The translations under genes were made by a program, and so were the position numbers. 64,000 nt of DNA from an uncultured Spirochaetaceae bacterium (GTDB lineage Bacteria; Spirochaetota; Spirochaetia; Sphaerochaetales; Sphaerochaetaceae), in NCBI GenBank assembly GCA_944388955.1, contig CALXKJ010000009.1:1-64000 (forward strand). The letters run 5' to 3'. Below the pieces are notes generated by a model, which had not been told where the DNA came from, did no database searches, and worked only from the letters and a program-made list of their open reading frames with translations. Shown piece by piece: positions 1-64,000 of the stretch (positions within the stretch are counted from its first letter, which is position 1; each line of letters begins with the position of its first letter).

Positions 1-606
1 AGCGATATCCAGTCAAGGCTTACGGGAAGATCAAGCAGTTATGCTGCGGATAGGCTTGCTGTTCTCGAGAATATGGGAGTGATAAAGAAAACCGCACCTA
101 TCAACGATTCAGGAAACAAGAAGAAGGCAAGATATGAAATATCCGATAATCTCATTCGATTCTATTTCGCATATATCTTTCCGAATAAGAGCGCAATACA
201 GGTTCTTGGAGGAGAAGCATTCTTTGATTCATACATCCAGAAAAGCTTGGATACGTTCGTCTCCTATCGTTTTGAAGGAATTGCAAGGGAGTATTTCTCA
301 AGACTGGCAAGGAAGGGAAAGCTCCCGGGAATTATGGATATAGGAGTTTTTAATTATGACAATCCTTCGGCACGGAAGAATGGGGAATTTGATGTTGCTC
401 TCAGATTCGAGGATGGATATGAGATTTATGAAGTAAAATTCCTGAAAGATCGCATGGAGAAATCTCTGATGGAAGAAGAAATTGAGAAAATCAAAGCCAT
501 CCCATCTTTCAAAGCAAGGAATATAGGATTCATATCCTCATCAGGCTTTGCTTGTCAGCTGAGTGATGTAATTCTTATAAATGGAAAGGATATCTATGAT
601 GTCTGA
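1..606 (+). CDS. ATP-binding protein with DUF234 C-terminal domain (5' end missing)
   Basis: The reading frame is open from the first base, so the N-terminal AAA ATPase part lies outside the window; the first in-frame ATG (73) is internal. Residues 1-30 look like a winged helix (SSYAADRLAVLENMGVIKK), a usual linker in archaeal-type ATPases. The rest resembles DUF234, a PD-(D/E)XK nuclease-like fold, with the candidate core FDVALRF...YEIYEVKF near codons 128-145. These proteins are often multicopy accessory genes of unknown role. The family call is from remembered sequence pattern. A related type of accessory ATPase lies at the other end of the window. Confidence 0.7.
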   Translation, partial: SDIQSRLTGRSSSYAADRLAVLENMGVIKKTAPINDSGNKKKARYEISDNLIRFYFAYIFPNKSAIQVLGGEAFFDSYIQKSLDTFVSYRFEGIAREYFSRLARKGKLPGIMDIGVFNYDNPSARKNGEFDVALRFEDGYEIYEVKFLKDRMEKSLMEEEIEKIKAIPSFKARNIGFISSSGFACQLSDVILINGKDIYDV

Positions 607-712
607 CTTGTTGATTGTACTGCTACTACACGCAATTCCATACTATTTTGAGTAGAACTTTTCCCAAAAAATCTATCTATTATCTTACTATATTTCGGAA
701 TATTCATAAAAT

Positions 713-735
713 AACTCCTTGCAATGCAAGGAGTT
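713..735 (-). terminator. Hairpin after tRNA-Cys
   Basis: An 11-bp self-complementary stem (AACTCCTTGCA / TGCAAGGAGTT) lies just downstream of the tRNA on the minus strand and is followed there by ATTTTA. The T-run is short, so it may act as a weak terminator or a 3' processing signal. Confidence 0.55.
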
Positions 736-743
736 AAATTAAA

Positions 744-817
744 AGGTGCGAATCGGATTCGAACCGATGAAAAGCGGTTTTGCAGACCGCCCCCTTAGGC
801 CACTTGGGTATCGCACC
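744..817 (-). tRNA. tRNA-Cys (GCA)
   Basis: A full cloverleaf can be folded on the minus strand. The acceptor GGTGCGA pairs with TCGCACC, the anticodon arm is GCGGT-CTGCAAA-ACCGC with anticodon GCA, and the T arm is ATCGG-TTCGAAT-CCGAT. The discriminator base is T, as expected for tRNA-Cys (U73 is an identity element). CCA is not encoded. It stands alone, with a short hairpin downstream. Confidence 0.95.
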
Positions 818-1107
818 ATATATCAAATTGCTCTATGACTCTAACAGAAGAACAGCATTCAATCAAGGGGGATGAAATGCTCAATTATCGTATTAAGTAC
901 ACCTGTTCATATATTGATGGGCTTCAATCCAATATTCTATGTCACAAAGAATTATAATCAAAAATATATTGTGTACCATATTCAAGGGAATGAAAAATCC
1001 TTGGATGAATAAAACCTGAAACATCCAAGAAGACTTACACAAAACAACAAGATCCTAAAAAACAAAATGGACAGTCCCAGGATTCTTACAAGTATAAAAA
1101 GGCAGAA
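818..1107. other. Intergenic stretch without a recognisable gene
   Basis: AT-rich, with no open frame that resembles a protein. It should hold the promoter of the tRNA-Cys gene (minus strand) near 818-870 and the 3' trailer of the ABC operon. No repeat or further RNA gene was seen. Confidence 0.5.
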
Positions 1108-1149
1108 AAGGAGGCTATGTCAAAAGCTCAGGCTTCTTCCAGCCTCCTT
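1108..1149 (-). terminator. Stem-loop at the end of the nanE/ABC operon
   Basis: AAGGAGGCT (1108-1116) pairs with AGCCTCCTT (1141-1149), and a smaller AAGC/GCTT helix lies in the loop. On the minus strand the stem is followed by TTTCTGCCTTTTT, six bases past the permease stop codon. The loop is long, so this is a moderate terminator call. Confidence 0.5.
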
Positions 1150-1154
1150 CCCAT

Positions 1155-2822
1155 TCAGAAGGATATCTTCTTATCCTTCGAAACAAACATGAATATAACC
1201 AGCGATATCGTGGTCATCAAAGTGAGTATTGCAGACATCGCCGCTGCAATCCCATAGCTTCCACGCGAAACATACGTATAGATCTGTATGGTAAGCGTGG
1301 TTGTACGGTAGTTATAGAGGATAACTCCCGCTGACAACTCCGTGATAATCGATATCCAGCTCAGGAGAGCCCCGGAAATGATGCCGTTCGACATCATAGG
1401 CATCGTATTCCGGAAGAATGCCTTCAGTTTGCTGCTTCCAAGTGAAATAGCTGCCTCCTCAATCGAAATCGGAATCTGCTGAAGCGTTGCAACAGAGGAA
1501 CGTATCGTATATGAGCTTCGCCGTATCACGAGTGAAATAACCATTATAGCCGCCGTTCCGACGAGAATAACAGGAGGCCTGTTGAAAGCTATAACGAGAG
1601 AGATTCCGACAACGGCTCCAGGAATGACATATGGAATCATTGAAAGAGTATCAATCACCTTATTGATGATATTATTCCTTCTGACAACAAGATAGGCTAT
1701 CAATACAGAGAGGAATATTATGACAACCAGTGCCGTGCCTCCGATAAGAAATGTATTCGGAATCGCATTCTCAAGTAATGGGAGTGCCTGCCTGTAGCTA
1801 TTCAGTGAATATCCCTCGATGAAAAGCTTCCCGGATGTCTTCTGGAACGATGTGTAAATCACATAGAGCTGTGGTGCATATGCCACAAAGACGACAAGGT
1901 AGCAGTAAAGATGCACGAGAACACTCTTTATCCCATGGATTTCTTTCGCCTCGATAGGATGAAGCGCATTCATGGTGAAGCGGAATTTATTGTTGATGGC
2001 TCTCTGTATAAGGAAGATAATCGTCGTGATTATGATTCCAATAACCGCAACGGCGCAGGCAAAATGAGTATCGCCGCCGGTTTCGCTCATGAACGAATTG
2101 TAAATCTCAACGGGGAATGTCCTGTAACCTTCTCCGATGAAAAGAGGTGTTCCGAAATCAGCGAAAGCCCTCATGAAGACCATCAGTGCCGCTGCTATGA
2201 TTGTCGGCATGCACAGCGGGATGATCATCGTGAAGAACCGTTTGATTCCGGTGCATCCAAGATTTTCGCTTGCCTCGAGAAGTGAATTGTCAATATTCTT
2301 CAGAGCTCCGGAAACATAGAGGAATACTAGCGGATATAGCTGTAAGCACAATACCAGCATGATTCCGCCGAAGCCATATATGCTTGGAAGCTTCACGCCG
2401 AATATATTCTGAATGAAATTCGTGACCAGTCCATTCCTTCCCAGAAGAAGAATCCACGAATAGGCTCCGATGAATGGAGCGGACATGCTGCAAAGGAGTA
2501 TCACGACCTGCAGGCCTTTTGCGCCCTTCACTTTGTACATCGTGAAGAAATACGCAAGCGGGATTCCTATCAGCAGCGTAAGTGCCGTTGCCGAGATACT
2601 GACTTTGAATGAATTCAGGATAGTTCCCACATAATACTGTCTGGAAAGAAAACGCAGAAAGTATCCGAATGTCAGCTCATTATCCGCAGTCATGACGGAA
2701 TTTCTGAGAAGGACTCCGAGTGGGAATATCATGAAGAATCCGAACAGACCGAGGATGCAGAGGGAGATTATCGTCCAGACATCCTTCCCCGGCTTTACCC
2801 TGCCATCGCTGAAGCCTTTCAT
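1155..2822 (-). CDS. ABC transporter permease, FbpB/AfuB type (two fused halves)
   Basis: Inner-membrane channel of a ferric/hexose-phosphate-type importer. The protein has 555 residues and about twelve hydrophobic segments in two homologous halves, the usual size of the fused FbpB/AfuB permeases. Each half has an EAA-type loop that docks the ATPase: EASENLGCTG near residue 185 and EEAAISLGSS near 460. It overlaps the ATPase gene by 4 bases, so translation is probably coupled. It is the last gene of the minus-strand run nanE-SBP-ATPase-permease. The family is often annotated as iron transport, but the nanE neighbour argues for a sugar phosphate. The substrate is not shown by the sequence. Confidence 0.85.
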   Translation of the reverse strand: MKGFSDGRVKPGKDVWTIISLCILGLFGFFMIFPLGVLLRNSVMTADNELTFGYFLRFLSRQYYVGTILNSFKVSISATALTLLIGIPLAYFFTMYKVKGAKGLQVVILLCSMSAPFIGAYSWILLLGRNGLVTNFIQNIFGVKLPSIYGFGGIMLVLCLQLYPLVFLYVSGALKNIDNSLLEASENLGCTGIKRFFTMIIPLCMPTIIAAALMVFMRAFADFGTPLFIGEGYRTFPVEIYNSFMSETGGDTHFACAVAVIGIIITTIIFLIQRAINNKFRFTMNALHPIEAKEIHGIKSVLVHLYCYLVVFVAYAPQLYVIYTSFQKTSGKLFIEGYSLNSYRQALPLLENAIPNTFLIGGTALVVIIFLSVLIAYLVVRRNNIINKVIDTLSMIPYVIPGAVVGISLVIAFNRPPVILVGTAAIMVISLVIRRSSYTIRSSVATLQQIPISIEEAAISLGSSKLKAFFRNTMPMMSNGIISGALLSWISIITELSAGVILYNYRTTTLTIQIYTYVSRGSYGIAAAMSAILTLMTTISLVIFMFVSKDKKISF

Positions 2823-3943
2823 CCTGAGACCTCCTCAAGATCATTTCGCACTCCGACAACGACATTGCGGTTGCCGTCTTCTGTGAATGCATTGATTTTC
2901 TCTGTCTTCACACCGAGCCTGATCCTAGCCCCCTTCGGGATTTCCCTGTTTATCTCGGATTCCATGATGACTTCGGCAGGTGTTCCATCATCAAGATGGA
3001 CGAAGTAATGGGTATTGAGACCAAGGAATACGCAATCATCAACTGTAGCAGACATTCCATGGCTGTCCATATCGGTACTTATAATGAACTCCTCAGGACG
3101 GATTGATACCTTGATTTTCTGCTGATGCATTTCCTCTGGAAGAATATTCTCCATCATAACTTCCGTTCCCTCATGGAACCGGATTACAGAAGTTCCATTC
3201 CTCACTATCAGCTCTGCATCGAATATATTGGTATGTCCGATGAACGTGGCAACGAATAGATTCGCAGGACGCTGGTAGAGATCACGTGGTCTGCCTATAT
3301 GCTGTATGACACCACCGTTCATGACCGCGATTCTATCTGAGACAGCCATAGCTTCTTCCTGATCATGCGTAACGTATACAGTAGTGATACCGATGCTGTT
3401 CTGAATCTGCTTGATAGCAGTACGCATTTCAAGGCGGAGTTTCGCATCAAGATTCGATAGCGGCTCATCCATAAGAAGCACATTTGGCTTGATAACAAGG
3501 GCTCTGGCGAGTGCAACGCGCTGCTGCTGGCCTCCAGACAAATGCTCCGGCATCCTGCTGCTATACTGGTCAATCTGCATCAGACGGAGAAACTTATCGA
3601 CCTCTTCCTGAATCTGGGGTTTCGGGACCTTCCTGTTCCGGAGACCATATGCGACATTATCGCGCACGGTCATATTGGGGAATATTGCATAATTCTGGAA
3701 AACCATTCCTATATTCCTCTTGGCCGGATCCTTATCGTTTATGCGATCATCTCCGAAATAGAAGTCTCCGCCCTCGATTGAATTGAACCCCGCGATCATG
3801 CGGAGAAGAGTTGTCTTCCCGCAACCGGAAGGTCCAAGGAGGGTGAAGAACTCACCCTCCCTGATATCGAGAGAAAGACCGTTGATGACAGTATTGTCGC
3901 CGTATTTCTTGACAGCATCCCTGATCCTGATATCTACGCTCAT
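2819..3943 (-). CDS. ABC transporter ATP-binding protein (FbpC/AfuC/PotA type)
   Basis: ATPase of the importer. In order it has Walker A GPSGCGKTT near residue 37, the Q-loop in VFQNYAIFPNMTV, the signature LSGGQQQRVALARAL near 135, Walker B LLMDEPLSNLDA near 155, and the H-loop VTHDQEEA near 193. A C-terminal TOBE-like part (about 235-374) follows. The length of 374 is normal for this subfamily. It starts 30 bases after the binding-protein gene and overlaps the permease start by 4 bases. It should be a peripheral membrane homodimer on the cytoplasmic face of the fused permease. The ATPase assignment is certain; the substrate class rests on context. Confidence 0.92.
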   Translation of the reverse strand: MSVDIRIRDAVKKYGDNTVINGLSLDIREGEFFTLLGPSGCGKTTLLRMIAGFNSIEGGDFYFGDDRINDKDPAKRNIGMVFQNYAIFPNMTVRDNVAYGLRNRKVPKPQIQEEVDKFLRLMQIDQYSSRMPEHLSGGQQQRVALARALVIKPNVLLMDEPLSNLDAKLRLEMRTAIKQIQNSIGITTVYVTHDQEEAMAVSDRIAVMNGGVIQHIGRPRDLYQRPANLFVATFIGHTNIFDAELIVRNGTSVIRFHEGTEVMMENILPEEMHQQKIKVSIRPEEFIISTDMDSHGMSATVDDCVFLGLNTHYFVHLDDGTPAEVIMESEINREIPKGARIRLGVKTEKINAFTEDGNRNVVVGVRNDLEEVSG

Positions 3944-3973
3944 TCTCTTTCTCCCCTTTTTGCTCTCTGCAGA

Positions 3974-5008
3974 TTATCTTGTAAGGATATCAATCCATCT
4001 CTCTGACCATTCAGACTTCATCTCTGCGCAGTATGCGATATCCTCATATGCGACATTTATCTCGGAGAATGGAAGCATGTAAGGGCTTGTATTCTCAACG
4101 GAAGCAAGCACAGGGCGGATAGTCGTATCAGCATAGCCCTGCTGACCTTCCTCTGAAATGATGAAATCGATGAATTTCTTGGCATTCTCAGGATGCTTGC
4201 AGTTCTTAACGATTCCAGCCCCAGAAGGAAGCCATACAGCACCTTCCTCTGGATATACGACACGGAGGTTATCAGCACCATCTGCAAGAAGGCTGATGCA
4301 TGGATCCTCATAAGATACGCCTACTGCATATTCGCCATCAGCTGTTGCTCTGTAGATCTGTGACGAAGATGAGATGATAGCACCATCGAGCTGGCCAATG
4401 AAATCCTCTACGAATTCCCAGGCTTTCTCATCATATGGCTCATCGCCCATAACAAGAAGCATATTGGTGAGTTCTGCCCACGCACTGGAAGAAGCTGTTG
4501 GATCACCCATCGCTATCTTTCCCTTCAGCTCAGGCCACAGAAGATCCTCATATCCTGTGAATTCATCTGGATCAAGTCCGAGCTCCGCGAATACATCCTC
4601 GTTGATGAGAAGTGCAGCACTACCTGAAAGCTTCGTATAAGTGAAATACCCGTTGTAACTCTGGTATGCTTCAGGAAGATTCTTGTCATTCGGCGAGATG
4701 TAATATTCATAAAGATCCTGATGATCTGTCCAGAAGCCAAGATTGACAGCTCCCCAGTTAACATCAGCCTGCGGATTTGCCTTCTCAGCCTCAAGTCTTG
4801 CAAGAACATCACCTGTTCCCATCGACTGAAGAATAACCTTGATTCCTGTCGCTTCCTCGAATGCAGGGATTACAGCAGCAATCTCAGAGTCCGAGTTCGG
4901 AGAATAAATCACCAGTTCATTCGCAGAAGATTCCTTTGATCCACCTGCAGATACGCCAGCAAGCACGATAAGAAGCAGTGCGATCATGACAGAAAGTTTC
5001 TTTCCCAT
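3974..5008 (-). CDS. Periplasmic solute-binding protein (ferric/hexose-phosphate/AfuA type)
   Basis: Captures substrate for the permease above. The 344-residue protein begins with a signal peptide (MGKKLSVMIALLLIVLAGVSA) that has no lipobox cysteine; the mature end probably begins near GGSKESSANELVIYSP. The mature chain has the pattern of cluster-D type binding proteins: LVIYSPNSDSE, PAFEEATGIKV, WGAVNLGF, KGKIAMGDPTASSSAW, VGVSYEDPC. This pattern covers ferric, AfuA sugar-phosphate and aminoethylphosphonate binders. It has a good Shine-Dalgarno site (AAAAGGAGAAAAGT) 25 bases after nanE. The substrate is inferred from nanE and RpiR to be a hexose or amino-sugar phosphate. Confidence 0.85.
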   Translation of the reverse strand: MGKKLSVMIALLLIVLAGVSAGGSKESSANELVIYSPNSDSEIAAVIPAFEEATGIKVILQSMGTGDVLARLEAEKANPQADVNWGAVNLGFWTDHQDLYEYYISPNDKNLPEAYQSYNGYFTYTKLSGSAALLINEDVFAELGLDPDEFTGYEDLLWPELKGKIAMGDPTASSSAWAELTNMLLVMGDEPYDEKAWEFVEDFIGQLDGAIISSSSQIYRATADGEYAVGVSYEDPCISLLADGADNLRVVYPEEGAVWLPSGAGIVKNCKHPENAKKFIDFIISEEGQQGYADTTIRPVLASVENTSPYMLPFSEINVAYEDIAYCAEMKSEWSERWIDILTR

Positions 5009-5033
5009 TACTTTTCTCCTTTTGTTTAGGCAG

Positions 5034-5744
5034 CTATTCCCTATGGAATCTGCCGATTTCCCTTATGAATGATTCCGCAATCTCTTTAGGCCGTGTTATC
5101 GCACCTCCTACGACAACAGCCAGAGCACCTAGCCGGAGCATCTCAGCAGCCTGTTCAGGACGATGTATCCTGCCCTCTGCAATCAGAGGCGTGCGGATGT
5201 TATCGGCTATGCGCTTCACAAGCTCGAAATCCGGAGGATCCGCGCTTGTCTTGCTTCCGTCCACATAGCCATTCATGGTTGTTCCTATGAAATCAGCTCC
5301 GGCTTCTGCTGCCGCAGCCGCATCCTCATAAGATGAGCAGTCTGCCATCAGAAGACAATCCGGATACTTTCTCTTTATGCTCTCGATGAACTCAGGGGCA
5401 CTGCTGGCCCCGGGACGGGTCAGGCTTGTCGCATCGACGGCAATGACGCTGCAACCCGTACCGACAAGTATGTCGACCTCATCCATAGTAGGTGTGATGA
5501 ATGCCGTGTAGCCATCATAATGCTTCTTTATCAAGCCAATGACAGGAAGAGGCACCGTCTTCATAATGGCTCTTACATCAACTTCCCGGCTTGTACGGAT
5601 GGCAGCGGCTCCTGCTTGGTATGCAGCCTCTGCCATCATGGGCATGATTCCCCCTTCTGGCCTGTAAAGAGGCTCACCCGGCAATGCCTGACAGGAAACA
5701 ATGAGTCCGCCTTCTATCTGAGAAATGAATTCATCCTTCTTCAT
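5034..5744 (-). CDS. nanE: N-acetylmannosamine-6-phosphate 2-epimerase
   Basis: Cytosolic TIM-barrel enzyme that converts ManNAc-6-P to GlcNAc-6-P in sialic acid and ManNAc use. Family signatures are clear: GLIVSCQALPGEPL (13-26), GLIKKHYDGYTAFITPTMDE near 91, VIAVDAT near 120, ADCSSYEDA near 158, and PLIAEGRIHRPEQA near 190. The length of 236 matches NanE. GGAAG is the ribosome-binding site and lies inside a candidate operator touching the ATG. It leads the run nanE-SBP-ATPase-permease. No nanA or nanK is in the window, so its substrate may come straight from an importer for phosphorylated sugar. Confidence 0.93.
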   Translation of the reverse strand: MKKDEFISQIEGGLIVSCQALPGEPLYRPEGGIMPMMAEAAYQAGAAAIRTSREVDVRAIMKTVPLPVIGLIKKHYDGYTAFITPTMDEVDILVGTGCSVIAVDATSLTRPGASSAPEFIESIKRKYPDCLLMADCSSYEDAAAAAEAGADFIGTTMNGYVDGSKTSADPPDFELVKRIADNIRTPLIAEGRIHRPEQAAEMLRLGALAVVVGGAITRPKEIAESFIREIGRFHRE

Positions 5745-5757
5745 GTAGTTTTACTTC
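5745..5757. promoter_or_regulatory. Candidate RpiR operator 1, overlapping the nanE ribosome-binding site
   Basis: GTAGTTTTACTTC is an imperfect palindrome close to the symmetric form GAAGTTTTACTTC. It abuts the nanE start codon and includes its GGAAG. A second copy begins exactly 30 bp upstream, about three helical turns, as expected for cooperative binding. Assignment to the adjacent RpiR regulator is inference. Confidence 0.5.
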
Positions 5758-5774
5758 CAATTTTTAAGATTTGT

Positions 5775-5787
5775 GAAGTTTTACTCC
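5775..5787. promoter_or_regulatory. Candidate RpiR operator 2
   Basis: GAAGTTTTACTCC differs from the symmetric form GAAGTTTTACTTC at one base. It lies just downstream of the predicted -10 box of the nanE promoter, where a bound repressor would block initiation. Confidence 0.5.
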
Positions 5788-5793
5788 AACATC

Positions 5794-5821
5794 AGGATAA
5801 ACCATTTTCTGCACATTGCAA
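5794..5821 (-). promoter_or_regulatory. Predicted promoter of the nanE operon
   Basis: On the minus strand, -35 TTGCAA (5816-5821) and -10 TATCCT (5794-5799) are separated by 16 bp. The start would fall close to operator 2. This gives nanE and the transporter genes a promoter separate from that of the regulator gene. Confidence 0.45.
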
Positions 5822-5831
5822 CTCTGAATTT

Positions 5832-6659
5832 TCAGTACTTCTTGACGATAATGGACTTGGCGAGCTTTTCCTTCATCTCTGAGGCATATGCGGAATGACG
5901 TGACTGATACCCGCGCTTGAGGGCATCAATGATATAAAGCTGGCTGAGACAACCAGTAATCTTCCCGCCATCAATGATGTCCTCTTTCGCAGATGTAAGG
6001 AGAATTATGTCAGCAATACGAGCAAGCTGGGACTTTGCATAGCTTGTTACAGCGATTATCCCTGCCCCCGCCTCCTTTGCAACCTGGCATGCCTCACAGA
6101 TATCCTTCGTATTGCCAGAAAGGGAGAGCGCAATCACAACATCTCCAGGGCCCATGAGGGAAGCCTGCATCAGCTGGTAATGCCCTTCCGTGAGCACATG
6201 TGAATTGATTCCCAATCTCATGAAGCTGTCCGCACCTGTCACTGCAGCAATACCGCTTGCAGCGATACCGAGGAAATAAAGTGCGGAGCAGTTTTCTATC
6301 ATCCGAATGCTCTCATCTATCTTCTCATCATTGATGAGGGAGGATGTATTCCTAATCACATCGATGTAATCGTTTTCCTGCTGTCCTAGCGGGTTATCCG
6401 AATCCGGCTGGATCTTGTCTGAATCTTTTGCAATCTGGATTCTGAGGTCGATGAGCTTTCGTATGCCGAGCTTGCTGCAGAAGCGCATGACGCTTGCCTC
6501 GGAGACATCTGCCCCCTGCGCGATATCAAGAATCGTCATATTCGTGATACCCTGCTTCTCGGACAGTATGAAGCGAGCGACCTTTCTTTCGGAATTCGTG
6601 AATTCCGGCATTGAAGCACTGATCCTATTGAAAATACCCATTGAATCCACGTCATCCAT
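5832..6659 (-). CDS. MurR/RpiR family transcriptional regulator
   Basis: Probable sugar-phosphate-responsive regulator of the nanE unit. Residues about 1-80 form the RpiR helix-turn-helix (NSERKVARFILSE, MTILDIAQGADVSEASVMRF, CSKLG). Residues about 115-255 form a SIS domain that binds phosphosugars (YFLGIAASGIAA, GPGDVVIALSLSGNTKD). RpiR-type NanR proteins of other bacteria sense ManNAc-6-P. The start at 6659 has no clear Shine-Dalgarno site; Met7 (6641) is an alternative. It is read in the same direction as nanE, 87 bp upstream, with a separate promoter between them. The length of 275 is normal. Confidence 0.87.
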   Translation of the reverse strand: MDDVDSMGIFNRISASMPEFTNSERKVARFILSEKQGITNMTILDIAQGADVSEASVMRFCSKLGIRKLIDLRIQIAKDSDKIQPDSDNPLGQQENDYIDVIRNTSSLINDEKIDESIRMIENCSALYFLGIAASGIAAVTGADSFMRLGINSHVLTEGHYQLMQASLMGPGDVVIALSLSGNTKDICEACQVAKEAGAGIIAVTSYAKSQLARIADIILLTSAKEDIIDGGKITGCLSQLYIIDALKRGYQSRHSAYASEMKEKLAKSIIVKKY

Positions 6660-7040
6660 ATTAAGGATATTAGAGTCGTTGGATGACAGCTGTCAATCTT
6701 GAGATACCTAGCAGCTGAACATTGCCAACAAGCGGAAAGCTCCATATCCCCGAAGAACAGCATTCACTCAGAATAGCTTAAAATAAGCAAAGCTCTTCAG
6801 AACGATGCCTAGAAGAGGGACGATATCGGAGAAGAGCTTGGAGCTATTATATACCCCTTTTCTGACATTTGGGAAATTATTCGTGATACCCCAAAATAAA
6901 TCCAACCGGAATAATACTGATTGACCTAGATGCCCTTTTTTCATGATAATCCAGCCATCGGAAGTCCTCGCCATACTGATACGGTATCGCGTTGTCCTGC
7001 TATCCGGAAATCGTTGAAATCTACAATCGGAGCTGTATCT
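6660..7040. other. Divergent intergenic region with a 12-bp palindrome
   Basis: No protein-like frame was found. It separates the RpiR gene (minus) from the EIIC-like gene (plus) and must hold both promoters. A perfect palindrome TGACAGCTGTCA lies at 6684-6695, 25 bp upstream of the regulator start, and could be an operator. Nothing else was recognised. Confidence 0.4.
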
Positions 7041-8057
7041 ATGCAGGAAAAGAGCATCGGGGATTATATTGTCTCCGTACTTAATGGCATGGCTCAGGGA
7101 TTATTCGCATCCCTGATCATCGGACTCATCATCAAGCAGATCGGAGTTTATACCGGTCTTGAATGGCTCAGCACATTCGGCCAGATTGCGCAATGCCTCA
7201 CATGTCCGGCAATCGGAATCGGAGTCGCGGGCAGCATCGGAGCAAAAGGCCTTGCACTGTATGCATCGGCTGCCGCTGGTGCTATCGGAGGCGGAGCGAT
7301 AACCATTTCTGAAGCCGGTGCGATAGCAATCACTTCAGGAGAACCGCTTGGGGCGTGTATCGCAGCACTCATTGCAGCTATTGCGGGAAAGTGGGTAACA
7401 GGAAAGACAAAAGCTGACATCATCGTTGTCCCATTTCTGACAATCCTTGCCGGAGGAATCTCAGGAATGCTGATTTCCCCTGTTGCGGCAATGCTTATGA
7501 GCGCGATAGGCGCGTTCATCAATCATCTGACAACGCTCTATCCATTCCCTATGGGAATACTGGTCTCTGTTGTCGTCGGCATGGTCCTCACCCTTCCTAT
7601 AAGCTCTGCAGCTATATGTATCTCGCTCGGGCTTTCGGGACTGGCAGCGGGAGCCGCGTGTGCTGGCTGTGCGGCTCAGATGGTCGGGTTTGCGGTAATG
7701 AGCTTTAAAGAGAATGGCATAGGCGGCCTCATAAGCCAGGGGCTTGGGACTTCCATGCTTCAGATTCCCAATATCTGGAAGAACTGGAAGATATGGATAC
7801 CGCCGACACTGGCATCTGCCATAACAGGACCAATCTCGACATGCATTTTCAAAATGACAAACAACGCCGCTGGCGCAGGAATGGGAACAAGCGGACTTGT
7901 TGGACAGTTCAATGCCGTTGCCGTAATGGGTGCAGAATGCTTACCGGCAGTTTTCATAGTCCATTTCATCCTTCCCGCGGTTTTCACTGTGCTTATCGCA
8001 ATTCCGATGAGGAGAAAAGGCTGGATAAAAGACGGGGATCTGACACTCCCCGTCTGA
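7041..8057 (+). CDS. PfoR-like PTS EIIC-type membrane protein
   Basis: Integral membrane protein resembling the PTS_EIIC_2/PfoR family: LEWLSTFGQIAQCLTCPAIG, GAIGGGAITISEAGAIAITS, then repeated Gly/Ala-rich segments to the C-terminus, about ten membrane spans in all. The length of 338 fits the family. The start at 7041 was chosen because GGAG lies 9 bases upstream and the family N-terminus (QEKSIGDYIVSVLNGMAQGL) begins there; the frame stays open further upstream without family likeness. No IIA or IIB partner is nearby, as is usual for PfoR proteins, whose transport role is unsettled. The neighbouring nanE unit hints at amino sugars, but only by position. Confidence 0.75.
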   Translation: MQEKSIGDYIVSVLNGMAQGLFASLIIGLIIKQIGVYTGLEWLSTFGQIAQCLTCPAIGIGVAGSIGAKGLALYASAAAGAIGGGAITISEAGAIAITSGEPLGACIAALIAAIAGKWVTGKTKADIIVVPFLTILAGGISGMLISPVAAMLMSAIGAFINHLTTLYPFPMGILVSVVVGMVLTLPISSAAICISLGLSGLAAGAACAGCAAQMVGFAVMSFKENGIGGLISQGLGTSMLQIPNIWKNWKIWIPPTLASAITGPISTCIFKMTNNAAGAGMGTSGLVGQFNAVAVMGAECLPAVFIVHFILPAVFTVLIAIPMRRKGWIKDGDLTLPV

Positions 8058-8066
8058 CAAAAGAAG

Positions 8067-8091
8067 AGCCAGTGGTTTTTCGCCACTGGCT
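8067..8091 (-). terminator. Terminator between convergent genes
   Basis: AGCCAGTGG pairs with CCACTGGCT over a 7-base loop. On the minus strand it is followed by CTTCTTTT, so it best serves the small outer-membrane-type gene ending at 8105. It may also stop transcription from the EIIC-like gene on the plus strand. Confidence 0.7.
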
Positions 8092-8104
8092 GTGCTTTCC
8101 TGAA

Positions 8105-8608
8105 TCAGAAAACGTACATAGCGCCGATACCGCCGGCTCCTGTGAATTTGACGAATTTGTCGGAGTCGCCGATAATCCTGAAGTCTGCACCAAGACCCGC
8201 GCGGAGATAGAAGAGCCATCCTGTGTCAGGAATCTGGTACTCAAGACCCGCCTGTGCAAGAGCTGCGATGTGCATCGAGAATGATGAAGCCCAGTTGAAT
8301 GAGATCGGAGCCATGAATCCGACTGTCACCGGCATGTGATGTGCACCGCCGAGATCGATATCATAGACTTCATAGCTTAAACCTACATCCGCGCCAAGTC
8401 CTGTTCCGTTGAGAATATTGAAACCGACATTAGCGAAGATATCGAACTTACCCATACCGAACTTGAGTGCGAGACCAGAGTTAGTACCAAGGTTGAGACC
8501 GACACCTACTGCACCATCATCAGATGTTCCTCTCGTCGATCTGGCTGCCATAGCAGGAGTGATTGCAAGAATAGCAACAACAAGAAGCACTAAAACCTTC
8601 TTCTTCAT
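8105..8608 (-). CDS. Small outer-membrane beta-barrel-like protein
   Basis: 167 residues with a clear signal peptide (MKKKVLVLLVVAILAITPAMA). The mature chain alternates polar and aromatic/hydrophobic residues in short strands rich in Gly, and ends in GGIGAMYVF with a terminal Phe, typical of outer-membrane barrels. The start is fixed by AGGAGG about 11 bases upstream and by the signal peptide; the frame is open far upstream but only as a shadow of the OPT gene. It is divergent from the OPT transporter with about 127 bp between starts. The exact family was not recognised. Confidence 0.7.
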   Translation of the reverse strand: MKKKVLVLLVVAILAITPAMAARSTRGTSDDGAVGVGLNLGTNSGLALKFGMGKFDIFANVGFNILNGTGLGADVGLSYEVYDIDLGGAHHMPVTVGFMAPISFNWASSFSMHIAALAQAGLEYQIPDTGWLFYLRAGLGADFRIIGDSDKFVKFTGAGGIGAMYVF

Positions 8609-8735
8609 AATCAGAATTCCTCCTAGGGATAAATCAATCCCAGTCAGCCAAATCCTAATTCGGATTGCGTTGAATGTACAGCCCATGCTTTCCGATGTGG
8701 ACGCTTGGGGCTTTAGTTGTATACAATACCGCATT

Positions 8736-10319
8736 ATGGAAGTCAGAAAATCACCACTCACAGCAAGAGGAATAGCACTTGGAATCGTTGGATTGATCAT
8801 CATCACTGCTTCTAGCATGTATGTTGCGCTGCGCATGGGCGCCCTTCCATGGCCTACAGTCTTCGTGACTGTCCTTTCAATGGCGGTGCTCGGAAAGGCA
8901 AAGGGCTCTACGCTTGAGGAAATCAACTGCACGCACACCCTGATGAGCGCAGGAGCGATGGTAGCGGGAGGACTTGCATTCACGCTTCCGGGTCTCTGGA
9001 TGACAGATTCAGATGCGAAGCTTCCGATTCTCTCCATAATGACGATATCAATTACAGGAGCTGTTCTCGGAACGCTGTTCACGATAATCTTCCGCAGGAC
9101 ATTCATTGAGAAAGAGAATCTCCCATACCCGATGGGAGAGGCTGCGTACAACACGCTCATCGCGGGAAAAGAAGGCAAAGGCGCGCCGATTCTCTTCTCG
9201 TCTCTCGGGCTCTCTGCCCTCTTCACATTCATAAGGGACGGACTGGGAAAGATTCCTGCTGTCCTCGGAATCTATGGCGGTTCCGCAATCCTCCCGTCAC
9301 TTTCAATATGGGTATCGCCGATGGCTCTTGGTATCGGGGCGATTATCGGGCCTGTACTGGCGCTGATGTGGTTCGGCGGCTGTATCCTAGGTTATTTTCT
9401 CATCACACCCATAGGCCTTGCATCCGGGCTTTTTGATTCAATGGCCTCGGCTGATGCGTTCAGGAGCAATCTCGGTATCGGACTCATGATAGGCACAGGT
9501 CTGGGAGTCGCCATAAAAGCAGTCATATCACTGATCAAGAAAGGGAAAACCAGGCAGGAAGGCAAAGCGATTCCGAGAAATGTAATCATCGCGATAGCTG
9601 TGCTATGCATCCTAAGCGTGATAGTTCTTGCGCTTACAACAGAGATAACAATCAGAGAGGGAGTGCTCCTCGTGGTAGGTGTATATCTCACCACATATCT
9701 TTCAGGAATGCTTACAGGACAGACAGGCATCAATCCGATGGAAGTCTTCGCGATTCTCGTGCTTCTGGGGATATCGGCAGTGATGAGCCCATCACTTACC
9801 GCCGCATTCTCAATCGCGGGAGTTGTTGCTGTCGCGTGCGGTCTGACAGGAGATGTAATGAATGATCTCAAAAGCGGCTCGCTTGTCGGCACCCAGCCCC
9901 GCTATCAGATAATGGCAGAAGGTATCGGAGGCGTTATCGGCGCGATAGTCGCTGCAGCAGCGCTTGTTGTACTCCACAAGTCCATGGGCTTCGGGACAGC
10001 TGAGCTTCCCGCTCCGCAGGCCGCGGCAGTAGCAGCAATGGCGCGAGGCCTCGATAACAGCCTTGCATTCGGTATCGGAGTGGCAGCGGGAATCATCCTA
10101 TTCCTTCTCAGAGTTCCATCAGCGACCCTCGGACTTGGCGTCTATCTTCCGACTTATATCTCATCGGCAATGGCGCTCGGTGCTGTTATAATGGCTGTAG
10201 CAAAAAAGACAATGAAAGATAAGGAAAAGGCTGACAGCAATGCAGCCCTCATATCATCTGGATTATTAGGAGGAGAGGGAATAACCGGTGTCATCATCGC
10301 GATATTCTCCATGTTCTGA
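8736..10319 (+). CDS. OPT family oligopeptide-type transporter
   Basis: Multi-span inner-membrane importer of the OPT/YSL superfamily, which takes up peptides or metal chelates. Recognised from SSMYVALRMGALPWPTVFVT near the start, the conserved NLPYPMGEAAYNTLI segment near residue 130, and Gly-rich membrane helices to the end. About 14 hydrophobic segments; 527 residues is usual for bacterial members. The ATG at 8736 precedes the family N-terminus; the upstream open frame runs antisense through the small outer-membrane-type gene. Its stop overlaps the rlmN start by one base, so the two are probably co-transcribed. The substrate is unknown. Confidence 0.85.
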   Translation: MEVRKSPLTARGIALGIVGLIIITASSMYVALRMGALPWPTVFVTVLSMAVLGKAKGSTLEEINCTHTLMSAGAMVAGGLAFTLPGLWMTDSDAKLPILSIMTISITGAVLGTLFTIIFRRTFIEKENLPYPMGEAAYNTLIAGKEGKGAPILFSSLGLSALFTFIRDGLGKIPAVLGIYGGSAILPSLSIWVSPMALGIGAIIGPVLALMWFGGCILGYFLITPIGLASGLFDSMASADAFRSNLGIGLMIGTGLGVAIKAVISLIKKGKTRQEGKAIPRNVIIAIAVLCILSVIVLALTTEITIREGVLLVVGVYLTTYLSGMLTGQTGINPMEVFAILVLLGISAVMSPSLTAAFSIAGVVAVACGLTGDVMNDLKSGSLVGTQPRYQIMAEGIGGVIGAIVAAAALVVLHKSMGFGTAELPAPQAAAVAAMARGLDNSLAFGIGVAAGIILFLLRVPSATLGLGVYLPTYISSAMALGAVIMAVAKKTMKDKEKADSNAALISSGLLGGEGITGVIIAIFSMF

Positions 10320-11335
10320 TGGAAAGCCTACTTTGCAGAAGCGATAAGGAAATAATGGAGATTCTCAATCTCGAGAAGCCCTTCCAGGCGAGAATCATCC
10401 GGGATAATCTCATAAAGGGAGTCACGGATTTCAGCAATATGACATCGCTCCCGAAAGCTATGAGGGAGAGACTCTCATCTGAAAGGAAGAACGCGCTTAC
10501 AGCAAGGATAATCAGGAAGGAAGAAGCAGATTCCACTGTAAAGCTCGCACTATCCTACCCCGATGGCTCCGTTATCGAGTGCGTCAGGCTCTCAGATGGG
10601 AAAGGAAGATATACAGCATGTCTCTCAAGCCAGGTTGGCTGCGCGATGGGATGCGCTTTCTGCAAGACTGGCACAATGGGTCTTATAAGGGATCTGAGTG
10701 CAGGAGAGATAGTCGAGGAATTCATACTCCTTTCCTCCCTTGGAGAGAGAATAAGCCATATCGTATTCATGGGCATGGGAGAGGCATTGCACAATTTCAC
10801 AGCCGCGATGGATGCCATAATGGAGCTCCATAGGGAGTCCGGTTTTGACATCTCATTCAGGAAGATGACAATCTCCACATGCGGTCTTGTGCCGGGCATA
10901 AAGAAACTTACAGAGCTCGATATCCCCGTCAGACTGGCAATCTCGCTTGTCAGTGCTGATGATGAAACCCGCTCATCTATCATGCGTGTAAACAAAGCTT
11001 ATCCGCTCCATGAGCTGAAAGATGCACTGCTCAGATTCCAGCATCGTCAGGACAGAAGGCTTACACTTGAGTATTGCCTTCTAGGCGGAATCAACACCGA
11101 TAAGAAGAGTGCGGAAAAGCTTTATGAGTTCTGCAAGGGTCTTGATGCACTTGTGAATATAATTCCCTGGAATCCTATTCCGGAAATGGATTTCACGACA
11201 CCGTCTGAGGCGGAGATACGCTCTTTTGAGAGAGAGCTGAAAGCACAGGGAATCAACTACACGATAAGACGCTCGAAAGGCAGAAGCATAAGCGGTGCAT
11301 GCGGACAGCTTGCAAGTGAGACAAAGAAACAGTGA
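10319..11335 (+). CDS. rlmN: 23S rRNA (adenine2503-C2)-methyltransferase, radical SAM
   Basis: Methylates C2 of A2503 in 23S rRNA and A37 of some tRNAs. The radical-SAM cluster motif CAMGCAFC gives Cys108, Cys112 and Cys115. Other family parts are FMGMGEALHN near 150, TISTCGLVPGI near 182, LEYCLLGGINT near 250 and the C-terminal GACGQLA, which holds the resolving/catalytic Cys. The length of 338 is normal. The start overlaps the OPT stop by one base (TGATG), suggesting coupling; Met13 (10355), with AAGGA upstream, is an alternative. Confidence 0.93.
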   Translation: MESLLCRSDKEIMEILNLEKPFQARIIRDNLIKGVTDFSNMTSLPKAMRERLSSERKNALTARIIRKEEADSTVKLALSYPDGSVIECVRLSDGKGRYTACLSSQVGCAMGCAFCKTGTMGLIRDLSAGEIVEEFILLSSLGERISHIVFMGMGEALHNFTAAMDAIMELHRESGFDISFRKMTISTCGLVPGIKKLTELDIPVRLAISLVSADDETRSSIMRVNKAYPLHELKDALLRFQHRQDRRLTLEYCLLGGINTDKKSAEKLYEFCKGLDALVNIIPWNPIPEMDFTTPSEAEIRSFERELKAQGINYTIRRSKGRSISGACGQLASETKKQ

Positions 11336-11381
11336 TTTTCTCCGGATATGCCTTTATAATTCTCTTTGAAAGGAGTCCGAT

Positions 11382-11957
11382 GTGAACAGAATCATAACAA
11401 TAAGCCGCCAGTTCGGTGCTGGTGGACGATCGGTGGGAAAGCTCGTTGCCGAGAAGCTCGGTATTGAATGCTATGACGGCATACTGGTAGACAAGCTCGC
11501 TGAGGAGACCGGCTTTGAGAAGGAGTATATCAAGGATACTGGCGACTCAAGCCTTGAAAGCAAGCTCATGTCTTTCTTCTCTGGTCACGCTGGAGCTGCC
11601 CAGCAGGACTACCTCTGGCTTGCGGAAAGCCGCATTATCGAGCGGCTGGCGGAGAAAGGTCCATGTGTCATCATCGGACGCTCTGCAGATTTCATGCTCA
11701 GGCATCATGAGAATGTCGTCAATGTCTTCCTGCACGCTTCCATGGAGTACAGAATCCACAGGATAATGGAAATCTATGGTGAGAAGGAGAGGATAAACGA
11801 GAAAGTCCTCAACGATATGGATAAAAGACGCGCGGCCTATTACCAGTTCTACACGGACAGGAAATGGGGAGATGCCGCAAATTATACATTGACTCTCGAC
11901 ACGAGCGTCATCGGCGTCGAGAAGTGCGCGGAGATTATCGTAAAAATATGTCAGTAA
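11382..11957 (+). CDS. Cytidylate kinase-like family protein
   Basis: Nucleoside-monophosphate-kinase fold of the Cytidylate_kin2 family. The start is NRIITISRQFGAGGRSVGKL with a phosphate-binding loop near residues 8-19, then DKLAEETGFEKEY, a central RIIERLAEKGPCVIIGRSAD and the C-terminal VEKCAEIIVKIC. 191 residues is typical. It begins with GTG, 6 bases after AGGAG. The family is common in gut anaerobes; its substrate is poorly defined and it should not be called Cmk. It overlaps the next gene by 10 bases. Confidence 0.82.
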   Translation: MNRIITISRQFGAGGRSVGKLVAEKLGIECYDGILVDKLAEETGFEKEYIKDTGDSSLESKLMSFFSGHAGAAQQDYLWLAESRIIERLAEKGPCVIIGRSADFMLRHHENVVNVFLHASMEYRIHRIMEIYGEKERINEKVLNDMDKRRAAYYQFYTDRKWGDAANYTLTLDTSVIGVEKCAEIIVKICQ

Positions 11958-12535
11958 GAAAGGTTATACTTATTTTCCTTGTCTTTGCTTCCGTATTATT
12001 GCCAGCTGCTGCTGACAGTGATCTCGGCTCTTTCGGCATTACCGGTGGGTATTCATCAAACCGCGGTTTCGGCTATATGGGATTCAATGGCACATATCAG
12101 CTTCTGGCAGATGTGACAGACAGCACGAAAATAGGCATAGGGCTCCATTCTGACTTCGCTTTCGGAATAACGAAGAAGGATACATTGCCCCTCTTTTTCG
12201 CCTCGTTAGCCGGGGTAGGCTTTGAATTCCGTCCAAGTGTGGACACATCACTGAACCTTTCGCTTGGCCCCGCAGTCGTCGTGGAAATGGCTGAGGAGCT
12301 AGCAGCTGTGGGCATCGGAGCCGGAATCGATTTCGCCTTCTCATACTTCTTCGGGAAAGAAAAGGCAGTGGGAATCACAGTGGGAGCCACAGCTTATCCC
12401 CAGTTCCTGGTGCTTGATGATTACAGGAACACGCCATTCGCGATTGCGGCTATGGGATACGCGGCGCTTTCATTCAGATATCCCGCTCCTGTAACGGGGC
12501 TTGCGCTTCCTGCTCTGGCGTACATCATCTACTGA
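11948..12535 (+). CDS. Signal-peptide protein, outer-membrane barrel-like
   Basis: 195 residues. The N-terminus MSVRKVILIFLVFASVLLPAAA is a signal peptide. The rest consists of short amphipathic strands with Gly turns (GSFGITGGYSSNRGFGYMGF, GIGAGIDFAFSYFFG), as in small outer-membrane proteins. It overlaps the cytidylate-kinase-like gene by 10 bases, and its 3' end overlaps the convergent mutarotase-like gene by 7. It is similar in style but not obviously in sequence to the protein at 8105-8608. No specific function can be assigned. Confidence 0.65.
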   Translation: MSVRKVILIFLVFASVLLPAAADSDLGSFGITGGYSSNRGFGYMGFNGTYQLLADVTDSTKIGIGLHSDFAFGITKKDTLPLFFASLAGVGFEFRPSVDTSLNLSLGPAVVVEMAEELAAVGIGAGIDFAFSYFFGKEKAVGITVGATAYPQFLVLDDYRNTPFAIAAMGYAALSFRYPAPVTGLALPALAYIIY

Positions 12536-13704
12536 TTATCGTCAGAGAATATAAGGGCGCACTGCTCCTTTATAGCCCTGAAGCGATGATCGAGGGGAAT
12601 GAAAGCCCAGCTCTTGGTACGCTTGAAGACAACGCCATCATCTGTGAATTCAGCTGTGTAGAATCCTAGCGAGAGGCGCGGGTTATCATAGCTGGAGAAC
12701 GCGTTGCCGACATAGACAGTCTTCATCTCACCTGGCATGAGAGTGACATTCATCGTCCCTTTAGGACCAGTATTGAAACCGAGAGTGAGAGCCATCACTT
12801 CAGGCGCAGCTCCATCGAAAAGTGCCCATGGGGCATCCATCCTGCCAAGATAATTCTCTGTTATATCCACATTCGGGAATGAAAGCGTGCCTTCCTCTTC
12901 CGTATGCGGTGTGAAGAGAAAATAGAGAAGCTGGCTATGCGGATTATTCAGACACAACCACCCTATTCTCTCTTTATCAGGGATTTTGCCGATAAGATAA
13001 TCATATGTGCCTGTAGGAGGAGGTACGAATCCAGCATCCGCGCTGCCACCTCTTAATAGAGGTGCGTGCTTAAGCTCATCGAAAAGCGCTCCCGGGAGGA
13101 ATCTATTCACGCCGGATTCTCTCCTTGATAGCGGATATGCCGTGTAATATCTGGCATCGGAAGAGATCATAGAGCCTGTTTCGAGAAGAGGGGAAGAGAG
13201 CATGCTATGCCATCCGACTGAGCCAGATAATGGCTCCGTGCCAGTATTCGTTATTCTTATCGCGCTGTAAAGGACAGGGTGCTGAGGAAGAAGCATGTCC
13301 ACCTTCTCAAGCTTATAGCGGTTGCCCTCCTCCCTTGATTTCATCTCCGAGAGTCTCCACACCCCGCCATGTGCTTCTTCCGTACCGTAGCGTCTGAGTG
13401 TCCAGTATGTGTCCGCCGATGTGATATGGTCCCCTGCGATGCCAGGGAAAGAGAAGTAGGCGCCTCCACCCTGATACAATGACTGTCTGTTCTGCCACCA
13501 TTCGCCATTAGGATCAGACATGACACCAGAGCCTGTTGCCCTGAAATATGGAAGGGAGAGAGCATTTATACGCGCTCCGGAAAGCGTACGCGATGTTATT
13601 TCCAGCGCGACATCGCCCTGATCCTCGATAAGGGCTGAGAATATATCATTCGACATGTATGTTGCATATCTTCCTTCCCAGAGGGAAAGCCTTCTGATAT
13701 CCAT
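12529..13704 (-). CDS. Galactose-mutarotase-like / carbohydrate-binding protein, unassigned
   Basis: 391 residues, cytoplasmic (no signal peptide). The pattern of long beta strands with phrases such as AIRITNTGTEPLSGSVGWHS and MTLMPGE-type endings suggests a galactose-mutarotase-like or glycosidase N-terminal beta-sandwich fold. I could not place it in a named family. The start has GGAGG 4-5 bases upstream. It is divergent from the GH36 gene over a 59-bp spacer, so the two probably share a promoter region and act on the same alpha-galactoside-like sugar. No catalytic residue can be named with confidence. Confidence 0.55.
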   Translation of the reverse strand: MDIRRLSLWEGRYATYMSNDIFSALIEDQGDVALEITSRTLSGARINALSLPYFRATGSGVMSDPNGEWWQNRQSLYQGGGAYFSFPGIAGDHITSADTYWTLRRYGTEEAHGGVWRLSEMKSREEGNRYKLEKVDMLLPQHPVLYSAIRITNTGTEPLSGSVGWHSMLSSPLLETGSMISSDARYYTAYPLSRRESGVNRFLPGALFDELKHAPLLRGGSADAGFVPPPTGTYDYLIGKIPDKERIGWLCLNNPHSQLLYFLFTPHTEEEGTLSFPNVDITENYLGRMDAPWALFDGAAPEVMALTLGFNTGPKGTMNVTLMPGEMKTVYVGNAFSSYDNPRLSLGFYTAEFTDDGVVFKRTKSWAFIPLDHRFRAIKEQCALIFSDDNQ

Positions 13705-13763
13705 ATTTCCTCCACATAGGCATTAGCGACAAATGACTTCTTCTGCGTTAAGATAAGTATATC

Positions 13764-16022
13764 ATGATTGAAGTATTATCTGACAGCATATTCCATCTTG
13801 CGACAGACAGCACAAGCTATGTGATTCATATACTCGAGACTGGTCATGCCGAGCATATCTACTATGGGAAAAGGCTCAGAGACGTAAGCTACTCGATAAC
13901 AGCACTGAGGGAGAAGCGATATGCACGTCCAGGCATGGGAACTTATGCCGACTCCGATTTCCCGACACTTGTACTCGATGACTCACTTCTGGAATTCACT
14001 TCAGAGGGGCGTGGTGATTACCGTGTGCCGCTTATAGCCATCTCCCTTGGAAATGAAGGAGAAAGGACGCTCGACCTGAGATACAAAAGCTATAAGAAAG
14101 AAAAAGGCATAAGGAAGATAACAGCTGGAAAGCTTCCTCAGGCAAAAGACGCTTATCAGGATGCGGAGACTGTCACTCTCACATTCACAGATGCCGTCCG
14201 CATGATAGATCTTGAGCTTGTCTACACAGTCTTCCCTTCCCTTGATACCATCACAAGACGCTCCATAATCCTCAACAGATCGAAATCAAGAGCAGTAGTC
14301 CGCTCATTGATGTCCGCTCAGCTTGACTGGAGAGAAGACGGGATGAAAGCCATCAATCTCACAGGCACATGGGGACGGGAGATGGAGAGAGAGGAGCGTC
14401 TGATAGACAAAGGGACGATAATCTCCGAAAGCAGGATGCTCTCAAGCTCAGCGGAGGCGAATCCCGCGTTCATGGTCGAGAGAAAAGATGGCAGCTGCTA
14501 CGCTTTCAATCTGATATACTCAGGCGCTCACCGCATATCGATGTCACTTACACCGCATGGAATGACACACATTGTCTGGGGACTCAATCCTGACATGTTC
14601 TCATATGTCCTCGATAGCAACGAAAGCTTTGAGTCGCCCGAGGCTATAATGACGTATAGCGAGAAGAACAGGAATGAAGCCGGAGACAGGATAAAGAGAT
14701 TTCTGAAGGAAGCTGTGATGCGCTCCCCTTGGAGAGACAGGATGCGCCCCGTGATGCTCAACACATGGGAAGCTACAGGTTTCAGCATCAACGAGAAGAA
14801 AGCCGCAGCGCTTGCACAGTATGCGGAGAAGATGGGCTGCGAGGGGATTATCATAAACGATGGCTGGTTCGGCACGAGGATGAATGACAGGACAAGCCTT
14901 GGAGACTGGAATGTCAACACGATGAAATTCCCATCAGGACTGAATGATACTGCGGATACGATACATCGCCATGGGCTACTATTCGGACTCTGGTTCGAGC
15001 CTGAGGCCGCCAGCACAAAATCCATGCTTCTTCGCTCACATCCTGAATGGGTAATCGGGCGGAATGCAGAGACAAACGCAGAAGGCAGACATGAACAGCT
15101 ATTGGACATAACACGCATAGACGTGCAGGACTGGATTATCCAGACAATAACCCGTCTCGCAGATCTTGTCAGGCTCGACTATCTTCTGTGGGATCTGAAT
15201 AGAAGCTATTCCGATCTGTATACGCTAAGCGGCATAAGGGATTACGGAATGTACTCATTTGAGTATATAAGTGCTCTTTACCGCATATTGAATGCTATCG
15301 GCGAGCGTTTTCCCGATATGTACATCGAGACAACCGCCGGTGGTGGTTCGCGTTTCGATGCCGGCATGCTAAGCGTCTCAAGCTCAATGAGCCCAAGCTG
15401 CATCACCGATCCGATTGAAAGAGCCAGAATAACTGCAAACGCGGCTATGATGTATCCTCTCTCGGCTATATCGACAGTTGTGTCCCCATCGCCGAACGCA
15501 GCAACCCGGAGAATCATAGACAGAGACACGAGATTCAATATCGCGCTCTTCGGTGTCCTCTCCTATTCCATGGATGCCACGGCATTCAGCAGAACGGAAA
15601 TGGAGGCGTTCAGAGCCCAGATTGAATTCTACAAGGCCAACAGACTCCTGATTGAGAACGGTATCTTCCGCGTCGACGAGGATGGGAATCGCACTATCTG
15701 GACAGTCTCCAATGAAGACAGGTCGGAAATCATCATGCTGTATCTGCAGCATTTCGTGAGGCCGAACACAACAGCCGAGAAGCTCTATGTGCCTGAAGCG
15801 AATGAGAATTATGATTACAGGGTATTCGCAAGATCCCACGCTGTGTCAGAAAAGGAATCATACACATATCCACAGGAGAATGAATGCTATCTCATATCCG
15901 GCGACGCCCTCAAATGGGCAGGCATCTCGCTGGTTGAGCAAGTTTCGGGAATAGGCTATCACGAGGGAATGAGATTCCTCGGTGATTTCTCTTCCAGACT
16001 CTATATTATTAGGAGAATCTGA
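13764..16022 (+). CDS. GH36 glycosidase, alpha-galactosidase-like with altered active site
   Basis: 752-residue GH36 enzyme (alpha-galactosidase clan D). It has an N-terminal beta-sandwich, then the barrel motifs NTWEATGFS near 331, INDGWFGTR (364-372), FGLWFEPEA near 410, LLWDLNR with nucleophile Asp477, and TAGGGSRFDAG near 524. The usual sequence WTSDNTDAIER is here SPSCITDPIER, placing Cys546 where the acid/base Asp is expected. The first Asp of the DDGWFG substrate motif is Asn365, and KWDMNR lacks its Lys. The enzyme may have another donor specificity or low activity. It is cytoplasmic and its stop overlaps gpsA by one base pair set (TGA/ATG). Confidence 0.82.
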   Translation: MIEVLSDSIFHLATDSTSYVIHILETGHAEHIYYGKRLRDVSYSITALREKRYARPGMGTYADSDFPTLVLDDSLLEFTSEGRGDYRVPLIAISLGNEGERTLDLRYKSYKKEKGIRKITAGKLPQAKDAYQDAETVTLTFTDAVRMIDLELVYTVFPSLDTITRRSIILNRSKSRAVVRSLMSAQLDWREDGMKAINLTGTWGREMEREERLIDKGTIISESRMLSSSAEANPAFMVERKDGSCYAFNLIYSGAHRISMSLTPHGMTHIVWGLNPDMFSYVLDSNESFESPEAIMTYSEKNRNEAGDRIKRFLKEAVMRSPWRDRMRPVMLNTWEATGFSINEKKAAALAQYAEKMGCEGIIINDGWFGTRMNDRTSLGDWNVNTMKFPSGLNDTADTIHRHGLLFGLWFEPEAASTKSMLLRSHPEWVIGRNAETNAEGRHEQLLDITRIDVQDWIIQTITRLADLVRLDYLLWDLNRSYSDLYTLSGIRDYGMYSFEYISALYRILNAIGERFPDMYIETTAGGGSRFDAGMLSVSSSMSPSCITDPIERARITANAAMMYPLSAISTVVSPSPNAATRRIIDRDTRFNIALFGVLSYSMDATAFSRTEMEAFRAQIEFYKANRLLIENGIFRVDEDGNRTIWTVSNEDRSEIIMLYLQHFVRPNTTAEKLYVPEANENYDYRVFARSHAVSEKESYTYPQENECYLISGDALKWAGISLVEQVSGIGYHEGMRFLGDFSSRLYIIRRI

Positions 16023-16981
16023 TGAATAACATCATAGTTGCCGGTGCTGGCGCATTCGGCACTGCAGTGGCTGAACGTCTCAGCTGGAATATATCAAATA
16101 GGGTAATGCTTCATACTATCGAGAAGGATGTCGAGAAGGATATCAACAGCAACCACATGAACAAGAAATACTTTCCTACCCGCTTTCTTTCAAACTACCT
16201 CCACGCGACAAGCGATGCATCTGTGTTCGGTGAGGCGGATGTCATCCTTCTCGTCATACCATCAAAAGCCATCATAGCTTTCTCTGAGGAAATAAGGAGG
16301 AATACGAGGAAGGAGCCTCTCATCATCAATCTAGCGAAAGGCATGAGCGATGATGGAGCATTCATCACGGAGAAGATACCATTCCAGCGTACAGCCAGCA
16401 TGAAAGGACCATCTTTCGCGATTGAGACAATCAATGGATTCCCTACATCATTTACTTTCGGAGGAAAGAGGGAGGATTATGAATTCTTCCGCTCCGAGGT
16501 GCTTCCCGATACAGGCTTCTCACTTGATTACTCCAGCGATGTGCGCGCAGTGGAGCTGATGAGCATACTCAAGAATATGTACGCTATCGCAATCGGTGTC
16601 GTGTCCGGTAAATTCAACAGCCCTAATGTTGACTTCCTTGTTTACACAAAAGCAGTCAATGAGATGAGAAGGCTTCTAAGGATATTCTCATGCGATGAGG
16701 ATACGATATTCCGCTATTGCGGCATCGGTGATCTTGGACTCACAGCCCTGAATGATCTTTCACGCAACAGGACGCTTGGCATGCTCATAGGCAAGGGCTT
16801 CGGATACGACAAAGAAGGAAAATCCGCGACAGTCGTCGAAGGTCTGAGGACTATAAAGCTGGTTGGTGAAATCACGAGGGAAAAGAATGTCGCTGATGAT
16901 TTCCCGCTGGTGCAGGCGCTCTATAGATTGCTTTACGAGAATGACACGCTCAACGATTACACATTATCAGTACTGGGCTGA
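16022..16981 (+). CDS. gpsA: Glycerol-3-phosphate dehydrogenase [NAD(P)+]
   Basis: Makes sn-glycerol-3-phosphate from DHAP for phospholipids. The N-terminal Rossmann motif is VAGAGAFGTAVAERL (5-19). Further family parts are VILLVIPSKA near 75, INLAKGM near 103, GPSFAIE near 124, VELMSILKNMYAIAIGVVSG near 180 with the catalytic Lys, GIGDLGLT near 237 and SRNRTLG near 252. 319 residues, slightly short of the usual 330-340. AGGAG precedes the ATG, which overlaps the GH36 stop. It is convergent with the AraC-type gene, one base apart. Confidence 0.92.
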   Translation: MNNIIVAGAGAFGTAVAERLSWNISNRVMLHTIEKDVEKDINSNHMNKKYFPTRFLSNYLHATSDASVFGEADVILLVIPSKAIIAFSEEIRRNTRKEPLIINLAKGMSDDGAFITEKIPFQRTASMKGPSFAIETINGFPTSFTFGGKREDYEFFRSEVLPDTGFSLDYSSDVRAVELMSILKNMYAIAIGVVSGKFNSPNVDFLVYTKAVNEMRRLLRIFSCDEDTIFRYCGIGDLGLTALNDLSRNRTLGMLIGKGFGYDKEGKSATVVEGLRTIKLVGEITREKNVADDFPLVQALYRLLYENDTLNDYTLSVLG

Positions 16982-16982
16982 C

Positions 16983-18725
16983 TCAAAGAAATACCTTGCG
17001 GATGTAATCAAGGTCATCCGCGATAGGGAATTCCGAGGACCCCGCCCTTATGATAGGAATACTATCCGCAAGAAGCGCGGATATCCTTGGATATGTCCTT
17101 GCCATCATTCCCTTTCCAAGATTCACGCGCCTTCCGTCAAGGCTGTCTTTGAGGAGCAGTGCCGATATCCTTCCGCTAAGGCTGAAGAAGACCTCGTCGA
17201 AGAATGAGAATGTATTCTCCCCTCCTTTGCATGCTGTGAGATCCATGGGGCTGAGCAGCGCTTTCAGTCTTCCTTCAGGAAACGCATCCATCAGCCGCAG
17301 CATCGAAGGTATATCAGGGATAGCAGTCCCCGGTTTCGGGCCTGTTGTCATTATTATCCCCCGCGACTCCGCCTCAGGCATGATATCAACAAGGAAATCC
17401 ATAAGACGCTGGAAGCCATTCTCATCAGATGGCAAAGGACTTATCGTCAGCACGGGTGCCGAAAGCTCCGACGCCGCATCGAGTGCGGCGATGCACTCGC
17501 TTATTCCGCTGTATGAGTCATCAGGCGGGGTATAACCGAGTATCGAGATATTCATCGATAATGATTTCAGTGCTCTCAGCGTCCTCTTCGACAATGCTCT
17601 GTAGCTTTCTATCGCGGGAAAGCAAGCCGGGATATCAAGAAGGATGCTATCGACTCGTAGTACATCGAGCTTACGCTTGAGATCCACCATATCAAGCGGA
17701 CGGAGCGCATAGGACTCAAGCGCGACAGTCCTTCCAGCCCTATCCCCCTTCTCCCTTGCGATGATATGAGACCTGATACGAAGCGCAACTCCAGCGTTCT
17801 CATATGCCTCCGGCATGACAGAACTCAGGATTATCTCCTTCTCTGATAGGGGAAGACGGCGAAATGAAGATGGACTCATTGAGCAGAAATTGCGGAAGAC
17901 GCGGCTGAACTGGGATGCGGACGAGAAGCCACAGCTCTGTATAACATCCTGTATATCAGCATCGGTATAGCTGAGCATCTGCAGAGCATTCCTCACCCTC
18001 GCCCTGTGAAGGTATGTGATGATTGATACATCGTATGCCTTCGAGAACTGGCGGGAAAGATAATATGGGGATATCGAGAAACGCTCAGCGAGATCGGGAA
18101 GCGTGATCTGCTCCTTATAGTGCGTCTCGATATATTCCGCTATCGGATACATGCGCTCAAGCGGCCTGACAGGCATTCTCTCTGATTGATAAATGCTCAT
18201 CGGCATAAGCCTTGTGGCTTCTACAAGGAGCAGGACAAAGAGAGCGAAAATCTCTATCTGCCAGCCAGCCTTCAGCTCCTTCCCTTTCTGGAATATCCTG
18301 TTGAGAACCACTGTCAGCTCACTGCTCTGTCCGCCTTTGAGACGGAGCACAGGATTATCCAGAAAGAATGGCTGCAGTATGCGCATCGAATAAGAGCGCC
18401 CTGTCTCAAGCGCTTCTGGCAGCCTGAAATCTATGATTATCCTTCTCTCTCCAGCTCCGGAATAAATCGATTTATGAAGCATGTGCGGACGCAGGAACAG
18501 GACATCCCCACGCTTCAGTGTTATGTATCTCCCTCCTATAAGATGTGAAACTCCATCGTCAATAGGAATCATAATCTCATAGAAATCGTGAAAATGCTCA
18601 TATGTCATATTGAAATCCGGATACCGGAAGTCGTAATCAACGAAAAGGAATGGTGACGCTGTATCATTGTTGATTCTTATCGATAATCCTTTCTCGAAGA
18701 ACAACGAATCTGCAAATTCATACAT
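16983..18725 (-). CDS. AraC-family regulator fused to a degenerate sugar-isomerase-like TIM barrel
   Basis: 580 residues. Residues 1-180 form a cupin-like sensor (HFHDFYEIMIPID, RGDVLFLRPHMLHKS). Residues 194-290 form the two AraC helix-turn-helix units (ITLPDLAERFSISPYYLSRQ, DADIQDVIQSCGFSSASQFS). Residues about 300-580 follow the strand order of AP-endonuclease-2/xylose-isomerase-like proteins (ALDAASELSAPVLTISPLPS, AESRGIIMTTGPKPGT, LLLKDS, NLGKGMM). The acidic and His metal ligands expected in active barrels look replaced (TGP instead of an ENH-like motif, LLLKD instead of VHVKD). It is divergent from the operon at 18844 and probably controls it. Confidence 0.82.
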   Translation of the reverse strand: MYEFADSLFFEKGLSIRINNDTASPFLFVDYDFRYPDFNMTYEHFHDFYEIMIPIDDGVSHLIGGRYITLKRGDVLFLRPHMLHKSIYSGAGERRIIIDFRLPEALETGRSYSMRILQPFFLDNPVLRLKGGQSSELTVVLNRIFQKGKELKAGWQIEIFALFVLLLVEATRLMPMSIYQSERMPVRPLERMYPIAEYIETHYKEQITLPDLAERFSISPYYLSRQFSKAYDVSIITYLHRARVRNALQMLSYTDADIQDVIQSCGFSSASQFSRVFRNFCSMSPSSFRRLPLSEKEIILSSVMPEAYENAGVALRIRSHIIAREKGDRAGRTVALESYALRPLDMVDLKRKLDVLRVDSILLDIPACFPAIESYRALSKRTLRALKSLSMNISILGYTPPDDSYSGISECIAALDAASELSAPVLTISPLPSDENGFQRLMDFLVDIMPEAESRGIIMTTGPKPGTAIPDIPSMLRLMDAFPEGRLKALLSPMDLTACKGGENTFSFFDEVFFSLSGRISALLLKDSLDGRRVNLGKGMMARTYPRISALLADSIPIIRAGSSEFPIADDLDYIRKVFL

Positions 18726-18843
18726 ACTTGAAATATAAGCTCATAAGCGCAAAATCTGCAATGTTTTTCTTTATTAACAGCAATAAACGACTAGAAATAT
18801 GGAAAAACTGCATTATACTTTCTTTATAAAAATGGAGGTTATT

Positions 18844-21369
18844 ATGAACTGGCTTGTCTCTGAGCTTGAGCACGGCTACATCACTCGTTACCTGATGTCG
18901 GAGCCGAGGCTTGAGGATGTTTCCGGCGATAAAGTAGCGATAAAGGAAGAATCAAATGTCTGGGCTGGCTCAACAGCCGCTGCCACGCATGAAAATCCCC
19001 TGAGAAAGACATTCCTGGCGAAAATTCTGGAGAATGGCATCAAAGCACCTGTCTTCCCAGACCCGGAACCGGAAGGAAAAGCCGTTCTCCTTGGCACAGA
19101 GCTTCATCTCGGCTACAGAGCTCCATTCGGAGATCCTGTCGCGGGGACTTCTGTATTCTCGTCAACGCCAAGATGGATCAGCATGGCGCTTCTGACCGTC
19201 CTTGAATGCCCGGAAGAAGGCGATTATCTTTTCCGCGTTTCGGTAGCGGGCGGGCTGTCCATATATGACAAGGATGGCAAGGAGCTTCATTCTTTCAGGC
19301 CTTATAAGAGAAACGAGCCGAATGATGAGGATTTCACGCTTCATCTCCAGAAAGGTGACAATGAGCTTCATTTCGAGCTCGATGAATTTGCAGAGCGTGA
19401 CACAGAAGCCACATTCTCGATGCGTCTTCTCAGCGGCAAAGGAAACGTGAAGCAGAAGCTTCCCATGGGAGAGCGTGACACGGATATCCTGCTGAGAGCG
19501 GAGAAAGCGATAGAGACGCTGGCATTCGACAGAAGCACATTCACAGAAGGCCATGTGACGATGACATGCCAGAATCCATACAGTGACAAGGATTTCGTGG
19601 TACATCTTAAAGGCGCTACAGAGGAGAACACATTCCTTGGGATTTACAAGACTGCAGACGCAGTGTTCAGCAACGGCAGCAATCATGCAGATCTCGGGCC
19701 TGTAGAGGATTTCCCTGTCGGATTCCTGAGATTCAGCGTCTCTTGCGTCGCTGGCGGAATCACAATCAATACAGTCAGGACATATGAGAATTTCCCTTTC
19801 TCTTTCCTTGATGAGGCACCTTCGGATTATAACGAGAGAAAGCAGAAAGCCTGGGAATATCTTGCAAAGCATGGTGAGCAGAACGCTAACAGGGCGATGG
19901 CGCTGCTCTTCACGAATGGAGACAAGGACGAGATTGAGACGATACTCCGCCGTCAGCTTGATTTCATCAACAAGCGAAGCGACTGCTCAGATTTCTACCT
20001 CTCATATTTCCCGTTCATGATCAGGCATTTCGGCTCCTCGGGGCTTATCAGGAAGGAAACACTCCACGACATGGAGGAATGTCTTCTCAACTTCCGTTAC
20101 TGGCATGATGAGCCGGGTGATGATGCAATGTGGTTCTGGAGCGAGAATCACGCGCTCATGTTCCATGTGTGCCAGCTTATTGCAGGTGAAATGTATCCTG
20201 ACAGGATTTTCACCAACAGCGGCATGACAGGAGTGGAAATGCAGAAGAAGGCGATAGATCTCCTCAGACCATGGTTCGAGACATTCTTCAGAGAAGGTTT
20301 CACAGAGTGGAACAGCCCACCCTATCTTCCTATCGACTCCCTTGGCTTCGCGTCGCTTTACGCGCAGACAGAGAATGCGGAGATGAAGGAGAACGCGAGA
20401 AAAGCGCTTGAGTACATGTTCCATCTTCTTGCTGTGACTTCCTACAATGGAATCTTCAGCACGACAAGCGGAAGAACATACCTCAAGGAGCTTATGGGCA
20501 ATTATTCCAACTGTCCATCGTTCATCAACTGGATAGCCTATGGAATCGGCAATGAATCACATGCAGGAAAGGGCTCCGTACCTGTTCTCATGGGTGATTA
20601 CATCCCTGATGAGGAGAATAGGAAGTTCCACATCATAGAGAAGGGAAAAGCCCTGTCATGGAAGTCTACACATGGCTACAACGGCTATGCCGATGTGACT
20701 GTCTATAAGACGAATTCATATCTGCTTTCAGCGGCGAATGACTTCAATCCGGGACGCAGAGGCTTCCAGGAAGATGTAATACACGCGGTAATGAGCGCAG
20801 AGGAGCACGTATGGATCAACCATCCTGGAGAATTCGCTCTTTATGGACAGGCGCGTCCATCATACTGGGCAGGCTCAGGCACGCTTCCGAGAGCAAACCA
20901 GTATAAGGGATTCGCTTCTGTAATCTATTTCGTCTCAGAGCATCACCCTGTGGACTTCACGCACGCATACTTCCCTTCATTCGCATTCAGAAAATGGGAA
21001 ATGAAAGATGGCTGGGTATTCGGCGAGGCTTACAGCGGCGGTCTTATAGCGCTCAGCGCGGCGAACGGCATCACGATGGAGACTTCTGGACCTAACAAGG
21101 ATAGGGAGATAAAGAGCCAGGGCAAGAAGAACATCTGGATTATGAGATGCGCCGAGCTCTGGAAGGAAGGAAGCCTTGAAGCTTTCGAAAAGAAGATTCT
21201 CTCGATGGCTCTCTCTTATGACATGGAAAAACTCTCCTACACTGCTGAAGATCCGGAATACGGGACAATCACAGCATCATGGGAGACAAGTCTCTCGGTA
21301 GATGGGAAGGCTGAGAATTACAAAGGCTTCACACCGTCAGGTACGGTTGTGATGGAAAACATTATGTAA
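18844..21369 (+). CDS. Large uncharacterised protein, probably an (alpha/alpha)-toroid carbohydrate-active enzyme
   Basis: 841 residues, no signal peptide. Residues about 1-330 look like beta-sandwich material; residues about 330-640 are helical, with the motif MWFWSENHALMFH at 429-441, then LIAGEMYPD and FTEWNSPPYL, which resemble catalytic toroids of polysaccharide lyases or hydrolases; the C-terminal third is again beta-rich. I know of uncharacterised bacterial and fungal proteins with a W-S/T-E-N-H motif but not their activity. The start was set at 18844, where GGAGG lies 6 bases upstream. First gene of an operon with a sugar ABC transporter and GH105, so a role on pectin or rhamnogalacturonan fragments is likely. 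Confidence 0.65.
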   Translation: MNWLVSELEHGYITRYLMSEPRLEDVSGDKVAIKEESNVWAGSTAAATHENPLRKTFLAKILENGIKAPVFPDPEPEGKAVLLGTELHLGYRAPFGDPVAGTSVFSSTPRWISMALLTVLECPEEGDYLFRVSVAGGLSIYDKDGKELHSFRPYKRNEPNDEDFTLHLQKGDNELHFELDEFAERDTEATFSMRLLSGKGNVKQKLPMGERDTDILLRAEKAIETLAFDRSTFTEGHVTMTCQNPYSDKDFVVHLKGATEENTFLGIYKTADAVFSNGSNHADLGPVEDFPVGFLRFSVSCVAGGITINTVRTYENFPFSFLDEAPSDYNERKQKAWEYLAKHGEQNANRAMALLFTNGDKDEIETILRRQLDFINKRSDCSDFYLSYFPFMIRHFGSSGLIRKETLHDMEECLLNFRYWHDEPGDDAMWFWSENHALMFHVCQLIAGEMYPDRIFTNSGMTGVEMQKKAIDLLRPWFETFFREGFTEWNSPPYLPIDSLGFASLYAQTENAEMKENARKALEYMFHLLAVTSYNGIFSTTSGRTYLKELMGNYSNCPSFINWIAYGIGNESHAGKGSVPVLMGDYIPDEENRKFHIIEKGKALSWKSTHGYNGYADVTVYKTNSYLLSAANDFNPGRRGFQEDVIHAVMSAEEHVWINHPGEFALYGQARPSYWAGSGTLPRANQYKGFASVIYFVSEHHPVDFTHAYFPSFAFRKWEMKDGWVFGEAYSGGLIALSAANGITMETSGPNKDREIKSQGKKNIWIMRCAELWKEGSLEAFEKKILSMALSYDMEKLSYTAEDPEYGTITASWETSLSVDGKAENYKGFTPSGTVVMENIM

Positions 21370-21380
21370 ATTTACGATTC

Positions 21381-21408
21381 TGCGTGGCTGGAGTCTTCCG
21401 GTCACGCA
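21381..21408 (+). promoter_or_regulatory. Intercistronic stem-loop before the binding-protein gene
   Basis: TGCGTGGCTGGA pairs with TCCGGTCACGCA around GTCT: 12 pairs, two of them G-U. No T-run follows, so it is more likely an mRNA processing or stabilising element than a full terminator. It would protect the 3' end of the upstream message or the 5' end of the abundant binding-protein mRNA. Confidence 0.5.
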
Positions 21409-21447
21409 ATCGATAATTTAGAATTATTTGTTATTAGGAGGATTCAG

Positions 21448-22725
21448 ATGAAAAAAGCAATAGCTTTACTGCTTCTTGCAGCTCTTATCATGGTCCCGGC
21501 ATTCGCAGGTGGTTCAAAGGAGCCGAAGGCACCAGAGAACCCTACAGTTCTCAGAGTACTGCTTAGCGAAGAGCCGACATCAGGAGACGCTTTCACATCA
21601 ACACTCAACAAGTGGGCAGAGGAGACAGGCAACACTGTCGATCTCATGGTTATCCCATATGACGATCAGCTTACGAAGTTCCCTCTCATGGCAAGGAACA
21701 ACGACCTTCCTGATCTCATCGCGACAACAAGACTCACAAGACTCTATCCTGATGAGTTCATCGATATGACAGACCAGATCGACATCTCGATCTTCGAGCC
21801 ACAGGCTCTTATGATCATCGGTCAGGATTACACGACAAACCAGAATCTCTGTCTGCCATACCAGTTCACAATCACGAACGTCTTCTACAACAAGGACGCT
21901 TTCGAGAAAGCTGGAATCGAGGCACCTACTCCAGATGATCCATGGACACTTGAAGAGCTGAGAGCAAACGCTCAGATTCTTCAGGAGAAAGGCGGAGTGA
22001 AGTACGGAATGGCTATGGATGACTCCAGAGCACGTTATGACAACATGATGTATATGTATGGCGGCTCAATGGTACAGAAAGCTGGAGACTCATTCGCTGT
22101 AGCTATCAACAGCCCTGAGACCATCGCAGCGCTCACAGAGTTCATTGAGTGGAATAATTCTGTAATGCCTAAGGCAATCTGGGCTGGCGGAACAACAGAT
22201 AACCCAGCTGACTACTTCCAGAATGGCGACGTAGGCATCTACTTCTCCGGCTCATGGAACTACAACATGTTCTACCAGAACATCGACTCCTTCGAATGGG
22301 GAATCATGCCGTCACCAGTAGGACCTGCTGGACGCTCAGCAATCCTTGGCGGTTCTGGTCTTGCTGTTCCTAAGAATGCTTCCAACAGCGCTCTTGCTAT
22401 TGAGTTCATCAAGTGGTTCTACGAGAATCCTGAGAACTTCTCATACTTCCTCAGCCTCGATAAGGGTCTTTCTTCAATCATCGGTGTAACATACACACCA
22501 GACGATCCGAAGGTAGCTGCGGATTATGAGATTCTCCAGACAGAAGTCGCAAATACATCTGAGCTCTTCAACGTAGATGAAAGCTCCTCATGGAGAAACT
22601 ACTACGACAACGAGTACAGAGACGCACTTCATCAGGCTGTAAACGGAGATATGTCTGCTGAAGAAGCTCTTACAGAGTTTGCGGAGATGCTCTCAAGAAA
22701 GTCTGGCTGGGAAATGCTTTACTAA
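21448..22725 (+). CDS. Sugar ABC transporter solute-binding protein
   Basis: 425-residue family-1 (MalE-like) extracellular binding protein. The signal peptide MKKAIALLLLAALIMVPAFA is followed by GGSKEPK with no cysteine, so it should be a soluble periplasmic protein. Typical segments are TNVFYNKDAFEKAGI, PWTLEELRANAQIL, GDVGIYFSGSWNY and GSGLAVPKNASNSALAIEFI. Excellent Shine-Dalgarno (AGGAGG). It is followed by a stem-loop and two permeases. No ATPase gene is in the unit; a shared MsmK/UgpC-type ATPase elsewhere is probably used. The substrate is likely an oligosaccharide from pectin, judged by the GH105 in the operon. Confidence 0.9.
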   Translation: MKKAIALLLLAALIMVPAFAGGSKEPKAPENPTVLRVLLSEEPTSGDAFTSTLNKWAEETGNTVDLMVIPYDDQLTKFPLMARNNDLPDLIATTRLTRLYPDEFIDMTDQIDISIFEPQALMIIGQDYTTNQNLCLPYQFTITNVFYNKDAFEKAGIEAPTPDDPWTLEELRANAQILQEKGGVKYGMAMDDSRARYDNMMYMYGGSMVQKAGDSFAVAINSPETIAALTEFIEWNNSVMPKAIWAGGTTDNPADYFQNGDVGIYFSGSWNYNMFYQNIDSFEWGIMPSPVGPAGRSAILGGSGLAVPKNASNSALAIEFIKWFYENPENFSYFLSLDKGLSSIIGVTYTPDDPKVAADYEILQTEVANTSELFNVDESSSWRNYYDNEYRDALHQAVNGDMSAEEALTEFAEMLSRKSGWEMLY

Positions 22726-22743
22726 TCCAGTCTTCGGCATTGG

Positions 22744-22770
22744 CATCCGGGGCAAGCTCAGCCCCGGATG
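22744..22770 (+). promoter_or_regulatory. Intercistronic stem-loop after the binding-protein gene
   Basis: CATCCGGGGC pairs perfectly with GCCCCGGATG around a 7-base loop. Only a weak ATATTCCTT follows. It lies between the binding-protein and first permease genes, a position where such hairpins commonly raise binding-protein mRNA over permease mRNA. The other ABC operon has one in the same place (46969-46995). Confidence 0.65.
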
Positions 22771-22792
22771 ATATTCCTTAAGGAGGTTAAAT

Positions 22793-23686
22793 ATGGCAGC
22801 TTCCTCTATGAAGATGCATAAAATAACACACACTGCGGCTTTCTGGGGATTTGTAGCACCAAGCGTTGTGCTTTTCACGATCTTCTTCCTGATTCCGCTT
22901 GTACTCAGCATCGCTTTCTCATTCACCAACTTCGATGGATGGAAGACGATGGATTTCGTCGGACTTGCGAATTTCGCAGAGCTCTTCCGTGATAAGAACT
23001 TCTACGGAGCTCTTGGACGTACATTCGTCTACACTCTCTTCAGCCTTCCATTCAAGGTTATCATTCCGCTTCTGATTGCGGCCCTGCTATGCAGTGATAG
23101 AGTCAGATTCAAGAGTTTCTCCAGAACTCTTGTATATATACCGGTTCTCCTTTCATCACTGGTTGTCGGTATCACAATCAACTGGATGTTCAGCGCAGAA
23201 TACGGACTTGTGAACTTCCTCATCACATCAGCGGGAGGTAAAGCTCTGGATTGGGCTCTCAATCCATACCTCGCGACATTTGTCATCAGCTTCGCATCCA
23301 ACTGGGCTTCAACAGGCTTCTACATGATTATCTTCATCGGCGGTATCAAGAGTATCAGCAATGATATCTACGAAGCCGCGTCAATTGATGGCTGTACATC
23401 AAAACAGACATTCCTGAAGATAACAATCCCTATGCTCGCGCCTACGACATTCCTTGCAGTTCTTCTCGCTACAGTAAACCTTCTTAAGGAATATGCGCTT
23501 GTTCAGGGTATTACACAGGGTGGTCCTGGTATCAAGACCGTCTTCATAATCCAGTACATATTCGACAAGGGCTTCAACTCCATGCAGTACGGTTATGCCA
23601 GCGCAATTTCATTCATCGTAATGATCATCTTCGCGCTCATTGCATATGTACAGTTCAGATTCAGCAATAATGGAGGTGAAAACTGA
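22793..23686 (+). CDS. Sugar ABC transporter permease (MalF/UgpA type)
   Basis: 297 residues, six membrane spans, with the EAA loop EAASIDGCTSKQTFLKITIP near 198 that contacts the ATPase. The N-terminus AAFWGFVAPSVVLFTIFFLIP is typical of this subfamily. AAGGAGG lies 7 bases upstream. Its stop overlaps the start of the second permease (TGATG), indicating translational coupling. It forms the heterodimeric channel with the next protein. Confidence 0.92.
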   Translation: MAASSMKMHKITHTAAFWGFVAPSVVLFTIFFLIPLVLSIAFSFTNFDGWKTMDFVGLANFAELFRDKNFYGALGRTFVYTLFSLPFKVIIPLLIAALLCSDRVRFKSFSRTLVYIPVLLSSLVVGITINWMFSAEYGLVNFLITSAGGKALDWALNPYLATFVISFASNWASTGFYMIIFIGGIKSISNDIYEAASIDGCTSKQTFLKITIPMLAPTTFLAVLLATVNLLKEYALVQGITQGGPGIKTVFIIQYIFDKGFNSMQYGYASAISFIVMIIFALIAYVQFRFSNNGGEN

Positions 23687-24522
23687 TGCTTAACACAAAA
23701 AGAGACAGAATAGTCAATTCTTCAATGACAGTGCTTTCCATTATTGTCGCTCTGGCGATAATCTTCCCTATTGTCTGGCTCATCTGCTCGTCATTCAAGC
23801 AGCCTAACGAGCTCTTCAGATACCCACTCCATATGTTCAGCGCCAATCCGACGCTTGATCATTACCGCTCAGTAATGGCCGGTGGATTCATGGGATACAT
23901 AGGGAACAGCTTCTTTCTTGCGATAGTCGGAACGCTCATCACGCTCGTCATCAGCTCAATGTGCGGCTATGCGCTTGCTGTCTACCGCAACGAGATCAAG
24001 TACACGAACAAAGTCTTCGCGGTCTTCCTTCTTGGTACGCTTATCCCCGGTGAGACGCTCACAGTCCCGCAGGTATCTGTAATCAGCGCGCTCGGTCTTT
24101 ACAACAATATATGGGGTGTTATCCTCCCTGTTGTAACAACGACAACCGGTATCTTCCTTTTCAGGCAGATGTATATGCAGCTTCCGCTTTCATTCGTAGA
24201 AGCAGCAAGAATCGATGGCTGTCCGGAATTCAAGACATTCACCCATATAATGGCGCCTCTCGCCTCTTCGACATTCGTCACGCTGACAATCTTCTCGTTC
24301 ATGTGGAGATGGAATGACTACATTCTCCCGCTCCTCGTTCTCTCCGATCAGAAGAACTATACAATCCAGATTGCTATCAAGAACTTCATCGGTATGAATG
24401 GAACAGACTGGTCGAGCATTCTCAGCGCGTCGGTTATTTCGATGATACCGGTGACTATCATCTTCGTTATTCTCCAAAGGTATATCATCGGTGGTATCTC
24501 CGCAGGTGGTGTAAAGGGCTGA
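23686..24522 (+). CDS. Sugar ABC transporter permease (MalG/UgpE type)
   Basis: 278 residues with six membrane spans and the EAA loop EAARIDGCPEFKTFTHIMAP near 168. The C-terminus RYIIGGISAGGVKG is the standard end of MalG-type permeases. It overlaps the upstream permease gene by one base and is followed after 4 bases by the GH105 gene. Confidence 0.92.
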   Translation: MLNTKRDRIVNSSMTVLSIIVALAIIFPIVWLICSSFKQPNELFRYPLHMFSANPTLDHYRSVMAGGFMGYIGNSFFLAIVGTLITLVISSMCGYALAVYRNEIKYTNKVFAVFLLGTLIPGETLTVPQVSVISALGLYNNIWGVILPVVTTTTGIFLFRQMYMQLPLSFVEAARIDGCPEFKTFTHIMAPLASSTFVTLTIFSFMWRWNDYILPLLVLSDQKNYTIQIAIKNFIGMNGTDWSSILSASVISMIPVTIIFVILQRYIIGGISAGGVKG

Positions 24523-24526
24523 TCAT

Positions 24527-25630
24527 ATGGATAGAAAGATAATTGAGCAGAAACTTGAAACACTTATCAAAGGCTTCATGCCTGTGCTCTATCAGGAGGA
24601 TGATCCTGATTACAACTCAGGCAAGCTCGGCAAAGGCGTTGAGAACAGAGAGCGCTATAAATACTGGGAATGGACTCAGGGCGTAGGGCTTTTCGGTTTA
24701 TGGAAGCTTTTTGAGAAGACACAGAACAAGAAGTATCTCGACATGCTTGAGTCATATTATGATGAAAGACTGAAGCAGGGGCTTCCCGGCAAGAACGTCA
24801 ACACAATGGCGCCTATTCTCGCGCTTTCCTATATGGCTGAGTATACCGGCAGGAAAGATTATCTGGACACAGCAAGGGAGTGGACGGCATGGCTTTATGA
24901 TGGTGGCCTTGACCGTACGCCTGAAGGCGGTTTCCAGCATCGCACGACAGATGATGTGAATGAAGGCGAGCTATGGGACGACACGCTGATGATGAGCGTT
25001 CTTCCTCTTGCCAACATGGGACGCATCGACAAGCGTGATGATTACAAAGAGGAGTCTGAATACCAGCTTCTTCTGCATATCGAGCATCTTGCAGATCCTA
25101 TATCCGGGCTTTGGTATCATGGATACTCTTTCAAGCGTCATGACCACTTCGCTGCGGCATTCTGGGGCAGAGGCAACAGCTGGGCTACAATCGCGCTACC
25201 GCTTTTCAACGAGATTCTTTCCCTCAAGCCAAGCATGAAGCGCTATGTCTCGACTGTCTTAGCCCGTCAGGTTGAAGCTGTATCAAAGCTGCAGGATAAG
25301 TCAGGCTACTGGCATACACTTCTTGATCATGATGACGAAGGCTCCTATCTTGAGTCCTCATGTACCGCTGGTTTTGGATATGGCATCCTCAAGGGAATCA
25401 AGGAAGGAATGCTCGATAAGAAATACATCGAGACAGCGAAGAAAGCACTTCCGGCAGTACTCGATGCCATAAATGACGACGGCGTTCTTGAGATGTGCTC
25501 TTATGGAACCCCGATGGGAAGAGAGACTCAGGACTTCTATCGCAACATCCCGATTCATCCAATGCCATACGGTCAGGCAATGGCTATGCTCTTCCTGATT
25601 GAAGCGCTGGATTCGGAACTTGCCGAATGA
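24527..25630 (+). CDS. GH105 unsaturated rhamnogalacturonyl/uronyl hydrolase (YteR type)
   Basis: Removes the unsaturated uronate from oligosaccharides made by pectate or rhamnogalacturonan lyases. 367 residues, (alpha/alpha)6 barrel, no signal peptide, so it works on imported oligosaccharides. Family signatures are YWEWTQGVGLFGLWKL (44-60), VNTMAPILALSYM near 88, ELWDDTLMM with Asp151/152 as candidate catalytic residue, and AAFWGRGNSWATIA near 215. Last gene of the ABC operon; a terminator follows 8 bases later. A diverged paralogue is at 49774-50892. Confidence 0.9.
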   Translation: MDRKIIEQKLETLIKGFMPVLYQEDDPDYNSGKLGKGVENRERYKYWEWTQGVGLFGLWKLFEKTQNKKYLDMLESYYDERLKQGLPGKNVNTMAPILALSYMAEYTGRKDYLDTAREWTAWLYDGGLDRTPEGGFQHRTTDDVNEGELWDDTLMMSVLPLANMGRIDKRDDYKEESEYQLLLHIEHLADPISGLWYHGYSFKRHDHFAAAFWGRGNSWATIALPLFNEILSLKPSMKRYVSTVLARQVEAVSKLQDKSGYWHTLLDHDDEGSYLESSCTAGFGYGILKGIKEGMLDKKYIETAKKALPAVLDAINDDGVLEMCSYGTPMGRETQDFYRNIPIHPMPYGQAMAMLFLIEALDSELAE

Positions 25631-25638
25631 CAGATGAG

Positions 25639-25658
25639 GCTGCAGAGAAATCTGCAGC
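25639..25658 (+). terminator. Terminator after the ABC/GH105 operon
   Basis: GCTGCAGA-GAAA-TCTGCAGC, an 8-bp stem with a stable GAAA tetraloop, followed by TTCTCTTT. It separates the GH105 gene from the MFS gene, which therefore probably has its own promoter. Confidence 0.75.
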
Positions 25659-25702
25659 TTCTCTTTCATATAACTCACGAAATCATTAACATCTAAATAT
25701 CT

Positions 25703-26851
25703 ATGAAAAATAAAGCTCTATATATCATATGTGCGCTTCTGATGGTGATTCTCGGCCTCAGCGATGCGCTCAGAGGTATTTTCACACCATTATTTACAGA
25801 TATCTTCGGATTCTCAATGGCTCAGGTTGGTATCATCGTATCAGCAAGTTATCTGGGAAATCTTGTATGTCTGCTTTTCGGAGGTGTCATCCTCGATAAA
25901 ATAGGCAGGAAAAAGGCAATGGCGCTCTTTGTGCTGGCACTTGCCATCTCCGAGCTTATCCTTCTTGGAGGACGTGTCTACTTTCTTCTGGTGCTCGGCT
26001 TTTTCCTCACACTCGGGATATCAACACTGCTGAACACGACAATGAATCTCCTATCCGATTCATTCTCTGCAACGAAGAGCCTCATGCTTCTCAACGCTCT
26101 CTTCTTCCTGCAGGGAATCGGGACATCAGGCTCACAGTTCATACTCTCCCGTTTCTCATCCAGCGTGATGGTATGGAATGGTGTTCTCATAGCGATGGCT
26201 GTACTGCTGATCCCTCTATGCATCGCCATCACAAGAATCCATACAGAAGGCAAAGCTGAGGTGAAGAAAAACGAAGAGGCTTCCCCTGAGAACAATGTGA
26301 AGAAGCTTCAGTTCTTCCCTATCGCGATGATTACAATCTCACTTGGTTTTTACCTTATCGCGGAACATGGACTGACAAATTACCTCATAAAATATGGAAC
26401 TGACTATCTGAAGCTCACAGCAGCAGCCGCAGGCCTTGGGTTATCACTCTACTCAGCAGGTATCATGGTCGGACGGTTGGTGCTTGGCCAGTTCGTTGAC
26501 AGAATAGGCGCAAAGAGAATGATGCTCATTCTTCTTGTCGCAGCATTTGCAGTGACTGCTGTAGTCTTCACAACCGGTATATTGCAGATTCTCTTCCTTA
26601 CCGGTCTTTCTGTGTCACTTGTCTACCCTACTACCGTTGCGATGGTAAGAAAATATGCACCGGCATCTCTTGGGGCGAGAGCAACAACAGTGGCAGTCAG
26701 TGCCGCATCGATTCTGGACGTAATCTTCAACGCTGTATTCGGGAAGGCAATCGATACATTCGGTTACGGCTCATCAATGCCTGTCCTGCTTGCGGCACTC
26801 GCAATTGCGGCAGTGCTCATGGCACTCTGCGACATAAAGAAGAAAGCATGA
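25703..26851 (+). CDS. MFS transporter
   Basis: 382 residues with twelve hydrophobic spans. The loop after span 2 carries the MFS motif A-like GGVILDKIGRKKAMAL near residues 60-75, repeated weakly in the second half as GQFVDRIGAKRMMLI near 265. The substrate cannot be read from the sequence; its position behind the pectin-type operon suggests a sugar or sugar acid. No Shine-Dalgarno is visible before the ATG. A strong terminator follows. Confidence 0.85.
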   Translation: MKNKALYIICALLMVILGLSDALRGIFTPLFTDIFGFSMAQVGIIVSASYLGNLVCLLFGGVILDKIGRKKAMALFVLALAISELILLGGRVYFLLVLGFFLTLGISTLLNTTMNLLSDSFSATKSLMLLNALFFLQGIGTSGSQFILSRFSSSVMVWNGVLIAMAVLLIPLCIAITRIHTEGKAEVKKNEEASPENNVKKLQFFPIAMITISLGFYLIAEHGLTNYLIKYGTDYLKLTAAAAGLGLSLYSAGIMVGRLVLGQFVDRIGAKRMMLILLVAAFAVTAVVFTTGILQILFLTGLSVSLVYPTTVAMVRKYAPASLGARATTVAVSAASILDVIFNAVFGKAIDTFGYGSSMPVLLAALAIAAVLMALCDIKKKA

Positions 26852-26874
26852 GCTACTGAGAGTATTTCAAAGAG

Positions 26875-26897
26875 CGGCACCTCCTGAAAAGGTGCCG
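26875..26897 (+). terminator. Terminator after the MFS gene
   Basis: CGGCACCT pairs with AGGTGCCG around a 7-base loop, followed by TTCTCATTTTC on the plus strand. Confidence 0.75.
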
Positions 26898-26956
26898 TTC
26901 TCATTTTCAATGACTTTATTTGTCTTTCCGACGATACCAGTAAATTGTGGGTGAAA

Positions 26957-27130
26957 TCATATCTGCTCATCTGACATTGATTCAGTTTCAGGATGATAGA
27001 ATATGACAACGAATCCTGATTTCTGCACATCGAACTCACATCTGCAGTTGCTTTCATTGCATGCATCAACGATACGCTTTAGCCCTGTACCGAAGTTACT
27101 AATGTCCTTCGTACTAGAGAAGCGATAGTA
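26957..27130 (-). pseudogene. Fragment of an AlbA-type ATP-binding protein (HATPase_c_4 end)
   Basis: On the minus strand the frame reads YYRFSSTKDISNFGTG, then LKRIVDACNESNCRCEF, DVQKSGFVVIFYHPE and a stop at 26957. The FGTG-x-KRI-x-DAC pattern followed by F-x-V-x-F-Y is typical of the C-terminal ATPase-like domain of AlbA_2/HATPase_c_4 proteins. A stop lies directly upstream, there is no start codon or ribosome site, and only about 55 codons remain. It is a remnant of an accessory gene between the MFS gene and sbcC. Confidence 0.6.
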
Positions 27131-27184
27131 TTACTCAGCATTTGGCTTTTACGTCGATTATCGTCATTTATATTCCATTTTCTA

Positions 27185-30100
27185 TCAGAATTTCACTCTC
27201 AGTGTGCTTCCCTGCGCTCTGCTCTTCTCCACAAGAATCTGCTTATCCACTTTCTCCTTAAGCTCCACGACATGTGAGATGACACCTACAAGCCGACCTC
27301 CGGTCGCGAGTGAGGAGAGCACAGAGACTGCTGAGCGGAGCGAGTCCTCATCAAGAGTGCCAAAACCTTCGTCGACAAACATCGTCTCAATCTTCACAGC
27401 TCCGGCATTCGCCTGGATTTCCTCAGATAACCCCAGAGCAAGAGCAAGCGATGCCTTGAATGTCTCACCCCCGGAAAGCGTTGCCGCTGGCCGTATCTTT
27501 GATGTGAAATGATCCATCACATCGATATCAAGTCCCATCTTCTGTCCTTTGCTACGGGCTTTATCGCTTCTCTCCATCTCATACTGCTGGTCTGTCATAG
27601 CAAGAAGCTTGCTATTAGCACGGCGTAGGATTCTATCGAGATATCTTGTCTGCACGTACGTCTCAAGTGAGAGCTTATTCTCACCGCTGAGAGTACCATT
27701 AGCAACATCAGAAAGCTCCTGAAGCATCGCCCATTTCTCTCTTAGCGCGTTGCCCTTCTCTTCAATCTCGTCGTATCGCCGTATAGCACTCTCAATGCTT
27801 TTGAGGTGTACATTGCAATCTGTTTTCCTCTTCTCAAGCTCTCTGACTGTTTCTTCCAGTTCCGCAGCGTCATTTCTGAGGCTATCGATATCATAATCGG
27901 GGATTGCGGATATCTGCTTCCTGACCTCCGCTATGCTTCCCTCCGCGGAGGCTTTCATCGTGATAGCATCATTCAGTCCATCTGTGGCACTCTGAATACT
28001 GTTCTCAAGCCTTGTCGCATGCTCTTTGAGAGCGGAAAGCCTTTCTTCCGCCTCTCTTTTGCTTTCAAATAACAGCTGTGACCTGAGCTTTTCCTTCTCG
28101 CTCTCCTTCATCGCGATTTCTTTCAAGAGGATTTTCACTGCTGTATCAGCTTCACTTTTCTGCACCTTGAGATTCTCTATATTATTCATAAGCTCTGCAT
28201 TTCTTTCTGCAAGCTTAGCCGCATTCTCCTTATCTTTGCGTAAGGACATGATTTTCCCATCAGATGATGTCTTCTCTTCCTTGAGAATCTCATATGACGA
28301 GGAGAAATCATCAGTTTTTATACCGATAGCCTCCGCCATCTTCCTGATTTCATCCTCAAGCTTATCCATCTGCCCTTTATAATGCTCTATCGAAGCACCT
28401 GCGGCACTTTTATCAGCAGCAAGCGATGAAATCTTTTCAGAAAGACTGGAAAGCTTTTCTTCAATATTCCCAAGTGCATCCGTGAGTTCTGACTTCTGCT
28501 TGAAAGCTTTTTCCGAGTCTTCCACAAGATGGGAGATCTCTGAGAGAATCACAGTAATTTCCTTGTCCCTGATTGCCGGAGGAAGTATATTCCTATGCTT
28601 CTTTATATCCTCTTTCAGCATCTCTATAGAGCCTGCAATCCTGCCGTTCTCACTTTCGGCACGCTGAGCATCAGAAGCCGCTTTCCTCTCTGCTCTTTCC
28701 GCATCCTCAAGATCTTCCTTCGTGTATGCCTTCCCATCTGAAACAGCAGGAGATGGATGGTGGATAGAGCCGCATACAGGGCAAGGCTTACCTTCCTCAA
28801 GATTCCTTGCAAGCGATGCCGCGCCATTAAGGTAATAAGACGCGATCATCGCGGAATGCTCATCGCGCTTTGCTTTCAGCGTTTCCACATAACTTCTCAG
28901 TCTCCCTTCAGCTTCCGCTTTCTCGTTCTGCTTTGTCTTCAGTGCAGATAACGCTTTATCGAGCAAGGAAGCGGTTTCAGAGAGCGCCTTCGCTTCCTCC
29001 TGCCTTTTCTCTACACCATCAAGAGATGAAAGCTTCCTTTCAATGTCACTCTTTTTATTGAGATATGCTTTTCTATCCTCTTCCAGTGATTTCTCATCAG
29101 TTTCTATCATTGAAAGCTTTTCAGCTGTCTTCCTGAGATTATCCGCAGCTGTATCGCACTCATTTATAACCTTTGAAAGCCTTTCGAAAGCACCAAGCTG
29201 CTCCCTGATTCTGTAATTTCTCTCAGTCTCAGCTTCAAGCCGTGACTGTGTATCAGCAAGGCGCAGAGCTTCCTGCTGCACGTTCTGAAGCTCAGCGCTC
29301 TTCTTCTCTATATCATGAAAGGCCTTTTCAGACTCTTCTGCTCTCTTTCTCTTCTCTTCAATCCTTGCATCGATATCCTTCAGTATCCTCTCTTCTTCCT
29401 CATAGGCAGGAAGGGCTTTACTGAGACTGGCAATCTCAAGAAGCGCGTTATCCTTTTCCTTGCGATACTCAGGGATTCTATCGGCTTCAGCTTTCGCCTC
29501 TTCCACTTTCCGCAGTATCGTCTCCACCTCCGCCTCTTTCTTGGCGAGGCCTGCCTTCAGGTTCTCCTTCTTCTGCCATTCAGATATGGCCTCATCCACT
29601 TTCCTTTTCTTCTCCGAGCACTCATTGAATGCGGACGCTGCTTTTGCGGATGCTTCTTCTGCCTCCTCTCTGATGCCATCAAGGATCTCTTTGATATCTT
29701 CCGTGATGATATCCTTATGCTTCGCTTCCTCAAGAGCCCCATACCACGCTGAATCCTCAGAAATGGATATGGATGCTATAATCGCCTTCTCACCGATACC
29801 GATAGCGGCATACGCATCTCTGGCTTTCTTCGCTTTCTCTGATAGCAGATTCTGCAATTCACCATAGCTGTCAGTATTGAAGATCTTCTTGAAAAGCATA
29901 CGCTTCTCATCAGTCTTCGAGATGAGGAATCTGCTGAACTTCCCCTGCGCGAGCATGACAATCTGGGCAAACTGCTCAGCTGTCATACCGACAATCTCGA
30001 TAACCTTCCTATTCACCTGATCGGTTTTCGTCAGAACACTTCCATCAGGAAGATAGAAGGAAACCGAGGCTGGCTCTGCAATCATTCCATCTCCGCGCTT

Positions 30101-30409
30101 TCTTGGACGCAGCTGCATTGGAGAGCGTTTTATCGTGTACTGATTACCTTTTTCCGAGAAGACAAGCTCAACGCTTGTTGGAGTATCATCAGAAGCCCAC
30201 TGGCATCTCATCAGGGCTGCATCTCTATTCTCTTCCGCTGTCGTGACACCGAAAAGTGCATAGGAGAGCGCATCGAAGAGCGTGGTCTTCCCAGATCCCG
30301 TTGCTCCTGAAATAAGATAAAGCCCTTCTTCTCCGAAGAGGGAGAAATCAATGGTGGTTCTATCTTTAAATGGTCCGAATGCCGTGACAGTAAGTTTCCT
30401 AGGTCTCAT
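27185..30409 (-). CDS. sbcC: SbcC, SMC-like subunit of the SbcCD nuclease
   Basis: 1074-residue ATPase that, with SbcD, cleaves DNA hairpins and blocked ends during replication and repair. N-terminal Walker A SGATGSGKTTLFDALSYA near 35-52, long coiled coils from about 180 to 900 split by the zinc hook CPVC near residue 540, then ABC signature TLSGGETFKASLALAL near 975 and Walker B ETMFVDEGFGTLDE near 1010. It starts inside the sbcD stop with a 4-base overlap, the usual sbcDC order. Length is normal for the family. Confidence 0.95.
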   Translation of the reverse strand: MRPRKLTVTAFGPFKDRTTIDFSLFGEEGLYLISGATGSGKTTLFDALSYALFGVTTAEENRDAALMRCQWASDDTPTSVELVFSEKGNQYTIKRSPMQLRPRKRGDGMIAEPASVSFYLPDGSVLTKTDQVNRKVIEIVGMTAEQFAQIVMLAQGKFSRFLISKTDEKRMLFKKIFNTDSYGELQNLLSEKAKKARDAYAAIGIGEKAIIASISISEDSAWYGALEEAKHKDIITEDIKEILDGIREEAEEASAKAASAFNECSEKKRKVDEAISEWQKKENLKAGLAKKEAEVETILRKVEEAKAEADRIPEYRKEKDNALLEIASLSKALPAYEEEERILKDIDARIEEKRKRAEESEKAFHDIEKKSAELQNVQQEALRLADTQSRLEAETERNYRIREQLGAFERLSKVINECDTAADNLRKTAEKLSMIETDEKSLEEDRKAYLNKKSDIERKLSSLDGVEKRQEEAKALSETASLLDKALSALKTKQNEKAEAEGRLRSYVETLKAKRDEHSAMIASYYLNGAASLARNLEEGKPCPVCGSIHHPSPAVSDGKAYTKEDLEDAERAERKAASDAQRAESENGRIAGSIEMLKEDIKKHRNILPPAIRDKEITVILSEISHLVEDSEKAFKQKSELTDALGNIEEKLSSLSEKISSLAADKSAAGASIEHYKGQMDKLEDEIRKMAEAIGIKTDDFSSSYEILKEEKTSSDGKIMSLRKDKENAAKLAERNAELMNNIENLKVQKSEADTAVKILLKEIAMKESEKEKLRSQLLFESKREAEERLSALKEHATRLENSIQSATDGLNDAITMKASAEGSIAEVRKQISAIPDYDIDSLRNDAAELEETVRELEKRKTDCNVHLKSIESAIRRYDEIEEKGNALREKWAMLQELSDVANGTLSGENKLSLETYVQTRYLDRILRRANSKLLAMTDQQYEMERSDKARSKGQKMGLDIDVMDHFTSKIRPAATLSGGETFKASLALALGLSEEIQANAGAVKIETMFVDEGFGTLDEDSLRSAVSVLSSLATGGRLVGVISHVVELKEKVDKQILVEKSRAQGSTLRVKF

Positions 30410-31515
30410 GCATCACCCCATATTTCCCTGATAGACTCATCAAGAACCGCTTTCTGCTCATCGCTCATCTTCTTTCTTGTCATCATCTCAAAGAGCTCGG
30501 CAAAATACTCATCTGGCGTCCTTTCACTCTCGTCGCCACCGATGACTATAGAATCAGAGAAAGATCTTGTGCGCGCGTTGTCATACTCAAGTGATAGAAA
30601 GCGTGGAAACAGAGCACTTAGTGAGGAGAGAGCGTCAGGGATATCACGCTCATCAGTGAGAATGACGTGCACGTAATCATCAGTGCTCCCACCCGACATA
30701 ATCTCCGAAAAGCTTCCTTTCCTTATAACCACATCATGAAGCGGCTTCAGCTTTATCTCCTCGATATCCAGAGAGCCATCGTCTGAGATTTTCCCATAGA
30801 GCACGACCTTCCCCTCGCGTTCAGCAACTGAGTACTTAAGCATCGAGCCTGAGTATCTGACGCTCTTCACTCCAACAGGCTGAGCTCTATGAATGTGTCC
30901 CAATGCCACATAATCAAAGGAAGAGAAGACCGAGGATGGAATTGGCGTCTCTCCTCCTATTGATACATCCTCGCTTCCTCCTGTTACCGCACCAAGCACC
31001 GCCTGATGAGCAACAAGCACGTTGATACGCTCCTCATCGATAGACACAGAATCAAGGACGAGTTTTATCGCATCACTGAGGGATTCTATGGGATTATCAG
31101 GGAAATAACGTCTCACGTCTGCTATGCGGATATATGGCAGCATGTAGATATCACTATTGCCAATTGAGCGCTTCTCCAGCACCCCGCTGAATCTTCCCTG
31201 AATATGAAGACCGGATTTATCCACGATATTGCTAAGGTATGAAAGCTTCTCTCCCGGGTCATGATTGCCTGCAATGACAAAAATCTCACTGCTGCCTGAT
31301 TGAAGCCTTTCAAGAAAACCGCTAAGGAGTGCCGTTGACTCCTCCGCAGGATTTATTCTGTCATATACATCCCCGGCGATGAACACAGCATCGGGCTTAC
31401 GCTTCTCTATGATGGACTCCAGCTCCCTCAGCATATATTCCTGGTCATCATGAAGCTCATACCCTGAGAGTCTTTTCCCGATATGCAGATCTGAAATATG
31501 AATGAAACTGAGCAT
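30406..31515 (-). CDS. sbcD: SbcD, exonuclease subunit of the SbcCD nuclease
   Basis: 369-residue Mre11-type metallophosphoesterase. Metal-binding motifs in order: SDLHIGKRL (8-16), AGDVYDR near 48, AGNHDPG near 82, HQAV near 170 and LGHIHRAQ near 205. A C-terminal capping part follows. The ATG at 31515 gives the family N-terminus MLSFIHISDLHIG. It overlaps sbcC by 4 bases. Confidence 0.95.
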   Translation of the reverse strand: MLSFIHISDLHIGKRLSGYELHDDQEYMLRELESIIEKRKPDAVFIAGDVYDRINPAEESTALLSGFLERLQSGSSEIFVIAGNHDPGEKLSYLSNIVDKSGLHIQGRFSGVLEKRSIGNSDIYMLPYIRIADVRRYFPDNPIESLSDAIKLVLDSVSIDEERINVLVAHQAVLGAVTGGSEDVSIGGETPIPSSVFSSFDYVALGHIHRAQPVGVKSVRYSGSMLKYSVAEREGKVVLYGKISDDGSLDIEEIKLKPLHDVVIRKGSFSEIMSGGSTDDYVHVILTDERDIPDALSSLSALFPRFLSLEYDNARTRSFSDSIVIGGDESERTPDEYFAELFEMMTRKKMSDEQKAVLDESIREIWGDA

Positions 31516-31552
31516 CCTCTCCTCTATTGCATGAAAACCCTGTCACAGTTTT

Positions 31553-32248
31553 CTATCTGCTTAGGCTATAAACCACATGCACTTCATCGCTTATGGAGAT
31601 ATCTCCAGGATAGTACTCGAGGCTGTCGGAAAGAGGAGCGGAAGCTTCAGCCATCGCGTAAAGCCTTGTTGTGCCATATGAAGATGACGGGGATGAATCG
31701 GAGATGGAAATCAGATCACCGAGTACATAACCTGCCGCGTTTGCATATACACTGGCTTTGTCATGAGCGTCATGCACGGCAAGAGACCTTGCCTTCATTC
31801 TCTCCACATCCTTGTTCTCCTTGTCTGCAACGATATTGCCAATTTCGATTCCATCGATACCCGAGACACTCTGGAAAAGAGCACCAGCGGTATCTACAGT
31901 GCGGAGAATGATATCAAGGGAATAGACACATCTCTGACCTGTAAGGATGCTTTCACCATCCTTCCACGAGTACTCCGGAGACACGGAAATGCGTGATGTA
32001 GAGATATCATCATCAGCAACACCGTTTTCCTTCAGTATCAGAATAGCCTCGTTTATCATCCCGGAAGCGATTGTCCCTGCCTCATCCGTGGTCGGTGACA
32101 GCGCGGAAGCTGTGACAGAGAAACGGAGGAAATCCGGCTCCATCATCACAGTCGCACTTCCAGTGACAGACACTGTCGCTGTATCATCCACAGTCGCACA
32201 GGAGACAGCAAGGAAAAGAGCAAGAGTATAGACAAGGAGTCTTTTCAT
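31553..32248 (-). CDS. SIMPL-domain (DUF541) lipoprotein
   Basis: 231 residues. The signal peptide ends in a true lipobox, LAVSC with Cys17, unlike the four solute-binding proteins of this window. The mature chain begins with VSVTGSATVMMEPDFLRFSVT, the classic start of SIMPL/DUF541 proteins, and continues with NEAILILKENGVADDDISTS and a late MAEASAPLSD segment. It should sit on the outer or inner membrane facing the periplasm. The function of the family is unclear. Located 1 base after the NUDIX gene, in a run with mrp and sbcDC. Confidence 0.87.
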   Translation of the reverse strand: MKRLLVYTLALFLAVSCATVDDTATVSVTGSATVMMEPDFLRFSVTASALSPTTDEAGTIASGMINEAILILKENGVADDDISTSRISVSPEYSWKDGESILTGQRCVYSLDIILRTVDTAGALFQSVSGIDGIEIGNIVADKENKDVERMKARSLAVHDAHDKASVYANAAGYVLGDLISISDSSPSSSYGTTRLYAMAEASAPLSDSLEYYPGDISISDEVHVVYSLSR

Positions 32249-32249
32249 A

Positions 32250-32831
32250 TTACCCTCTGAGCTTCAGCTCTGGATGGCTCTCTGCATAGCGCATGAAGAA
32301 ACCGATGGCCATCATCATGATGCCATTGTCATAAATACCTGTGCCCATGTCTCTGATAACATCCTCCACAGGTACTTCCACGACATCGATAGTCTCATCG
32401 GGATCAAGTGACTGCTCACTCACTTTCTCTATATCAGTAACAAGGAAGAAAGACTGTCTATTCGTCATGAACGCATTATTCGGACACACACACCCAAGCT
32501 CAGTGAATGTCCCTCTTATACCAGTCTCCTCCATCAGCTCACGTTTGGCAGCATGAAGGGCCTCTTCGCCTTTCTCCACAAGACCTGCAGGAAATTCCCT
32601 TGTTATCGACTCAGAGCCATGCCGGAACTGCTCTTCCATGATGAAATATGGTTTACCATCCTTCAGGAACCATGGTATGGCTACAATCCAATCGGGACTT
32701 ACAATACTCACAAAATCACCTTCTCTGCCGTCTGGTGCCCTTCTATGAGCCATGACAACATCGAAAATCCTCGTCTTGTAAGCCTCGGTGACGGATTCTG
32801 TTATCCACATCAGTTTCTTTTCATCAGCCAT
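32250..32831 (-). CDS. NUDIX hydrolase, ADP-ribose pyrophosphatase-like
   Basis: 193 residues. The NUDIX box G-x5-E-x7-REUxEExGU is complete at 83-105 (REFPAGLVEKGEEAL, then KRELMEETGI). The flanking EQFRHGSESITREFPAGL matches ADP-ribose/NDP-sugar pyrophosphatases. The start at 32831 was preferred for its GGAAG site and because the N-terminal extension would lie wholly inside mrp; it overlaps the mrp 3' end by 8 bases. Substrate is inferred only from the family. Confidence 0.87.
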   Translation of the reverse strand: MADEKKLMWITESVTEAYKTRIFDVVMAHRRAPDGREGDFVSIVSPDWIVAIPWFLKDGKPYFIMEEQFRHGSESITREFPAGLVEKGEEALHAAKRELMEETGIRGTFTELGCVCPNNAFMTNRQSFFLVTDIEKVSEQSLDPDETIDVVEVPVEDVIRDMGTGIYDNGIMMMAIGFFMRYAESHPELKLRG

Positions 32832-33750
32832 TGTACTTCCTCGATGGGCAGTTTGACGTGCAATGCGCACATGCGGAAGGCTTGCATGACGGAGTGCCAA
32901 GGAATGAAGTATCCCTTGAAGTCGAACATGCAGTACCGTTGTTTATCTCATTTGCGATTGCCTTGAGAGCCTCTGCTGAAGGATGAACACCTGGCTCTGT
33001 AATCCACTCCTTTCCAGCATCCTCTGCATCCGGCAGTCCAGCTTCCATTGGAATAGCACCAAGGAATGGCACATGCATATCCTGGCACATCTTCTTTCCA
33101 CCGCCTTTACCGAAGATAGGAATCTCATGCTGGCAATATGGGCAGATAAGCCCTGACATGTTCTCAACAACACCGATTATAGCCACTCCGAGCTTTCGTG
33201 AGAAATTGACGGAGCGCCGGGCATCCAGAACAGCAACCTCCTGCGGGGTTGTGACGATAATGGAGCCTGTGAGTTCCGGGATTGACTGGCATATCGTGAG
33301 CTGCTCGTCACCAGTTCCAGGAGGTGTATCGATAAGAAGGTAATCCAGCTCACCCCACTCCACATCACCAAGGAACTGACGTATGGCGCTATTCTTGAGA
33401 CTTCCCCTCCAGATAACAGGGGAATCAGGATCCTCAAGAGCAAAAGCAAGCGACATGACCTTGAGATTCTCCCGAGGGCTTACAGGAATGAATGTGTGAC
33501 CATCCTCGCTCTGCAGCTCAGCATTGCGGCAGCCGAACATAACCGCAACATTAGGGCCATGAAGATCTGTATCGAGAACACCGACACGGCATCCCATATC
33601 AACAAGAGCATTCGCAAGATTTACAGTAACCGTAGTCTTGCCAACACCGCCTTTGCCGCTCATTATCATGATCTTGCGGCCTATCTTATCCATGCGCTCG
33701 CGTATTCTCAGCGTCTGCGCCTCATATTCATCCATATGATTATCAGCCAT
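32824..33750 (-). CDS. Mrp/ApbC-type Fe-S cluster carrier ATPase with Cys-rich tail
   Basis: 308 residues. The P-loop SGKGGVGKTTVTVNLA is at 31-46, switch motifs DTDLHGPN near 60 and DTPPGTGDEQ near 141, and the Fe-S binding CPYC at Cys203/Cys206 that is typical of ApbC. The last 35 residues carry five more cysteines (275, 289, 294, 297, 301), including CAHC, beyond the usual end of the family. The start at 33750 was chosen because AGGAG lies 8 bases upstream and the protein then opens with MADNHMDEYEAQ. The tail may bind a second cluster or zinc. Confidence 0.88.
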   Translation of the reverse strand: MADNHMDEYEAQTLRIRERMDKIGRKIMIMSGKGGVGKTTVTVNLANALVDMGCRVGVLDTDLHGPNVAVMFGCRNAELQSEDGHTFIPVSPRENLKVMSLAFALEDPDSPVIWRGSLKNSAIRQFLGDVEWGELDYLLIDTPPGTGDEQLTICQSIPELTGSIIVTTPQEVAVLDARRSVNFSRKLGVAIIGVVENMSGLICPYCQHEIPIFGKGGGKKMCQDMHVPFLGAIPMEAGLPDAEDAGKEWITEPGVHPSAEALKAIANEINNGTACSTSRDTSFLGTPSCKPSACAHCTSNCPSRKYNG

Positions 33751-33794
33751 AATAAACTCCTGACTTACTGAATATAGCACAAGAAGCAGAAAAC

Positions 33795-33812
33795 GGCTGT
33801 AGACGCACAGCC
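33795..33812 (-). terminator. Terminator after the mannoside-type operon
   Basis: GGCTGT pairs with ACAGCC around six bases, followed on the minus strand by GTTTTCTGCTT. It lies just behind the isomerase gene and separates it from mrp. Confidence 0.6.
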
Positions 33813-33825
33813 ATTTCCGCAAATA

Positions 33826-34680
33826 CTATTTCCAGCCTATTCTATCAAGAAGAGAAAGCAGGGAATCATGAGCAAGCGTAAATGCTTCTGTACCCGTAAG
33901 CTTTCTCCCATTCTTCATCGAACTTCCATTCTCAAGAGCGCTGAAGCCCTGGAAGTCCGCAAGATGCGGCTCGAGTGACAGGAACCCATCATATTTCTCA
34001 CCTTTGAGGATACTGAGGATTTCCTCAAGATGCCCATCCCCATAACCGGCTGGAACAACAGAGCCATCACTCCACCTCGCATCCTTGACGTGGATATACG
34101 CAATGTACTTACTGAGCATATCCCAGGCCTCAAGCGTATCCTGATGGCACTGGACGAAGTTAGCGAAATCGAAGACACCCTTGAAGTTATCTGAATAGAA
34201 TCTTTCCATGATCTTCAGGCAGCGCGGTGCAATATCACCATAGATTTCCTTCTCATTCTCATGGAGAAGGACGAGATTTTCATTTGCGGCGTAAGTCACG
34301 AGCTTTTCGAGACGCCGCATGACCTCATCCTCATACTTCTCAGGATTCTCTCCCTCCGGGATGAAGAATGAGAACATTCTTATATTCCTTGTCCCAAAGA
34401 GCTTCGCGATATCACAAGTATGGCGGAATAAATCGAAATGAGGCGCAAAATCATCACCAATGCCTATTTTTCCGATTGAGGAACCGACAGATGAAAGCTT
34501 AATGCCGGCATCGTCAAGTTTACTCTTTATCTTCTCCGCATCCGAAAGCGAATAGGAAATGAGCGGTGAGCCATCGACTCCTCTGCATTCAATCCATTCC
34601 ATCCCCAGCTTCTTGATTACTTCAATCTGGGTATCAAGAGAAGCATCTATCTCATCCGCAAAACCTGAAAGCCTATACAT
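33826..34680 (-). CDS. Sugar phosphate isomerase/epimerase (xylose isomerase-like TIM barrel)
   Basis: 284-residue AP-endonuclease-2-type barrel. Strand-end residues expected for metal-dependent catalysis are present: LVLLHENEKEIYGD near 145, GVFDFANF near 170, YIHVKDARW near 195 and FLSLEPH near 238. Good Shine-Dalgarno (GAGGAGG). It follows the Gfo/Idh oxidoreductase gene by 10 bases; such pairs commonly carry out redox-assisted epimerisation or opening of sugars. The substrate is not known; the neighbouring GH38 suggests mannose derivatives. Confidence 0.85.
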   Translation of the reverse strand: MYRLSGFADEIDASLDTQIEVIKKLGMEWIECRGVDGSPLISYSLSDAEKIKSKLDDAGIKLSSVGSSIGKIGIGDDFAPHFDLFRHTCDIAKLFGTRNIRMFSFFIPEGENPEKYEDEVMRRLEKLVTYAANENLVLLHENEKEIYGDIAPRCLKIMERFYSDNFKGVFDFANFVQCHQDTLEAWDMLSKYIAYIHVKDARWSDGSVVPAGYGDGHLEEILSILKGEKYDGFLSLEPHLADFQGFSALENGSSMKNGRKLTGTEAFTLAHDSLLSLLDRIGWK

Positions 34681-34690
34681 GTATTCCTCC

Positions 34691-35845
34691 TCAATATGTC
34701 CCTTCTGTGGAAAATGTTATGCCCCTGTCTTCCTTGTGCCTTGATTCCTTCCGGCGCTTATCGAGCTCGGAAAGGAATAGATCCTCGTCAAATGGTATTG
34801 TGACCGTCTTATCAAGCCAGGACGAGAGGTAAAGGGCGTTAGATAGCATAAGACCGTTTATTCCCTCATAACCGGGCGCAACAAGCTCACCATGGCCGAG
34901 AATCTTAGCGGCGAATGCGTTAATGACTGCTTTATGCTGTGGATTCTCACCTTCTATATTGATGACTTCCTCCGCGCATTCAGGCTTGTCGAAACCGCCC
35001 TTAGCTGTCACGCAGAATTCCCTCTCGTTCATCGAGAGACGATAGAGCGTAAGCCTATCATTCTCACACACAAGCTTTCCTTTTTCGAGATCGATTTCGA
35101 ATCGGTTAGTGCCAGGGGCATCGCCTGTGGATGTAACGAAAACGCCAGTCGCGCCATTGGAATACTCCCAGTACGCGCTCACATCATCCTCCACTTCTAT
35201 ATCGTGCCATTTACCTACGTGGCAGAACGCCCTCACGCGTTCAGGCATACCGCATATCCATGTGACAAGATCCATCTGATGCGGGCACTGGTTAAGAAGG
35301 ACACCTCCACCTTCCCCATTCCATGTCGCCCTCCAAGCGCCTGAGTCATAATAAATCTGTGTCCTGTACCAATCTGTGATGATCCAGTTGACGCGCTTTA
35401 TCTCACCAAGCTCGCCAGAGGATACCAAATCCTTCATCTTTATATAGAGCGGATTCGTCCGCTGGTTGAACATGATAGCAAAAACAAGCTCAGGATGCTT
35501 TGCCGCCTCCTCGTTCATCTCCCTGACCTGCTTTGTGTAGACACCTGCGGGTTTATCTGAGAGTACATGAAGTCCATGACGAAGCGCATAGATGGCGAAT
35601 TCAGGATGGAAGTAATGAGGAACCTCGATCATCACAGCTTCCACAAGCGAGCTGTCTATAAGCTCATGGCCATCCTCAAAGACGGGAACATCAGGATAGA
35701 TTGATGAGAACCAGTCACGTCTCTCTTTCCTGAGATCGGCCACGCCAGCGATTTCCACTTCAGGACAGTCACCAGCCTTAATCATATTCACATATCCTGA
35801 GCCCATGTTCCCGAGCCCGATGATTCCAAGCTTTACTTTCCTCAT
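34691..35845 (-). CDS. Gfo/Idh/MocA family oxidoreductase
   Basis: 384 residues. N-terminal NAD(P)-binding Rossmann motif GIIGLGNMGSGYV (8-20), then HVLSDKPAG near 93 with the family EKP-like Lys, and a C-terminal alpha/beta domain with NQCPHQMDLVTWI near 185, where His and Asp match the usual catalytic area. GGAG precedes the start, which lies 1 base after the GH38 stop. With the isomerase it probably converts a sugar released by GH38 or GH2. Confidence 0.88.
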   Translation of the reverse strand: MRKVKLGIIGLGNMGSGYVNMIKAGDCPEVEIAGVADLRKERRDWFSSIYPDVPVFEDGHELIDSSLVEAVMIEVPHYFHPEFAIYALRHGLHVLSDKPAGVYTKQVREMNEEAAKHPELVFAIMFNQRTNPLYIKMKDLVSSGELGEIKRVNWIITDWYRTQIYYDSGAWRATWNGEGGGVLLNQCPHQMDLVTWICGMPERVRAFCHVGKWHDIEVEDDVSAYWEYSNGATGVFVTSTGDAPGTNRFEIDLEKGKLVCENDRLTLYRLSMNEREFCVTAKGGFDKPECAEEVINIEGENPQHKAVINAFAAKILGHGELVAPGYEGINGLMLSNALYLSSWLDKTVTIPFDEDLFLSELDKRRKESRHKEDRGITFSTEGTY

Positions 35846-35846
35846 T

Positions 35847-38800
35847 TTATTTCTCCAGAAGAAGCGTAACTATCTCATACGGATGGAATAGAAGTGATAC
35901 AGAGTCCCCTTCAGCTATAGCACACTTCTCTTTCTCTATAAGATTCGTCTCATAGATTTTCCACTCTCCAGAGAAAGCAATCGCAGCTTTCTCTCTCTCG
36001 CCAAGAGCCTCATAAAGACGCACGATCACGCCATTTCCGTCCTCGCTTCTCTTCACTGTATCGACAACAATGCCAGGATTATCGGAAGAGACAAATGAAG
36101 AAAGCATATTCTTATCAGTCGAGGCTGTGTATATACCTCTATTGAGCGCCTCAGCCTCCTTCAGTGTCCCGCCTTCTCTCCATGTCCCTTTATGAGGATA
36201 GAATGCATAGACCGTCTCATGGTGGCCATGATCTGCTCTTACATCAGGGAAAGTACCTGATTTAAGAAGCGAGAGCGTCATGACACCATTCTTGATACTG
36301 TAGCCATATCTGCTATCTGTGATGATAGAGCATCCATAGCCCGGCTCCGAAAGATCAGACCATCTCTGGGCAGGTACTTCAAACTGTGCTCTATCCCAGC
36401 TCGTGTTCTCAGTAGTCGAGCGCTCTATAGCTCCGAACTGTACTTCATACGATGCTTTCGCCGCATGCACATCAACAGGGAACTCCGCCTTGACGATGAG
36501 ATGATCCTCATGCCAATCGATAGAAGTAATGAAGTCAATTCTTCCTGTGTGTCCATAGAAAACCATGTCCTGCTCTACCGAAGAGGACATGAACTGCCTC
36601 TTTATTCTCACGACAGCGCGAACAGATGTGTTTTCAACGATCTCCGCGCTTCCATCTGTCCATGGATAAGGCTTATCAAGATGGTATTCCTCAAGATTCC
36701 AGTTATCGTACTCAAGAGGCCTGTCCTCATACGCGACAATCGCATTGCCTTCCCTGCCTTTTGTGATTATCTCCCTCTCTTCAGCTTTATCGTAAAGCGA
36801 CACGATATTACCATTCCCGCTGAGCGTGACGCGGTAATAAGGTGTCTCAAACTCCGGAAGCGTGCCTTTTATGATATTCCCGCTTCCTTTTGCATCTCCT
36901 GCAAACGTCTTCACGCCATATGAAGGAAGATCTTTGAGAAGATACGCATAGCGTCCATCATAAGTGCTTTCTCCAAAAAGGCCTGAAAGCTCATTATCCG
37001 AGATGTATACCGTATCTGAAGGAAGCGATGTAGTTGTGAATACAGCTGTCTTATCGCCAGTGCTTCCGGAAAGCTTTTCAACAGAGCGCGCTATGATGGC
37101 TTTATCTTTCGAAGCGGCTTCTTCGTACTCCGCGAAAGCTGTCTCATATACCTCCGCAATGGCAGAGCCTGGGAGTATATCATGGAATTGATTGAGCAGC
37201 ATCTTCTTCCATATCCAGTCAAAGTCCGCTGCGGGATACTCAATACCGCTCATGATGGCAATCGCTTCAGCATCATGTGTCAGAGCCTCAATCTTCCTGT
37301 TCCAGCGTTTCTCCTCCGCTACCGATGTCAGGATACCTCTATGATATTCAAAGTAGAGCTCGCCTTCCCACCTTGGGAGCCTTGATGTATCAAGCGTGGA
37401 CTCAAGATGATGGAAAAACTCCCGTACTGTCGTATGCTTCACTCTCGGACAGCGCGCAACAGAATGCTCAAGGCGTCTTGAGTTCTCAAGCATCTGATAC
37501 GTCGGACCGCCGCCGCCATCACCGTAACCATAGCATGTGAGAACATCATCAGTCACATCCTTATCAATGAATCTCTGCCATGTTCCCATTATCTGTGATG
37601 GATTCTGCAAGCCGTTATATGTCGTGTTGAAGACCTTCGATAGTCCTGTCTTGTCATAATTCTTCGTCGATATGAAATGAGCGAGGATCTCGCTGCCATC
37701 AATGCCACGCCAGGTGAAGACATCAAACGGGAAGCGATGGGTATCACTCCAGTTGATTTTCGTAGTCATGAAGTATTTCAGCCCTGATTTTTTCATCAGC
37801 TGCGGGATATTCCCATTGAAACCGAATGCATCCGGAAGCCAGAGCACCTCCTGATGATCGACTCCGAACTCATCGCGATAGAAACGTGTGCCATGGATAA
37901 TCTGGCGTACAAGAGATTCGCCTCCTGTAAGCACTGAATCAGGCTCGACATACATGCCGCCTTCAGCTTCCCATTGTCCTTCCTTTATCTTCTCCCTGAT
38001 CCTCTCATAGACAGAAGGCGCCAGCTCTTTCACGAACTGGTAAAGCTGCGGCTGAGAAAGCATGAATCGCATCTCAGGATAGTGATCCAGGAGATTAAGT
38101 GCAGTGAGCGCGCTCCTGACAGCTTTCTCCCTCGTCTGCTTCACTGGCCATTTCCAGCCAAGATCTATATGAGTGCTTCCGACAGACCATACAGCGACAT
38201 CCGAAGGATTCCTCGACGAAAGATAATTCTCCATGATTGCCCTCGCCTCTGGAATTGAAGCGACAAGAAGCTCATGGCTACGCGTGTCGAGCGCGTCAAT
38301 CGCCTCCTCCAGCACCTTGAAGGCTTTCACTCTCTCCACGTCATTCTCATCAAGGAAATCGGCGCATTCGAAGATATTCTTCATATCATAATAGAGCCCC
38401 ATGACAGTGAAATCAGGAGAGAAGGCATCGAGACGGAAAAGATTCACAGACGATGCATGATTGGAGTACGCGTAGAATGACAGGTGGAATGTATCAGATA
38501 GCGCTGCCTCTTCCGTAAGGACTGCCATTCTGTGGTTCATATCCATAGTGGCTCTGAGTTTTCCATCGAGGTACATCAGTATCTGTGGGTTATCTGTATT
38601 CCAGAGATCGGTATCACCTGTCGAAAGCATGACAGCAAAAGGCTTTTCTGCCTCCATAGGCTTCACATCAGCCATGAATCTGAAATGCCTGTCATGACCG
38701 CCCCATGTGCTGTCTCTTCCGAAATCCTTCCAATCCAGACCTTCATCGGAGACAGTCTCCTGAAGATCATACCCATAGTCCGCAATCTTTATGCCACTGA

Positions 38801-38876
38801 CAGCCTGATTGCTTGTCATCATTTCCTTCTCGATATACTCAAGAATCGCGCGGATTCTATTCCTTCTGTCTTTCAT
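35847..38876 (-). CDS. GH38 alpha-mannosidase
   Basis: 1009-residue cytoplasmic alpha-mannosidase. The zinc motif GSTHIDLGW (233-241) and the nucleophile motif WLPDAFGFNGN with Asp349 are clear, as is NQFHDILPGSAI near 565. The N-terminal beta domain and C-terminal Glyco_hydro_38C-like part complete the family layout. The start was set at 38876 (ATG, AGGAG 5 bases upstream); a GTG six bases earlier would have no room for a ribosome site. No signal peptide, so it acts on imported mannosides. It follows an orphan binding-protein gene, with a terminator between. Confidence 0.92.
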   Translation of the reverse strand: MKDRRNRIRAILEYIEKEMMTSNQAVSGIKIADYGYDLQETVSDEGLDWKDFGRDSTWGGHDRHFRFMADVKPMEAEKPFAVMLSTGDTDLWNTDNPQILMYLDGKLRATMDMNHRMAVLTEEAALSDTFHLSFYAYSNHASSVNLFRLDAFSPDFTVMGLYYDMKNIFECADFLDENDVERVKAFKVLEEAIDALDTRSHELLVASIPEARAIMENYLSSRNPSDVAVWSVGSTHIDLGWKWPVKQTREKAVRSALTALNLLDHYPEMRFMLSQPQLYQFVKELAPSVYERIREKIKEGQWEAEGGMYVEPDSVLTGGESLVRQIIHGTRFYRDEFGVDHQEVLWLPDAFGFNGNIPQLMKKSGLKYFMTTKINWSDTHRFPFDVFTWRGIDGSEILAHFISTKNYDKTGLSKVFNTTYNGLQNPSQIMGTWQRFIDKDVTDDVLTCYGYGDGGGGPTYQMLENSRRLEHSVARCPRVKHTTVREFFHHLESTLDTSRLPRWEGELYFEYHRGILTSVAEEKRWNRKIEALTHDAEAIAIMSGIEYPAADFDWIWKKMLLNQFHDILPGSAIAEVYETAFAEYEEAASKDKAIIARSVEKLSGSTGDKTAVFTTTSLPSDTVYISDNELSGLFGESTYDGRYAYLLKDLPSYGVKTFAGDAKGSGNIIKGTLPEFETPYYRVTLSGNGNIVSLYDKAEEREIITKGREGNAIVAYEDRPLEYDNWNLEEYHLDKPYPWTDGSAEIVENTSVRAVVRIKRQFMSSSVEQDMVFYGHTGRIDFITSIDWHEDHLIVKAEFPVDVHAAKASYEVQFGAIERSTTENTSWDRAQFEVPAQRWSDLSEPGYGCSIITDSRYGYSIKNGVMTLSLLKSGTFPDVRADHGHHETVYAFYPHKGTWREGGTLKEAEALNRGIYTASTDKNMLSSFVSSDNPGIVVDTVKRSEDGNGVIVRLYEALGEREKAAIAFSGEWKIYETNLIEKEKCAIAEGDSVSLLFHPYEIVTLLLEK

Positions 38877-38948
38877 AAACACTCCTGCTAGCTATCTTAC
38901 CGTATTTGGGCAAGCGGCAAAACAGAAAACTCATGTTTCAGAGAAAAA

Positions 38949-38966
38949 CCCGGCCAATTGACCGGG
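38949..38966 (-). terminator. Terminator inside the mannoside-type unit
   Basis: CCCGGTCAATTGGCCGGG on the minus strand folds on itself nearly perfectly (one G-U) and is followed by TTTTTCTC. It lies between the orphan binding-protein gene and the GH38 gene, so GH38 may depend on read-through or its own promoter. Confidence 0.8.
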
Positions 38967-38974
38967 CTATGCTA

Positions 38975-40288
38975 TCAACCTTGCGGCGCATTCAGTATCT
39001 GCTCCGCACGCTCTGTCAGGAGCTCCGCGGCCTCAGATGCGGTGTAGTCACCATATCTTACAGCCTCAATCGTGCTGTTGAGGTAACTCTCAACCTCACC
39101 CTTTCCTGCGGGATCTGGCGGATCAATAGGAGCTGCATCCACAGCAACCTCATTAACATAAGAGAAGTAGATACCTGTATCTTCCGAAACAAGCGGGGTG
39201 ACGAACTCGGAAATCTCCGTATTCACAGGAACACCTCTCTCACCAAGAAGAATCTCATTTGCTTCCTTGCTGTTTGTGAACCAGTCAATGAAAGCAATTG
39301 CCTCATCCTTCACATCAGAGCTCTCCGCTACGGAGAAGAACATCGCTGGCTTCAGGAACCATGATACAGATGTAGCATCCGCGTTATGGGGATAGTTGCA
39401 GATACCAAGCTCAAAGCCTGCGGCATCAGCAGCTTCTGCCATAAACACATACTGATTAGCCATCATATAGTCATTCCATGTAGTTCCCTTAATTACAAGG
39501 CGCTGTGTAGCGTCATCGAGATTGACCTCCGCAACCTGCTCTGGGGAAACTGCGAATGGGGCATCCCTGAACCATGACACGAGCTCGAAATACTTCTCCG
39601 CGGAAGTGCTATCGCCTGCTTTGAGTTCAGCGAAGAAATCTGAGCCGTAATCACGGGCGACCATCTGTGCCGACTGCAGAGCGCCGAAGCTGAAATCTGT
39701 GAGTACTTTGCCATCCGTACCGTCATACACGCGCTGGCTTATATCATAGAGCTCATCGAATGTCGGATTGACAGGCACCTCAATACCAAGAGAATCGGTG
39801 AGAGTCTTGTTATAGAACATAGCTGTTGTATTGGTACCGAGCGAGAGCGCATAGCACTCACCATCAACAGAGCCAGACTCGATGATTGACTGAGGAATCT
39901 TCGATGTATCGAGCGCGCCGCTTTCGATATACTTGTTAAGACCTTCAAGCAATCCTGCTGCAACATATTGCTCGATATAAGAATAATCCATCTGCACGAC
40001 ATCAGGCATATTGCCGCCAGCCGCCATTGCTGAAAGCTTATCCCAATAGCCTGTCCAGTCCGCGAACTGCGCGTTGATCTGTACATCGGGATTGATTTCC
40101 ATATAGAGATCTATGGCTTTCTGTGTAAGATCATTCCTAACAGCAGCTCCCCACCAGTAAATCTCAAGAACTGTCTTTCCAGAATCCTCAGCTGCATTCT
40201 CTGCGGCTTTTGTCTCCTTCGGGCCGCCAGCGAAAAGCATAGCGGAAACAAGGAAGAGACTGAGAATAATCGTCAAGGCTTTCTTCAT
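38975..40288 (-). CDS. Sugar ABC transporter solute-binding protein without own permeases
   Basis: 437-residue family-1 binding protein. Signal peptide MKKALTIILSLFLVSAMLFA, then GGPKETK without a lipobox cysteine. It shares long segments with the binding protein at 47008-48285: EIYWWG, TQKAIDLYM, DWTGYWDKLSA and GGNMPD-VQMDYSY. No permease gene adjoins it; it may feed the permease pair at 45150-46943. It is preceded by the GH2 gene (21 bases) and followed by a strong terminator. AGGAG site before ATG. Confidence 0.9.
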   Translation of the reverse strand: MKKALTIILSLFLVSAMLFAGGPKETKAAENAAEDSGKTVLEIYWWGAAVRNDLTQKAIDLYMEINPDVQINAQFADWTGYWDKLSAMAAGGNMPDVVQMDYSYIEQYVAAGLLEGLNKYIESGALDTSKIPQSIIESGSVDGECYALSLGTNTTAMFYNKTLTDSLGIEVPVNPTFDELYDISQRVYDGTDGKVLTDFSFGALQSAQMVARDYGSDFFAELKAGDSTSAEKYFELVSWFRDAPFAVSPEQVAEVNLDDATQRLVIKGTTWNDYMMANQYVFMAEAADAAGFELGICNYPHNADATSVSWFLKPAMFFSVAESSDVKDEAIAFIDWFTNSKEANEILLGERGVPVNTEISEFVTPLVSEDTGIYFSYVNEVAVDAAPIDPPDPAGKGEVESYLNSTIEAVRYGDYTASEAAELLTERAEQILNAPQG

Positions 40289-40309
40289 TTTCCTACTCCT
40301 TTTTCTATA

Positions 40310-41992
40310 TCATGGAAGGAAGACCTTCCTATATTCCTCAGGTGCAAGCTTCATCGTGCGGTCCGCGTTCATGAGCCCGTTTGTCTCCTGCTCCACATCT
40401 GTAAGCTGCGTATAGCAGAAACCTGCAATCGGAGCAGAGATGAGATGAGAGACAGCATCCTTGATTCTCGCCATGAACTCCTCAGCGTTATGCACTTTAC
40501 CGTAATAACCCCAGGTGTCCTCAGAGCCATCACAGAAAGCGATTCCGCCGAACTCAGTAAGCATCACAGGCTGTCCGGAATACTCTGCGCTTTTGCATAA
40601 CAGCGGCCTGCTCTCGGCAATATTGTTCTCGACGATACGCATCGGATTGTCATATTTTGAAGCTATATCGCTCGCGAAACGATAATCATGGACTGCATAT
40701 ATATCTGTCTCCGAAGGCTGCTCCCATCCATCATTGGTGCTTACAAGACGCGATGGGTCGTAGGAGGAGAGAAGATAATAAAGCGATGACGCGAAATCAC
40801 GCTGTCTATCCCCTGTTGCTATGCCTCCGACACCCCAGCTTTCGTTGAGAGGTACCCATGTGATGATGGATGGATGATTATAATCCCTTGAGACCTGCTC
40901 CATGAGATCAGAGAGCGCGGCTCTCATGCTGAAACCGGTAAATCTATGCCACGACTGGAGCTCTCCCCAGACAATGAAGCCAAGCTTATCAGCTAGATAG
41001 CAGTATCTCGGATCCTCAGCTTTCTGATGCTTACGGGCGCCATTGAAGCCCATCTCCATCGCGCTCCTGATATCTTTCTCCAGAGCCTTTGCATCAGGTG
41101 GAGTGAGAAGCGTATCGGGCCACCATCCCTGATCGAGTACAAGACGCTGATAAAGAATCTTCCCATTAAGATATATCCTGCCATCTGAAACACTCACTTC
41201 CCTCATTCCGAAATAAGTGCTCACTTTATCCTCGTTTCCACCTGACATGATGGTTATATCCGCATCAATGAGATTCGGTGTCTCGGGGGACCAGAGAATG
41301 TCATAATCACGTACATCATCGAATGGGAATGCATATGTGGATAATCCTATACCCTTCTCAACCGGGACTATGACTCTTCCGCGTCTCTTTCCAGAGAGTG
41401 AGAAATCTATCGAAGCATCCCCCGTGTATCCATCAGAGACACAGAGCTCGATATCCACACGCTGCTGCGATACAGAAGGTATGAAATGACAATATTCCGC
41501 CCTGTATTCACCAGCCTTCTCAAGCCAGACGCTCTGCCATATACCAGTAACAGGTGTATACCAGCATCCGAAGTTCTCATCAGTCCAGCGCTGCTTTCCC
41601 ATAGGCAGGTAGCGCGAGTTGCGATCAGTGACTTTCACTTCAAGGACATTCACATCTTCCAGATGGTCGGTTATATCGAATGAAAAAGGTGTGAAGCCTC
41701 CTTTATGGCCCCCTATATAAGCGCCATTCAGATACACTTCTGCCTCATAGTCCACAGCTCCGAAAGAGAGAAGGACTTTTCGTCCATCCTTGCTGTAATC
41801 AAAGCGACGTCTATACCAGACTGTATCATGATGCTCTTTTATCCCGATTCCGCTCCTTTTTGATTCATAGCAGAAAGGCACTGTTATATTCATGTCAAAA
41901 CGAGGCTCATCAAATGAGAATTCCCATGTGCCATCGAGAAGCTCTGTATCCATTCGTATCCAGTCAGGACGCGGGTAATTTATTCTTTCCAT
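40310..41992 (-). CDS. GH2 family glycosidase
   Basis: 560 residues with the three GH2 domains: sugar-binding jelly roll (about 1-165, WYRRRFDYSKDGRKVLLSFGAVDYEAEVYLNG), immunoglobulin-like (about 168-265), and TIM barrel. Acid/base Glu384 is in PLNESWG and nucleophile Glu480 in MLTEFGG. Short for beta-galactosidase or beta-mannosidase (over 800) and close in size to beta-glucuronidases and GH2 variants. The specificity is unresolved; the GH38 neighbour makes a beta-mannoside or N-glycan fragment plausible. No signal peptide. First gene after the region bearing two palindromes. Confidence 0.87.
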   Translation of the reverse strand: MERINYPRPDWIRMDTELLDGTWEFSFDEPRFDMNITVPFCYESKRSGIGIKEHHDTVWYRRRFDYSKDGRKVLLSFGAVDYEAEVYLNGAYIGGHKGGFTPFSFDITDHLEDVNVLEVKVTDRNSRYLPMGKQRWTDENFGCWYTPVTGIWQSVWLEKAGEYRAEYCHFIPSVSQQRVDIELCVSDGYTGDASIDFSLSGKRRGRVIVPVEKGIGLSTYAFPFDDVRDYDILWSPETPNLIDADITIMSGGNEDKVSTYFGMREVSVSDGRIYLNGKILYQRLVLDQGWWPDTLLTPPDAKALEKDIRSAMEMGFNGARKHQKAEDPRYCYLADKLGFIVWGELQSWHRFTGFSMRAALSDLMEQVSRDYNHPSIITWVPLNESWGVGGIATGDRQRDFASSLYYLLSSYDPSRLVSTNDGWEQPSETDIYAVHDYRFASDIASKYDNPMRIVENNIAESRPLLCKSAEYSGQPVMLTEFGGIAFCDGSEDTWGYYGKVHNAEEFMARIKDAVSHLISAPIAGFCYTQLTDVEQETNGLMNADRTMKLAPEEYRKVFLP

Positions 41993-42041
41993 GGTTTCAG
42001 ACTAAAGGCAGGAATCCAGAAGTCAACATAAAATTTGCTTT

Positions 42042-42059
42042 ATCACATAATTATTTGAT
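42042..42059. promoter_or_regulatory. Candidate ArsR-type operator (GH2 side)
   Basis: ATCACATAATTATTTGAT is an 18-bp palindrome with one mismatched pair (centre ATAATTAT). It lies between the divergent GH2 and ArsR-type genes and overlaps a plausible GH2 promoter. Size and style match SmtB/ArsR operators. Confidence 0.5.
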
Positions 42060-42117
42060 TTAAACAACAGGTTTATATCCTATTTATCTACCATATAAGC
42101 TATTTTTATGATTTCAA

Positions 42118-42133
42118 ATTGATTCAAATCAAT
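42118..42133. promoter_or_regulatory. Candidate ArsR-type operator (regulator side)
   Basis: ATTGATT-CA-AATCAAT, perfect 7-bp arms, 67 bp before the regulator start. It shares the TTTGATT-like half-site with the other palindrome and is placed for autoregulation. Confidence 0.45.
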
Positions 42134-42200
42134 ATTTATTGTAGAAAAACTTCTTCTATTCTATTTTCCCATGGTTTATGATGATTGAAAGGAGAAAGAC

Positions 42201-43136
42201 ATGTCGAAGGAATATCTGCTGTCAGCCGAACATGATGAAAAGCTTCTGGAAGTGACAAAAGCGCTATCTAATCCGACACGACTGAAGATACTGAGACTTC
42301 TTTATTACAGGAGCCTGGGAGTCAATGAAATCGCATCGGAGCTGTGCCTTCCGCAATCTACTGCGGCTGTGCATATCAAGAGCCTTGAGGATGCAGGACT
42401 TATCGCATCTGAGACCACTCCTGGGAACCATGGCATAAAGAAGATATGCAGAAGGACAAAGGATCTTATCTCCATTGATTTACGCGGAGACGAGAATGAA
42501 GAGCTGGATTTCTCATCCTCTGTGTCCATGCCGATAGGCGCCTTCACCGATGCCGAGATCAAAGCGACATGCGGAATGTGCAGCGCAAAAGAGCTTCTCA
42601 AAGGCGAAGACAGCCCTTCTGAGTTCTTCTCTCCCGAAAGGCTCAACGCGGAGCTTCTATGGTCATCTTCTGGATTTATTGAATATAGATTCCCTATTCC
42701 GGAAGATCATCTCGGGAAGATACCGAAGCGTATGCTTCTTTCTTTTGAAGCATGCTCGGAAGCCCCGAACTTCAATGAGAACTGGCCATCAGATCTCACG
42801 CTCTGGATCAACGGCACGGAATGCATGACATGGACATGTCCTGGTGACTACGGCAAAAGACAGGGAAGACTCACCCCTGACTGGTGGAACAGAGGAGCCA
42901 CACAATACGGGCTCCTGTACTCATTCGAGATAGGCCCAGAGAGCAGCGCACTCAACCTGCAGAGGATAAACGGGAAATCCGTCTTCGATTTCTCTCTCGA
43001 CAGGAAAGAGAGCATCTCGATAAGGATCGGGAACAAGAATGACGCGGACAACAAAGGCGGCTTCAATCTCTTTGGGCGCTCATTCGGGGATTACGCGCAG
43101 GATATCATCCTCACTCTTGTATATCCACGCTCCTGA
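42201..43136 (+). CDS. ArsR-type winged-helix regulator with a large C-terminal domain
   Basis: 311 residues. Residues about 10-95 form an ArsR-like winged helix (VTKALSNPTRLKILRLLYYR, VNEIASELCLPQSTAAVHIK). Residues about 100-311 are beta-rich with LWINGTECMTWTCPGDYGK and PDWWNRGATQYG, which look like a carbohydrate-binding jelly roll. Such long ArsR-like proteins occur next to glycoside hydrolase genes and probably sense sugars, not metals; no CxC metal site is seen in the helix. Good ribosome site. Divergent from GH2 and ending at the stop of the M48 gene. Confidence 0.82.
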   Translation: MSKEYLLSAEHDEKLLEVTKALSNPTRLKILRLLYYRSLGVNEIASELCLPQSTAAVHIKSLEDAGLIASETTPGNHGIKKICRRTKDLISIDLRGDENEELDFSSSVSMPIGAFTDAEIKATCGMCSAKELLKGEDSPSEFFSPERLNAELLWSSSGFIEYRFPIPEDHLGKIPKRMLLSFEACSEAPNFNENWPSDLTLWINGTECMTWTCPGDYGKRQGRLTPDWWNRGATQYGLLYSFEIGPESSALNLQRINGKSVFDFSLDRKESISIRIGNKNDADNKGGFNLFGRSFGDYAQDIILTLVYPRS

Positions 43137-44417
43137 TCATCTGATGTTAAGATGACTCCGCACCTGATCGATATCGACGCTCTTATAGGCGTCATGATGG
43201 CTTCTCTCCATCCATGAGAGAACATGCTGAAGCCTGTTCTCCATGCTTGGATGTGGATCTGAAAAACCTCCTGAAGGAGCATCGCGAAAAGCTGCCATAA
43301 AGCGCAGAAGTCCCTTTCCTTCCCCTATCTTCACAGCGAATTTGTCTGCGCTGTATTCACATCTCTTGCCTCCCAGGAGATAGCAAATATAATGCACACT
43401 CTGCGTGATTTTGCTCACAAGCCTGTAAAGCATATAGAAGAGCATCCATACGAGATATGTAAAGCCGTTAACTTTCTCTCCGTTCTTCGGGCCAAGACCT
43501 GAAACGAAAGCCCATGGAATCATGATGACGAAGAAGAGCAGGCTGAAGTTCGTGTTGGCTATGGTATTTGCAGTCACATCGTGATGCGCTATGTGACCAA
43601 GCTCATGGCCGACTATTCCCCTAAACAGCTCCGCATCCATGCCTGCCGCATTCATTGTCCCTGTATTGATAGCGACCTTGTTGTGTGCGAACGCAAAGGC
43701 GTTTATGCTCTCATCCTCACACACATAGAACTTCACCTTCATAGGCATGGAGAATGTTTTCTTCCTCGCTTCTTTCTCAGTTCTGATGCATTCATCGAGA
43801 GCCTCTGATGGCAAGAGTCTTTTCATCTTCGATGAGAATGTGAACCACACATTCAGGCGGCAGAATACCCACATGACAATGTAGTAGACGAATGCTGTCG
43901 CGATGTAAGGAGAAAGAGCGGCATTGATAATAGTCTCCATCGCATCGGCACTGAATTCCACGCCCAATAAGGAGAGAGTATCAAACACGAAGCTCGCAGT
44001 GGAAAGCAGAATCCCTGAAGGAATGCGGAAAAGCTCAAAATCATCCATCGTGATGAAAAGAAGAACATAGACAAGTGCTGTCGTCACGACTGTATACGGT
44101 CTCAGGATGAGCTTCCAATAACCTCTGAAAACCACTTTGACAATCACTGAGATAGCCACAATAAGCCCTAATGCAGGCCTCCAGTATCCAGCGATTATAC
44201 TATCGATACCAAGAGATGAGATGAAGGACGATACAGAGTGCGAAAAAGAGGAGAATGCATCTATCAGCAACGATAGAAAATCCGCGATGAAGTCAACACC
44301 AAGCACAGCGAGGATGAAAAGCAGAGCAAAGATCAATGCTAATACGAACAAAACCTTGACCAGTCTCATCATGAAGAAGCTGAGCTTATTTCCTCCCGCT
44401 TTGTATTTGATTGCCAT
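43137..44417 (-). CDS. M48 family zinc metallopeptidase (HtpX-like)
   Basis: 426-residue membrane protease. It has four or five hydrophobic spans in the first 220 residues, then the zinc motif GHELGHIAHHD near 268 and the third ligand in CEYSADKFAVKIGEG near 355. NAFAFAHNKVAINTG precedes the active site, as in HtpX. Probably involved in quality control of membrane proteins. The gene ends right against the ArsR-type gene, tail to tail, and lies 19 bases after the HAD gene. Confidence 0.88.
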   Translation of the reverse strand: MAIKYKAGGNKLSFFMMRLVKVLFVLALIFALLFILAVLGVDFIADFLSLLIDAFSSFSHSVSSFISSLGIDSIIAGYWRPALGLIVAISVIVKVVFRGYWKLILRPYTVVTTALVYVLLFITMDDFELFRIPSGILLSTASFVFDTLSLLGVEFSADAMETIINAALSPYIATAFVYYIVMWVFCRLNVWFTFSSKMKRLLPSEALDECIRTEKEARKKTFSMPMKVKFYVCEDESINAFAFAHNKVAINTGTMNAAGMDAELFRGIVGHELGHIAHHDVTANTIANTNFSLLFFVIMIPWAFVSGLGPKNGEKVNGFTYLVWMLFYMLYRLVSKITQSVHYICYLLGGKRCEYSADKFAVKIGEGKGLLRFMAAFRDAPSGGFSDPHPSMENRLQHVLSWMERSHHDAYKSVDIDQVRSHLNIR

Positions 44418-44436
44418 TTGAGATCCCCCCGGATTA

Positions 44437-45042
44437 TCAGATTGCGATGCCGACGCTTCTGAGATGTGTCAGCAGCGTGGAAGCATCTTTATAAACAAAC
44501 GCCTTCATGCCTACACCCAATGCGGCATCGACATTCTCTTTGAGATCATCGGTGAAGAAGCACTCTTCAGGCATGACACCTTCTTTTTCGGCTATATAGA
44601 GGAAAAACTCAGGATCAGGCTTATCGATACCGATGATATTCGAGGCGTATGCGGCATCGAATATCTCATACTGTCCTAGTCTGACATGGATATCGTAATG
44701 GACATCAATAGTATTCGTGCCCGCCACTATCCGCATGCCATGAACGCGGAGGCTATCAAGTATCTCGCGCGTGGGCTCATCGATAGTCGGTCTGAAATCC
44801 TTCGCGAAAAGACTTCCATGTGAAAGATCCGCTTTCACGCCTGTCTTCTCCGAATAGATCCTCCAGAACTCTTCCTCGTTTATCTCACCGCGTGAATAAA
44901 GACGCATAGCCCCATTGAATGCTGGGCCGAAATCAGCAAAGCCTTTTATATTCTCAAGCCCCAGTGCTTCTGCGAGAACCGGGGAGACATCGAAATTACG
45001 GACGACAACACCGCCCATATCAAAAATACACAGCTTGATCAT
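44437..45042 (-). CDS. HAD-IA family hydrolase (YihX/epoxide-hydrolase-like)
   Basis: 201 residues. Motif I CIFDMGGVVV near residue 5-14 has the nucleophile Asp; Gly at the second motif position is usual in this YihX-like subgroup. Motif II AGTNT near 93, motif III Lys near 130 (IGIDKPDPEFF) and motif IV FFTDDLKENVDAA near 155 are present. The start was moved to 45042, where GGAG is 7 bases upstream; an ATG five codons earlier has none. Likely a sugar-phosphate phosphatase. Transcribed apart from the ABC operon because a strong terminator lies between. Confidence 0.85.
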   Translation of the reverse strand: MIKLCIFDMGGVVVRNFDVSPVLAEALGLENIKGFADFGPAFNGAMRLYSRGEINEEEFWRIYSEKTGVKADLSHGSLFAKDFRPTIDEPTREILDSLRVHGMRIVAGTNTIDVHYDIHVRLGQYEIFDAAYASNIIGIDKPDPEFFLYIAEKEGVMPEECFFTDDLKENVDAALGVGMKAFVYKDASTLLTHLRSVGIAI

Positions 45043-45106
45043 CAGATACTCCAACAATGATTATGACACAGCAGATGAAAGACTCAAGGAGTCAGACATC
45101 AAAAAA

Positions 45107-45130
45107 CAGGACTCCGTTTCCAGAGTCCTG
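45107..45130 (-). terminator. Terminator of the second sugar ABC operon
   Basis: CAGGACTC pairs with GAGTCCTG around 8 bases, followed on the minus strand by TTTTTTG. Lies 20 bases behind the second permease gene. Textbook intrinsic terminator. Confidence 0.9.
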
Positions 45131-45149
45131 CGGATAAACATATTTCTTC

Positions 45150-46004
45150 TCAGCCTTTGATACCTGTTGAAGCGATACCTTCCACGAGATAGCGCTGGAA
45201 TGCAAGGAAGATGATGAAGATAGGGATAAGCGAGAGTGTCGCCATAGCGAACATAGCGCCCCAGTCCGATCCAGCTGTAGGATCGGAGAACATCTTCAAT
45301 GCATAGCTGACAGGGTATGTTGAAGGATCATTGAGGTAGATGAGAGGAGCAAGGAAGTCGTCCCATCTCCACATGAATGAGAAGATTGCGGATGTAACAA
45401 GCGATGGCTTGATCAGAGGAAGGATGATCCTCGGGAAGATGCCATAGATGCTGCAACCGTCAATCGTAGCTGCATCGTCAAGATCTGCCGGTATGCCTTT
45501 TATGAACTGCACATTCAAGAAGATGAAGAAGCCTTGTCCAAACCATTGAGGCAAGATGATAGGCAGGAATGAGCCGACCCAACCCATCTTGTTGAAAAGG
45601 ATGTACTGAGGAATCATGATCATCTGGAATGGAAGCATCATGGCAAGGAGCATACAGCCGAACCAGAAGCCCTTAAGAGGGAAATGGCAGCGGGCAAATC
45701 CATAGCCGACGATTGCTGACGAGATGACTGCTCCGATTGTGGAGACTCCTGCAATGATGAATGAGTTCTTGAAGAATGTTCCGAACCCATATCCTGCGAA
45801 GCCTGCCCAACCTGTGCTGTAGTTCGTTGTAATCCATGGATCCGGGAAAAGCTTTGCGGCATTTCTGAGAATCTCATTGGAGTTCTTGAATGAGCCAAGC
45901 ACCATCCAGATAAGCGGATAGAGCATCACCAGTGCGAATATCACCGTGAACACGTGATATATGATTGTATGTATTCTTCTTGTTTCCTGATATCCGTGTT
46001 TCAT
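45150..46004 (-). CDS. Sugar ABC transporter permease (MalG/UgpE type)
   Basis: 284 residues, six spans. The EAA-like loop reads LDDAATIDGCSIYGIFPRII near 180, and the C-terminus RYLVEGIASTGIKG is the standard MalG-type end. It starts 3 bases after the MalF-type gene and is the last gene of the operon before a strong terminator. The ATPase must come from elsewhere. Confidence 0.92.
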   Translation of the reverse strand: MKHGYQETRRIHTIIYHVFTVIFALVMLYPLIWMVLGSFKNSNEILRNAAKLFPDPWITTNYSTGWAGFAGYGFGTFFKNSFIIAGVSTIGAVISSAIVGYGFARCHFPLKGFWFGCMLLAMMLPFQMIMIPQYILFNKMGWVGSFLPIILPQWFGQGFFIFLNVQFIKGIPADLDDAATIDGCSIYGIFPRIILPLIKPSLVTSAIFSFMWRWDDFLAPLIYLNDPSTYPVSYALKMFSDPTAGSDWGAMFAMATLSLIPIFIIFLAFQRYLVEGIASTGIKG

Positions 46005-46007
46005 AGC

Positions 46008-46943
46008 TTATGACTCGTAATATACCCACTTATTCTGGGTCTTGAAGAGAATGAGCGTAAGAGTTCCCACAATGAGAATCATGAACCATGCCATAGCACA
46101 GCCATAGCCCATCTTGTTATACGTAAACGAATTCTGATACATGTAAACTGTATAGAAGAGTGTACTGTTCCTCGGCTTGCCCTGCGTGATGATATAGCTC
46201 TGGGTGAATGCCATGAAGCCATTGATCAGCTGGTTTATCAAGTTGAAGAAAACCGTCGGTGTAAGCATAGGAAGCGTAATCTTGAAGAAACGGGTAAATG
46301 GACCAGCACCTTCAACATCAGCTACCTCATAAAGAGCCACCGGAATCTGCTTCAGACCTGAAAGGAAGATAAGCATCGATGAACCGAACTGCCATACAGC
46401 AAGTATGATAAGTGTCCAGATTGCAGTATCAGTGCGTCCAAGCCATGCTATATTGCAGTCGATACCAACTGCCTGCAGCAATGAGTTGACAACACCATCA
46501 CTTGCGAACATACGCTTCCAGAGAATTGCGATAGCAACTGACGATCCGACGATCGATGGAAGGTAGAAAAGCGCACGGTACAGTCCTGAAGCCTTTGACT
46601 TCTTCACAAGCAGAAGCGCAATGAGAAGAGCCATGATAAGGCGCATTGGGACTGAGAATACTACATAGTACATCGTAGCCTTGAACGACTGCCAGAACAC
46701 GGGGTCGTTGGTAAACATCTGCTTGAAGTTATCGAGCCCGTTGAACTGTGGTGGCGACAGGATATTGTACTTTGTAAATGCAAAACCGAATGACATAGCC
46801 ATCGGTATAATCATGAATGCCAGGAACCCTACTATGAAGAGCGCTGTGAAGACATATCCTGCAACGCCCTGTGAATTGAGCCTCTGTGCGAATGTCTTCT
46901 GCTGCTTCCTCAGGATTACTGTCTTTGGTACTTTGTTAGCCAA
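46008..46943 (-). CDS. Sugar ABC transporter permease (MalF/UgpA type)
   Basis: 311 residues with six spans. The EAA loop is YEVADVEGAGPFTRFFKITL near 222. It begins with a TTG codon, 6 bases after AGGAGG; no ATG upstream is plausible. The N-terminal 20 residues are basic and cytoplasmic (KVPKTVILRKQQKTF). A stem-loop separates it from the binding-protein gene. Confidence 0.92.
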   Translation of the reverse strand: MANKVPKTVILRKQQKTFAQRLNSQGVAGYVFTALFIVGFLAFMIIPMAMSFGFAFTKYNILSPPQFNGLDNFKQMFTNDPVFWQSFKATMYYVVFSVPMRLIMALLIALLLVKKSKASGLYRALFYLPSIVGSSVAIAILWKRMFASDGVVNSLLQAVGIDCNIAWLGRTDTAIWTLIILAVWQFGSSMLIFLSGLKQIPVALYEVADVEGAGPFTRFFKITLPMLTPTVFFNLINQLINGFMAFTQSYIITQGKPRNSTLFYTVYMYQNSFTYNKMGYGCAMAWFMILIVGTLTLILFKTQNKWVYYES

Positions 46944-46968
46944 TTTGTCCTCCTGGGATTAATCCAAT

Positions 46969-46995
46969 GATAAGGGAGCGGAAAGCTCCCCTATC
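46969..46995 (-). promoter_or_regulatory. Intercistronic stem-loop after the binding-protein gene
   Basis: GATAGGGGAGC pairs with GCTCCCTTATC with one G-T pair around 5 bases. No T-run follows. The position is equivalent to the hairpin at 22744-22770 and suggests differential mRNA levels of binding protein and permeases. Confidence 0.6.
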
Positions 46996-47007
46996 ATCAC
47001 CACGGCA

Positions 47008-48285
47008 TCAGTTTGATGCAAGGATTGACTCTGCTCTTGATACAAAGTCAGCTGTTGCTTCCTCTGCTGTGAGGTAACCATATCTGAGTTCCTCTGCAGT
47101 TGTCTTTCCGATAGCCTCGATCTCACCCTTTCCTGCCGGATCCGGTGCGTCAATCGGTGTAGCGATAGTACCGACCTTATCGATGTAATCGAAGATAGCC
47201 TGTGAATTTGCATCCACGAGCGGCTTGATAGCTGTAGCTACGTCAGTATTGATAGGAATACCTCTTTCACCCATGAGGATTTCATTAGCTTCTACGCTGT
47301 TTGTGAACCAATCGATGAATGCTGCTGCCTCTGCCTTGTGCTTGCTTGTCTCAGCAATTGAGAAGAACTGAGATGGCTTGAGGTACATTGGCTGGCTGAC
47401 TGCGTCATCAGTTGTAGGATACATTGTGATTGTAAGCGGGCGGCCTGCTGCGTTTACGATAGCGATGTACTGGTTGGAGAATGAGAAGTCATTCCATGTT
47501 GTTCCATCTGCAATCGGCTTTGTCTCGACGATATCAGGATTCTTCTCGGAAAGGAGATCCGGGGAGATAGCTGATGGTGCGTCTGCGAACCACTTTACAT
47601 AATTCCAATGCTTTGTCATTGATGTCTCATCGCCAACTGCAAGCTCATCGAAGAGATGAGAGCCGTTTGTGCGTGCGATGACCTGCATCATGTTGATACC
47701 AGCATCGTAATATGTGGAAACACCTGTCTTCTCATAGATGACTTCTGCCATATCATAGAGCTCTTCAACTGTGAGCTGATCCGGCATTGTAAGGCCAGCT
47801 GCCTCGAGAACTGCTGGATCGTAAACCATCATAGGAGCATTGCTTCCGAGTGAGAGAGCATAGCAATGGCCGTCGATTGAGCCAGACTCGATGATTGACT
47901 GAGGAATCTTCGATGTGTCGATTGTTCCATCCTCGAAGAACGGATTGAGATCGGCAAGAAGCCCATTCTGCTGATACTGGTTGAGATAGCTGTAATCCAT
48001 CTGGACGATATCAGGCATATTGCCGCCAGCAGCTGTAGCGCTGAGCCTGTCCCAATAGCCAGACCAGTCAGCGAACTCAGCCTTGATTACGATATCGGGG
48101 TTCTCAGACATATAAAGGTCAATAGCCTTCTGTGTAACGTCATTTCTGATCTGGTTTCCCCACCAATAAATGTTAAGTGTGATTTTGCCGTCATCAACGG
48201 CAGCTTCCTTCTCTTTTCCGCCACCTGCGAACACCATTGATGCCGCAAGAAGTGCTACAAGAAGGACAGAGAGAATCTTCTTCAT
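47008..48285 (-). CDS. Sugar ABC transporter solute-binding protein
   Basis: 425-residue family-1 binding protein with signal peptide MKKILSVLLVALLAASMVFA followed by GGGKEKEA and no cysteine. Conserved blocks are NIYWWGNQIRNDVTQKAIDL, DWSGYWDRLSA, GGNMPDIVQMDYSY and, near the end, TDAPDPAGKGE-like IDAPDPAGKGEIEAI. A close paralogue is encoded at 38975-40288. GGAGG before the ATG and a near-consensus promoter directly upstream. First gene of its own operon, behind the GH28 gene. Confidence 0.92.
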   Translation of the reverse strand: MKKILSVLLVALLAASMVFAGGGKEKEAAVDDGKITLNIYWWGNQIRNDVTQKAIDLYMSENPDIVIKAEFADWSGYWDRLSATAAGGNMPDIVQMDYSYLNQYQQNGLLADLNPFFEDGTIDTSKIPQSIIESGSIDGHCYALSLGSNAPMMVYDPAVLEAAGLTMPDQLTVEELYDMAEVIYEKTGVSTYYDAGINMMQVIARTNGSHLFDELAVGDETSMTKHWNYVKWFADAPSAISPDLLSEKNPDIVETKPIADGTTWNDFSFSNQYIAIVNAAGRPLTITMYPTTDDAVSQPMYLKPSQFFSIAETSKHKAEAAAFIDWFTNSVEANEILMGERGIPINTDVATAIKPLVDANSQAIFDYIDKVGTIATPIDAPDPAGKGEIEAIGKTTAEELRYGYLTAEEATADFVSRAESILASN

Positions 48286-48309
48286 TCTAAACCTCCGTGT
48301 TTGTTATTG

Positions 48310-48338
48310 ATTCTAATATACTTTGACTTGTTTTTCAA
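48310..48338 (-). promoter_or_regulatory. Promoter of the second sugar ABC operon
   Basis: On the minus strand, -35 TTGAAA (48333-48338) and -10 TAGAAT (48310-48315) are exactly 17 bp apart. This is the best sigma70-type promoter found in the window. Start expected about 20 bases before the binding-protein ATG. Confidence 0.7.
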
Positions 48339-48340
48339 AG
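48321..48340. promoter_or_regulatory. Inverted repeat over the -35 box
   Basis: CTTTGA-N8-TCAAAG covers the -35 element and most of the spacer of the promoter of the second ABC operon. A protein bound here would compete with RNA polymerase. Which regulator binds is unknown. Confidence 0.45.
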
Positions 48341-48408
48341 AAAATACAAGGTCTTCCAAATAAAAATACACAAAGAGAGCCCTTTATACCACCCTTTGGC
48401 ATACCCAC

Positions 48409-49704
48409 TCAGGTACGAAACACATCGGAAGAGTCCTCAATGAGGACATCACCGGAGAAATCATCATGCTTCTCAATTGAAGCATTGCAATTCTCCATAT
48501 AAAGCCCGTCTACCCCTGATACACGGAAGGCGTAGCTTCCGAGTTTCTTCACTTCAGTCCCCTCTCCCGGGCGCATATCATAAAGGCCCTTCTCCCACTT
48601 CGATATACTCTTCAGTGTTATGGAGACGTTACGCATCTTTATATTCTTCACTTTATGATTTCCATAGATGAAGACACCATTCTCGCCTTCAGCTGTTATA
48701 TTCTCAAATGTCACATTCTCTATGGCTCCAGATTCCTTATCATGGACACGATTGATGGAAGTGATGGTTATAGGCTCCGCAGTTCCCCACCAGCATGGAG
48801 CGAAGCGTCTTGTCTGAATCACTATGCCTGAGAAAAGTACATTCCTCACGGAGCCCTGATCCCTTATCTGGATAGAGATTCCCCTGTTCGTGCCGCTTAT
48901 GGTGCAGTTGGAGACAATCACATTGCGGAAATCACCAGTACCTTCAGTGCCGATTTTCAAAGCCGCTGATGTGGATTTGAGCGTGCAGCCAGAGATGACG
49001 ATATTCTCGCATGGGCCATACTCCATATTCCCCGCACTGCTTTTGAGGCAGATGCAGTCATCTGCAGCTTCGACATGGCAGCCTATTATCCTCACATTCG
49101 TGCTGTGGTCCGGGTCGATACCATCGGAGTTGGCCACATCAAGAGGATTGAGTATCCGTATCGTCTCAATAAGGACATCGTCGCATCCTGCTGGATGGAG
49201 CGTCCAGAACGGAGCATCGGTAAGTGTTATATCACGCACCGTCACATGACGGCACTTCTCGAGATAAATCATCGTCGGACGCGGATAGAATTCACCTGTG
49301 ACATAGTACTGGGACACACGGCTGACGAACGCGTAGCAATTACCATCTATCACGCCAGAGCCTGTTATCGCGATATTCTCCGCATCGTACGCATATATAA
49401 AGGCATATGATGGCTTTAGCGTCACCGGAGTTCCCGCGATATCCACACCGGTGTCCTTCACACCTTTATTCGGATTGATATAATCCTCCAGAACTGGAGT
49501 CGCGAGAAGCTTCGAGCCGCGTTCAACATGAAGCTCTACGCCGCTTTTCAGAACAAGAGAAGATGAAAGATATACTCTGCATCCGTTTATTATTACCCGT
49601 CCACCGCCGTCCCCATGGGCCTTATCAATAGCGTTCTGGATAAATTCCCTGTCATCGTTTTTCCCATCTCCAGCAGCTCCGAAATCCAATGCGTAGTAAT
49701 CCAT
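48409..49704 (-). CDS. GH28 polygalacturonase-like glycosidase
   Basis: 431-residue right-handed beta-helix enzyme. It opens with the pectinase phrase ALDFGAAGDGKNDDREFIQNA (6-25). Catalytic motifs are NSDGIDPD (192-199), AADDC with Asp215/216, IGTEG (251-255) where polygalacturonases often have a GHG or IGSE form, and RGISIQIRDQG (274-284). No signal peptide, so it probably trims imported oligogalacturonides or rhamnogalacturonides from the end. The start at 49704 has GGAGG just upstream; the open frame further upstream overlaps the divergent GH105 gene and is not used. Confidence 0.88.
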   Translation of the reverse strand: MDYYALDFGAAGDGKNDDREFIQNAIDKAHGDGGGRVIINGCRVYLSSSLVLKSGVELHVERGSKLLATPVLEDYINPNKGVKDTGVDIAGTPVTLKPSYAFIYAYDAENIAITGSGVIDGNCYAFVSRVSQYYVTGEFYPRPTMIYLEKCRHVTVRDITLTDAPFWTLHPAGCDDVLIETIRILNPLDVANSDGIDPDHSTNVRIIGCHVEAADDCICLKSSAGNMEYGPCENIVISGCTLKSTSAALKIGTEGTGDFRNVIVSNCTISGTNRGISIQIRDQGSVRNVLFSGIVIQTRRFAPCWWGTAEPITITSINRVHDKESGAIENVTFENITAEGENGVFIYGNHKVKNIKMRNVSITLKSISKWEKGLYDMRPGEGTEVKKLGSYAFRVSGVDGLYMENCNASIEKHDDFSGDVLIEDSSDVFRT

Positions 49705-49773
49705 ATTTCCTCCAAATCCGTCCGATTTGATGCTATGATAAGCCATACGAATACAGAAAGAAAGGAGACTACT

Positions 49774-50892
49774 GTGGACAAAAAGGAAATAATCAACGCA
49801 ATCGAGAAAGTCGTGTATCGCCTCATGAACCTTGGCGGAGCAGATTACAATGCAGACAAAAACAGCTCTGCAGCTGATACGATGCATGGCGTCATCGCAC
49901 GTGACTGGGGAATCGAGGAATGGGACTGGCCTCAGGGCGTAGGACTCTACGGACTCTCAAAACTTCAGAGCTATTATAAGGATAATAGATATGATGAATT
50001 CCTCGACTCATGGTATCAGAGGAACCTGAAAATAGGTCTGCCATCAATCAATATCAACACGACAGCACCATTCCTAGCTCTTATGGATCTCGTGAGAAGA
50101 ACGGGCAACAAGCAGTATGAGAAGATGTGTCTCGAGAGAGCTGAATGGCTGATGAACGATCTTCCGAAGACAAGGGATGGTGGTTTCCAGCATGTCACTT
50201 CCGCAGTAGGTAACCGTGATGGTGTAAGCCTCAACGAGAACCAGATCTGGGTCGACACGCTCTTTATGGCAGTCATGTTCCTCAATCAGGCTGGACAGTA
50301 CTTCAACCGCCCAGATTTCGTGGAAGAATCAATCAAGCAATTCCTTATCCACATCAAGTATCTCTACGAGAAGAAGAATGGCCTTTTCCACCATGGCTGG
50401 ACATTCGATGGAATGAACAACTTCGGAGGCGTCTTCTGGTGCAGAGGAAACTCATGGTTCACATATGGCGTCATCGACTACCTCGCGGCTTTCGATAAAA
50501 TCTCATGCCCAGATGGAGTGAAGAGCTTCCTTATCGATACATTCACAGCACAGGCGGAAGCACTTGCTAAGCTTCAGGACAAGTCAGGGCTCTGGCATAC
50601 AGTGCTCGATGATGACACAAGCTATGTGGAAGCCTCAGGCTCTGGCGCAATCACAGCGGGAATCGCGAAAGGCGTCAAGCTTGGCATCCTTCCTGAAAAA
50701 TACAGAGCGACTGCTGAAAACGGTGTCAAAGGACTCGTTGGCTCTGTTTCTGAAGATGGCACGGTACTCAACGTCTCCGCTGGCACTCCAGTAGGGCCAG
50801 ACAAGGACCACTACAGAAACATCATCGTACGCCCGATGGCTTATGGACAGTCACTTACTCTCTTAGCTCTCGTAGAGGCACTCGACCTCTGA
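49774..50892 (+). CDS. GH105 unsaturated rhamnogalacturonyl/uronyl hydrolase (second copy)
   Basis: 372 residues starting at GTG, 8 bases after AGGAG. Same layout as the protein at 24527-25630: EWDWPQGVGLYGLSKL near 48, ININTTAPFLALMDL near 92, IWVDTLFM with Asp161 as likely catalytic residue, FHHGWTFDG near 210 and GGVFWCRGNSWFTYG near 222. Cytoplasmic. Divergent from the GH28 gene with only 69 bp between starts, so the two are probably switched together. A strong terminator follows. Confidence 0.9.
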   Translation: MDKKEIINAIEKVVYRLMNLGGADYNADKNSSAADTMHGVIARDWGIEEWDWPQGVGLYGLSKLQSYYKDNRYDEFLDSWYQRNLKIGLPSININTTAPFLALMDLVRRTGNKQYEKMCLERAEWLMNDLPKTRDGGFQHVTSAVGNRDGVSLNENQIWVDTLFMAVMFLNQAGQYFNRPDFVEESIKQFLIHIKYLYEKKNGLFHHGWTFDGMNNFGGVFWCRGNSWFTYGVIDYLAAFDKISCPDGVKSFLIDTFTAQAEALAKLQDKSGLWHTVLDDDTSYVEASGSGAITAGIAKGVKLGILPEKYRATAENGVKGLVGSVSEDGTVLNVSAGTPVGPDKDHYRNIIVRPMAYGQSLTLLALVEALDL

Positions 50893-50914
50893 GAAAAAGA
50901 AGATTTGCAGGTAT

Positions 50915-50939
50915 GATAGGCAGCGCGGTGCTGCCTATC
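50915..50939 (+). terminator. Terminator after the second GH105 gene
   Basis: GATAGGCAGC pairs perfectly with GCTGCCTATC around GCGGT, followed by TTTCTTAT. Confidence 0.85.
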
Positions 50940-50960
50940 TTTCTTATGAGTGTCATCGCG

Positions 50961-51418
50961 TCACCTTAAAACGAAACGATACTTACCTTTTCCCTGTCCT
51001 CTGACTTCTTCAATCAGACCAGAATCCTTCAGCTTAGCAACCTATTCTCCTGCTGATGAATATGATGTCACGGTCAATGTGGCAATATCATTCCGTCCAA
51101 AAACACCGTCATTGCCATACGCCTTGAATAGTGCCATTGCTTTATTTTTCGTGTTTTTATTTGCGTTCATATTATTGATAGCAATCTCAATAGCCGGATT
51201 TTCAATCTCAATAGCCGGGTTTCCAGAGGCAATCGCAACCTTTTCAGGATCAATCGCAACCTTTTCAGGATCAATCGCAATCTTTTCAGGGTCAATCGCA
51301 ACTTCTTCTAGGGATTTCCCATAGTTCAGATTCTTAAGGATTACTGAGAGCCGGGAAGAGTCAGAGAAAAACTCCGGCTTTAAATCTTCGTTATATTTTA
51401 CACTATGCAGGAACCTGT
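50961..51418 (-). pseudogene. Remnant of an AlbA-type ATP-binding protein with C-terminal winged helix
   Basis: The minus strand reads YRFLHSVKYNEDLKPEFF, SDSSRLSVILKNLNYGKS, then heptad-like DPEKVAI repeats, NTKNKAMALFKAYGN, and a winged helix (VFGRNDIATLTVTSYSSAGE, stop, VAKLKDSGLIEEV, GQGKGKYRFVLR). A TAG at 51042-51044 interrupts the helix, and a TAA closes the frame at the 5' side with no start codon. The order matches the C-terminus of AlbA_2/HATPase_c_4 accessory proteins. It is thus truncated and carries a nonsense mutation. The fragment at 26957-27130 is from the same type of gene. Confidence 0.65.
51183..51293. repeat. 21-bp in-frame tandem repeats within the pseudogene
   Basis: Three units of AATCGCAACCTTTTCAGGATC type (51231-51251, 51252-51272, 51273-51293) and two of AATCTCAATAGCCGGATTTTC type (51183-51203, 51204-51224). 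On the minus strand they encode DPEKVAI and NPAIEIE heptapeptides. Such linkers of variable repeat number are common before the winged helix in this protein type. Confidence 0.85.
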
Positions 51419-51449
51419 ATTAACGCATAGATTTCAACGCTTCGCATAG

Positions 51450-51479
51450 TTGCACCTTGCTCATATTGTCTGATATAGT
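51450..51479 (+). promoter_or_regulatory. Predicted promoter of the oad operon
   Basis: TTGCAC (51450-51455) and TATAGT (51474-51479) with an 18-bp spacer, 37 bp before the oadG start. Confidence 0.5.
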
Positions 51480-51515
51480 TTTCCCTGAATACCTAATCAG
51501 GTACAGGAGTGATAT

Positions 51516-51818
51516 ATGTTGCCACTGTTAACAAATATGCCAAAGGATGTGCTTATTGCGCAGCTTAAGGATGGCTTGGTGCTCCTGGTGCTCGGAATGG
51601 GTACGGTTTTCGTGTTCCTCGTAATCCTCATCTATGCGACAAAGCTTATGAGCCGGATTGTCAGGGGAATCGACAAGAACCATCCTGCGAACAACGCACC
51701 AGTTGCGGCAGCTGCTCCGAAAGCAGCAGTACAGCAGAAAGCAGCACCCGTACAGACGGGAGATGACGCTGCAGTCGCAGCAGCTATTGTAGCTGCCTAT
51801 GACAAATCAAGGAATTAA
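51516..51818 (+). CDS. oadG: Oxaloacetate decarboxylase gamma subunit
   Basis: 100 residues. One membrane span (DGLVLLVLGMGTVFVFLVILIY, about 19-40), then an Ala/Pro/Gln-rich linker and a charged C-terminus, exactly the plan of OadG. It anchors the alpha subunit to the beta subunit in the Na+-pumping decarboxylase. AGGAG lies before the ATG. First gene of the order oadG-oadA-oadB, with 14 bases before oadA. Confidence 0.9.
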   Translation: MLPLLTNMPKDVLIAQLKDGLVLLVLGMGTVFVFLVILIYATKLMSRIVRGIDKNHPANNAPVAAAAPKAAVQQKAAPVQTGDDAAVAAAIVAAYDKSRN

Positions 51819-51832
51819 AAAGGGGTACCGCA

Positions 51833-54028
51833 ATGAGCAAGAAGAAAGTAGATTTCATGTGCACGGCATTCCGCGATGGATTCCAGTCCGTCTATGGAGC
51901 TCGTGTATTCACAAAGGATTTCATGCCAGCTGTTGCAGCCGCAAGAGAAGCAGGCATAACTCATTTCGAAGCAGGTGGTGGAGCAAGATTCCAGTCCCTC
52001 TACTTCTATACAAATGAAGATGCATTCGAGATGATGGATGAATTCAGACGCGTTGCAGGTCCCGATGCAAATCTCCAGACACTCGCAAGAGGCGTCAATG
52101 TCGTAGGCCTTGATTCACAGCCGAGAGACATCATCAAGCTCCATGCACAGCTTTTCAAGAAGCATGGAATGACAACAATCAGAAACTTCGATGCACTCAA
52201 TGACGTGAATAACCTCATCGATAGCGGAAGAGCAATCCATGAAGCTGGACTCAAGCACGAAGTGACTGTAACGATGATGAGCCTTCCTGAAGGTGTCACA
52301 GGTGCTCATACACCTGACTTCTACGAGCGCATTCTCCGCGAGATCCTCGATGCTGGAATCCCATTCGATTCCGTATGTTTCAAGGATGCTTCCGGTACAT
52401 CAACACCACACAATGTCTATGAGACAATCAAGAGAGCAAGAAAGCTCCTTGGACCGAATGTAAAGGTCGTATTCCATTCTCATGAGACAGCTGGTGTATC
52501 AATCCAGCAGTATATGTCAGCTCTCGACGCAGGCGCAGACAGCATTGACCTCTCAATGTCTCCATGCTCAGGTGGAACATGCCAGCCAGACATCCTCACG
52601 ATGTGGCACGCACTCAGAGGCACCGACTATACTCTCGATGTCGATATCAACAAGGTACGCGAAGCAGAGAAAGTATTCGAGAAGTGCATGGAGGACTACT
52701 TCCTGCCACCAGAGGCAACAGCAGTCAATCCTGAAATCCCATTCTTCCCACTTCCGGGCGGCGCTCTCACAGCAAATACACAGATGCTCAGAGACAATGG
52801 CCTCATGGATAAGTATCCACAGATTGTCGAGGCAATGGGCGATACAGTAGCAAAGGGTGGTTTCGGTACTTCCGTAACACCTGTTTCCCAGTTCTATTTC
52901 CAGCAGGCATTCAACAATGTCATGTTCGGACCATGGAAGAAGTTCGCTGAAGGCTATGGCAAGATGGTTCTCGGCTACTTCGGCAAGACACCAGTCGCAC
53001 CGGATCCGGAAGTCGTAAGACTTGCTTCTGAGCAGCTTCACCTCGAGCCTACAACAGAGAAGGTTGTAGACATCAACGACAAGGACCCGAAGAAGGGTGT
53101 CGAAGCAGCAAAGAAGATGCTTGAAGAGGCAAACCTCCCGATTACAGATGAGAACATCTTCATCGCGGCAGCTTGCAAGGAGAAGGGAATCCTTTACCTC
53201 ACAGGCAAGGCCAAGGTTAACGGCGTAAGACTCAAGAGCGAGATGAAGAAGGAAGCTGACGCTAAGGCAGCAGCTGCTAAGCCATCACATGCTGGTAACG
53301 GTGAATACACAGTCACAGTCAACGGCAAGGCATATGGCGTCAAGCTCGCTGGCGGCAGCGCTACTGTCAATGGCGTTCAGTATCCATACTCCATCGCTGA
53401 TGGAATCACAGCACCTCAGGCAGCAGCACCGGCTCAGGCAGCTCCTGCTGTACAGGCAGCACCAGCAGCAGTCGTTACAGGAGCAGAGAACATCGAAGCA
53501 CCGATGCCGGGCCTCGTACTCCGCATTGATGTCAAGGTAGGAGACGCTGTCAAGAAAGACCAGGTTGTTGCGGTCATGGAAGCTATGAAGATGGAGAATG
53601 AAATTTACGCTCCTTGCGATGGTGTTATCTCCTCTATTGCAGTATCTCAGGGCCAGCAGCTTCAGTCTGGAGAACTCCTGATGACAATCGGAGGAGTTGC
53701 ACAGGCTGCTCCTGCTGTACAGGCAGCACCGGTACAGCCAGAACCAGCTCCAGTAGCCCCTCAGGCAGCACCAGAGCCAGCTCCAGCAGCTCCTCAGGCA
53801 GCTCCTGCTGCAGGAAGCACAACTATTGAGGCTCCGATGCCGGGTCTTGTCCTCCGCCTCTCTGTAAAGAAGGGTGACAGTGTCAAGAAAGATGATGTCG
53901 TCATGGTCATGGAGGCTATGAAGATGGAAAACGAGATCTACGCACCTTGCGATGGCGTTGTTCAGGACATCCTTGTAAATCAGGGTGACCAGCTTTCCGC
54001 AGGTACTGCGCTTATGATTCTCGGTTAA
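51833..54028 (+). CDS. oadA: Oxaloacetate decarboxylase alpha subunit with two biotinyl domains
   Basis: 731 residues; transfers the carboxyl group of oxaloacetate (or a related acid) to biotin. Residues about 1-300 are the carboxyltransferase barrel (FRDGFQSV, CFKDASGTSTPHNV, FHSHETAGVS, DLSMSPCSGGTCQPD), followed by the PYC_OADA domain to about 460. Then come two biotinyl domains, each with EAMKMENEIYAPCDG: biotin sites Lys586 and Lys697, 111 residues apart, joined by Ala/Pro/Gln-rich linkers. Usual OadA proteins have about 590-600 residues and one such domain. The DNA of the two copies is similar but not identical. Confidence 0.93.
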   Translation: MSKKKVDFMCTAFRDGFQSVYGARVFTKDFMPAVAAAREAGITHFEAGGGARFQSLYFYTNEDAFEMMDEFRRVAGPDANLQTLARGVNVVGLDSQPRDIIKLHAQLFKKHGMTTIRNFDALNDVNNLIDSGRAIHEAGLKHEVTVTMMSLPEGVTGAHTPDFYERILREILDAGIPFDSVCFKDASGTSTPHNVYETIKRARKLLGPNVKVVFHSHETAGVSIQQYMSALDAGADSIDLSMSPCSGGTCQPDILTMWHALRGTDYTLDVDINKVREAEKVFEKCMEDYFLPPEATAVNPEIPFFPLPGGALTANTQMLRDNGLMDKYPQIVEAMGDTVAKGGFGTSVTPVSQFYFQQAFNNVMFGPWKKFAEGYGKMVLGYFGKTPVAPDPEVVRLASEQLHLEPTTEKVVDINDKDPKKGVEAAKKMLEEANLPITDENIFIAAACKEKGILYLTGKAKVNGVRLKSEMKKEADAKAAAAKPSHAGNGEYTVTVNGKAYGVKLAGGSATVNGVQYPYSIADGITAPQAAAPAQAAPAVQAAPAAVVTGAENIEAPMPGLVLRIDVKVGDAVKKDQVVAVMEAMKMENEIYAPCDGVISSIAVSQGQQLQSGELLMTIGGVAQAAPAVQAAPVQPEPAPVAPQAAPEPAPAAPQAAPAAGSTTIEAPMPGLVLRLSVKKGDSVKKDDVVMVMEAMKMENEIYAPCDGVVQDILVNQGDQLSAGTALMILG

Positions 54029-54041
54029 GAGGTAAATTGAA

Positions 54042-55286
54042 ATGGACGCAATCTTAAATGGACTTGTAAGACTCTGGACGTCGACAGGAATCTACGGATT
54101 CCTGTTCCCAGAGAAACTGCAGGAATCTTGGGGAGCTGGAGCCGCGGAGGCAGGCGCAGTCGGTATCGGCTGTGCGCTCATGATCCTCGTAGGCTTCCTT
54201 CTCCTCTACCTTGCTATAAAGAAGGGATTTGAGCCGCTTCTGCTCATTCCGATTGCCATGGGCTGTATTCTCTCGAATATCCCATCAGCATTCATCGCAT
54301 CTGTTGATCCGACATCAGGCGATGCAGGATTCATCAAGATTCTCTACGATGCGGGTATTGAATCGGGACTCTTCCCTGTTCTTATCTTCATGGGTGTTGG
54401 AGCTATGACAGACTTTGGACCGCTTATCGCGAATCCGAAGACACTGCTTCTTGGCGCTGCAGCTCAGCTTGGCATCTTCACGGCACTTATCGGAGCGCTT
54501 CTGCTCTCATTCCTGCCAGGAATCAACTTCGACCTCAATGTTGCCTCTTCAATTGGTATCATCGGAGGTGCTGATGGTCCTACGGCTATATATGTAACAA
54601 GCCGCCTTGCACCGGAATATCTCGGCTCTATCGCAGTCGCCGCATATTCCTACATGGCCCTTGTACCTATCATCCAGCCACCTATCATGAGAGCTCTTAC
54701 AACAAAGAAGGAAAGACTCATCAGAATGCAGCAGCTCAGACCAGTATCAAAAGTAGAGAAGATCATCTTCCCGATCATGGTACTTACAGTCTGCGCGATT
54801 CTCCTGCCTTCCGCTTGTCCTCTTATCGGAGCACTCATGTTCGGAAACCTCGCTACTGAGTGTGGTGTGATCAAGAGACTTTCAGACACAATGCAGAATG
54901 CTCTTATGAACACTGTTACTATCTTCCTCGGCCTCTCTGTCGGCTCGAAGATGGCTGCTGACAAGTTCCTCAACCTCGAGACACTTGGAATCCTCGTTCT
55001 CGGCATGGTCGCGTTCGGCGTTGGAACAGCAGGCGGTGTTCTCCTTGCAAAGCTTATGAACAAGCTCGATCCGAAGCATCCTGTCAATCCGCTTATCGGA
55101 TCTGCAGGTGTATCGGCAGTTCCTATGGCCGCTCGTGTATCTTCGAAAGAAGGCCAGAAGGAAGATACGCAGAACTTCCTTCTCATGCACGCTATGGGAC
55201 CGAACGTATCAGGTGTTATCGGCTCAGCAGTTGCAGCAGGCGTTCTGATTTCTGTTGTACCGATGATGATGGGCGTTTTCGCCTGA
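54042..55286 (+). CDS. oadB: Sodium-translocating oxaloacetate decarboxylase beta subunit
   Basis: 414-residue integral membrane protein with about nine to eleven spans. It decarboxylates carboxybiotin and pumps Na+ out. Key motifs: [19 protein letters not shown] near 170-188, with the Asp of the GGADGPT segment essential in studied enzymes, and [17 protein letters not shown] near 200. The C-terminal [19 protein letters not shown] and [17 protein letters not shown] are also typical. GAGG precedes the ATG, 13 bases after oadA. Strong terminator downstream. Confidence 0.94.
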
Positions 55287-55310
55287 TTGGCTATAAACCT
55301 GCATTATTGA

Positions 55311-55330
55311 ACGGGCCCTTCGGGGTCCGT
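55311..55330 (+). terminator. Terminator of the oad operon
   Basis: ACGGGCCC-TTCG-GGGTCCGT, an 8-bp stem with a UUCG tetraloop, followed by TTTCCATTT. Confidence 0.9.
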
Positions 55331-55364
55331 TTTCCATTTCACTGTATTGGGCTATCATTCTTCT

Positions 55365-56270
55365 ATGTCAGCTGTAATCATCACACTAGCCATAATCGCC
55401 ATTATCTATATCTGGTCATCGTGCCTTTTGTTCTACAGGGAGAAACCGAAGAAGCTTGTCGCAGATGAGTCAAAGTGCTTTGACCCCGGATGCAAGTCAA
55501 TCATAGTCAAGCAGGACTCAGACAAGGCAGTACTGATGATCCATGGCTTTCCAACAGCACCCAATATGTATAATTACGCGGCAGAACGGATGAAAGCGGA
55601 AGACTATGATGTTTACGCTCCTCTCATCCCCTCTTTCGGTACAGACTGGCACGATTTCATCAAGACAGATTTCTCGTCATGGTATCAATGGATAGAAGAC
55701 TATTACAGACAGCTTGAGAAGGAATACAGAGAAGTCTTTGTCATTGGCATATCAATGGGAGGCGCGATGACGCTGAAGATAGCTGAAAACCATAAGCCGC
55801 AAGCGATTGCAGTCATCGCGGCACCTGTAGTCTATAACTCGTTCTTCCGCGACAGGATTGTCACATCATGGTCTGGTTATCTAGGGCGGATAATCGGCCT
55901 GATATGTCCTGCTATAAAGCCCGGTATCGTGACTTCACGCCCTGAAAGCAACGACGGCAATGAAGACTGGAAAGGCTATGCGGGAACATATCCAAGACAA
56001 GGCGTGTCCCTTATGCATGGCCTTAAAGCCATACGAAGAGATCTTGGCAAGATAACCTCTCCCATGATTTCCATCCACGACAAAGGTGACAAGACAGTAC
56101 CATTTGCAAATCAGGGGATAATCAGAAGAGAAGCAAAAACTAAAAGCGAATTCATTGTCATAGAAATGGGAAACGAGTGCCATCACACACATCACACCCT
56201 TCTGCAATACCACTCAGTTCAGGAAGAGCTTATGGATAAAATCATCAGTTTCTTTGCTGTAAATTCATGA
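55365..56270 (+). CDS. Membrane-anchored alpha/beta hydrolase
   Basis: 301 residues. One N-terminal membrane span (VIITLAIIAIIYIWSSCLLF), then an alpha/beta hydrolase domain resembling monoglyceride lipases and Est30-type carboxylesterases: oxyanion LMIHGFPTAP near 64, nucleophile elbow GISMGG near 133, acid in IHDKGDKTVP near 243 and His in CHHTHHT near 273. The ATG at 55365 is preferred to an upstream TTG (55347); neither has a good Shine-Dalgarno. Substrate probably a short acyl ester or monoacylglycerol. Confidence 0.82.
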   Translation: MSAVIITLAIIAIIYIWSSCLLFYREKPKKLVADESKCFDPGCKSIIVKQDSDKAVLMIHGFPTAPNMYNYAAERMKAEDYDVYAPLIPSFGTDWHDFIKTDFSSWYQWIEDYYRQLEKEYREVFVIGISMGGAMTLKIAENHKPQAIAVIAAPVVYNSFFRDRIVTSWSGYLGRIIGLICPAIKPGIVTSRPESNDGNEDWKGYAGTYPRQGVSLMHGLKAIRRDLGKITSPMISIHDKGDKTVPFANQGIIRREAKTKSEFIVIEMGNECHHTHHTLLQYHSVQEELMDKIISFFAVNS

Positions 56271-56314
56271 AAATGAAATCATATTGCCTGAAGACAGCTT
56301 ATCACGCTGTATTT

Positions 56315-56345
56315 TTGTACACTATTCACGAGAATCAGATATAAT
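56315..56345 (+). promoter_or_regulatory. Predicted promoter of the dCMP deaminase gene
   Basis: A perfect TATAAT at 56340-56345 with TTGTAC at 56315-56320, 19 bp apart. The spacer is long, so the -35 assignment is weak. Confidence 0.4.
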
Positions 56346-56367
56346 AAACAGAAGCGAAGGAGGGCTT

Positions 56368-56859
56368 ATGCCTGGAAAAAGAGAAGATCATATCTCATGG
56401 GATGAGTACTTCATGGGAATTGCGGTACTTTCCTCCATGAGATCAAAAGACCCCAATACACAGGTAGGAGCCTGTATCGTCTCACCAGAGAAGAAAATCG
56501 TCGGAGTCGGTTACAACGGATTTCCCATAGGATGCTCTGACGATGAACTGCCCTGGGACAGAGAAGGTGACTGGATAAACACAAAATATCCATATGTATG
56601 CCATGCGGAGCTTAATGCAATACTGAATTCAACGATTGCCAATCTAAAGGGAGCTACCCTTTATGTGGCGCTTTTCCCATGCAATGAATGCGCGAAAGCT
56701 ATCATTCAGGCAGGGATAAAGAAAATCGTCTATCTTTCTGACAAGTACGAGCATACCGATTCGACTAAGGCAAGCAAGAAGATGCTTCAGGAAGCGGGAG
56801 TCAGCTTCGAGCAGCTTGCCACAAAGCGCAAGGAGCTCGTAATAAAACTTGAGGCATAG
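56368..56859 (+). CDS. dCMP deaminase family protein
   Basis: 163-residue zinc cytidine deaminase-fold enzyme. Likely reaction: dCMP to dUMP for thymidylate synthesis. Zinc motifs CHAELNAI near 81-88 (His ligand and catalytic Glu) and FPCNECAKAI near 108 (two Cys). SWDEYFMGIAVLSSMRSKDPNTQVGA at the start is characteristic of dCMP deaminases. The start at 56368 has AAGGAGGG 5-6 bases upstream. A ComE-type or related deaminase cannot be excluded. Confidence 0.87.
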   Translation: MPGKREDHISWDEYFMGIAVLSSMRSKDPNTQVGACIVSPEKKIVGVGYNGFPIGCSDDELPWDREGDWINTKYPYVCHAELNAILNSTIANLKGATLYVALFPCNECAKAIIQAGIKKIVYLSDKYEHTDSTKASKKMLQEAGVSFEQLATKRKELVIKLEA

Positions 56860-56896
56860 AGCACTATATGGTTATAACACACCATTTCTGAAGCCA

Positions 56897-57301
56897 ATGG
56901 CGGAAGCGGTTAAGAATGGTGGACGGGAAAAGACAAGGCGCTGGATACTGAAGGTTATAGAGAGTCCTATAAGGAACATAAGGAGACGGTATCCGGAGTA
57001 TTCGCTTCCTCGCGACTGCAAGAGACTCGGGGAGCTCTATCTGGAGAAGAGAGTCCCCTACTCTCAGGTAGAGGAAGCGATAGAGGATCTTTCAGATGAT
57101 GCAAGAGACATCTGGGGAGACGATGCGGTAGTAAAATCTCTTGCATATGCCATTGCAGAAGGCATATCGGCATTGCGGATCAAATCACACGCGATGGGAT
57201 TCGTTTTCTGCTATCTTACTGCCATGAAGAAGAATGGAGACAGTGAGAAGAAGATAGAGAGAAAGGCAGAGGAACTCCTTCTCTCCTATCTTGAGACATG
57301 A
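56897..57301 (+). CDS. Hypothetical protein, basic N-terminus and helical
   Basis: 134 residues, not recognised. It is mostly helical and charged: KTRRWILKVIESPIRNIRRRYPEY, then LPRDCKRLGELYLEKRVPYSQVEEAIEDL, an Asp-rich turn (DDARDIWGDDAVV), then KSLAYAIAEGI and a charged tail. No signal peptide or membrane span. The start is uncertain: this ATG has no ribosome site, while a TTG at 56849 overlapping the deaminase stop has AGGAG 13 bases upstream. The frame is well preserved and lies in the same direction as its neighbours, which supports a real gene. Confidence 0.5.
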   Translation: MAEAVKNGGREKTRRWILKVIESPIRNIRRRYPEYSLPRDCKRLGELYLEKRVPYSQVEEAIEDLSDDARDIWGDDAVVKSLAYAIAEGISALRIKSHAMGFVFCYLTAMKKNGDSEKKIERKAEELLLSYLET

Positions 57302-57350
57302 TTAATGGTATCACGGCATCCTCGCTTAGCGGCCATTAGGGAGATTATCT

Positions 57351-59909
57351 ATGATTATCATCAATGGCGTGGGATACAATCCGGAAGCAGATACTACGCT
57401 GCTCGACTATCTTAGAAACACACTGCATCTTACCGGAGCAAAAGACGGATGCTCGGAAGGAGCATGCGGGGCATGCTCAGTAATCATCAACGGAAAGCTC
57501 AGACGCGCGTGCCGTGAAAAGCTCTCCAAGCTCGATAATGCCGAAATAATAACAATCGAAGGACTCTCGGAGAGGGAAAAGAAAGTATATTCTTATGCAT
57601 TCGCTAAAGCTGGCGCTGTACAGTGCGGTTTCTGCACTCCAGGCATGGTCATGGCGGCAAAAGCTCTGATAGACACGAATCCAGAGCCTTCTCAGGAAGA
57701 TATCAGGAAGGCAATCAGGGGCAATATATGCCGCTGTACAGGTTATAAGAAAATCGAGGAGGCGATACTCCTCGCGGCCAAGATCTTCAAAAGCGGTGCT
57801 GAAACTCCTGAAGATGATAGAGATCCAAGGCTTTCCGGCGACATGAAGCGTATCGATGCGGATGCGAAGACTCTCGGCTCAGGTATTTACACAGATGACA
57901 TCCACATCGAAGGAATGCTCTATGCATCCGCGCTCCGCTCCCCAGAGCCACGTATCCGGCTCCTTGGTATCAACACGGAGGAAGCTGAGAAGGATCCAGA
58001 TTTCATAAAGGTAATAAAAGCCGAGGATGTGCCTGTGAACATACACGGACATATCACTGCGGACTGGCCTGTACTGATAGAGAATGGAAAGACTTCAGCT
58101 TATATCGGCGATGCGCTGTGCATTGTAGTTGCATCTACTGAGGAAGCACTGAAACGTATAAAAGACAAGATTGAAATCAGATATGAGAAGCTTGAAGGCG
58201 TGTTCAGCCCAGAAGATGCCAGAAGTGACACTATAGAAGTCCATGAAGGGCAATCAAATCTGTATGACCATGAACACGTTTCCAGAGGCAATGCAGAGAA
58301 AGCCCTCTCTGAAAGTGATTACATCGTTGACGAGGTTTATACGACACCATTCACGGAGCATGCCTTCATGGAGCCTGAATGCGCTGTGGCCATGCCATAC
58401 AAGGAAGATGGCGTATTCGTCTACGCCAGCGACCAGAGCATATTCGATGACCAGAAAGAGATTGCGAGGATGCTTGGCATCGACAAGAGCAAAGTCCGCG
58501 TCAGGGCGACACTTGTAGGAGGAGGCTTCGGCGGAAAGGAAGATATGTCTGTGCAGCACCACGCCGCGCTTGCTGCATGGCTGCTGAAGAAGCCTGTGAA
58601 AGTAAAGCTTTCGAGGCAGGAAAGCCTTATAGTACATCCAAAGCGGCATCCGATGAGAATGCATATAAGGCTTGGTGCTGACAGAAACGGTTATATCAAA
58701 GGTATGAAGGCTGTAATAACAGCTGATACAGGCGCATATGCCTCCCTTGGCGGTCCTGTATTGCAAAGAGCGTGCACACACGCTTCAGGTCCCTATGATT
58801 TCCAGAACTTTGAAATCGATGGCTATGCGTACTATACAAACAACGTCCCAGCAGGAGCTTTCAGGGGCTTCGGTGTCACGCAGTCATGCTTCGCGATTGA
58901 ATCAGCGCTCGATGAAATGGCGGCTAAAGTCGGTATCGACTCCTTCCAGATAAGGCTTATCAACGCATTAAAGCCTGGCGATGTGATGCCAAATGGACAG
59001 ATAGCCTCCCCCGATACAGGAATCATCCAGTGTCTTGAGGCTGTGAAAGATGCATACTACTCTTCGGATAGAACAGGCATCGCCCTTGCGATGAAGAACA
59101 GCGGTATTGGTGTAGGCTCTGATGACATTGGACGCTGTATCCTCTCTGTCGAGAATGGAAAGATTCATATACGCACATCCGCCGCATGCATGGGACAGGG
59201 CTTGCAGACTGTCATGCTGCAAATCGCAGCTGAGACGCTCTCTATGCCATCCACAGCTTTCATCGTCGAGCCTCCTGATACGGAGCGCACCCCAGACAGC
59301 GGTACATCAACAGCATCAAGGCAGACAGCTTTCACCGGCGAAGCAGTCAGAAGAAGCGCTATCAAACTGAAAGAGGCGCTCTCTTCAACTACTCTTGAAG
59401 GTCTTGAAGACCAGGAATTCTATGGTGAGTTCCTCTTTAAGACAGATCCAATAACAAGCACTAAAGCGAATCCCGTATCACACCTCGCTTATTCATATTC
59501 CGCTCAGGTTGCTGAACTCGATGAGAACAATAAGGTAAAGAAAATCACAGCCGCATGTGACGCGGGAACCGTAATCAACAGGACAGCTATCGAAGGCCAG
59601 ATTGAAGGCGGCGTACTGATGGGCATGGGATATGCCCTGACAGAGGATTTCATCATCAATAACGGTGTGGTGGAATCAAAATACGCGACGCTTGGACTGC
59701 TGAGGGCAACAGACAGGCCAGAGATTGAATCAATTCTCGTGCAGGCGGAAGGAAAACTTGAGACATCCTATGGAGCAAAAGGCATTGGTGAGCTATGCAC
59801 AATACCAACAGCACCGGCAATAGCGAATGCATACAGACGGCTTGATGGCAATCCAAGAAGAAGCCTTCCTCTTGTCGGCACTCCATACTCAAGAAAGAAA
59901 TCGAGATAA
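57351..59909 (+). CDS. Molybdopterin hydroxylase with fused 2Fe-2S domain (xanthine dehydrogenase family)
   Basis: 852 residues. Residues 1-150 hold two 2Fe-2S clusters: Cys34, 39, 42 and 54 (plant type) and Cys92, 95, 127 and 129. From about 170 to the end it is the large Mo-cofactor subunit: GSGIYTDDI near 180, HAFMEPECAVA near 335, GGGFGGKEDMSVQHHAALAA near 388, RGFGVTQS near 500, MGQGLQT near 605 and the catalytic Glu in GAKGIGE near 812. No FAD domain and no maturation genes are adjacent. The plan matches aldehyde oxidoreductase and the putative selenium-dependent xanthine dehydrogenases of anaerobes. Substrate likely a purine or another N-heterocycle, unproven. Confidence 0.85.
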   Translation: MIIINGVGYNPEADTTLLDYLRNTLHLTGAKDGCSEGACGACSVIINGKLRRACREKLSKLDNAEIITIEGLSEREKKVYSYAFAKAGAVQCGFCTPGMVMAAKALIDTNPEPSQEDIRKAIRGNICRCTGYKKIEEAILLAAKIFKSGAETPEDDRDPRLSGDMKRIDADAKTLGSGIYTDDIHIEGMLYASALRSPEPRIRLLGINTEEAEKDPDFIKVIKAEDVPVNIHGHITADWPVLIENGKTSAYIGDALCIVVASTEEALKRIKDKIEIRYEKLEGVFSPEDARSDTIEVHEGQSNLYDHEHVSRGNAEKALSESDYIVDEVYTTPFTEHAFMEPECAVAMPYKEDGVFVYASDQSIFDDQKEIARMLGIDKSKVRVRATLVGGGFGGKEDMSVQHHAALAAWLLKKPVKVKLSRQESLIVHPKRHPMRMHIRLGADRNGYIKGMKAVITADTGAYASLGGPVLQRACTHASGPYDFQNFEIDGYAYYTNNVPAGAFRGFGVTQSCFAIESALDEMAAKVGIDSFQIRLINALKPGDVMPNGQIASPDTGIIQCLEAVKDAYYSSDRTGIALAMKNSGIGVGSDDIGRCILSVENGKIHIRTSAACMGQGLQTVMLQIAAETLSMPSTAFIVEPPDTERTPDSGTSTASRQTAFTGEAVRRSAIKLKEALSSTTLEGLEDQEFYGEFLFKTDPITSTKANPVSHLAYSYSAQVAELDENNKVKKITAACDAGTVINRTAIEGQIEGGVLMGMGYALTEDFIINNGVVESKYATLGLLRATDRPEIESILVQAEGKLETSYGAKGIGELCTIPTAPAIANAYRRLDGNPRRSLPLVGTPYSRKKSR

Positions 59910-59923
59910 GCTTACAAAATCAG

Positions 59924-59951
59924 CCTCCTATTGCGTATAGATAATAGGAGG
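59924..59951 (+). promoter_or_regulatory. Leader hairpin enclosing the ribosome-binding site of the DUF1703 gene
   Basis: CCTCCTATT (59924-59932) pairs with AATAGGAGG (59943-59951), which contains the AGGAGG used by the TTG start 8 bases later. The folded RNA would hide the ribosome site. The same structure, with compatible base changes, precedes the second DUF1703 gene at 63267-63294. Confidence 0.7.
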
Positions 59952-59959
59952 AAAACAAT

Positions 59960-61594
59960 TTGGAAAACATTTATACTGATGGCATGAAAGAGCTTCTGAT
60001 GTCACGTTCCGATCTCGCAGCTTTCAGGGATAAGGACACGCTTTATGTAGACAAGACCAACTATGCTTATTTGCTTGCACAGAGCAAGAAGGGCTTCTAC
60101 TTCATCTCGCGCCCACGCAGGTTCGGGAAGTCTCTCTTCTGCTCAACGCTTGCATCGCTGTTTGAAGGACGGAGGGATCTCTTCGAAGGTCTGTATATCG
60201 CAGAGAAGACTGACTATGACTTCAGGAAGTACCCTGTTCTACGCTTCGACTTCAGCGGGATGATGCTCCTGGACACGGAAAGCTTTCTCAATGGCTTCCG
60301 GAAAGATATTGCGCAAGCTGCAATGCCATATGGCATCGATGTGGATATGAATGATGATCCAGCAACAATGCTTAACAATGTCATCAACAGGCTCTACAGG
60401 GAGTATGGCGAATGCGTGATCATCATAGATGAGTATGACAATCCCCTCTCGACAGCCGCAATGAATAAATCCCCGATCGTCAATGATATACACAGCATAC
60501 TCAACTCCTTCTACCAGACAGTGAAGAAGAATTCATCGAGGATAAGATTCCTCTTCATCACAGGATTGGTGAAGCTATCTCATCTCTCGATATTCTCAGC
60601 TATGAACAACCTTGTCGACCTCACGATGGACAAAAGCTTCGCGGGAGCCTTCGGGTATACGGATGATGAGCTCGATGAATACTTCTCGGAAGGCATCGAT
60701 GAGTATCTTGAAGCGAATCCGGAGAAGTATGAGTCACGTGCTGAGTTCAGAGAGATGATAAAGGAATGCTATGACGGCTACCGCTTCTCGCCTGACTCGG
60801 AGATGACTGTCTACAATCCTGTGTCAATCGGATTCTTCTTCAGGAACAAATGCGTATTCGACTACTACTGGGAAGAGACAGGGCTTTCAACGCTTGCTAA
60901 CACGCTAGCGAGGAATTGCGACCTTTCCGCAATTGCTTATGGGAATATCATAGTCACGAAATCGGCATTCCGCAATTTCGACATCATCCAGGCACCTCTG
61001 GATGATATGCCAGATGACAGCATCGCCGCGCTTCTCTATTTCTCGGGCTATCTCACAATCCGGGATTATGACTTCCCAGATATCACAATGGCATTCCCAA
61101 ATACTGAAGTCGCCTCAAGCTTCACTGATAATCTCTTGAAGCTCTATGCAAAGAGGAATTCACGCTTTAACAGCTGGGCGAAGAAGTTCTACAGGGCGTG
61201 CGCGTCCGGAGATGATGAGACCGTAAGAGAAAAGCTTACCGAGTACTTCGATGCATTCTCATATGAGCTCATAGGGGATGAGAAGGAGAAGTTCTTCCAC
61301 GCCATATTCCATGCTGTCTTCATCCTTGCCGGTGTCTATGCGATAACGGAGGACAGAGGACTCTTGGGAAGGGCTGATGAAGTAATCATCGCATCGGACT
61401 TTCTGTGGATATTCGAATTGAAGGTAGATGGAAGCGCGGATGATGCTTTGAAGCAGATTGAAGAGAAAGGATATGCGAAGAAGTATGCTTCGATGATCAG
61501 CCAATACAACCTCAATGTCCGCAAGGTTGGCATAAGCTTCTCATCAGAGACAAAGAGTATCGCTGAGTGGAAATGCATAAATGATTCACAATGA
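59960..61594 (+). CDS. AAA-ATPase with DUF1703 (PD-(D/E)XK-like) C-terminal domain
   Basis: 544 residues. Residues about 1-230 form the AAA-ATPase_like domain: LYVDKTNYAYLL near 28, Walker A-type RPRRFGKSLFCSTLASLF (51-68), and Walker B CVIIIDEYDNPL near 152. SHLSIFSAMNNLVDLT near 212 is a strong family block. The C-terminus holds the nuclease-like core DEVIIASDFLWIFELKVDG near 473-491. It starts at TTG, 8 bases after AGGAGG in a hairpin. The family is multicopy in gut anaerobes and its biology is unknown. A paralogue follows at 63303 with the same leader. Confidence 0.87.
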   Translation: MENIYTDGMKELLMSRSDLAAFRDKDTLYVDKTNYAYLLAQSKKGFYFISRPRRFGKSLFCSTLASLFEGRRDLFEGLYIAEKTDYDFRKYPVLRFDFSGMMLLDTESFLNGFRKDIAQAAMPYGIDVDMNDDPATMLNNVINRLYREYGECVIIIDEYDNPLSTAAMNKSPIVNDIHSILNSFYQTVKKNSSRIRFLFITGLVKLSHLSIFSAMNNLVDLTMDKSFAGAFGYTDDELDEYFSEGIDEYLEANPEKYESRAEFREMIKECYDGYRFSPDSEMTVYNPVSIGFFFRNKCVFDYYWEETGLSTLANTLARNCDLSAIAYGNIIVTKSAFRNFDIIQAPLDDMPDDSIAALLYFSGYLTIRDYDFPDITMAFPNTEVASSFTDNLLKLYAKRNSRFNSWAKKFYRACASGDDETVREKLTEYFDAFSYELIGDEKEKFFHAIFHAVFILAGVYAITEDRGLLGRADEVIIASDFLWIFELKVDGSADDALKQIEEKGYAKKYASMISQYNLNVRKVGISFSSETKSIAEWKCINDSQ

Positions 61595-61610
61595 CATAGA
61601 ATCAGTTGTC

Positions 61611-61684
61611 GCCAATTTGACTAATGAAAATTCGCCAATCTGACTAATGAAAAAATGCCAACTTGACTAATGATAATTTATAAT
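61611..61684 (+). repeat. Three direct repeats of 23-bp period at a promoter
   Basis: GCCAAYYTGACTAATGA occurs at 61611-61627, 61634-61650 and 61657-61673, spaced exactly 23 bp. Each copy includes a TTGACT- or CTGACT-like box. A TATAAT follows at 61679-61684, and the DUF4143 gene starts 29 bp later. They probably form an operator array over the promoter, possibly for autoregulation. Confidence 0.75.
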
Positions 61685-61712
61685 CCCATAATACGAATGG
61701 AGTTATGTAGTT

Positions 61713-62996
61713 ATGTATGGAAATCCAGAATACAGGCCTAGAATCGCTGACAAACTTCTTGCAGAAGAACTGGAAGGAATGGGGGCTGTTCTGATAAAGG
61801 GACCAAAATGGTGCGGGAAGACAACAACTGCAGAACAACAGGCCAGAAGCGTCATCTATATAGATGAACCAGAGAACGCTGACTTGAATATAAGGCTATC
61901 AGAGATAAATCCTTCACAGCTTCTCAAGGGAGATACACCTCGGCTCATAGATGAGTGGCAGATAGCTCCGAAGCTTTGGGATGCAGTCAGGTTCACTGTG
62001 GATCGCAGAAAGCTTGATGGCCAGTTCATATTGACAGGTTCCGCAGTCCCAGCAGACCCGAATGAAGAAAAACATTCAGGGACAGGTAGGATCGCGCAGA
62101 TTGCAATGAGACCGATGAGCCTATGGGAATCGGGAGATTCCAATGGCTCCGTCAGTCTTCATGAGCTGTTTGCCGGCAATACTGATGTTTCTGGAACGAG
62201 CAATCATGATATAAACGATATCTCATATTTCATATGCCGAGGGGGATGGCCTCGTGCTGTCCTTCAGAGCAGTAAAGTGTCACTCAGAAGGGCATTTGAC
62301 TATTACGATGCGATTGTCAATGTCGATATTCATCGCGTTGACAATATACAGAGGAGTACCGAAAGAGCAAAACTGCTCATGCGCTCTTATGCGCGCATGC
62401 AGGGAGCACAGGCGCCTTTGACGACGATACGAGATGACATGAAACCCAATGACAGCTCTTCACTCGATGAACGTACCGTGTATTCATATATCGAGGCACT
62501 GAAGAAGCTTTTCGTTATAGAGGATATGCCTGCATGGAATCCAAATCTGCGTTCAAAGACAGCAATACGCACAAGCGATACAAGGTATTTTACCGATCCC
62601 TCGATTGCAGTTGCTTCGCTCGGTATCGGACCGGAGTCATTGGTAATGGATCTGAATACGATGGGACTTCTGTTTGAAACGATGTGCATCAGGGATCTTC
62701 GCACCTATGCGGATTCGCTGGATGGAGCCGTTTCGCATTATCGTGATAAATCAGGCCTTGAATGCGATGCCGTTGTGCATCTCAGGAATGGCTCCTATGG
62801 TCTTGTAGAAATCAAGCTTGGGGGCGAAAGCCTTATCAGGGAAGGTGTCAGGAGTCTTCAGTCTCTTGCTTCGAAGATTGATACAGGCAGAATGAAGAAA
62901 CCTTCTTTTCTTATGGTTCTTACAGGAACCAGCCGTTATGCGATGAGAAGGGAAGATGGGGTGCTTGAAGTTCCTATCTGCTGCCTTAAGGACTGA
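61713..62996 (+). CDS. ATP-binding protein, AAA_14/DUF4143 family
   Basis: 427 residues. N-terminal AAA_14 domain: ALIKGPKWCGKTTTAEQQA near 28-45 (Walker A), PRLIDEWQIAPKLWDAVR near 77 (Walker B), FILTGSAVPA near 105. The C-terminal DUF4143 part has VYSYIEALKKLFVIEDMPAW near 255 and the nuclease-like E-C-D...LVEIKLGG near 350-370. The family is widespread as accessory genes in anaerobes with no settled role. The ATG at 61713 has GGAG 10 bases upstream. Lies between the two DUF1703 genes, under its own repeat-bearing promoter. Confidence 0.87.
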   Translation: MYGNPEYRPRIADKLLAEELEGMGAVLIKGPKWCGKTTTAEQQARSVIYIDEPENADLNIRLSEINPSQLLKGDTPRLIDEWQIAPKLWDAVRFTVDRRKLDGQFILTGSAVPADPNEEKHSGTGRIAQIAMRPMSLWESGDSNGSVSLHELFAGNTDVSGTSNHDINDISYFICRGGWPRAVLQSSKVSLRRAFDYYDAIVNVDIHRVDNIQRSTERAKLLMRSYARMQGAQAPLTTIRDDMKPNDSSSLDERTVYSYIEALKKLFVIEDMPAWNPNLRSKTAIRTSDTRYFTDPSIAVASLGIGPESLVMDLNTMGLLFETMCIRDLRTYADSLDGAVSHYRDKSGLECDAVVHLRNGSYGLVEIKLGGESLIREGVRSLQSLASKIDTGRMKKPSFLMVLTGTSRYAMRREDGVLEVPICCLKD

Positions 62997-63266
62997 AAGA
63001 CGACAGGATTATTCTACAGAACATGAGAAAGTCTGGCTTCAATCTGTTTGAATAAGTTCCGCAATCATTCATGCGATAAGGAAAAAAAACAGCCGAGCTT
63101 TACTCTTTCTGCATAGCATCTGAAAATGACCTCTGACGCGTATTCGGAATCAGAAGCGGCACAATCATTTCGCCTCTTTCAATACCTTGCCATAATCATT
63201 CATCTCAGGAGGAATTCCTTATATGCCTGCGTGAACCATAATAACTGAGAAAACTTACCAAATCCA
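62997..63266. other. Intergenic stretch without a supported gene
   Basis: About 270 bases between the DUF4143 gene and the second DUF1703 leader. The minus strand has a 22-codon open frame at 63100-63168 with no ribosome site and no recognisable likeness. It may be eroded accessory DNA. No hairpin terminator with a T-run was seen. Confidence 0.4.
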
Positions 63267-63294
63267 CCTCTTATTACGTATATGTAATAGGAGG
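63267..63294 (+). promoter_or_regulatory. Leader hairpin enclosing the ribosome-binding site of the second DUF1703 gene
   Basis: CCTCTTATTAC (63267-63277) pairs with GTAATAGGAGG (63284-63294) around GTATAT; all 11 positions pair, one as U-G. The 3' arm contains the AGGAGG used by the TTG at 63303. It matches the leader at 59924-59951 with a compatible C-to-U change in the stem. Confidence 0.7.
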
Positions 63295-63302
63295 AAAACA
63301 AT

Positions 63303-64000
63303 TTGGAAAACATTTATAATAATGACATGAAAGATCTTGTGTTGTCACGGCAGGATTTTGCATCCTTCAGGAAGAAGAACAGACTCTATGTCGACAAGAC
63401 AGAGTACGCCTATAGGCTTGCAAAGGAAAAAGAAGGCTTCTATTTCATCTCGAGACCCCGAAGATTCGGCAAGTCGCTCTTCTGCTCAATGCTTGAGGCT
63501 CTCTTCGAGGGACGGAAGGAGCTATTTGAAGGTCTCTATATCGCGGAGAAGACCGATTATGACTTTGAGAAGCTACCGGTGCTGAGCTTCAACCTCGCCA
63601 AGGTCTCATCATCGACATTCGGGAGATTCATATCTTCCCTTACAAAAGCTGTATACAGCGAAGCTGCCAGGAATGGTGTTGAGATTGAGGAGACTGATGA
63701 TCCTGCCCAGATGCTGCAGGATGCGCTCTCCGGCATATTCAATAAGACAGGCAAGAAGGTCGTAATCATAATCGATGAGTATGACAACAACATCACTGAA
63801 AATATTGAGGAGAAAGACAGAGATACTGCAGAAGAGATGCGGAAGGTGCTCAACGACTTCTTCAAGATGATAAAGAATTCGAGTGAGTACATAAGCTTCT
63901 GCTTCATAACAGGAGTCGTGAAGCTGTCCCATCTCTCGATATTCTCCGCGATGAACAACCTTGTCGACCTCACGATGGATGAGGACTTCGCCGGGGCCTT
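63303..64000 (+). CDS. AAA-ATPase with DUF1703, second copy (3' end beyond window)
   Basis: 232 codons visible, open to the window end. TTG start 8 bases after AGGAGG. It is clearly paralogous to the protein at 59960: same MENIY N-terminus, YVDKTEYAYRLA near 29, FISRPRRFGKSLFCS near 47-61, VVIIIDEYDN near 156, and SHLSIFSAMNNLVDLT near 212. The segment between about 80 and 145 has diverged. The DUF1703 domain lies outside the window. Confidence 0.85.
   Translation, partial: MENIYNNDMKDLVLSRQDFASFRKKNRLYVDKTEYAYRLAKEKEGFYFISRPRRFGKSLFCSMLEALFEGRKELFEGLYIAEKTDYDFEKLPVLSFNLAKVSSSTFGRFISSLTKAVYSEAARNGVEIEETDDPAQMLQDALSGIFNKTGKKVVIIIDEYDNNITENIEEKDRDTAEEMRKVLNDFFKMIKNSSEYISFCFITGVVKLSHLSIFSAMNNLVDLTMDEDFAGA

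Follow-up and report, generated by a model that had tools for sequence, protein, structure and literature searches.

Organisation of the oad locus

The window, by which is meant the whole 64,000-nucleotide stretch of spirochaete DNA analysed here, contains the genes for the gamma, alpha and beta subunits of a biotin-dependent decarboxylase (Table 1). Since oadG and oadB flank oadA and all three genes lie on the forward strand, they constitute a complete sodium-pump operon. A strong terminator-like hairpin with an 11-bp stem and a T tract (50915-50939, forward strand) is located between this operon and an upstream glycosidase-like gene. Elsewhere in the window, an 852-aa open reading frame (57351-59909, forward strand) appears, as judged by eye from its sequence, to be a fusion of a 2Fe-2S domain and a molybdenum-hydroxylase large subunit with no FAD domain between them.

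Table 1. Coordinates of the oad genes and of the C-terminal subdivisions of oadA in the window
Feature	Position	Strand	Evidence
oadG, gamma subunit, 100 aa, N-terminal membrane helix, Ala/Pro-rich tail	51516..51818	+	Pfam OAD_gamma E 3.5e-19; TIGR01195 above cut-off
oadA, alpha subunit, 731 aa, carboxyltransferase barrel, PYC_OADA association domain and two biotinyl domains	51833..54028	+	ORF translation, Pfam, structure matches
First flexible linker, before domain 1, aa 523-548	53399..53476	+	pLDDT below 50
Biotinyl domain 1, aa 551-621, K586 (codon 53588-53590)	53483..53695	+	Biotin_lipoyl E 6.7e-21
Ala/Pro-rich linker between domains, 39 aa, aa 622-660	53696..53812	+	72% Ala+Pro; pLDDT below 50
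Biotinyl domain 2, aa 661-731, K697 (codon 53921-53923)	53813..54025	+	Biotin_lipoyl E 5.8e-21
oadB, membrane beta subunit, 414 aa, carboxybiotin decarboxylase/sodium pump	54042..55286	+	Pfam OAD_beta E 9.7e-159; E 8.3e-139 to S. Typhimurium OAD beta 6IVA

Identity of the alpha subunit

OadA combines an HMGL-like carboxyltransferase barrel, which scores just below the Pfam cut-off (26.2 bits against 29), with a PYC_OADA domain that lies well above it (98.3 bits against 27). Its closest solved structures are the carboxyltransferase/BCCP portion of pyruvate carboxylase (the beta subunit of the two-subunit enzyme), transcarboxylase 5S and the carboxyltransferase domain of Vibrio cholerae OadA, the last of these (2NX9) being a fold match with an rmsd of 3.8 Å. 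Residues D15, K184, H215 and H217, which we take to be candidate metal-binding or active-site residues, are invariant in 42 aligned relatives. The protein is not a member of the curated oadA equivalog, as it reaches only 364.8 bits against the TIGR01108 cut-off of 756.5, and it also falls below the NCBIfam cut-offs for pyruvate carboxylase subunit B and transcarboxylase 5S. Given this score and its pump operon context, it was therefore named an OadA-type alpha subunit of a divergent subfamily, in keeping with the original prediction of its identity. The neighbouring OadB retains the equivalents of D203, Y229, N373, G377 and S382 of the Klebsiella/Salmonella protein (D178, Y204, N349, G353 and S358, respectively), whose catalytic and sodium-site roles have been described (PMC7274780), and an equivalent of R389 is also present.

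A two-subunit pyruvate carboxylase (PycA/PycB) was considered and rejected, as a dedicated biotin carboxylase partner is absent from the genome. The single match to Biotin_carb_C lies within an acetyl-CoA carboxylase/fatty-acid cluster and, because this is the only biotin carboxylase, a carboxylating role for OadA is unlikely. Judged from its sequence and gene order, the locus is best named a putative sodium-pumping oxaloacetate decarboxylase, OadGAB, with an alpha subunit of a divergent subfamily. It shares with the sodium-pumping enzymes of Klebsiella, Salmonella and Vibrio the three subunits, the carboxyltransferase/association/biotinyl layout and the OadB catalytic residues. In contrast to those enzymes, its alpha subunit possesses two biotinyl domains rather than one and lies below the TIGR01108 cut-off. 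Only one copy of OadA was found in the genome, a draft of 33 contigs.

Two biotinyl domains on one polypeptide

Translation and the Biotin_lipoyl (Pfam) matches, which were scored separately for two stretches of OadA in the scan of the genome, bear out the proposal that the protein carries two full biotin-attachment domains, with K586 and K697 each situated in an identical EAMKMENEIYAPCDG motif. The Ala/Pro-rich character ascribed to the arms is likewise evident in the composition of the inter-domain linker. The interval originally assigned to the pair (53500-54028) takes in both domains, although its start falls just inside domain 1. In both domains the MKM lysine motif reads EAMKMEN which, together with the predicted folds, identifies them as biotin-type rather than lipoyl-type carriers. 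The AlphaFold model of OadA (mean pLDDT 75) predicts that both are folded, with pLDDT mostly 77-95, as barrel-sandwich domains in which the lysine occupies the hairpin between strands 578-584 and 587-592 in domain 1 and strands 689-695 and 698-703 in domain 2. The linkers are predicted to be disordered, with pLDDT under 50 at residues 523-548 and 622-658. One candidate biotin ligase (PF03099) is encoded in the genome. The retained MKM lysines, the purifying selection described below, the predicted folds and this ligase candidate together make it likely that both biotin arms of OadA are functional.

The two domains are 70% identical to one another. At the DNA level they are linked by a direct repeat of 135 nt with 77% identity and a spacing of 333 nt, and around the two lysines the copies are 67% identical, the longest exact run in common being 14 nt. 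A repeat of this kind is far beyond chance, yet the copies differ at 23-33% of bases (67-77% DNA identity), so that neither a recent duplication nor an assembly stutter can account for it. The nearest relative, at 94% identity, shares this two-domain architecture. The draft state of the genome, coupled with the location of near-identical repeats at contig ends in relatives, could be taken to suggest that the second domain was created by an assembly or sequencing artefact. This is almost certainly not the case, given the divergence of the copies and the fact that dozens of independent genomes, that of the isolate Bullifex porci (L049) and closed genomes consisting of a single contig (G076 and the Treponema-like G284, G338, G417, G447, G465, G468 and G501) among them, show the double architecture as well. 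A near-identical third copy, such as occurs in relatives, could nevertheless have been collapsed in this draft assembly. Several contigs of other genomes end inside the biotinyl repeat region (L026 in G043, L136-L137 in G036, L145 in G045 and L138 in G002), as would be expected if near-identical repeats break short-read assemblies.

Distribution of domain number

A survey of domain counts in spirochaetes, proposed as a check on the original prediction, revealed OadAs with one, two or three biotinyl domains. Within the family of the window, 139 genomes were searched and 98 distinct complete OadAs extracted, of which 59 carry two lysine-bearing domains, 14 three and 21 one, the remaining 4 lacking any (one of these four being a frameshifted copy). 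The genus of the window alone accounts for 30 double and 10 triple proteins, and the double proteins include those of the single-contig genome G076 and of B. porci. In L183 (G081:C4), oadA is interrupted by a frame change immediately ahead of its single biotinyl domain, owing to a sequencing error or to breakage of the gene.

Treponema-like genomes, among them single-contig ones, harbour another OadA subfamily, which shares about 34% identity with the first. Here 41 of 50 proteins are double, 8 single and 1 triple, in a set drawn preferentially from the top matches to a double query and in which one of the 41 (L290) belongs to the first subfamily; in the match table, however, most genomes also show a match that spans the full length, at about 690 aa. 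An OadA of around 800 aa with three biotinyl domains (L275, G383:C56) represents an independent triple within this second subfamily. Two domains are thus ordinary on the OadAs of the window's family and on Treponema-like OadA, an outcome that the original prediction had itself named as one that would refute it. Doubles also occur outside the family (G387, G165 and L066). Beyond the spirochaetes, where coverage consisted of two phylum samples, one double (G907) was present among about a hundred OadA-like matches in the sample of the phylum of a Kiritimatiellota genome. The listed matches from the other sample, of the phylum to which a Desulfovibrio-like genome belongs, all stopped short of the second domain, a comparison in which distant tandem copies could be missed.

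The tandem domains had been put forward as a novelty, on the grounds that known OadA proteins have one. This view has to be abandoned, both on account of the double and triple proteins that make up 59 and 14 of the 98 in the family, and because, in 2010, the genome paper on Geobacter bemidjiensis ascribed two biotin attachment domains to the OadA of that species, in contrast to pump-associated homologues, and suggested that it cooperates with GcdA (PMC2996986). The double-domain OadA is real, ordinary in its lineage and not without published precedent. The Geobacter protein (Gbem_1454) resembles the OadA of the window in its two attachment domains but is 60% identical to the Klebsiella type and has no OadB or OadG homologues in its genome, whereas the protein described here is encoded in a full pump operon. 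In the open-access papers searched, no description was found of OadAs with two or three such domains, whether pump-associated or from spirochaetes. What appears to be undescribed there is the repeated multiplication of arms in pump-associated OadAs, with all lysines kept and both domains similarly constrained. This corrects the assumption of a single carrier for pump-associated OadA and affects estimates of biotin stoichiometry in spirochaetes.

A separate group of proteins has lost the MKM lysine from the C-terminal domain of OadA (L185, L186 and L187, from one genus of the family, together with L225 and L229), such that this domain resembles a non-biotinylated barrel-sandwich domain. No carrier gene was present within the few kilobases examined around these five genes.

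Evolution and selective constraint on the arms

A tree built from 139 OadA cores can be reconciled with the observed domain numbers only by invoking 22 or more changes, a soft figure as many of its forks are weakly supported. The biotinyl domains themselves were placed on a tree of 224 domains, which are short and therein poorly resolved. In the genus of the window, domains 1 and 2 fall into separate groups, indicating that the duplication predates the species; since these orthologous groups span the genus, a duplication private to this genome was ruled out. The domains also keep consistent differences in their C-terminal strands across the genus. For five other proteins (L149, L132, L133, L219 and L220), a protein's own two domains pair together, which points to independent duplications or homogenisation. 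All 14 triples have first and second domains that are 94-99% identical, and a third that matches domain 2 of double relatives; the inner arm has therefore been tandemly duplicated repeatedly and recently. The identical repeats in these genes extend to 153 nt and, as repeats of such length are possibly collapsed or broken in short-read assemblies, triples may be undercounted.

Such lability raises the question of whether the additional arms are of any consequence. Biotinyl/linker repeats may simply grow and shrink by slippage or recombination, in a near-neutral drift of copy number whereby extra arms are tolerated rather than selected, and the many changes on the tree, the recurrence of triples with nearly identical inner copies and the apparent frequency of reductions to one domain are all consistent with this. 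An extra arm free to decay should, however, leave dead copies behind, unless such copies do harm or are rapidly removed, and the attachment lysine is present in every domain of all 76 multi-domain OadAs (62 double and 14 triple). Moreover, dN/dS is near 0.1 in both domains (0.113 for domain 1 and 0.121 for domain 2), compared with 0.048 for the core and 0.207 for the inter-domain linker, the fastest-evolving part of the protein; these values are approximate, as synonymous sites are near saturation. Domains 1 and 2 are thus under similar purifying selection, and drift of this kind appears an unlikely explanation for the arms as a whole.

The separate groups and consistent strand differences in the genus of the window, along with the additional reach of around 110 residues available to the outer arm, could instead reflect a division of labour, in which the inner domain would mainly serve the carboxyltransferase and the outer, on its longer tether, OadB or the neighbouring alpha subunit of a dimer. 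Against this, the two domains of each of the five self-pairing proteins resemble one another more than any common inner or outer type. Furthermore, we know of no case of carboxyl transfer from biotin to biotin. This arrangement is accordingly considered quite improbable.

A second OadB

The original prediction envisaged that two arms might speed carboxyl transfer to OadB or allow one alpha subunit to serve two beta subunits. The genome does encode another OadB, which stands alone and has its catalytic residues intact (L217, G000:C23:147-1286); its contig begins 146 bases upstream of it, and a membrane ORF of 91 aa comes after it. No biotin carrier was found near this second oadB gene, either here or in its relatives L237-L244. 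As OadA and AccB are the only carriers found in the genome, the second OadB may borrow the arms of OadA. The duplicated arms might, on this basis, exist to supply two acceptors, either the operon OadB and the stand-alone one or another carboxyltransferase, as in the sharing with GcdA suggested by the Geobacter authors (PMC2996986). Among near-complete genomes, nevertheless, 5 of the 40 with a two-domain OadA have a single OadB, and 7 of the 16 with a single-domain OadA have two or more. Comparison of independent pairs on the tree revealed no association between OadB number and domain number, although informative pairs were few and the power correspondingly low. A second OadB could, in any case, use the same arms whatever their number. 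Two acceptors are thus a highly improbable reason for the duplication and, of the two purposes originally envisaged, extra carrier capacity provides the best reading of the data, whilst that of one alpha subunit for two beta subunits finds no backing in this low-power comparison.

A proposed model of redundant swinging arms

The reading that we favour, and regard as reasonably probable, is that of an OadGAB in which the alpha subunit bears duplicated, functionally equivalent and redundant swinging arms. The carboxyltransferase barrel of OadA would pass CO2 from oxaloacetate onto biotin, and either biotin, attached to K586 or K697 and each on its own flexible tether, would ferry the carboxyl group to OadB, which would decarboxylate the carboxybiotin and move sodium. 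The arms, being equivalent, would provide more carriers per alpha subunit and a longer reach, such that one could be loaded while the other is unloaded. It follows from this model, as a matter of inference, that both lysines would be biotinylated, that both would cycle and that turnover or robustness would be raised. Several observations sit less comfortably with redundancy. Many relatives manage with a single domain, and the number of repeats drifts easily, so the extra arm may be nearly neutral. In addition, homogenisation is weaker than full interchangeability might predict, and the distinct domains of the genus, around 70% identical, allow for some division of labour.

The logic of redundant arms would be that of E2p, which has one to three lipoyl domains. 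Why several E2p arms should exist when one suffices is an old question in the lipoyl field. In both systems, tandem swinging arms that are around 70% identical are joined by flexible linkers and vary in number; the OadAs possess tandem homologous carriers, one to three among relatives, with every acceptor site kept. For E2p redundancy has been shown, its three lipoyl domains, 73% identical, acting redundantly (PMC8421416). E2p differs in that it carries lipoate rather than biotin, its arms are N-terminal to the acyltransferase core and the reaction is unrelated. Another point of comparison is the glutaconyl-CoA decarboxylase of Clostridium symbiosum, also a sodium-pump decarboxylase with two biotin carriers and Ala/Pro linkers. 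Its carriers, GcdC1 and GcdC2, are separate chains (PMC7145394), so that the comparison drawn in the original prediction is accurate for this species. That enzyme differs from the one described here in having each carrier on a polypeptide of its own and a carboxyltransferase with a different fold.

A broader proposal, advanced here only tentatively, is that the pump decarboxylases of spirochaetes have become E2p-like by convergence, with two or three arms frequently gained and lost in each of two distantly related OadA subfamilies, as carboxyl flux or partner sharing was selected for. If true, the multi-lipoyl principle would thereby gain its first multi-arm biotin counterpart within an ion pump. 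Close relatives bearing one, two or three biotin arms on very similar OadA cores offer natural material with which to address why several arms are maintained.
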